This document shows positions 1 through 23,590 of a stretch of 23,590 nucleotides of DNA, piece after piece. The notes below the pieces were generated by a model that was given only the letters and a program-made list of their open reading frames with translations, was not told the origin of the DNA and searched no databases. The position numbers and the translations under genes were made by a program. The DNA comes from a virus. The stretch's first letter is position 1; each line of letters opens with the position of its first letter. The stretch spans positions 1 to 23,590 of IMG/VR virus record IMGVR_UViG_3300006737_000218; one strand, written 5' to 3'.

Positions 1-1602
1 ACACAAACTTTAACAAACAAAACTTTAACAAGTGCAGTATTAAATAGCACAATAAGTGGAACTTCAATTAAAGATGAAGATAACATGGCATCTGACAGTG
101 CTACTCACTTAGCAACACAACAATCAATAAAAGCGTACGTAGATGCAGAAGTAGCTTCAGTTCCAGTAGGAGACATTACTTCAGTTGTAGCTGGTGCAGG
201 TATGACAGGTGGCGGTACATCAGGAGATGTAACCTTAAACGTTGTTGGAGGAACAGGGATTACCGCTAACGCAGATGACATTGCAATTGATTCAACAGTT
301 GCAACTTTAACAGGCACACAAACTTTAACAAATAAATCTTTAACAGCACCAGTATTAACAGGATCGAGTTCTAGTGCAGGATCAATATTATTCAAAGAGG
401 ATACTGACAATGGTACAAATTCTGTAACTTTAAAAGGCCCAGCTGCAACAGGTGATGTTACACTTACACTTCCAGCAGCAGATGATACGTTAGTTGGTAA
501 GGCAACAACGGACACATTAACTAATAAAAGTATTGATGCAAGTCAGCTTACTGGGACAGTTGCAAATGCTAGATTAGATCAACAACTTCAAGACGTTGCA
601 GGTCTAGCCGTGACAGATGGAAATATTATTGTTGGGGATGGATCTAACTTTGTAGCAGAAAATGGAGCAACAGCTAGAACATCACTTGGATTAGGAACAG
701 CTGCTGTATTAGATACAGGTATATCAAATACAAATGTTCCTAAATTTACAACAGGTGTAGCAGATGATGATTTTTTACGTGTTGCTGGTACTGCGATTGA
801 AGGACGTTCTGCTTCTGAAGTTCTTTCAGACATTGGTGGTCAAGCTTCTTTAACTTTTGGAATAGCAAACACTAATGCAGTAAAAATAGACGATGCAGAT
901 GCTGCTGACGATGATTTTGCTCGTTTTACTGCAAACGGTTTAGAAGGTAGAAGCGCATCTGAAGTTAGATCAGACTTAGGTTTAGCCACTTCTGCAACAA
1001 CTGATACAACTAATGCAAGTAATATTGGTTCTGGTACTTTAGCTAATGCAAGGCTAGATGCACAGCTCCAAGATGTTGCAGGTTTAGCTGTAACTAACGG
1101 AGGTTTTATTGTTGGTGATGGTTCTAATTTTGTTTTAGAAACTGGTGCTACTGCAAGAACTTCGATAGGATTAGGCACTTCTTCAGATGTTGAATTTAAT
1201 GATCAACAAGTAGATTCTTTAGGAGTAGCAACTGCTGCGTCTGGAACAAGTGGTGAAATAAGAGCAACTAACGATATTACTGCTTTTTATTCTTCTGATA
1301 AATCTCTTAAAGAAAATATAAAAAATATTGAAAACCCTTTAGAAAAAGTTAGCCAAATAAATGGTGTAACTTTTGATTGGACTGATGATTATATTAAAGA
1401 ACACGGTGGTGAAGACAAATATTTCGTTAGAAAAAATGACGTTGGTGTTATTGCACAAGAAATAGAAAAAGTTTTACCGCAAGTAGTTGCAACAAGAGAG
1501 AACGGTATAAAAGCTGTTAAGTATGATAGAATTGTTGCTTTATTAATTGAATCTGTAAAAGAACTTAAAAAAGAAATAGAAGAACTAAAATCAGGAGCCT
1601 AA
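1..1602 (+). CDS. Tail fibre with C-terminal S74 self-cleaving chaperone (5' end outside window)
   Basis: The frame is open from the first base: codons before the Met at 85 read TQTLTNKTLTSAVLNS, a repeat found again near nt 304, so the true start lies upstream and 85 is not the N-terminus. The visible 533 residues are low-complexity Thr/Ala/Gly-rich fibre shaft with internal duplications (535-699 with 1012-1179; 700-840 with 841-983, sharing the EGRSASEV motif). The last ~100 residues are a Peptidase_S74 / endosialidase-type intramolecular chaperone. The SSDKSLKENI motif puts a Ser (nt 1294-1296) five residues before a Lys (nt 1309-1311), the spacing of the known Ser-Lys cleavage dyad, followed by VGVIAQEIEKVLP, VKYDRIVALLIE and a C-terminal coiled coil. 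In this family the domain trimerises the fibre and then releases itself, here as about 102 residues. The likely role is host recognition at the tail tip. Confidence 0.9.
   Translation, partial: TQTLTNKTLTSAVLNSTISGTSIKDEDNMASDSATHLATQQSIKAYVDAEVASVPVGDITSVVAGAGMTGGGTSGDVTLNVVGGTGITANADDIAIDSTVATLTGTQTLTNKSLTAPVLTGSSSSAGSILFKEDTDNGTNSVTLKGPAATGDVTLTLPAADDTLVGKATTDTLTNKSIDASQLTGTVANARLDQQLQDVAGLAVTDGNIIVGDGSNFVAENGATARTSLGLGTAAVLDTGISNTNVPKFTTGVADDDFLRVAGTAIEGRSASEVLSDIGGQASLTFGIANTNAVKIDDADAADDDFARFTANGLEGRSASEVRSDLGLATSATTDTTNASNIGSGTLANARLDAQLQDVAGLAVTNGGFIVGDGSNFVLETGATARTSIGLGTSSDVEFNDQQVDSLGVATAASGTSGEIRATNDITAFYSSDKSLKENIKNIENPLEKVSQINGVTFDWTDDYIKEHGGEDKYFVRKNDVGVIAQEIEKVLPQVVATRENGIKAVKYDRIVALLIESVKELKKEIEELKSGA
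535..1179 (+). repeat. Diverged internal duplication within fibre shaft
   Basis: Nt 535-699 and 1012-1179 encode the same module (ANARLD.QLQDVAGLAVT, then IVGDGSNFV, then GATARTS.GLGT). The stretch between them holds two copies of about 140 nt (700-840 and 841-983) sharing DDDF and EGRSASEV. The match is clear in protein and partial in DNA, so this is an old duplication typical of fibre shafts. A third copy of the first module is in the next S74 protein (nt 2938-3054). Confidence 0.75.
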
Positions 1603-1605
1603 CCA

Positions 1606-2454
1606 ATGGCTTTTGCTACTAGTCCATTTTCTACAACAGCCTTTTCGCAAGAGTCTTCTAGTATTTTTGTAGATGTTACAGGAATTTCATCTTCAACAGC
1701 AATTAACAATGTAGGTATTTCGGGTACAATAGGAGTAGACGCTGTTGTCACTGGCATACCTTTATCTATAACAAATAGTTTTGCTTTTACTGATACACTC
1801 TCAGCTTTTGGAGAAAGTCCTTTCGCTTCAGAAAGTTTATCGACAATTTCTCCTGTAAATATTGTAGTATCTGCAAATGCTGATGTTTCGGTTTCAGGAA
1901 TTTCTTTAGCGTCTGCTGTAGGAGAAGAAGTACCAGAAGGTGATGCAACTCAAGTAGTAAGTGGAATAGCATTATCTTCTAATGTTGGTTCAGTAAATGC
2001 TTTTTCTTTAATAGAAGTTGCAGTAACAGGAATTTCTTTAGCGTCTGCTATAGGAAATGAAACTGCGCGAGCAAATGCAGATGTTCCAGTTACAGGAATT
2101 TCTTTAACGTCTGCTTTAGGTAATGAAGACACTGATGCAGATGCAGATGTGAGTGTAACAGGAATTTCTTTAACGTCTGCTATAGGAAATGAAAGTATAA
2201 CTGGAGATGCAAATATTTCATTATCAGGTATTCAACTTTCAACTGCTGTTGGAAGTGTCAATCATAATTCAACATACACTGTAACAGGATCACAATTAAC
2301 AACTGCGGTTGGTGAAGTTTTAACAGATGATGCAAGTGCTGAAACTACTGGAGTTTCTGCTTCTATGTCTATTGGACAAGTGATTGTTTCAGGTTGGTCT
2401 GAAGTAGATCCAGGTGTTTCTAATGTTTGGACGGAGGTTGATTTAGCTGCATAG
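1606..2454 (+). CDS. Repeat-rich virion/tail-fibre-associated protein (22-residue repeats)
   Basis: A 282-residue protein of unknown function, likely structural. AGGAG lies 9 nt before the ATG, which is 3 nt after the upstream stop. From about residue 93 it is built of near-regular 22-residue units with the core VTGI(S/Q)L(T/A)SA(I/V)GNE: cores near residues 94, 117, 138, 160, 182 and 204, and two degenerate ones near 226 and 247. The C-terminus changes to a Trp-containing tail, GWSEVDPG...VWTEVDLAA, which looks like an anchoring or capping motif. There is no signal peptide or membrane segment. Short beta-strand repeats between two fibre genes suggest an extended or beta-stacked fibre component. 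This is inference; no enzymatic motif is visible. Confidence 0.75.
   Translation: MAFATSPFSTTAFSQESSSIFVDVTGISSSTAINNVGISGTIGVDAVVTGIPLSITNSFAFTDTLSAFGESPFASESLSTISPVNIVVSANADVSVSGISLASAVGEEVPEGDATQVVSGIALSSNVGSVNAFSLIEVAVTGISLASAIGNETARANADVPVTGISLTSALGNEDTDADADVSVTGISLTSAIGNESITGDANISLSGIQLSTAVGSVNHNSTYTVTGSQLTTAVGEVLTDDASAETTGVSASMSIGQVIVSGWSEVDPGVSNVWTEVDLAA
1881..2276 (+). repeat. Six tandem 66-bp coding repeats
   Basis: The core encoding GISL recurs with an exact 66-nt period, starting at 1897, 1963, 2029, 2095, 2161 and 2227. Copies at 2029, 2095 and 2161 are almost identical in DNA across the core (aggaatttctttaacgtctg and close variants), so they look recently duplicated or homogenised. 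The others have diverged. The units keep frame at 22 codons each; two further degenerate units follow with 60- and 63-nt spacing. Confidence 0.85.
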
Positions 2455-2473
2455 TAAGGATATAATATAAAAT

Positions 2474-3463
2474 ATGACATCAAGTTACTCAACAGATTTA
2501 AAACTAGAATTAATGGTTACAGGGGCTAACTCTGGAACCTGGGGAGATAAAACCAACACAAATTTAAATTTAGTTCAACAAGCAATTGCAGGATATCAAG
2601 AGGTATCAATAGCTGGGGGTGCTCAAACAACTAATTTATTGATGAGTGATGGAGCATTATCAAACGCTAGAAATGCAGTAATAAAATTTATAGGAACAAT
2701 TACAGGAGATCAAATTGTAACGATTCCTAATGGTATTGAAAAAGTATATACTTTAGTAAACGGAACATCAGGTGCAAATACAGTTCAATTCAAAACAGTA
2801 AGTGGAACTGGTTTTACTTTTAGTGCTACAGAAAAAAATGCTGTAATTGTTTATGCAGACGGAACAAATGTTGTAGAAATAACAAATCAGCTTGCTGGTT
2901 TAGTGGTTGGTACAGATGTTCAAGCATATGATGCTGGACTTGCTGCAATTGCAGGATTAGCAACTTCTGATGGTAATTTTATTGTTGGGAATGGTTCTAC
3001 ATTTACTGCAGAGTCAGGAGCAACCGCAAGAACTTCGTTATCTTTAGGCACATCTAACGATGTCCAGTTTGATTCTTTTGGAGTAGGAACAGCTGCTTCA
3101 GGTACTACGGGAGAAATAAGAGCTACTAATGATGTGACTGCTTTCTTTTCTTCAGATGTTGCACTCAAAGAAAATATTGTTAATATTCCTGAACCATTAG
3201 AATCTATAAAAAAATTAAATGGTGTGCTGTTTGATTGGAAAAAAGATTATATAGATAAAAGAGGCGGTGAAGATGGTTATTTTGTTAGAAAAAAAGATGT
3301 TGGAGTTATTGCACAAGAGGTAGAAAAAGTTTTACCAGAGGCAGTGGCTCAAAGGTCTGATGGTGTGAAAGCTGTAAAATATGATAGACTAACATGTTTA
3401 TTAATTGAAGCAGTAAAAACACTAAATGATAAAATAGAAAATTTAAGTAAGGAGAAAAAATAA
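2474..3463 (+). CDS. Second tail fibre with S74 chaperone domain
   Basis: 329 residues. The N-terminus (SSYSTDLKLEL, then TGANSGTWGDKTNTNL) looks like a module that attaches a fibre to the virion. Residues about 155-194 repeat the shaft module of the preceding fibre (DGNFIVGNGS, GATARTSLSLGTS). From residue 203 (GVGTAASGTTGEIRATND) through the S74 domain the two proteins are clear paralogues. The dyad is Ser227/Lys232 in SSDVALKENI; cleavage before Ser227 would release about 103 residues. VGVIAQEVEKVLP and AVKYDRL are conserved, and the C-terminus is a coiled coil. AAGGA lies about 14 nt before the ATG, an unusually long spacing, while TATAAT lies only 7 nt before it. It overlaps the next gene by one base. 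Role: trimeric fibre or short accessory fibre. Confidence 0.88.
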   Translation: MTSSYSTDLKLELMVTGANSGTWGDKTNTNLNLVQQAIAGYQEVSIAGGAQTTNLLMSDGALSNARNAVIKFIGTITGDQIVTIPNGIEKVYTLVNGTSGANTVQFKTVSGTGFTFSATEKNAVIVYADGTNVVEITNQLAGLVVGTDVQAYDAGLAAIAGLATSDGNFIVGNGSTFTAESGATARTSLSLGTSNDVQFDSFGVGTAASGTTGEIRATNDVTAFFSSDVALKENIVNIPEPLESIKKLNGVLFDWKKDYIDKRGGEDGYFVRKKDVGVIAQEVEKVLPEAVAQRSDGVKAVKYDRLTCLLIEAVKTLNDKIENLSKEKK

Positions 3464-4410
3464 TGTCTGTTCCTAGTACAAACGTTGGTCTAAGTGATAT
3501 ACAAACTGAATTTGGTGGGTCAAATCCAATTGCATTATCAGAGTATTATTCTGGAGGCCCTTTAGTTCCTTCAGGAGCTCCAGCTCCAAACGGCCCTATT
3601 CCTTCCTCTGGACAAATTGCGATTGGTCAATTTAGAGCGGCAACAGCTGCATCATTTATTTCTGCAAGTGGCGGAACAGTGACCACTTCTGGAGATTATA
3701 AAATTCATGTGTTTACAGGTAATGGAACTTTTACTGTGAGTAGTGTTGGTAATCCTGCAGGATCAGATTCTGTAACTGCTGTCGTTGTAGCGGGAGCGGG
3801 AGGCGGCGGCTCTTTCTACGGAGGAGGAGGCGGCGGAGGCGGCATGGTTCTCGATAGTGATGGCTATACTGTTTCAGCAAGTCCAGGAAGTTATCCGATT
3901 GTAATCGGAGGCGGTGGAAACGGTCCGAATGCTGACCCAACACCTGGAACTCCAGGATCTAATTCAACTGGTCTAGGCTATACAGGTTTAGGCGGTGGAC
4001 ACGGAGGCGGAGGAGGCCCTTCTTCTTCAGGAGCTGAATCTGGCGGATGCGGAGGAGGCGGAGGAGGTGCGAGACCTGGTAATACATCAGCAACTCAACC
4101 TTCACAATCAAGCCCAGGAGCATCAAATTTTGGTAATGGCGGTGGCCCAGGTAATAATGGATCAGGCGGTGGCGGAACAAATTCTGCAGGTTCAAGTGGC
4201 CCAGGAGGAGCTGGCGGAAATGCTAAAGATGTAAATCCTAATATAGGCCCTGCTCCAAATTCAGGAACTTATGGAGCTGGCGGTAGAGGTCAAAGTGGAG
4301 GTACAATTGGTGGAGCAAACACGGGCGACGGAGGAAATGGAGATAATTTTGGAGGCGGACGAGGAGCAGGAGGATCTGGTATCGTTGTTATAAAATATAA
4401 ATTTCAATAG
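3463..4410 (+). CDS. Glycine-rich tail adhesin-like protein
   Basis: 315 residues; the ATG shares one base with the upstream TAA and is preceded by AAGGAG at about 8 nt. The N-terminal 60 residues (NVGLSDIQTEFGGSNP, ALSEYYSGG) look like a virion-attachment module, followed by a proline-rich linker (residues about 32-50). Residues about 65-105 form a beta-type domain (GDYKIHVFTGNGTFTV). From about 107 the protein is dominated by GG/GGG blocks and ends GGSGIVVIKYKFQ, the usual closing strand of the phage glycine-rich domain. Family knowledge: in adhesins such as Salmonella phage S16 gp38, glycine-rich strands pack as polyglycine-II helices and carry the receptor-binding loops. Here receptor binding at the fibre tip is inferred. 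The local GC rise is explained by Gly and Pro codons, not necessarily by transfer. Confidence 0.8.
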   Translation: MSVPSTNVGLSDIQTEFGGSNPIALSEYYSGGPLVPSGAPAPNGPIPSSGQIAIGQFRAATAASFISASGGTVTTSGDYKIHVFTGNGTFTVSSVGNPAGSDSVTAVVVAGAGGGGSFYGGGGGGGGMVLDSDGYTVSASPGSYPIVIGGGGNGPNADPTPGTPGSNSTGLGYTGLGGGHGGGGGPSSSGAESGGCGGGGGGARPGNTSATQPSQSSPGASNFGNGGGPGNNGSGGGGTNSAGSSGPGGAGGNAKDVNPNIGPAPNSGTYGAGGRGQSGGTIGGANTGDGGNGDNFGGGRGAGGSGIVVIKYKFQ

Positions 4411-4418
4411 GTAAAAAT

Positions 4419-4850
4419 ATGGCACATTTTGCAAAAATAAATGAAAATAATGAAGTACTAACAGTAAATGTAGTTGATAACGAACACATTACAGATGAAG
4501 CTTCAGGACAAGCATATTTAGAAACACATAGCAATTGGCCTGCACATATGTGGATTCAAACGTCTTACAATACACAAGCTAATCAACACAGTTTAGGAGG
4601 CACTCCCTTTAGAGGAAACTTTGCAGGTATAGGTTTTACATGGGACGAGGTAAATCAAATTTTTTGGCCTCCACAACCACATCCGTCTTGGGTAAAACAT
4701 ATTGAATCAGCTACATGGAAATCACCAGCTGGTGATCCTCCTTCTTTGACTGAGGAACAATCTGCACAAAATAGTGCTGAAACTCACGCATGGATATATG
4801 TTTGGAATGAGGGTACGCAAGCTTGGGATCTTACTAATTTTCTTGCATAA
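4419..4850 (+). CDS. Conserved small phage protein next to fibre genes
   Basis: 143 residues, starting MAHFAKINENNEVL, with many Trp, His and Pro residues (FRGNFAGIGFTWDE, WPPQPHPSW, AWIYVWNEGTQAWD). The pattern resembles small proteins common beside tail-fibre genes in marine phages, but I know no assigned function. There is no signal peptide or membrane helix. The aromatic-rich, repeated Trp strands suggest a compact beta protein, possibly a fibre accessory or binding protein. A weak AGG precedes the ATG by 9 nt, and the gene starts 8 nt after the adhesin stop, so it is probably co-transcribed with it. Confidence 0.7.
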   Translation: MAHFAKINENNEVLTVNVVDNEHITDEASGQAYLETHSNWPAHMWIQTSYNTQANQHSLGGTPFRGNFAGIGFTWDEVNQIFWPPQPHPSWVKHIESATWKSPAGDPPSLTEEQSAQNSAETHAWIYVWNEGTQAWDLTNFLA

Positions 4851-4880
4851 ATAGATACCATAAATTAAAGTATTGGTGGC

Positions 4881-5381
4881 ATGAATAAAAAAATACTATC
4901 TGAACAAGCATTATATTATGGCGAAGTATCAATGCCAAAAGATTTTGAGATAGATAGTAATGAATTAAGAGCAAATATTTTAGAGTGTTCAATTAATAAC
5001 ACTAAACATAAATTTTCAAAAAACTGGGATAAATTAAATAATTACATAGCAGAAAACATGTATCTAAAATATAAACTTAAATTAAGACAAAAACGTTCTT
5101 GGGGTAATGTTTATAATGCAAAAAGTAATACTCCTCCTTTATTGGAGGTTGATCTTATGAATCCAAATGATTCATGTGATTTTGTATTATTATATGGTGT
5201 GAATCTTCAAGATTGTTTGGTTAAAATATACTACGATGATAATAGAGTTAAAGGACAAAGTTGGGATATAGAACTATTAAACAATATGTTTATTATGTTT
5301 CCATCAACTAATACGTACCACATAACAAATAATTCTGAAGAAATAAATTATGTGCAAACAATAACTTATGAAAGTTTATAA
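4881..5381 (+). CDS. Degenerate 2OG-Fe(II) oxygenase-like protein
   Basis: 166 residues; first gene of a coupled cassette. The layout resembles the phage 2OG-Fe(II) oxygenase family (2OG-FeII_Oxy_5 type): RSWGNVYNA (residues 72-80) leads into the first metal-site strand, and FIMFPSTNTYHITNN (137-151) corresponds to the conserved FPS...H...N segment with His147. Where active relatives have H-x-H or H-x-D, this protein has L-E-V-D (Glu89, Asp91), and no Arg follows His147. It may bind metal poorly or be a non-catalytic partner of the oxygenases downstream. It overlaps the next gene by 14 nt. The SD is poor. The fold assignment is by motif spacing only, so moderately sure of kinship and unsure of activity. 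Confidence 0.6.
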   Translation: MNKKILSEQALYYGEVSMPKDFEIDSNELRANILECSINNTKHKFSKNWDKLNNYIAENMYLKYKLKLRQKRSWGNVYNAKSNTPPLLEVDLMNPNDSCDFVLLYGVNLQDCLVKIYYDDNRVKGQSWDIELLNNMFIMFPSTNTYHITNNSEEINYVQTITYESL

Positions 5382-5844
5382 TAACTTTTTATCTAAAAAA
5401 GAATTTACAAAACTTAAAGATTTTTTGATGGGAATTTACATGCCCTGGTATTTCAACAATGGTGTGGTAGATACAGATGATAATTATTTTCAATTTACAT
5501 TTATATTTTTTAAGGACGGTCAAATAAATTGTGATAAAAATTATTTTGATATGGTAGAACCTATTCTCAAAAAATTAAAATTTAAAAAACTCAATAAAAT
5601 CAAAGCAAATTTGTTGACTAAAGATATTAAAACCACGGAACACGGCATGCATGTAGATCAGTCAGAAGGAAAAACAGGAATATTTTATGTGAACACTTGT
5701 AATGGATACACTAAATTCGAAAATAACAAAATTGTTAAAAGTAAAGAAAATACTTATGTTGAATTTAACTCTTCAATAAAACACACAGGATCTTCTTGCA
5801 CAGATAAAAAAAGAAGAGTTGTGATTAATTTTAATTACGCATGA
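5368..5844 (+). CDS. 2OG-Fe(II) oxygenase (prolyl-hydroxylase-like)
   Basis: 158 residues, double-stranded beta-helix oxygenase. The iron ligands can be placed as His95-x-Asp97 (HGMHVDQ) and His139 (SSIKHTGS). RR at 149-150 in KKRRVVINFNY supplies the arginine expected to bind the C5 carboxylate of 2-oxoglutarate. The family couples 2OG decarboxylation to hydroxylation of a protein, nucleic acid or small molecule using O2 and Fe(II); the substrate here is unknown. It starts inside the preceding gene (14-nt overlap) without its own SD and ends with an ATGA overlap into the next gene, so translation is probably coupled along the cassette. It is short for the family, close to the minimal core. 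Confidence 0.82.
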   Translation: MKVYNNFLSKKEFTKLKDFLMGIYMPWYFNNGVVDTDDNYFQFTFIFFKDGQINCDKNYFDMVEPILKKLKFKKLNKIKANLLTKDIKTTEHGMHVDQSEGKTGIFYVNTCNGYTKFENNKIVKSKENTYVEFNSSIKHTGSSCTDKKRRVVINFNYA

Positions 5845-6467
5845 ATCTTTATAACTATTATTGGTACTTTAAATCTGCAATACCTCCTAAAGTATGCGAT
5901 GATATTATTAAATATGGATTATCTCATTCAGAAAGTATGGGTATTACAGGTGGTTATGATGAAAAAAAATTAACTAAAGATCAGATTAAAGATATTAAAA
6001 AAAAGAGAAATTCTGATTTAGTATGGCTAAACGATGCTTGGATATATAGAGAATTACATCCTTATATCTATGCTGCAAATAGTATGGCTGGTTGGAATTT
6101 TGATTGGAACAGATCAGAATCAATTCAATTTACAAAATATAAATTAAATCAATACTATGATTGGCATTGTGATAGTTGGGACCGACCCTATCAAAAAGAA
6201 AAAGGACATCCTGATAATGGAAAAATAAGAAAACTTTCTATGACGTGTCAATTGACAGATGGATCTGAATATGAAGGTGGAGAACTAGAATTTGATTTTA
6301 GAAATAATGATCCTGATAAAAAAAATAATTTTCACAAATGCACAGAAATATTATCCAAAGGTTCAATTGTTGTTTTTCCTTCATTTGTGTGGCATAGAGT
6401 TAAACCTGTAACTAAAGGTATAAGGTATTCTTTAGTAATGTGGAATTTAGGATATCCTTTCAAATGA
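5841..6467 (+). CDS. 2OG-Fe(II) oxygenase, PKHD-type hydroxylase
   Basis: 208 residues with the most canonical site of the cassette: FTKYKLNQYYDWHCDSW gives His109-x-Asp111; the core continues LSMTCQLTD and EYEGGELEF; FPSFVWHRVKPV supplies His185; and GIRYSLVMWNLG supplies Arg195 for 2OG. This matches the PKHD hydroxylases (PiuC-like and many phage proteins, 2OG-FeII_Oxy_3 type). The product is a soluble hydroxylase of unknown substrate; proline, lysine or aspartate side chains of virion proteins are possible. The ATG overlaps the previous stop as ATGA. The last codons overlap the next start, again ATGA. Confidence 0.9.
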   Translation: MNLYNYYWYFKSAIPPKVCDDIIKYGLSHSESMGITGGYDEKKLTKDQIKDIKKKRNSDLVWLNDAWIYRELHPYIYAANSMAGWNFDWNRSESIQFTKYKLNQYYDWHCDSWDRPYQKEKGHPDNGKIRKLSMTCQLTDGSEYEGGELEFDFRNNDPDKKNNFHKCTEILSKGSIVVFPSFVWHRVKPVTKGIRYSLVMWNLGYPFK

Positions 6468-7096
6468 TAAAAGTGTTTAAAAAGAAAAAGTATACAGTAA
6501 TACGTAAAGCAATATCAAAAGAGTTAGCTGCATTTATTGCTAATTATTTTAGTATGCAAAAACAAGTTTATGATACTTGTATGAATAGAAGATACTTCTC
6601 ACCCTATGAAAATATTATAGGTCACTATGAAAATAAAAACCAACAGATACCTGACACATACTGCCAGTATAGCAATATAGCTATGGAAACTTTGTTGCTA
6701 AAATGTCAACCAAAAATGGAAGAAGTAACAGGATTAAAATTATATCCTGCGTATACTTATGCTAGAATATATAAAAAAGGTGATGAGCTTAAAAGACACA
6801 AAGATAGATTTAGTTGTGAAATTTCAACTACGATGAATTTAGGAGGAGACAATTGGCCTATTTTTTTAGAACCATCTGGTAAACAAGGTTTAAAAGGTGA
6901 AAAGATAGATTTAGAACAAGGAGATATGTTGGTTTATTCTGGATGTGAACTAGAACATTGGAGAGAAAAATTTAAAGGTAAAGAATGTATACAAGTATTT
7001 TTACATTATAATAATTCTAAAACACCAGGAGCAAAAGAAAATATGTTTGATAAGCGTCCTCATTTAGGATTACCTTCATGGTTCAAAAGAACATGA
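6464..7096 (+). CDS. 2OG-Fe(II) oxygenase
   Basis: 210 residues from the ATG at 6464, chosen because it forms ATGA with the preceding stop like its neighbours; a GTG at 6440 would add eight residues but has no better SD. Iron ligands: RHKDRFSCEIS gives His112-x-Asp114, and CELEHWREKF gives His165; the 2OG-binding basic residue is probably Lys171 or Lys173 before QVFLHY. The strand GDMLVYSG and the segment PIFLEPSGK are typical of the family. The C-terminal 30 residues (RPHLGLPSWF) are an added tail. It differs enough from the two upstream oxygenases that the cassette is not a simple recent triplication. Substrate unknown. Confidence 0.85.
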   Translation: MIKVFKKKKYTVIRKAISKELAAFIANYFSMQKQVYDTCMNRRYFSPYENIIGHYENKNQQIPDTYCQYSNIAMETLLLKCQPKMEEVTGLKLYPAYTYARIYKKGDELKRHKDRFSCEISTTMNLGGDNWPIFLEPSGKQGLKGEKIDLEQGDMLVYSGCELEHWREKFKGKECIQVFLHYNNSKTPGAKENMFDKRPHLGLPSWFKRT

Positions 7097-7434
7097 CAAT
7101 TTTAAAAAGATTTGCAAAACAATGTTTAGAGGATATCACTTATCCTAAAACTCAAAAAACATGGCATGTGCAAGGGAGACTTAAAAATAAATCTAATCAA
7201 ATATTTAAATTTGATGTTAGAGGCATGTCCAAAGCTGAAGGTAAAAAATTAGAGAAAACTGGGGATACTAAATCAAATGCAGACAAGATGGTATTCGAAA
7301 CAGATACTCATTGGATAATATTAGATACAAATGAAATACATGAATATATAGAAAAATATAATATTAGAGATATATTATTAGACGATTTATTAGCTAAATC
7401 AGAATGGAATATAATAATATCTAAAACGGGTTGA
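7093..7434 (+). CDS. Unknown protein, last gene of oxygenase cassette
   Basis: 113 residues from the ATG at 7093, which makes an ATGA overlap with the previous stop; an in-frame ATG at 7078 is possible. I do not recognise the family. The N-terminal half is basic (KRFAKQC, KTWHVQGRLKNK), and the C-terminal half has WIILDTNEIHEYI and a leucine-rich helix (ILLDDLLAKSEW). There is no membrane segment and no metal-binding motif of the 2OG type. Coupling to three oxygenases makes it a candidate accessory or substrate-presenting protein, but that rests on position only. Confidence 0.65.
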   Translation: MTILKRFAKQCLEDITYPKTQKTWHVQGRLKNKSNQIFKFDVRGMSKAEGKKLEKTGDTKSNADKMVFETDTHWIILDTNEIHEYIEKYNIRDILLDDLLAKSEWNIIISKTG

Positions 7435-7471
7435 TCTTTATTGAATTAGAATATTGATGTATAATATTGTT

Positions 7472-9400
7472 ATGGCTTTAATAAAAATACCTTTTAGACC
7501 TGGATTTAATAAACAGCAAACAGATACTCAAAATGAAAATAATTGGGTAGACGGGGATAATGTACGTTTTAGGTACGGTCAACCTGAAAAAATTGGTGGT
7601 TGGCTTCAAGATACTTCATCTGAATTGATAGGTGCAGCTAGAAAACAACACATATACGCTGATTTAGATGGCCGAAAATACAATGCAATAGGAACGAATA
7701 GATGTTTGTATATTTATCACTCAGGAACTTTCTATGATATCACACCCATTGACCCAGATAGGCAATCTACTGGAGCAAATATAACAACGACTAATGCATC
7801 AGCAACAGTTACTATTACAACATCAGGAGCTCACGATTTATCTGCGGGTGATATATTGACTTTTGAAAACGCTGGATCATTCACAACCGCAAACACAGTT
7901 TACACTGCTGCAGATTTTGACGATAAATTATTTGAAGTTCAAACTGCACCAACCACAACTACATTTACGATATTAATGCCTACAACTGAAACTAAATCAG
8001 GAGTATCAAACAACGGAACTTTAGATCCTTTACCTTACATTAAAATAGGAGATTTGGTTTCGACTGGAGGTTATGGTTGGGGAGCTGGAACGTGGGGATC
8101 TTCAACTTGGGGAACAGCTAGAACTACTACAAATGTAGTCTTAGATCCTGGAATGTGGTCACTAGATAATTATGGTCAAATATTAATTGCAACTGTACAT
8201 AATGGAAGATCATTCAATTGGAACCCAATAGCAGTAGATGGTAATGCTCTTACTACTAGAGCGACTCCTATTACTAACAATCCTACAAAATCAGTTATGA
8301 CTATTGTATCAGACAGAGATAGGCATTTATTTCATCTTGGCACTGAAACAACTATTGGCACTCCTGGTACTCAAGATAAAATGTTTATTAGATTCTCTGA
8401 TCAAGAAGATAGAACAGTGTACGCTCCAACATCTACTAACACAGCAGGAACATTTCAGCTTGATTCTGGGACTGAAATAAGGGGAGCTGTTCAAGCAAAA
8501 GATTACACGTTTGTTGGTACAGATACCTCAGCATATATAATGCAATTCGTTGGTCCACCTTTTACATTTTCTATACGACAAGTAGGATCAAACTGTGGAA
8601 TCATAGGGCAAAACTCTTTAGTGTTTGTTGATGCTACTGTTTATTGGATGTCTGATGAAGGAGGATTTTTTGTGTATGACGGATCAGTCAAACGTCTTCC
8701 TTGTTTGGTAGAAGACTTTGTTTTTAAAACAACAGGTAGTAATCCTGGTTTAAATTATGCTGCAGGACAACAGGTATTTGGTGCACACAATAGTTTATTT
8801 AATGAAATAATATGGTTTTACCCAGATGATTCAAGTCAATTTAATAATAGAATAGTAACGTATAATTATTTAGAAAACACTTGGACAACAGGAACTCTAG
8901 CAAGAAGCTCTTATGTAGATAAAGTAGTTTTCGATAAACCTTATGCAACAAAATTTGTTCAAAACAGTGCACCTAATTTTCCAACTGTAAGTGGAATTAC
9001 CATAGGTCAAGGTAAATCTATCTATTTTGAACATGAGACAGGAGTAAATGAAGTTGATGCAAGCGGAAATAAAACAGCTATTGAAGCTTTTATACAATCT
9101 GGTGACTTTGACTTAGATGCAGATGGAGAAGGTGAATTTTTTATAAAGATAAGAAGATTTATTCCTGACTTTAAAGTTCTTCAAGGTAATGCTGAAGTGA
9201 CGATGCAACTAAGAGATTTTCCTTCGGAAAGTCAAACTAGCTCACCGTTAGGGCCTTTTTCTGTAAGTAGCTCTACAACTAAAATAGATACTCGAGCAAG
9301 AGCAAGATTAGCAGCTTTGAAAATATCAAACGATTCTATAGATGAAAATTGGAGATTAGGTTTATTTAGATTTGATTTTCAACCTGATGGAAGAAGATAG
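7472..9400 (+). CDS. Large tail protein, beta-propeller-like (possible nozzle or stabilisation protein)
   Basis: 642 residues from the ATG at 7472 (MALIKIPFRPGFNKQQTD), which fits the start I know for this marine-phage family; TTG 7454 and ATG 7457 in frame would add six or five residues. The N-terminus NNWVDGDNVRFRYGQPEKIGGW is the hallmark. Blade-like repeats follow: YNAIGTNRCLYIY, a Gly-Trp segment near residue 200 (WGAGTWGSSTWG), LIATVHNGRSFNWNP, and VYWMSDEGGFFVYDG near 394. The C-terminal part is a beta domain with a late RARARLAALKI. Length and order next to the internal virion genes suggest a role like T7 gp12 or P22 gp10, which close the portal channel, but this is analogy. The ATG has no SD; TATAAT ends 6 nt before it. 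The stop overlaps the next GTG by one base. Confidence 0.75.
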   Translation: MALIKIPFRPGFNKQQTDTQNENNWVDGDNVRFRYGQPEKIGGWLQDTSSELIGAARKQHIYADLDGRKYNAIGTNRCLYIYHSGTFYDITPIDPDRQSTGANITTTNASATVTITTSGAHDLSAGDILTFENAGSFTTANTVYTAADFDDKLFEVQTAPTTTTFTILMPTTETKSGVSNNGTLDPLPYIKIGDLVSTGGYGWGAGTWGSSTWGTARTTTNVVLDPGMWSLDNYGQILIATVHNGRSFNWNPIAVDGNALTTRATPITNNPTKSVMTIVSDRDRHLFHLGTETTIGTPGTQDKMFIRFSDQEDRTVYAPTSTNTAGTFQLDSGTEIRGAVQAKDYTFVGTDTSAYIMQFVGPPFTFSIRQVGSNCGIIGQNSLVFVDATVYWMSDEGGFFVYDGSVKRLPCLVEDFVFKTTGSNPGLNYAAGQQVFGAHNSLFNEIIWFYPDDSSQFNNRIVTYNYLENTWTTGTLARSSYVDKVVFDKPYATKFVQNSAPNFPTVSGITIGQGKSIYFEHETGVNEVDASGNKTAIEAFIQSGDFDLDADGEGEFFIKIRRFIPDFKVLQGNAEVTMQLRDFPSESQTSSPLGPFSVSSSTTKIDTRARARLAALKISNDSIDENWRLGLFRFDFQPDGRR

Positions 9401-9921
9401 TGATTTATAACATATTTGGTATGCCTATATTTGTTTCAAATATAGAATCAAAAAAAATTAAATTTGAAAAACAAGAATTTAAAAAAACACAATCTTGGGT
9501 ATCAAATACCGTATCTTCTTTTTATTCTCAAAACAAACTTACAGAAAACTCTGAAAAATATTTATTTAAACAATTGATTAAAAATTTAGATGAACTTTAC
9601 AAGAAAGAATATGAAATTGCTCTTCAATCAATTTGGACAAATAAATATTTAGATAAAGATTATCAAGAGCCACACATACATCCTGGTTGTGTTTTTAGTT
9701 TTGTAATTTATAAAAAGGTTGGAGAAAGTAAAACATATTTTATTTCACCATATGAAGATTTAATAATATCTTATCAGGTAGCAAATTTGTTTGATGCTAC
9801 AAAAAAAATACAATGTAAAGATGATCAAATGATTATTTTTCCTAGTTTTATGAAACATGGAGTATCTTCATGTTCAAATAATGAAACAATCGCAGGCAAC
9901 TTGCTTTTCAGATTCAAATAG
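9400..9921 (+). CDS. 2OG-Fe(II) oxygenase-like protein with HxH site
   Basis: 173 residues with GTG start: TAGTG joins it to the tail-protein stop, and GGAAGAAG about 3-10 nt upstream supports it. The protein resembles the 2OG-FeII_Oxy_5 group: IFGMPIFVSNI at the N-terminus, SIWTNKYLDKDYQEPHIHPG giving His92-x-His94, then FSFVIYKK and IIFPSFMKHGVSSCSNN giving His153. The arginine normally found shortly after the distal His is absent: the strand reads ETIAGNLLFRF, with the only Arg at 171. Co-substrate binding may therefore differ or be lost. It sits apart from the main oxygenase cassette but is directly coupled to the tail gene. Confidence 0.75.
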   Translation: MIYNIFGMPIFVSNIESKKIKFEKQEFKKTQSWVSNTVSSFYSQNKLTENSEKYLFKQLIKNLDELYKKEYEIALQSIWTNKYLDKDYQEPHIHPGCVFSFVIYKKVGESKTYFISPYEDLIISYQVANLFDATKKIQCKDDQMIIFPSFMKHGVSSCSNNETIAGNLLFRFK

Positions 9922-9934
9922 ATATAATAAAAAA

Positions 9935-10099
9935 ATGGCAAAAATAACAGCAATTATACCAGAACCTAAAGAAATATATGATCCAGAAAATCAAAGACAA
10001 ATTATGGCATCTTTAGAAACTCTTAAAAACCAACTAAATTTTGCTTTTCAAAAAGACTTGAAAGATGAGCAAGATACGTTTAATTATTTTTTATCATGA
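9935..10099 (+). CDS. Small unknown protein (54 aa)
   Basis: The start at ATG 9935 (MAKITAIIPEPKEIYD) is chosen over an in-frame start at 9857, which would lie deep inside the oxygenase gene. The protein is helical and charged (ENQRQIMASLETLKNQLN). There is no SD, but TATAAT ends 6 nt before the ATG. It overlaps the next start as ATGA. Function unknown; small proteins of this type are common beside virion genes. Confidence 0.65.
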   Translation: MAKITAIIPEPKEIYDPENQRQIMASLETLKNQLNFAFQKDLKDEQDTFNYFLS

Positions 10100-10446
10100 C
10101 AATACAATATAAAAATCAAGGATTCAAACAAGCTGGTACTGGAAAAACTACAGCACTTACTTGTCCAAGTGATGCTACGATTATTGTAAAAAGTGTTTAT
10201 TGTGCAAACAATGATGCATCTTCTGCTATTTTAGTCAATATGAATATTGTAGATTCCTCTGATTCAAGTACAGAATACGAATTTTTTAGAGATGATGTAG
10301 CTGCTAAAACACAAATCAATGCAGCTCCTCAAGGTTTAAATTTAGAAGCAGGTGATGCAATTACAGTCACAGCAGCTACAGGTAGTAACAAAATTCAAGG
10401 TGCTATAAATTATGCACTCATAAATAGATCACAAGAAAATGGCTAA
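10096..10446 (+). CDS. Small beta-rich putative structural protein
   Basis: 116 residues, coupled to the preceding gene by ATGA. The sequence alternates short hydrophobic strands (ATIIVKSVYCANND, AILVNMNIVDSS, AITVTAATGSN) and ends INYALINRSQENG. This is a single beta-sandwich-like domain without catalytic motifs. Proteins with this NLEAGDAITV...Y.LI.R pattern occur among small virion genes of marine phages; a decoration or tail accessory role is inferred. The stop lies inside the next gene's start region (8-nt overlap). Confidence 0.7.
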   Translation: MTIQYKNQGFKQAGTGKTTALTCPSDATIIVKSVYCANNDASSAILVNMNIVDSSDSSTEYEFFRDDVAAKTQINAAPQGLNLEAGDAITVTAATGSNKIQGAINYALINRSQENG

Positions 10447-10570
10447 ACAAAAATTTGTAAATTTTGTACCTAGACCAAAACCAAGAAAAAGACCAGGGAG
10501 ACATAAGAAGACACTTAACAAACACGAAAAAAGAGACTATAAACCTTATAACAAACAAGGACGAAAATGA
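10439..10570 (+). CDS. Very basic 43-residue protein
   Basis: ATG at 10439, overlapping the upstream stop by 8 nt; TGA at 10568-10570 overlaps the next ATG (ATGA). The product starts MAKQKFVNFVPRPKPRKRPG and continues RHKKTLNKHEKR, with about 19 Lys/Arg/His residues and almost no acidic ones. The start and stop couplings on both sides and the non-random composition support a real gene. The fold is probably extended, and binding to nucleic acid or an acidic virion surface is likely. I recall similar short basic proteins in other marine phage structural modules, function unknown. Confidence 0.75.
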   Translation: MAKQKFVNFVPRPKPRKRPGRHKKTLNKHEKRDYKPYNKQGRK

Positions 10571-10785
10571 CAAAAACAGTAATGATTAATGGAGAAGAAG
10601 TTCCAGTTCTTCCAGCAAAAGCTGAAGAAGAAATTAAAAATAAAAGAACAGGGAAAGTATATGCTAGCAAAGCTGATTTTGATAATGATGTTGCTGATAC
10701 CAATACTGACACTGTTGAGGATGATCTTCAAATCAATCAAAAAATAACAGTTGCATCTTTAGAGGTATTTGGTAAAACCAAATAA
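10567..10785 (+). CDS. Small acidic conserved phage protein
   Basis: 72 residues, starting MTKTVMINGEEVPVLPA, with a middle motif RTGKVYASKADFDNDVAD and the C-terminus SLEVFGKTK. Acidic overall, in contrast to the strongly basic protein encoded just upstream; the two are coupled by ATGA and could interact. It overlaps the glycosyltransferase start by one base (TAATG). No known function, no membrane segment. Confidence 0.7.
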   Translation: MTKTVMINGEEVPVLPAKAEEEIKNKRTGKVYASKADFDNDVADTNTDTVEDDLQINQKITVASLEVFGKTK

Positions 10786-11714
10786 TGAATCCCCAAGGTG
10801 GAACTGAACTACAACATAGTTTTTTAGATCAATACGCTAATAAAAACTTATTAGATCAAGTACAGATAACTACTTCTGTACCTGAAAAAATACCTCTACA
10901 TCCAACTAAACCAAATATTCTTTGGCAAAAAAATTCTTACGACCAGCCCAATATAGCACCTTGGTTTAGTCAAAAAACTAATCATAGTAAATATGATTGG
11001 TATGTCTTTAATAGTAATTGGACATATGAAAAATTTAGAATGATGTTTGATATACCAACTGAAAAATGTCATGTAATTAAAAATGGTTGCACAAGTTTTC
11101 CTAAAAGAAAAGTTTTTAAAAAAGGTGATCCAATAAGAATAATCCATCAGAATACACCATGGAGAGGTTTGAGTGTATTACTTGGTGCAATGCAACTAGT
11201 AAAAAATCCACTAATAAAATTAGATGTATACAGTTCAACTGAAGTATACGGTGAAGATTTTAAAAATCAAAATGATCACCGATATGTGCCTCTTTATAAA
11301 CAAGCTTCAGAATTACCAAACGTCAATTATATTGGTTACAGACCTAATAGTTTTATTTTAGAAAATTTAAACAAATACAATATGTACGTGTACCCAAGTA
11401 TTTTTGAGGAAACATCCTGTATATCTGCTATTGAATCTTTATCTGCTGGACTGTATTCAATTGTGACTAACTATGGTGCTTTGTATGAAACCTGCGCAGA
11501 ATTTCCTATGTATGTTACTTATACAAAAGACTTAAAAATACTATCTCAAACATTTGCTGCTGCTATTGAAATGGCTGCTAAAACACTTCATGAAACAGCT
11601 ATTCAAGATAGCTTAGACATGCAACAAGCTTTTTATAAAAAATATTACAATTGGGATAAAAAAGCTATGGAGTGGAATAATTTTTTATACAACGTAATAA
11701 ATGCAAAAAAGTAA
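10785..11714 (+). CDS. GT-B glycosyltransferase, GT4-like
   Basis: 309 residues. The start cannot move upstream because a stop lies in frame at 10773. The protein begins directly at the glycine loop (NPQGGTEL) that in GT4 enzymes follows the first beta strand, so the N-terminal Rossmann half is shortened. The C-terminal half is typical: WRGLSVLLGAM (126-136), YIGYRP (182-187), then YVYPSIFEETSCISAIESLSAG, in which Glu209 and Glu217 form the E-x7-E sugar-nucleotide motif, followed by IVTNYGALYET. Such enzymes transfer a sugar from an NDP-sugar with retention. Acceptor unknown. It overlaps the next reading frame and is the first of three consecutive glycosyltransferases. Confidence 0.82.
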   Translation: MNPQGGTELQHSFLDQYANKNLLDQVQITTSVPEKIPLHPTKPNILWQKNSYDQPNIAPWFSQKTNHSKYDWYVFNSNWTYEKFRMMFDIPTEKCHVIKNGCTSFPKRKVFKKGDPIRIIHQNTPWRGLSVLLGAMQLVKNPLIKLDVYSSTEVYGEDFKNQNDHRYVPLYKQASELPNVNYIGYRPNSFILENLNKYNMYVYPSIFEETSCISAIESLSAGLYSIVTNYGALYETCAEFPMYVTYTKDLKILSQTFAAAIEMAAKTLHETAIQDSLDMQQAFYKKYYNWDKKAMEWNNFLYNVINAKK

Positions 11715-11747
11715 AAATTGGTCTAATAACGATACCTATCAAACAAT

Positions 11748-11754
11748 AAAGGAG
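11748..11754 (+). promoter_or_regulatory. Strong SD deciding GTG start at 11761
   Basis: AAAGGAG ends 6 nt before GTG 11761. No comparable site precedes the in-frame ATG at 11701, which lies inside the upstream gene. Confidence 0.6.
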
Positions 11755-11760
11755 ATAAAC

Positions 11761-12600
11761 GTGTCCCCACAAGATCCTTCAGAACCTATTTGGTTTGAAA
11801 AAGAAAAAACAACCTCTAAAATATTAATGGAGGGATTTAAAGAAGAACAACAAATAAAAATATGTGTAGGCACTCCTGTGCATTCAGAAGTATCCATTCA
11901 TTATACTCAATGTCTTTTGGAAATACAAAAAGATTTTTTAAAGAATGGTGATAGCGTGTCTTTTCTAATGCATAAATCATCACTTATTACACAAGGTAGA
12001 AATCTTACGGTTGCATCATTTTTAGAAACTAAAGCAGATTATTTATTATTTTTAGATTCTGATATTGCAATTAGCCCGCATGTGGTTAGAAAAATGATTG
12101 ATGCAGATAAAGATGTAATATGCGTACCTTACCCATTGAAAAGCATACAGTTTGGAAAGTTAAAAGAAAAATTTGAAAGAGGATTAATAAAAACAGAAGC
12201 AGATATGGAAACTGGTGCGTGCACTTATCCAGTAAGGTTAGAAGATGCTAGTAAAATTGTAGTAAATAAAGGCATAACAGAAATAACCCATGCTCCTGCG
12301 GGTTGTTTGTTAATTAAACGTTCAGTGTTTGAAAAATTAATAAAAACATATCCTGATAGAAAAATAAAACAAAGTTCTATTATAAATGGCAAGAGTGAAG
12401 AAAAAGATAATTACTACAATTTTTTTGATACTGTTCATGATAAGGAAACGCAAACTTACTTAGGAGAAGATTTTGGTTTTTGTAAGTTATGGAAAGAAGT
12501 TGGAGGCAAGATTTTTGCTATAGTAGATGAATATATTATGCATGTGGGAGAACATCAATACATTGGTCGGTACATGGATGAATTTATAAAACATGACTAA
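11761..12600 (+). CDS. GT-A glycosyltransferase (first of tandem pair)
   Basis: 279 residues from GTG 11761, selected because of the AAAGGAG at ideal distance; an upstream in-frame ATG at 11701 would add 20 residues and overlap the GT4 gene by 14 nt. GT-A features, numbered from the GTG: HKSSLITQGRN (71-81), a DxD metal motif in LFLDSDIAI (Asp99, Asp101), VPYPLK, APAGCLLIKRSVF (178-190), GEDFGFC (235-241; acidic, probable catalytic-base region) and a metal-site His near 261 in IMHVGEHQY. It is soluble, with no membrane helix. Its closest visible relative is the next gene. Donor and acceptor unknown. Confidence 0.82.
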   Translation: MSPQDPSEPIWFEKEKTTSKILMEGFKEEQQIKICVGTPVHSEVSIHYTQCLLEIQKDFLKNGDSVSFLMHKSSLITQGRNLTVASFLETKADYLLFLDSDIAISPHVVRKMIDADKDVICVPYPLKSIQFGKLKEKFERGLIKTEADMETGACTYPVRLEDASKIVVNKGITEITHAPAGCLLIKRSVFEKLIKTYPDRKIKQSSIINGKSEEKDNYYNFFDTVHDKETQTYLGEDFGFCKLWKEVGGKIFAIVDEYIMHVGEHQYIGRYMDEFIKHD

Positions 12601-13330
12601 ATTATATTTAGCTTCTCCAACAACAGGTCTAGTAGATATCCACTATATGAGATCTGTTTTTTCACTACAGTCAGAATGTCATAAAAGAAAAGTTGGTATT
12701 ACATTACATTTACACAAAAGTTCTATTGTTACTTTTGGTAGAAATGGTTGCACTGCTGGGTTTTTAAGTTCGGACTGTACTCACATGTTATTTGTAGATA
12801 CTGATATTCAATTTAATGAACAAGATATATTTAAAATGGTTGAGGCTGATGAGGAAGTTACTTTAATACCATATCCTATGAAATGGATTGATTGGAAAAA
12901 ATCAAAAGAATTATTCGAAAAACATAAAATACCTGTGAATAAAGGTGGTTTTCACTTTCCAATGAAAGTAATGGATGAAGATAACTTCGAGAGTATTAAT
13001 GGTTGGATGGAAATAAAACGAGGCCCTGCAGGTTGTATGTTGATAAAAAGAGAAGCATTTGAAAGAATGATTAATTACTATCCTGAACTTAAAGTAAGAC
13101 AAAATCATTTAATAAATGAAACAGAAAAAAACATGAAACACTCTTACAACTTTTGGGATACTGAGTTTGTTAAAGAAACAGGACAAATAATAGGTGAAGA
13201 TTTTGCGTTCTGTGACCGTTTTAGAAAGGCTGGAGGACGTATATTTGCGCTTATAAACTCCGAAATAACACACCACGGTAACTATCCTTTTAAAGCCAAG
13301 TTCATTGACGAATGCGCTAAAATTGAGTAA
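12593..13330 (+). CDS. GT-A glycosyltransferase (second of tandem pair)
   Basis: 245 residues, overlapping its paralogue by 8 nt. It shares nearly every block with the upstream gene in the same order: HKSSIVTFGRN (41-51), LFVDTDIQF with Asp69/Asp71, IPYPMK, GPAGCMLIKREAF (144-156), YNFWDT, GEDFAFC (201-207) and EITHHG with His227/His228. It lacks about eight residues between the YP and PAGC blocks and has no N-terminal extension. Both copies keep the DxD and GED motifs, so both look active and probably differ in donor or acceptor. It ends 38 nt before the next gene, one of the few real gaps. Confidence 0.82.
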   Translation: MTKLYLASPTTGLVDIHYMRSVFSLQSECHKRKVGITLHLHKSSIVTFGRNGCTAGFLSSDCTHMLFVDTDIQFNEQDIFKMVEADEEVTLIPYPMKWIDWKKSKELFEKHKIPVNKGGFHFPMKVMDEDNFESINGWMEIKRGPAGCMLIKREAFERMINYYPELKVRQNHLINETEKNMKHSYNFWDTEFVKETGQIIGEDFAFCDRFRKAGGRIFALINSEITHHGNYPFKAKFIDECAKIE

Positions 13331-13337
13331 ATTTACA

Positions 13338-13351
13338 TAAATACGTATTTA
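13338..13351. promoter_or_regulatory. 14-bp perfect palindrome in intergenic gap
   Basis: TAAATACGTATTTA is a perfect palindrome flanked by a direct repeat of ATTTACA (13331 and 13347). It lies in the 38-nt gap between the glycosyltransferases and the virion-interior module, just upstream of the SD (CAGGAG, 13352-13357). It is too short and AT-rich for a terminator. It could be a protein-binding operator or a chance feature of AT-rich DNA. Confidence 0.3.
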
Positions 13352-13368
13352 CAGGAGCTTAATAAAAT

Positions 13369-14751
13369 ATGAATCCAGTTTTAATGGCAGCACTTATATC
13401 TGGTGGTATAAATGCATTACAAGGTAAAAGAGGTTCTGACCTTTTAAAATCAACAATTAGAGACACGGCTATATCTTATGCCTTGGGGCCTACTTCACCT
13501 TTGGCAAAAGGAGGATCAGAAGGTATAGCAAGTATGGCAACTGATCAAATTGTGCCAGGCACTGTTAATAAAGCTGCTGAAAAACAAATGCTTAAAGAAT
13601 TAGCAAAAGATCAAACAACTAAGTCAACAGGGTTTTTAGGAAAATTAGAAAGAGGATTAGGTGCAATTGAAAAACCATTTTTAAAACCAGATGGAAGTGG
13701 AGACATTTCAAAATTTAGAGTTGGTTTAGGATCAGCTGGTTTAGGAGCTGCTGCTTATGGAGCAGGGTTATTTGATCCAACTCCACCACCAGATCCAAAG
13801 TATCCTGGTTTCAATAGATTTTATGCATCAGATCCTGAAATGTTTCAACCGCTCTCTGGAAAATACGGACCCGATTACGAAAAATATCCTGAAGGGTCTC
13901 CATACTCAGGTATGCAAGAAGGTGGTATTGCTGATGCAAATATGATGTCACCAGATGATGAGATGTTACAATTTGATATGGAACAACAGAAGACGGCCGA
14001 CGGACCAGGGATTGTTGCAAATTTAATGGAAAGATTTCAAGAATCTGTTAAAGATCCGAGAACGATGCAAGCTTCAATGAAAGCAAGACCTCTAAGTGGC
14101 GAAGTTACAGAATCTGAAAAAGTAGAAATTAAATTGCCTGCAAGAATTAAAAAAGATTTTATAATGAAATTTGCAGAAGACCCAGATAAAACAGCCATTG
14201 AATATGCGACTACTATGAGAGATAAAGATAGAATTACAATTGCAGATGTTCAAAAAGCAAAAGAACAATTAATAAAATTGACTAATGAAACTGAAATGGA
14301 CGTAGGTGATATTGGAGGTATTATGGGTCTGATGTCATCACCCCGAGGTGAAGAAGTAAGAGTTCCAGAAGCTCCTCCAACACCAGATGCAATAAAAGAT
14401 TTGATGGATACATTTAGATCAAGAGCAGCAAACGAACCAAGAATGCAACAATTTAATAAAGGTGATATAGTAGATGTATTACCCTCGAAATTGAAAAGAG
14501 ATGAAAACGATACTTCTAATTATAAAAGAACTTCTGGTAAAATGGTAACTGATGAAACAGGTAAAGGATCAGGAAACAAAGACACTATGTTAGCACAACT
14601 GGCAGATGGAGAATTTGTTACTAAAGCTAAATCAGTATTAGGTGCTGGTAAAGCAATGGGAGGTAAAAATAAAAAAGAACAAAGAGAATTAGGTGCTAAA
14701 TTTTTTTACAAACAAATGAGTGAATTAGAAAAAATAGCAGGGAGTGTTTAG
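13369..14751 (+). CDS. Putative internal virion protein with DGEFV C-terminal motif
   Basis: 460 residues; SD CAGGAG about 11 nt before the ATG. The N-terminus contains small-residue helical stretches (MAALISGGINAL, GLGSAGLGAAAYGAGLF at about 118-134), then a proline-rich linker (PTPPPDPKYPGF) and a long charged middle. The C-terminus carries LADGEFVTKAKSVLGAG, then a helix, GAKFFYKQMSELEKIAG. The DGEFV...GA..(Y/F)..M..LE pattern recurs in marine phage proteins encoded beside ejection proteins, but no biochemical role is known to me. Position at the head of the interior-protein cluster supports a virion-interior or tail role. It ends by sharing one base (TAGTG) with the next gene. Confidence 0.7.
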   Translation: MNPVLMAALISGGINALQGKRGSDLLKSTIRDTAISYALGPTSPLAKGGSEGIASMATDQIVPGTVNKAAEKQMLKELAKDQTTKSTGFLGKLERGLGAIEKPFLKPDGSGDISKFRVGLGSAGLGAAAYGAGLFDPTPPPDPKYPGFNRFYASDPEMFQPLSGKYGPDYEKYPEGSPYSGMQEGGIADANMMSPDDEMLQFDMEQQKTADGPGIVANLMERFQESVKDPRTMQASMKARPLSGEVTESEKVEIKLPARIKKDFIMKFAEDPDKTAIEYATTMRDKDRITIADVQKAKEQLIKLTNETEMDVGDIGGIMGLMSSPRGEEVRVPEAPPTPDAIKDLMDTFRSRAANEPRMQQFNKGDIVDVLPSKLKRDENDTSNYKRTSGKMVTDETGKGSGNKDTMLAQLADGEFVTKAKSVLGAGKAMGGKNKKEQRELGAKFFYKQMSELEKIAGSV

Positions 14752-15173
14752 TGGACTTAATATTATTTAAACCAAAAGAGATTGATAAAATATGGCCTTT
14801 AGTCAAGGATAAGGTACAATCTGCTTTAGATAGAAATCATAACTTTAGAGACCATACGGATGTAAAAGAAAATTGTAAAAAAGGTGTCGAACAGCTATGG
14901 GTTATTGCAGATAAAAAAGACAATGTACATGGTGTCTGTATTTCACAGATTATGGAACAACCTAATTATAATATTGGTTTAGTGAGAATTGCAACTGGAC
15001 ATGACTTACCTCTATGGGTGGACAAAATTAATGAATTTGAAAACTGGGCTTCAAATAATTTTGATTGTAAAAAAATAGAAATTTATGGCAGACCAGGTTG
15101 GAAAAAAATGCTAACTCCATTAGGATACGAATATTCACATGTTCAAATGGATAAATTTTTAGGAGGAAAATAA
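14751..15173 (+). CDS. GNAT-fold protein in T7 gp13 position
   Basis: 140 residues, GTG start at TAGTG with GGAG 6 nt upstream. The fold signature is that of small phage GNAT-like proteins: a helix, LWVIADKKDNVHGVCISQI, a long helix (KINEFENWASNN), IEIYGRPGWKKML and a final LGYEYSHVQMDKFL. T7 gp13 belongs to a GNAT-like family (DUF2833) and is encoded just before gp14-gp16, the same order as here. The classical acetyl-CoA loop (R/Q-x-x-G-x-G/A) is not evident, so catalytic activity is doubtful and an assembly role is as likely. Confident in the fold type, less in the function. Confidence 0.75.
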   Translation: MDLILFKPKEIDKIWPLVKDKVQSALDRNHNFRDHTDVKENCKKGVEQLWVIADKKDNVHGVCISQIMEQPNYNIGLVRIATGHDLPLWVDKINEFENWASNNFDCKKIEIYGRPGWKKMLTPLGYEYSHVQMDKFLGGK

Positions 15174-15174
15174 G

Positions 15175-15990
15175 ATGTCATCAGGTGGAGGAGGTGGCGG
15201 CGGAGCACCCGCTAACACTACAAACGTACAAACAATTAGAGAAGCACCAGAGATTGAAGCAAGAAGATTAGGACTTATGGATGCTGCAGCAAAATTAGCT
15301 GAAAAACCATTAGGATTACCTAGTTTTCAAGTTGCAGGTTTAACTGGAGCAGAGACTCAAGGTATTACACAAGCTAGAACCACAGGAGCAGGTTTGTCTT
15401 CCATACAAGCAGCGGAACAAGCTGCAGCGTTAGATCCGTCTTCTCAACAGTTTCAACAATATTTAAATCCGTACCAATCTTTTATAACTGATGAAATAAA
15501 TAGACAGGCTCAACTTGGTCAACAAAGAATTGCAAACCAAGCTATTTCTGCTGGAGCATTTGGAGGAGGTAGAGAAGGAGTGCAAAGAGCTGAAGCTGAA
15601 AGAGCAAGGCTTTCAGAAATAGGTATGGCGCAAGGTAGAGCTTTTCAAGGTGCATTAGGTGCATTTCAAGCAGGGCAACAACTACAAGCACAAACTGGGT
15701 TAGCCGCAGCTGATGCTAGAATGAGACAACAACAAGGAGACATACAAAATTTATTTGCTGCAGGTGGTTTAGAAAGAGGTATTGAACAAGCTAAATTAGA
15801 AGCTGATAGACAAACTAAAGTTCAGGCAATTACCGATCCTTTCCAAAGAATGTCTTTTGTATCTGATATTCAAAGAGGAGCACCTTCTACACAGTCAACA
15901 GTAACTCAGGGCTTCGCACCACAAGCTTCACCTTTTGCTCAAGCAGTAGGAACTGGTATAGGAGCTTATGCTGCGTTAGCTCCTAATTAG
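15175..15990 (+). CDS. Putative internal virion/ejection protein (gp14-like position)
   Basis: 271 residues, preceded by AGGAGG at 8 nt, the best SD in the window. It starts with a glycine run (SSGGGGGGGAPA). The middle is Ala/Gln-rich and helical, with YLNPYQSFITDEINRQAQLG and AISAGAFGGGREGVQRAEAE at about residues 97-143, a pattern that recurs in marine phage virion proteins. The C-terminus is small-residue rich (AQAVGTGIGAYAALAPN) and could insert in a membrane or channel. Size and position correspond to T7 gp14, which forms the outer-membrane part of the ejection channel; no alignment to gp14 can be made by eye. High Ala/Gln/Gly content raises the local GC. Confidence 0.75.
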   Translation: MSSGGGGGGGAPANTTNVQTIREAPEIEARRLGLMDAAAKLAEKPLGLPSFQVAGLTGAETQGITQARTTGAGLSSIQAAEQAAALDPSSQQFQQYLNPYQSFITDEINRQAQLGQQRIANQAISAGAFGGGREGVQRAEAERARLSEIGMAQGRAFQGALGAFQAGQQLQAQTGLAAADARMRQQQGDIQNLFAAGGLERGIEQAKLEADRQTKVQAITDPFQRMSFVSDIQRGAPSTQSTVTQGFAPQASPFAQAVGTGIGAYAALAPN

Positions 15991-15997
15991 GAGAATA

Positions 15998-17878
15998 ATG
16001 TCAAAGTTAAAAGATAGAAAATTATTTAAAAAAGGTATACTTAAACTGCAAAACGGTGGAATGGTTCCTCAATCACCATTTACGTCTGCTGGGTTAAGTC
16101 AAGCAGGTATATCTGCTTTAAATACCATTAAGAATCCACAAACTTATACACAGTTTGCAAAAAAATTACCTATAAGAACTTTAGGTGCAATGGGTTTAAC
16201 TAATCCATATACATTACCTATTGCTGGTCCTGCTATTATGTATTCTATTGCAGATACATTTACACCTCAACCAGTAAAGGACAGAGCTGAGTTGAAAAGA
16301 CAAGTGCGAGGGTCTTATCAAGGTATACAAGACTATGATGAGATTCCAGATAGTCCATCTACTGTAGATTTACTTAAAGAAGCGAAGAAGTTAAATCTTA
16401 ATACACCACTTACACAAAGGTTATTTGAAAAATTTAAAAATGAAGTCAAAGTAGATGATAGAGAAACAGGGCCTGAGGTTATAGAGAAAGGCGGTTCAAA
16501 AGTTGTAAAAAAAGTACCTAAAGAAACTGAAAACAAAGACCCAGAAACAAATCAAAATGAAGCAAAAGCTTTAGTAGATGATCAAAAAAAGAGCATTAAA
16601 AACGCAGAAAAAGTATTTAATGCTATAGAATCAGAAGCAAGAAAACAAGGTAAAATGACTGAATTATCTGCAGCCATGGATGCTGCAAAACAAGTTATGG
16701 GTGAAAGAGGTTATAATAAATCAGGTAAATTATTATTACTGCAATTAGCTTCAAACTTATTATCTGGTAAAACAACGCAACCAGGTGTCACTGGATTTTT
16801 AGATGTTCTTGGTCAAGCAGGTCAAAACGTAATTCCTATGGCAATTGCACTTGAACGAGAAAGAGAAAAAGAAGAGTTAGCTTTAGCTAGAGTTTTATTA
16901 GAAACAAATGCAAAAAGAAAAGATACAAAAATAAAAGCTCCCTCAATAAAAATAAGATATAAAAAACCTAACGGTGAAATATCTGATCCTATACCTGCCT
17001 CTCAAACTGAAGAAGGATATTATATAGGTTATGAAATGATAGGGAATAAACCTGAAAAAATCAGAATAGAACCAAGTGAAGTAATTGGCCAAGCTCCAAT
17101 TGGTGATAATGTTGCTAATAAATCAAAGATTTTAAATGAATATAAAGCAGTTAAATCAGGTGATTTATATACTAATTTATTTATTAAAGTAGCCGCTGAA
17201 AACCCAGATCTTATTGGGGTACAAGGTGGTTGGAAAAAACTTACACTTAAATTTGGTGAGTTAGCAAATATTGCTACAGGTTCAAAAAGTTATAAAGAAA
17301 CGATTTTAAAATTAAAAGATAGAGAAGAAACTAATTTTCAAAATTTTAAATCATTTGGTGAAGTAGAAGATGGCGTTGATAAAAAACTTCAAGGTATATT
17401 TAAAAAAATTGAAGATAAAGCACAAGATTTAGATTCTGCATCAGAAGAAATTCAAGCACAAGCACTGTTAGAAACATTAGAACTATTGTCTACTTATGCT
17501 TTAGCACAAACACTTAAAGATAAAGACCGTTTGGCTGTAGCCGATATTGAAAGAGCTGAAAGAAGATTAGGCGGTACTGTTGGTTATGTGCCTTTCTATG
17601 ATCAAAACCCATTAGAAATTTTAACAGCTTATAAAACAGTTAATGAAACTTTTAAAAATAGATTAGGTGGTATTAGAAACCAATGGAAAGATGTTTTCTA
17701 TTATAATCCAATGGAGCTTGATGCTATTGATAAAGATTTTGCTTCACAAATGATAGATAAAAATCAAGATAATATAAATAAATTTATTGGAGGTTTTGAT
17801 GTTGATAATAACCAAGACCAAGATGCATTTGGTAAAATGTTTAACAAAGATAACTTACAAGGAATTATTAAAGAATGA
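15998..17878 (+). CDS. Putative internal virion/ejection protein (gp15-like position)
   Basis: 626 residues; AGGAG ends 4 nt before the ATG. The N-terminus is basic (MSKLKDRKLFKKGILKLQNGG), followed by a Gly/Pro-rich region, a charged linker (residues about 150-195), and then long helices, including KLLLLQLASNLLSG (about 245-258) and IALEREREKEELALARVLLE. The C-terminal half is helical with little sign of an enzyme motif. By size and order it parallels T7 gp15, the middle protein of the ejection tube. The stop overlaps the next ATG (ATGA). No lysozyme or protease motif seen. Confidence 0.7.
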   Translation: MSKLKDRKLFKKGILKLQNGGMVPQSPFTSAGLSQAGISALNTIKNPQTYTQFAKKLPIRTLGAMGLTNPYTLPIAGPAIMYSIADTFTPQPVKDRAELKRQVRGSYQGIQDYDEIPDSPSTVDLLKEAKKLNLNTPLTQRLFEKFKNEVKVDDRETGPEVIEKGGSKVVKKVPKETENKDPETNQNEAKALVDDQKKSIKNAEKVFNAIESEARKQGKMTELSAAMDAAKQVMGERGYNKSGKLLLLQLASNLLSGKTTQPGVTGFLDVLGQAGQNVIPMAIALEREREKEELALARVLLETNAKRKDTKIKAPSIKIRYKKPNGEISDPIPASQTEEGYYIGYEMIGNKPEKIRIEPSEVIGQAPIGDNVANKSKILNEYKAVKSGDLYTNLFIKVAAENPDLIGVQGGWKKLTLKFGELANIATGSKSYKETILKLKDREETNFQNFKSFGEVEDGVDKKLQGIFKKIEDKAQDLDSASEEIQAQALLETLELLSTYALAQTLKDKDRLAVADIERAERRLGGTVGYVPFYDQNPLEILTAYKTVNETFKNRLGGIRNQWKDVFYYNPMELDAIDKDFASQMIDKNQDNINKFIGGFDVDNNQDQDAFGKMFNKDNLQGIIKE

Positions 17879-20781
17879 CCCCACAAGAAGTAGCAGATTT
17901 AATTAATTCTAATCAACTTGATTTAAGAGCTCTTGATAAAGATCGTTTACAAATATTAGACGGTCTACAAAAGAAAGGTGTTCTCCAAACAAAACCAATA
18001 GCCGATATTTTAGAAAAACAAACTCAAGTTGCTGATGAACTAGCAAAAGAAAAGTCTTACCAAGAAGACCCTATCAGAGCTAAAACAGGAGATATCTTAA
18101 ATAGAGATACTGTTAAAACAATATTTGATATGGGGTTTTTTGCTACACAATTAATGATGGACCGAAAAAGGTTAGCACAAATATTAGTTAATCCAACAAA
18201 ATACTCAGGTCAAATTGGTAAACTTAAACAAGTATTTTCTAAAAAAAGCACAAATCAATTTGCATCAACTCTTAAAAATTTAAGTAACTCTGCTAAAAAT
18301 CTACCTGAACCTGTTTCTGCAATTTTAAGACCAGTGGTAGCAGGATCATTAGGTTATTCTGCAGGAGGTTTAGCTTATGATGTGGCTGATGATATTATAA
18401 GAGCTAAAGAAGGTATAACTTCTTCAGGCTATAAGGAAGATTTAGATAAAAACCCATTTATGAGAGCAGCTGATGATTTTGCTGTTGGACTTGCTTGGAA
18501 CGCAGGTGCAGAACTATTAGCTCCTTCTGCATTTGGTGCAGGTTATTTAGTAAGAAAGTTTTTAGGATTAGAGGGTGATTATGCTAAAACTATAAAAGCT
18601 ATTGCTGAAAAAAATGGATTAGAAGCATCTTATTTAGAAATGGCAGACCCTACATCAATCGGTGGTAGAGTTGTTAAAGCATTTAATAAAGTCTTTGGTC
18701 AATTACCTTTTGTAGGTAATCCTGCATTAGCTGCTAAAGAATCAAGATATAGAGAATTTACACAAGCATTTGAAAAGAATTTTAACTTACAACCTAATAT
18801 GCATATGGCTGAACTAGCCACAGTTTCAAATGATATTGCTAAACAGATGTCAGATAACTTTGTAAGATTCAGAGGAGTATCTGATTCTATGTATGAAAGT
18901 TTTAGATCTATGTCCAAACAGTTTGGAGACCCTATGATGATAGACTTAAACTTCTCAAGAAAATATTATAATTCTTTATTAGCTAATAATTTTTCACCAG
19001 CTGAATTTAAAATGACAATAGATAATGATTTATTACAAACTCCGATCGGTAGATTTAGACAAGCTTATGAATCATTAATAAAAGCTAACAGAAAGATATC
19101 ACCTAATGAATTTTTAGAATTACAGATAATGTTAAATAGAGCTGTAGCAACTTCACCTAAAAATTTACCTTTAATTGGTACTTACAAAGATATGAAGAAA
19201 GCTTTAGAAAAAGATTTTTCTTCAGTAAAACTAAACCCTTCTGATGAAATATTTTTAAAATATCCACCACAAGATGCAAACATAGCAAACAATATTTTGC
19301 AACCTGCAGACCCAACTAAAGTAAAAGTCGGTGATATTGAAGGTGCGAGAGGTATGAAGTTAAACGAAGAAGCTATTACAAGATTAAGAACTCAACTTCT
19401 AGATGCAAACAATTTTTACCAAACTAACATTGTATCTTTTCAAACGGCTCTTGCTAATAGATTTGCTAAAGCTTTTGATAAAAATTTATTTTCTGACAAA
19501 CAGTTAGCTGGTTTTTTTGAATCAGGTAGAATTAATAAAGATCAATTAGCTCAAATGATTTCTAAAAATGTATTTCAATCAGGAGCAGGTAGACAAAGTT
19601 ACGATGCTATAACTGATTTGCAAAAATTGGTAGAAGCAGATGTATATAGATTTAATCCAGAAAAACAAACTTTTGAATTTGTTAAAAAAGGAACTAAACC
19701 AGGTAATGACTCTCTAAGAAGATTATTTAGTTCTTATCTTGCAGACTCTTATCAAAAATCTTTTAAAGTTGCACAAGATGACAGCTTTATTGAACAAATG
19801 TTAGGTAAAGAAAAACAAATGGAATTACAAAGGTTACCTGGAAGAACCTTAGATCAAATAAAAAAAGGTGCTGATATTGGTCAAGACTTTGCGTATTATG
19901 GTAATTTAAAATTTGACCCTGATGAATTTAGAAGATTAGTATTTCCTACAAATGAATACAAAAATAAAATTAATATGATCTTTGGAGAACAAGCAGGTAA
20001 AAAAATGACTAACAAGATTGATGAGTTATTAACTTATGTTGATGCTCTAAACAGTTATGATATTCCAAATGCATCTACATTCTTAGCTAGAAGACTTGTA
20101 CTTACTGGCCCAGGATCTATTGGTGCTGCTGGTGCTATGTATGGTATGGGTTTACCTGGTACAGCTTTGATGTTGTTTTTAGGGAACAGAACAAACAGAA
20201 TTTTATCATCTCCTAAAGTTATGGATAAAGTAGGTTCTACTTTTAAAACATATTTAGAACTTTTAGACGAAGGTAAATTACCAAGTGTTGCATTACCTCT
20301 AATGAACAGAGCTATCATTGATATGATTTCTACTTTTGGTAATGAATATCCAAATGATCCAATTGTTTATGGTGGCGAGGATGTTGGCACACAACAATTA
20401 TTAGAAAGATTAATTAATACGCAATATGATTCTACTCCACCTAAAGATATAAATATGAATCAAGAAGATTACGATAGATTATTTCCTGAAGTACCAGAAA
20501 AGGATTTAGCTAAAGTTATTCCTCCACCTGAAATGGAAGACGTTGTTTCAATCATAGGTGGTGCACCTGTCAATGAAAATGAAGCACAAGTTATGGCTAG
20601 AGGACTAGAGACCATGGACGAAGGCCCACTTACTGCTGCTCTGCCTAAATTACCAGGATTACCTGTAGCTCAACAAGCACCGCAAATGACAGCACAAATA
20701 GCACCCCAAGATTATCAAGCAGCGTTTCCAAGAGATGAGTTAGGTCAATTAATTGCAACTAGAAGGGGACAGAATGCCTAA
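17875..20781 (+). CDS. Large putative ejection protein (gp16-like position)
   Basis: 968 residues, the largest gene, coupled to its neighbour by ATGA. Mostly helical and charged, with small-residue segments that could enter a membrane: SAILRPVVAGSLGYSAGGLAY (about 145-165) and LTGPGSIGAAGAMYGMGLPG with following ALMLFLGN (743-771). The C-terminal 100 residues are proline-rich and carry two similar motifs, EDYDRLFPE (864-872) and QDYQAAFPRDELG (945-957), before a basic end (TRRGQNA). Size and order parallel T7 gp16, the protein that leads DNA into the cell, but no N-terminal transglycosylase signature is visible. A motor or ejection role is inference. Confidence 0.72.
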   Translation: MTPQEVADLINSNQLDLRALDKDRLQILDGLQKKGVLQTKPIADILEKQTQVADELAKEKSYQEDPIRAKTGDILNRDTVKTIFDMGFFATQLMMDRKRLAQILVNPTKYSGQIGKLKQVFSKKSTNQFASTLKNLSNSAKNLPEPVSAILRPVVAGSLGYSAGGLAYDVADDIIRAKEGITSSGYKEDLDKNPFMRAADDFAVGLAWNAGAELLAPSAFGAGYLVRKFLGLEGDYAKTIKAIAEKNGLEASYLEMADPTSIGGRVVKAFNKVFGQLPFVGNPALAAKESRYREFTQAFEKNFNLQPNMHMAELATVSNDIAKQMSDNFVRFRGVSDSMYESFRSMSKQFGDPMMIDLNFSRKYYNSLLANNFSPAEFKMTIDNDLLQTPIGRFRQAYESLIKANRKISPNEFLELQIMLNRAVATSPKNLPLIGTYKDMKKALEKDFSSVKLNPSDEIFLKYPPQDANIANNILQPADPTKVKVGDIEGARGMKLNEEAITRLRTQLLDANNFYQTNIVSFQTALANRFAKAFDKNLFSDKQLAGFFESGRINKDQLAQMISKNVFQSGAGRQSYDAITDLQKLVEADVYRFNPEKQTFEFVKKGTKPGNDSLRRLFSSYLADSYQKSFKVAQDDSFIEQMLGKEKQMELQRLPGRTLDQIKKGADIGQDFAYYGNLKFDPDEFRRLVFPTNEYKNKINMIFGEQAGKKMTNKIDELLTYVDALNSYDIPNASTFLARRLVLTGPGSIGAAGAMYGMGLPGTALMLFLGNRTNRILSSPKVMDKVGSTFKTYLELLDEGKLPSVALPLMNRAIIDMISTFGNEYPNDPIVYGGEDVGTQQLLERLINTQYDSTPPKDINMNQEDYDRLFPEVPEKDLAKVIPPPEMEDVVSIIGGAPVNENEAQVMARGLETMDEGPLTAALPKLPGLPVAQQAPQMTAQIAPQDYQAAFPRDELGQLIATRRGQNA

Positions 20782-20950
20782 GAAATCTGCATTACAAAAA
20801 ATAGAACATCATGAAAGAATTTGTAGATATATGCAGAAACAAACATTTGAAAGAATAGATAGAATGGAAGCTAGAATTGCTAGAATGGAAAAGTTTATTA
20901 TTTGTGGTATGGGTGCAATTCTTTTAGCTGTACTTTCAAATCATATGTAG
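20774..20950 (+). CDS. XhlA-like small membrane protein, candidate holin
   Basis: 58 residues from ATG 20774, chosen over an in-frame start at 20753 because AGAAGGGG lies about 6 nt upstream. Residues 8-40 are a charged helix or coiled coil (HHERICRYM, RIDRMEARIARMEK), followed by a single hydrophobic segment, FIICGMGAILLAVLS (41-55), and a three-residue tail. This coiled-coil plus one C-terminal TM layout is that of haemolysin XhlA-type phage proteins, which take part in lysis as holins or holin partners. It overlaps the ejection gene by 8 nt. No endolysin is present in the window, so a lysis role is unproved. Confidence 0.65.
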   Translation: MPKKSALQKIEHHERICRYMQKQTFERIDRMEARIARMEKFIICGMGAILLAVLSNHM

Positions 20951-20962
20951 TATATCTACTGA

Positions 20963-21718
20963 GTGCTCATAAAAAAATACGATTACGAACATTACGATAG
21001 AGAAACTAAAAAGACAGGACGTTCTTATTTAGTCGGTGAGAAAAAATTACCTTCAGTTACAACAATCTTAGATAAGACCAAAGACAAAGAATGGTTAAAA
21101 AAATGGCAAGAGAAAATTGGTATTGAAGAAGCAGAGCGAATAAAAAATGAAGCATCTTTGATTGGTACTGAGATGCATAAATATTTAGAATATTATGTTG
21201 AGGGTAAGAGATACGAATCATTATCTCCTCAAGGCCAACAAGCTAGATTAATGGCATTAGAGATAGTTAAGCATGGTTTCAAACCTATTACAGAAGTATG
21301 GGGCTCAGAGATATCTCTAAGACATACTGATAAGTATGCAGGTGCAACTGATCTTGTTGCAGTTTATAATGGTAAACCTGTTATTATTGACTTCAAACAA
21401 AGTAACAAACCTGCACAAGAACATTATTCTAAAGTACAAGATTACTATACACAGTTAGCAGCATATGGAGAAGCTCACTCAGAACACTACGGACCAATCG
21501 AAGGTGGTGTAGTTCTAATGTGTACAAGAGGATTATTGTTCCAAAAGTTTGAGGTATTTGGAGATAGGTATGAACAGGCTAAAAAAGATTGGTGGAAGAA
21601 GTATGATGACTATCTTGCTATAACCAAGTCCGAACAACTTCACCAAGAGTCTGAGCAGAAAGACGAAACTTTGTCTTCAGAGACCGAACAATCTTCTCAT
21701 CAACAGTCCCCTCAGTAA
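20963..21718 (+). CDS. PD-(D/E)XK exonuclease, RecB/MGME1-like
   Basis: 251 residues, GTG start 12 nt after the membrane-protein stop. Motifs in order: KLPSVTTIL (28-36), GTEMHKYLE with His72 (68-76), GATDLVAV with Asp130, VIIDFKQS with Asp143-x-Lys145, and QLAAYGEA with Gln164 and Tyr168. This is the complete RecB-family nuclease signature, closest in style to MGME1-like and phage Cas4/RecB-type exonucleases, which use two metal ions on DNA ends. No four-Cys iron-sulfur cluster is visible, so it is not a typical Cas4. The role is probably replication, recombination or host DNA breakdown with the neighbouring helicase. The last ~31 residues are Gln/Glu/Ser-rich and lie over the helicase gene on the other strand. 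Confidence 0.87.
   Translation: MLIKKYDYEHYDRETKKTGRSYLVGEKKLPSVTTILDKTKDKEWLKKWQEKIGIEEAERIKNEASLIGTEMHKYLEYYVEGKRYESLSPQGQQARLMALEIVKHGFKPITEVWGSEISLRHTDKYAGATDLVAVYNGKPVIIDFKQSNKPAQEHYSKVQDYYTQLAAYGEAHSEHYGPIEGGVVLMCTRGLLFQKFEVFGDRYEQAKKDWWKKYDDYLAITKSEQLHQESEQKDETLSSETEQSSHQQSPQ
21618..21718. other. 101-nt convergent overlap of two genes
   Basis: The final 33 codons of the exonuclease and of the helicase share this DNA on opposite strands. The helicase side encodes its conserved-looking end (TVDEKIVRSLKTKF, then LGEVVRTWL). The exonuclease side encodes a low-complexity tail. There is no space for a terminator between the two. Confidence 0.9.
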
Positions 21719-23042
21719 TCAAATCTACATAAGTAACTTTTTGAGTTTGACCTATACGGTGTGCTCGTTCTTCTGATTGTAATCTGTGTTCAGCATCAAA
21801 GCTGTTTGAATAATATACAACTAATGTTGCAGCTGTTAGAGTTAAACCATAACCACCTGTAGATGGATTAGCTACAAAAAATCTACATTTAGGATCGTTT
21901 TGAAATAGTTTAATAGCTTTAGATCTATCTTCACTACTGACCGCACCATAAAAATTTACCACGGACTCAGGCCCATATTTTTGTCTAAGTTCTGATGTAA
22001 TGTCTTCTATGTTATGAACCCAGTTAGCCCAGATAATTGTTTTAGCATCTGACTCTTCAAGTATTTCAAATAAAGTTTTCATCTTATTGTTCTCAAGTTT
22101 TTTGATTACAGAAGATTCACCCTTAAAAAAACCAGCGGTAATTTGATGTAGTCTTATAATCTCAGTCATGGCATTATTAACTGTCATGTAATCACCTTGT
22201 AGATTAGTATGTGCTTGTTGTTTAAGTTCATTGTATAAAGTTCTTTGTTCATCTGTTAAATGCACTACACGTTTTTGATATAGTTTTGGTGGTAAATCTA
22301 GACATTCTTCCTTACGAACCCTAAATGAAAATTCTTTTATTTTATTTTCAAGCTCTTCAAGATTTTTAAAACCAACTGGTATAGCTATTTGTTTATCACC
22401 ATAAGAATGCATCATTTCAAATATACAATATCTATTTTTAAAAGCAGTAAATGTAGCAAAATTTAACAAATCAGGATCTAAAAATTCACATTGACTATAA
22501 ATATCAATTGGTGATTTAGTAATTGGTGTACCCGTAAGTATACGTCTATATTTAGCTAGTGGTCTAATCTTTATAAGGTTTTTAGTCCTCATAGCTTTTA
22601 TGTTTTTAATTGTAGATGATTCGTCAATACCAACTAATGCGTCGTGTTTATGCAAAAAATCACAAGCAATATTGTATCCTTTTTTTGTTGAAAATGCTTC
22701 TACATTCATAACTAGTATTTTACATTTTTGAGAAGGTGTTTGAATAAATTTTTTTACGGTCTTTTCAGCTGTAGGTTTCCATAAACAAACTTCATGAGGT
22801 ATATTAATATGTTTAGGTATTTCATCATTGACCCAGATAGTATACACAGATTTAGTAGCTATAATCAAAGCACTATCTATATCTTGTGTTGTAAATAAAA
22901 CACCAATATTATCAATAAGAACTTTTGTTTTACCTGTACCCATCTCCATAAATAAGGCGAAAGACTCTTTATTCCAACAAGCTTCTAATGCTTTACGTTG
23001 ATGATCAAAAGGTTCTGTTTTAAATTTATACTTAGCTACCAC
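21618..23042 (-). CDS. SNF2-family SF2 DNA helicase/translocase
   Basis: 474 residues, GTG start at 23042. SF2 motifs: Q-like FDHQRKAL (12-19), Walker A MGTGKT (34-39), Walker B DESS (140-143), LTGTP (169-173), TGGYGLTLTAA (395-405) and QSEERAHRIGQ (422-432). The RxHRxGQ signature marks the SNF2 group. At this length it is a bare two-lobe motor without added DNA-binding or nuclease domains, like other phage SNF2 proteins used in replication or recombination. It is the only minus-strand gene: divergent from the gene at 23108 and convergent with the exonuclease, with which it may act. No SD precedes the GTG (upstream reads AAAAAACTTTTC), so translation may be weak or leaderless. Alternative starts within the first codons are unlikely since YKFKTEPFDHQ belongs to the domain. 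Confidence 0.9.
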   Translation of the reverse strand: MVAKYKFKTEPFDHQRKALEACWNKESFALFMEMGTGKTKVLIDNIGVLFTTQDIDSALIIATKSVYTIWVNDEIPKHINIPHEVCLWKPTAEKTVKKFIQTPSQKCKILVMNVEAFSTKKGYNIACDFLHKHDALVGIDESSTIKNIKAMRTKNLIKIRPLAKYRRILTGTPITKSPIDIYSQCEFLDPDLLNFATFTAFKNRYCIFEMMHSYGDKQIAIPVGFKNLEELENKIKEFSFRVRKEECLDLPPKLYQKRVVHLTDEQRTLYNELKQQAHTNLQGDYMTVNNAMTEIIRLHQITAGFFKGESSVIKKLENNKMKTLFEILEESDAKTIIWANWVHNIEDITSELRQKYGPESVVNFYGAVSSEDRSKAIKLFQNDPKCRFFVANPSTGGYGLTLTAATLVVYYSNSFDAEHRLQSEERAHRIGQTQKVTYVDLITEGTVDEKIVRSLKTKFRLSAQTLGEVVRTWL

Positions 23043-23061
23043 GAAAAGTTTTTTAAATTAC

Positions 23062-23089
23062 TTGACAAAGAAAATCAATAGTATATTTA
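23062..23089 (+). promoter_or_regulatory. Sigma70-like promoter for next module
   Basis: TTGACA at 23062-23067 is a perfect -35 box. TATTTA at 23084-23089 (16-nt spacer) or TATATT at 23082-23087 (14-nt spacer) could serve as the -10. It lies in the 65-nt gap between divergent genes, 19 nt upstream of the next ATG with its SD between, so position and strand fit. The -10 match is only partial. Confidence 0.55.
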
Positions 23090-23107
23090 CAAATCAAAGG
23101 AGAAAAA

Positions 23108-23590
23108 ATGGTAGATCCTATAATAAAATCACTTGAAAAAGTGGATAAGGAAAAAACATCAACACTTGTTGAAATGGCTAAAACCTTAGTAGATACTAAG
23201 AAAGCTATTGAAGAATCTGAAAAGAAAACCAAGGATTTAAAGGAAAAAGCTAGGCTTTTATCTGAAGAACAAATTCCTAATTTTCTACAAGAAATGGGTG
23301 TAGATGCTATAAAAACTCCCTTTGGTACTATTGGATATGATCTAAAGTATAGAGGGCATATTTCTAGGGCTAATCAATCGCAAGCTCACGATTGGTTGAG
23401 AAAAGAAGGTCATGGAGATATTATCAAAACAGAAGTGTCAGCAAGTTTTGGAATGGGTGAGTCTGACAAAGCGCAAAATATGTTAGCGTCTTTGCGTGAT
23501 AATGGTATGAATCCAAACTTTAAAGAAGGCGTTCATCACTCAACTCTATCATCTTGGATCAAAAATATGACTGAGAAAGGTAAAGATATA
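23108..23590 (+). CDS. Conserved phage protein of replication module (3' end outside window)
   Basis: 161 codons are visible and the frame is still open at the right edge. AAAGGAG (23096-23102) sits 5 nt before the ATG. Residues about 8-55 form a charged coiled coil (LEKVDKEKTSTLVEM, EESEKKTKDLKEKA), then IPNFLQEMGVDAIKT and a domain with AHDWLRKEGHGDIIKTEV, FGMGESDKAQNML and GVHHSTLSSWIKNM. I recall this layout (coiled coil, WL..nG.gdiik, Vh..TL..W) from proteins encoded near replication genes of many podoviruses, but no function is established to my knowledge; DNA or protein binding is a guess. Confidence 0.7.
   Translation, partial: MVDPIIKSLEKVDKEKTSTLVEMAKTLVDTKKAIEESEKKTKDLKEKARLLSEEQIPNFLQEMGVDAIKTPFGTIGYDLKYRGHISRANQSQAHDWLRKEGHGDIIKTEVSASFGMGESDKAQNMLASLRDNGMNPNFKEGVHHSTLSSWIKNMTEKGKDI

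Follow-up and report, generated by a model that had tools for sequence, protein, structure and literature searches.

Five overlapping genes in an HTVC023P-type podophage represent one state of a variable island of 2OG-Fe(II) oxygenases. The divergence of the oxygenases tracks that of two upstream genes, the adhesin-like w4 and its neighbour w5, while backbone genes track the tail gene gp10, so w4, w5, and the oxygenases are inherited as one module. Predicted folds of g1 and g4, conserved iron sites, synteny, and co-inheritance carry an explanation that has an even chance of being right: together with w4 and w5, the modular island would form a co-inherited adhesin-maturation module, with the enzymes hydroxylating the adhesin complex. 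HTVC023P-type phages infect SAR11, which are among the most abundant bacteria in the ocean, and viral contigs with oxygenases of this kind are widespread.

The locus

The window is the whole stretch analysed, 23,590 nt of IMGVR_UViG_3300006737_000218 from an HTVC023P-type (SAR11) podophage. The genes discussed are:

w4, 3463..4410, + strand: Gly-rich adhesin-like protein (putative role), first gene of the co-inherited module
w5, 4419..4850, + strand: small protein, phrog_7759, N-terminus MAHFAK; adhesin partner by position
g1, 4881..5381, + strand: conserved pseudo-oxygenase; predicted double-stranded beta-helix (DSBH) fold without the iron triad
g2, 5368..5844, + strand: 2OG-Fe(II) oxygenase; H95/D97/H139/R150
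g3, 5841..6467, + strand: 2OG-Fe(II) oxygenase, PKHD-like; H109/D111/H185/R195
g4, 6464..7096, + strand: protein of predicted 2OG-oxygenase fold, phrog_2954; H112/D114/H165
g5, 7093..7434, + strand: small orphan protein
gp10-like, 7454..9400, + strand: P22-type stabilization/tail protein; backbone gene that marks the edge of the module
X6, 9400..9921, + strand: further 2OG oxygenase, outside the five-gene block

The original prediction described the genes at 4881-7434 as a coupled block, and ORF analysis confirms the layout, with a 14-nt overlap between g1 and g2 followed by three 4-nt ATGA overlaps. The ORF lister also gives longer starts for g4 (GTG at 6440) and g5 (ATG at 7078); the ATGA starts are preferred because relatives fit them. 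These five genes are part of a longer module, linked to the adhesin, that starts at about 3463. Downstream, what had been called simply a large tail protein is a relative of the P22-type stabilization protein (phrog_3287, E 3.8e-84), and some of its homologs carry the annotation 'stabilization protein'. X6 matches PF13759 (E 9.7e-8) and TIGR02466 (4.1e-8, yet under that model's cut-off), and is rare, with 5 ORFs in the locus set. Beyond gp10, outside the module, positions 10785-13330 contain three glycosyltransferase-like genes.

The product of w4 matches PF21722 Gly_rich_2 (E 1.4e-8) and phrog_2295, and its family consists of about 27% Gly and 6% Pro. X-Pro-Gly contexts are frequent in w4. 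Its neighbour w5 matches phrog_7759 at E 3e-29. In the w5-scan loci, 72 w5 genes were checked and 70 have w4 as their immediate upstream neighbour, and where a w5 gene has at least 800 bp downstream, g1 or an oxygenase comes next in 64/65. Conversely, w5 precedes g1 in 168/186.

Oxygenases and the pseudo-oxygenase

The iron-site residues predicted for g2, g3, and g4, along with R195 of g3, are correct on checking the sequence. By profile, g2 and g3 are relatives of 2OG oxygenases, as had been proposed. The g3 product matches PF13640 at E 3.5e-15, and its family profile finds the PKHD hydroxylase 3dkq (2.3e-8), PiuC (2e-7), and viral collagen P4H (0.0026) in the PDB. Its iron triad is intact in 229/232 relatives in the locus set, and R195 occupies the usual 2OG-binding position in 226/232. 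For g2, the triad is intact in 126/131 relatives in the locus set, and R150, at the usual position of the 2OG-binding basic residue some 9-12 residues beyond the distal His, is kept in 129/131. Membership of g2 in phrog_274 (E 6.2e-44) brings the label 'DNA endonuclease V', which was rejected: none of 31 family members match the pyrimidine-dimer excision profile (T4 endonuclease V / DenV; presumably Pfam PF03013) at E<=0.01, and 14/31 match PF13640 (best 1.7e-6). The g2 of the window itself has no match to PF13640 at E<=0.01 (0.044).

The fourth gene belongs to phrog_2954 (E 2.5e-52), which PHROGs labels 'ferrochelatase'. Ferrochelatase has an alpha/beta chelatase fold. The AlphaFold model of g4 (pLDDT 95.6) is instead a prolyl-hydroxylase-type DSBH, with P. 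putida P4H:EF-Tu as best Foldseek match (4iw3, E 1.9e-9). Compared with 2OG oxygenases in VIA, the model gives Z 15-17 over 163-184 residues to SnoN, P4H, and PHD2, and the antibiotic enzyme SnoN ranks level with or above P4H/PHD2 among the fold matches. At E<=0.1, none of 30 g4-family members match the Pfam ferrochelatase profile, and one of the 30 matches PF13532 2OG-FeII_Oxy_2 (1.8e-4). The label was therefore set aside; with phrog_2954 predicted to have a 2OG-oxygenase fold the heme link would fall away, and heme or iron-metabolism readings that rest on phrog_2954 need revision. The predicted fold thus favours g4 as a 2OG-oxygenase relative, in line with the original prediction. The iron triad is intact in 185/186 relatives in the locus set. 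The canonical 2OG-binding Arg/Lys after the distal His is absent, with Q177 there in 184/186; R101 and R167, invariant in the family, are possible substitutes for the 2OG-binding basic residue.

The degenerate relative foreseen in the block is g1, a pseudo-oxygenase predicted from its model (pLDDT 91.0) to have the DSBH fold without the iron site. Among the best Foldseek matches listed, 3bvc (E 8.6e-7) is followed by PHD2/P4H; VIA gives Z 14.8 to 2rg4 and 14.2 to viral collagen P4H, and PHD2/P4H structures make up the majority of the VIA matches listed. The triad of active members was sought in g1 and not found: HxD/E in 70-130 together with a His in 139-151 occurs in just 2/198 relatives. The distal-His position is Tyr in 191/198.

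The DSBH is thus predicted for both modelled proteins, g1 and g4, and the protein-modifying enzymes P4H and PHD2 figure prominently in their matches. Searched by sequence against solved structures, g1, g4, and g5 gave no credible match. Six pairs among g1-g5 were compared profile to profile with hhalign on shallow alignments, and none reached significance, so the sequences do not show that these families descend from one ancestor. The last gene, called unknown by the original prediction, is an orphan: g5 has no match in the phages collection, is found at 48 viral-contig loci, and is the last gene in 32/34 of the islands that possess it.

Island content and order

Searches of viral contigs returned at least 600 matches each for g1, g2, g4, and w5. 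The 95 complete islands contain 2-10 oxygenases in 60 gene orders, positioned after w4 and w5. The exact order g1-g2-g3-g4-g5-gp10 occurs in 5/95, and two of these 5 are the window and contig L091, which are 99.99% identical to each other. A fixed five-gene system was rejected on these counts. Order is nevertheless partly kept while content varies, as g1 comes first in 70/78 islands and g4 last in 78/90. The place of the five-gene block relative to the backbone genes w2-w3 differs between loci, and one contig (L255) has the oxygenases in reverse orientation while keeping them between gp10/g5 and w5. What stands of the proposed dedicated system is a compact set of mostly overlapping genes co-inherited with w4/w5 and not with the backbone; the fixed unit does not. 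As islands hold 2-10 oxygenases, separate modifications made by a modular enzyme set are more likely than successive steps of one pathway.

Co-inheritance with w5 and w4

Oxygenase divergence correlates with that of w5 at r 0.65-0.77, with that of w4 at 0.38-0.42, and with that of gp10 at about 0. For g3, r is 0.77 with w5 (n=57) and -0.03 with gp10; the corresponding values are 0.65 (n=53) and 0.03 for g4, and 0.47 (n=57) and -0.08 for island content. The median distance of g4 is 370 bp to gp10 and 2262 bp to w5, yet g4 tracks w5. Bootstrapping the excess of the g4-w5 over the g4-gp10 correlation in the window-order group (48 loci) gave an interval of 0.39-0.67. Without dereplication the correlations looked much alike. 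The backbone genes w2 and w3, likewise compared without dereplication, correlate with gp10 (r 0.65 each; n=36 for w2, n=48 for w3) and with neither w5 nor g4.

When w5 is controlled in a partial Mantel test, the contribution of w4 is not significant (partial r 0.07, p 0.16), so either w4 or w5 may be the partner of the oxygenases. The correlation of g1 with w4 is weak (0.13, p 0.08). In the small HTVC023P-order group (n=8) the co-inheritance pattern does not stand out clearly, and w5 tracks gp10 (0.72).

Residue composition of w4 was compared with oxygenase number in 93 islands. Residue counts do not rise (rho -0.08 for P, -0.16 for N), and none of the residues P, N, K, D, W, Y, T, S, G, and H, taken by count or by fraction, has a convincing link; the values for K fraction (rho 0.24, p 0.02) and S count (rho -0.24, p 0.02) carry no correction for the roughly 20 tests made. 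Contrasts by gene presence or absence, namely g5 with Pro (p 0.003) and both g1 and g5 with Lys, were set aside owing to clade confounds.

Relatives in named phages

The presence of w5 in named phages was taken from 12 records of a search with the S-SM1 w5, leaving out zth2-2 (unannotated) and two other Melnitz records. In the cyanobacterial myophages S-SM1 and S-RSM4, a w4-like gene is followed by a w5-like gene and then by oxygenase genes. Oxygenases lie beside w5 in these two and in 023Pt_psg01 and HTVC023P, and in DSL-LC04 they lie on its upstream side. HTVC025P and Melnitz-2 have w5 with no oxygenase annotated within the stretch examined, so the modification would not be obligatory. The upstream neighbour of w5 in HTVC008M encodes a protein with no match to w4. 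Relatives of g2 and g3 in cyanophages also adjoin replication genes, near UvsY/UvsW.

Proposed role and alternatives

In the adhesin-maturation explanation, the overlapping island genes would be translated together late in infection. With its dead site and predicted prolyl-hydroxylase fold, g1 may act as an adaptor or holdase on w5/w4, the putative substrates, while g2, g3, g4, and the variable extra enzymes of relatives would consume Fe(II)-activated O2 and 2-oxoglutarate to place hydroxyl groups on side chains within the adhesin complex. Differing enzyme sets would then alter receptor-contact chemistry or stability, and any effect on host binding would follow from this. As the island is inherited with a presumed host-binding protein, chemical modification by phages of their own host-contacting part is a possibility. 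A more tentative extension is combinatorial diversification of receptor-binding proteins, in which swappable hydroxylases around a g1 adaptor write a module-specific side-chain pattern with the adhesin gene unchanged, related modules being shared by SAR11 podophages and picocyanobacterial myophages. If true, this would be a new route for phages to vary what hosts encounter.

Unlikely, though it accounts equally well for adhesin co-inheritance, is that the enzymes modify not the virion but a receptor, glycan, or lipid on the host surface, which might prevent superinfection or release progeny; enzymes and adhesin would be co-inherited because one receptor has to suit them both. The glycosyltransferase-like genes and the small-molecule enzymes among the structural neighbours of g4, such as SnoN, speak for it, and the available parts of PMC7029224 (mSystems 2020) propose surface alteration by pelagimyophage glycosyltransferases. 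However, the glycosyltransferases of the window lie beyond gp10, the g1 model matches mostly PHD2/P4H among the matches listed, and a dead-site g1 would fit a protein substrate more easily. That the oxygenases are passive cargo, merely riding along in a recombination hot spot after the adhesin, is distinctly improbable and already refuted in part. Adhesin-adjacent regions are variable in many phages and island content is highly so (60 orders in 95), but w5 is followed by the same kind of gene in 64/65 rather than by assorted cargo, order is constrained at both ends, and iron sites are conserved.

A role as auxiliary metabolic genes, consuming 2-oxoglutarate or serving host nitrogen, iron, or heme metabolism, is the published view and is given still less credence here. 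As far as the available text of each goes, PMC3037559 (Environ Microbiol 2010) proposed that they bear on nitrogen stress and the amount of 2OG, Wittmers 2022 (PMC9599517) paired oxygenases with ferrochelatase/heme, and Bolanos 2024 (PMC11561400) counted phrog2954 as ferrochelatase. Against this, the 'ferrochelatase' has a predicted 2OG-oxygenase fold, and a metabolic role gives no reason to expect co-inheritance with an adhesin rather than the backbone. Hydroxylation of phage DNA or RNA bases is the most improbable reading. Some superfamily members act on nucleic acids and the cyanophage relatives lie near UvsY/UvsW; the accessible portions of PMC3037559 and PMC7029224 mention DNA repair and nucleic-acid modification, respectively. 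The island nonetheless sits in a virion module away from replication genes, and, as a weak point, a nucleic-acid oxygenase is described in none of the best 50 fold matches for g1 or g4. Co-inheritance with the adhesin makes the many 2OG oxygenases of marine phages a testable question.

Comparison with known systems

The genes of Wittmers 2022 (PMC9599517) and Bolanos 2024 (PMC11561400) are of the same kind and phage group, with oxygenases co-located with phrog_2954. In the parts of these papers available, the label 'ferrochelatase' is accepted at face value and host metabolism is the role assigned to the genes; the adhesin link, the pseudo-oxygenase, and a co-inheritance test are absent. The pelagimyophage host recognition cluster (PMC7029224) likewise combines a hypervariable tail-fibre region with additional enzymes, and its phages share the host. 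It belongs to myophages and is centred on glycosyltransferases, and its available sections make no mention of an oxygenase module tied to one adhesin. Within the excerpts available, no paper on marine-phage oxygenases was found to tie them to adhesin modification, PMC3620275, PMC5628999, and PMC9602691 included.

PKHD-type hydroxylases (PiuC, Sbal_3634; 3dkq, 9ghl) are the nearest solved sequence relatives of g3, but phage context and coupling differ and their role is not transferable. Mimivirus L230 is a collagen lysyl hydroxylase/glucosyltransferase, which would be a precedent for a virus hydroxylating and glycosylating fibre-type proteins; in the present locus the two kinds of enzyme have their own genes, with gp10 between the oxygenases and the glycosyltransferases. 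The P4H group (P. putida P4H 4iw3, PHD2, PBCV-1 viral collagen P4H 5c5t) shares the predicted DSBH with g1 and g4, at about 9-17% identity in structural alignments. Its iron triad is common to g4 and absent from g1, and g4 differs in having Gln near the usual 2OG-binding Arg/Lys. Protein side-chain hydroxylation, as performed by the P4H group, offers the best functional analogy.

Gene layout of the virion module

By ORF, Pfam, and PHROG matches, the 23,590-base virus record belongs to an HTVC023P-type podophage and carries its virion module. HTVC023P, whose host is SAR11, is the nearest isolate at the DNA level, and an IMG/VR contig (L091) is 99.99% identical to the window across 15.4 kb. The original prediction described five overlapping genes (g1–g5) between an adhesin and a large tail protein; re-analysis recovers the same ORFs, overlaps, and iron-site residues.

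Features of the module around the block
85-1602, fibre protein with S74 chaperone (Pfam/PHROG)
2474-3463, fibre protein with S74 chaperone (Pfam/PHROG)
3463-4410, w4, Gly-rich adhesin-like protein
4419-4850, w5, small protein (phrog_7759)
4881-5381, g1
5368-5844, g2
5841-6467, g3
6464-7096, g4
7093-7434, g5
7454-9400, P22-type stabilization protein (gp10-like)

The two fibre proteins are 66% identical over a C-terminal stretch that includes the S74 domain, a within-module duplication. Immediately 3' of the gp10-like gene lies a sixth 2OG oxygenase (9400-9921, PF13759/TIGR02466-like), which is scarce in the locus set (5 ORFs). Three consecutive glycosyltransferase-like genes (10785-13330; PF00534, Anp1/GT2-like, and a paralogue of the second, 36% identical) are also 3' of gp10, hence outside the co-inherited module. 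A minus-strand SNF2-type helicase gene (21618-23042) overlaps tail-to-tail with the end of a PD-(D/E)XK nuclease gene (20963-21718).

The block proteins

By sequence, g3 is a clear 2OG oxygenase, matching PF13640 and lying closest in the PDB to PKHD hydroxylases. The g2 family (phrog_274) is labelled 'DNA endonuclease V', yet at E<=0.01 none of 31 relatives hits any family of DNA-repair endonucleases, whereas 14 match PF13640. Labelled 'ferrochelatase' (phrog_2954), g4 has no Pfam match; its predicted structure (pLDDT 95.6) instead has a 2OG-oxygenase fold. Its closest counterparts in the PDB are 2OG oxygenases: P. putida prolyl-4-hydroxylase ranks first with Foldseek (E 1.9e-9), and SnoN, P4H, and PHD2 give Z of 15–17. 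H112/D114/H165 is kept in 185/186 g4 sequences. Gln177 lies near the usual 2OG-carboxylate position, where Arg or Lys is expected, and the invariant Arg101 and Arg167 are possible stand-ins. Both PHROGs labels seem mistaken for the families in this block, and GenBank records of cyanophages and pelagiphages are annotated with the same names.

The g1 model (pLDDT 91.0) shares the fold of g4. As the distal His position is Tyr in 191/198 sequences and loose triad elements occur in only 2/198, g1 is a conserved pseudo-oxygenase. The oxygenase assignment in the original prediction is supported by predicted double-stranded beta-helix models for g1, which lacks the iron triad, and for g4. The g5 family is well conserved (37 members aligned) and mostly the final gene ahead of gp10, with no credible database relative. 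Profile-profile comparison of six pairs among g1–g5, on shallow alignments, linked none of the block families to another.

A variable oxygenase island

Viral contigs were scanned with g4, g1, g5, g2, and w5 (best 80 of at least 600 matches kept for all but g5), giving 328 loci, or 268 after redundancy removal, enriched for window relatives. The 95 complete islands (the window, L091, and isolate records among them) carry 2–10 oxygenases beyond g1/g5 in 60 gene orders; rare S-SM1-island families without assigned function were scored as oxygenases and unassigned ORFs skipped. The five-gene block is one state of this variable island. The proposed dedicated cassette survives as a partial order, in which g1 leads (70/78), g4 is the final oxygenase (78/90), and g5 stands at the end (32/34), but not as a fixed unit. 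Adjacent genes overlap in 290/394 gaps, a figure inflated by first-start calling. The gene before g1 is w5 in 168/186 cases. In the w5-scan loci (best 80 of at least 600 matches; 7/80 loci removed as redundant), g1 or an oxygenase comes next after 64/65 of the w5 genes that have 800 bp or more of downstream sequence.

The w4-w5-island block has the backbone gene w3 5' and gp10 3' in 51/95, is followed by the backbone gene w2 in 26/95 (the contig ending upstream in 25 of these), and sits between w2 and w3 in 3/95. HTVC023P itself reads island-w2-w3-gp10. L347, a contig of a single-cell Pelagibacteraceae genome, has a related order: w4, w4, w5, g1, a non-g2 oxygenase, g3, a g3b/g3c-type gene, g4, w2, w3, gp10. 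Oxygenases run opposite to their neighbours in L229, L231, L250, L254, and L255, with both neighbours visible in L255, and HTVC027P has a similar inverted group ahead of gp10.

Co-inheritance and putative function

Rank Mantel tests on pairwise divergence (57 dereplicated loci; g4 in 53, g1 in 43) show that g3 and g4 track w5 (r 0.77 and 0.65) and w4 (0.42 and 0.38), and show no correlation with gp10 (-0.03 and 0.03). The content of the island behaves likewise (w5 0.47, w4 0.28, gp10 -0.08; 57 loci), while g1 tracks w5 (0.50) and w4 weakly (0.13, p 0.08). The two halves of gp10 agree (0.55). That gp10 serves as an informative marker follows from w2 (36 loci) and w3 (48 loci, neither set dereplicated), which track it (0.65 each) but neither w5 nor g4. 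DNA distance does not account for the pattern, since g4 lies far nearer gp10 than w5 (medians 370 and 2262 bp). Window-type order alone (48 loci, not dereplicated) gives 0.62 for g4 with w5 and 0.07 with gp10 (bootstrap difference 0.39–0.67); the HTVC023P-type order, with 8 loci only, shows no clear contrast, and w5 there tracks gp10 (0.72).

Taking the genes, predicted folds, sites, and co-inheritance as the observed part, the island most likely works by hydroxylating an adhesin/w5 complex. Late co-translation would produce the active enzymes, together with g1, next to the adhesin and w5, whose side chains would be hydroxylated with g1 as adaptor. The chief rival, action on a host receptor or surface, would likewise lead enzymes and adhesin to be inherited together. 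The case for a metabolic role is weaker given the corrected ferrochelatase label of g4 and the inheritance with w4/w5 rather than gp10.

Comparison with other phages

Wittmers 2022 (PMC9599517) describes eight kinds of 2OG oxygenase in the HTVC023P-type group, frequently next to 'ferrochelatase', with a heme-related reading, and Bolanos 2024 (PMC11561400) treats phrog2954 as ferrochelatase. A 2OG/nitrogen role is proposed in PMC3037559 (Environ Microbiol 2010), where one hypothetical protein is listed as having a ferrochelatase domain; PMC9602691 reports a cyanophage with 24 2OG oxygenase genes. As far as the literature searched shows, the g4 fold, the conserved pseudo-oxygenase g1, and co-inheritance with adhesin and w5 are new.

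Some relatives of the oxygenases lie near UvsY/UvsW or DNA polymerase without a fibre link, and some w5 relatives have no oxygenase annotated nearby. Oxygenase strings stand near fibre or structural genes in Mosig, podophage HTVC033P, S-SSM5, and P-RSM4. Other genes in or near such strings in myophages (loci L005, L345, L343, L344, and L006) encode a tryptophan halogenase (HTVC008M and syn9), a carbamoyltransferase (S-SSM5 and P-RSM4), and heme oxygenase with phycocyanobilin:ferredoxin oxidoreductase (Mosig). In the SAR11 myophage HTVC008M, a w5-like gene adjoins an opposite-strand string of five oxygenases, and the protein 5' of the w5-like gene has no match to w4. The cyanomyophages S-SM1 and S-RSM4 carry, in this order, genes for w4-like and w5-like proteins and an oxygenase string.
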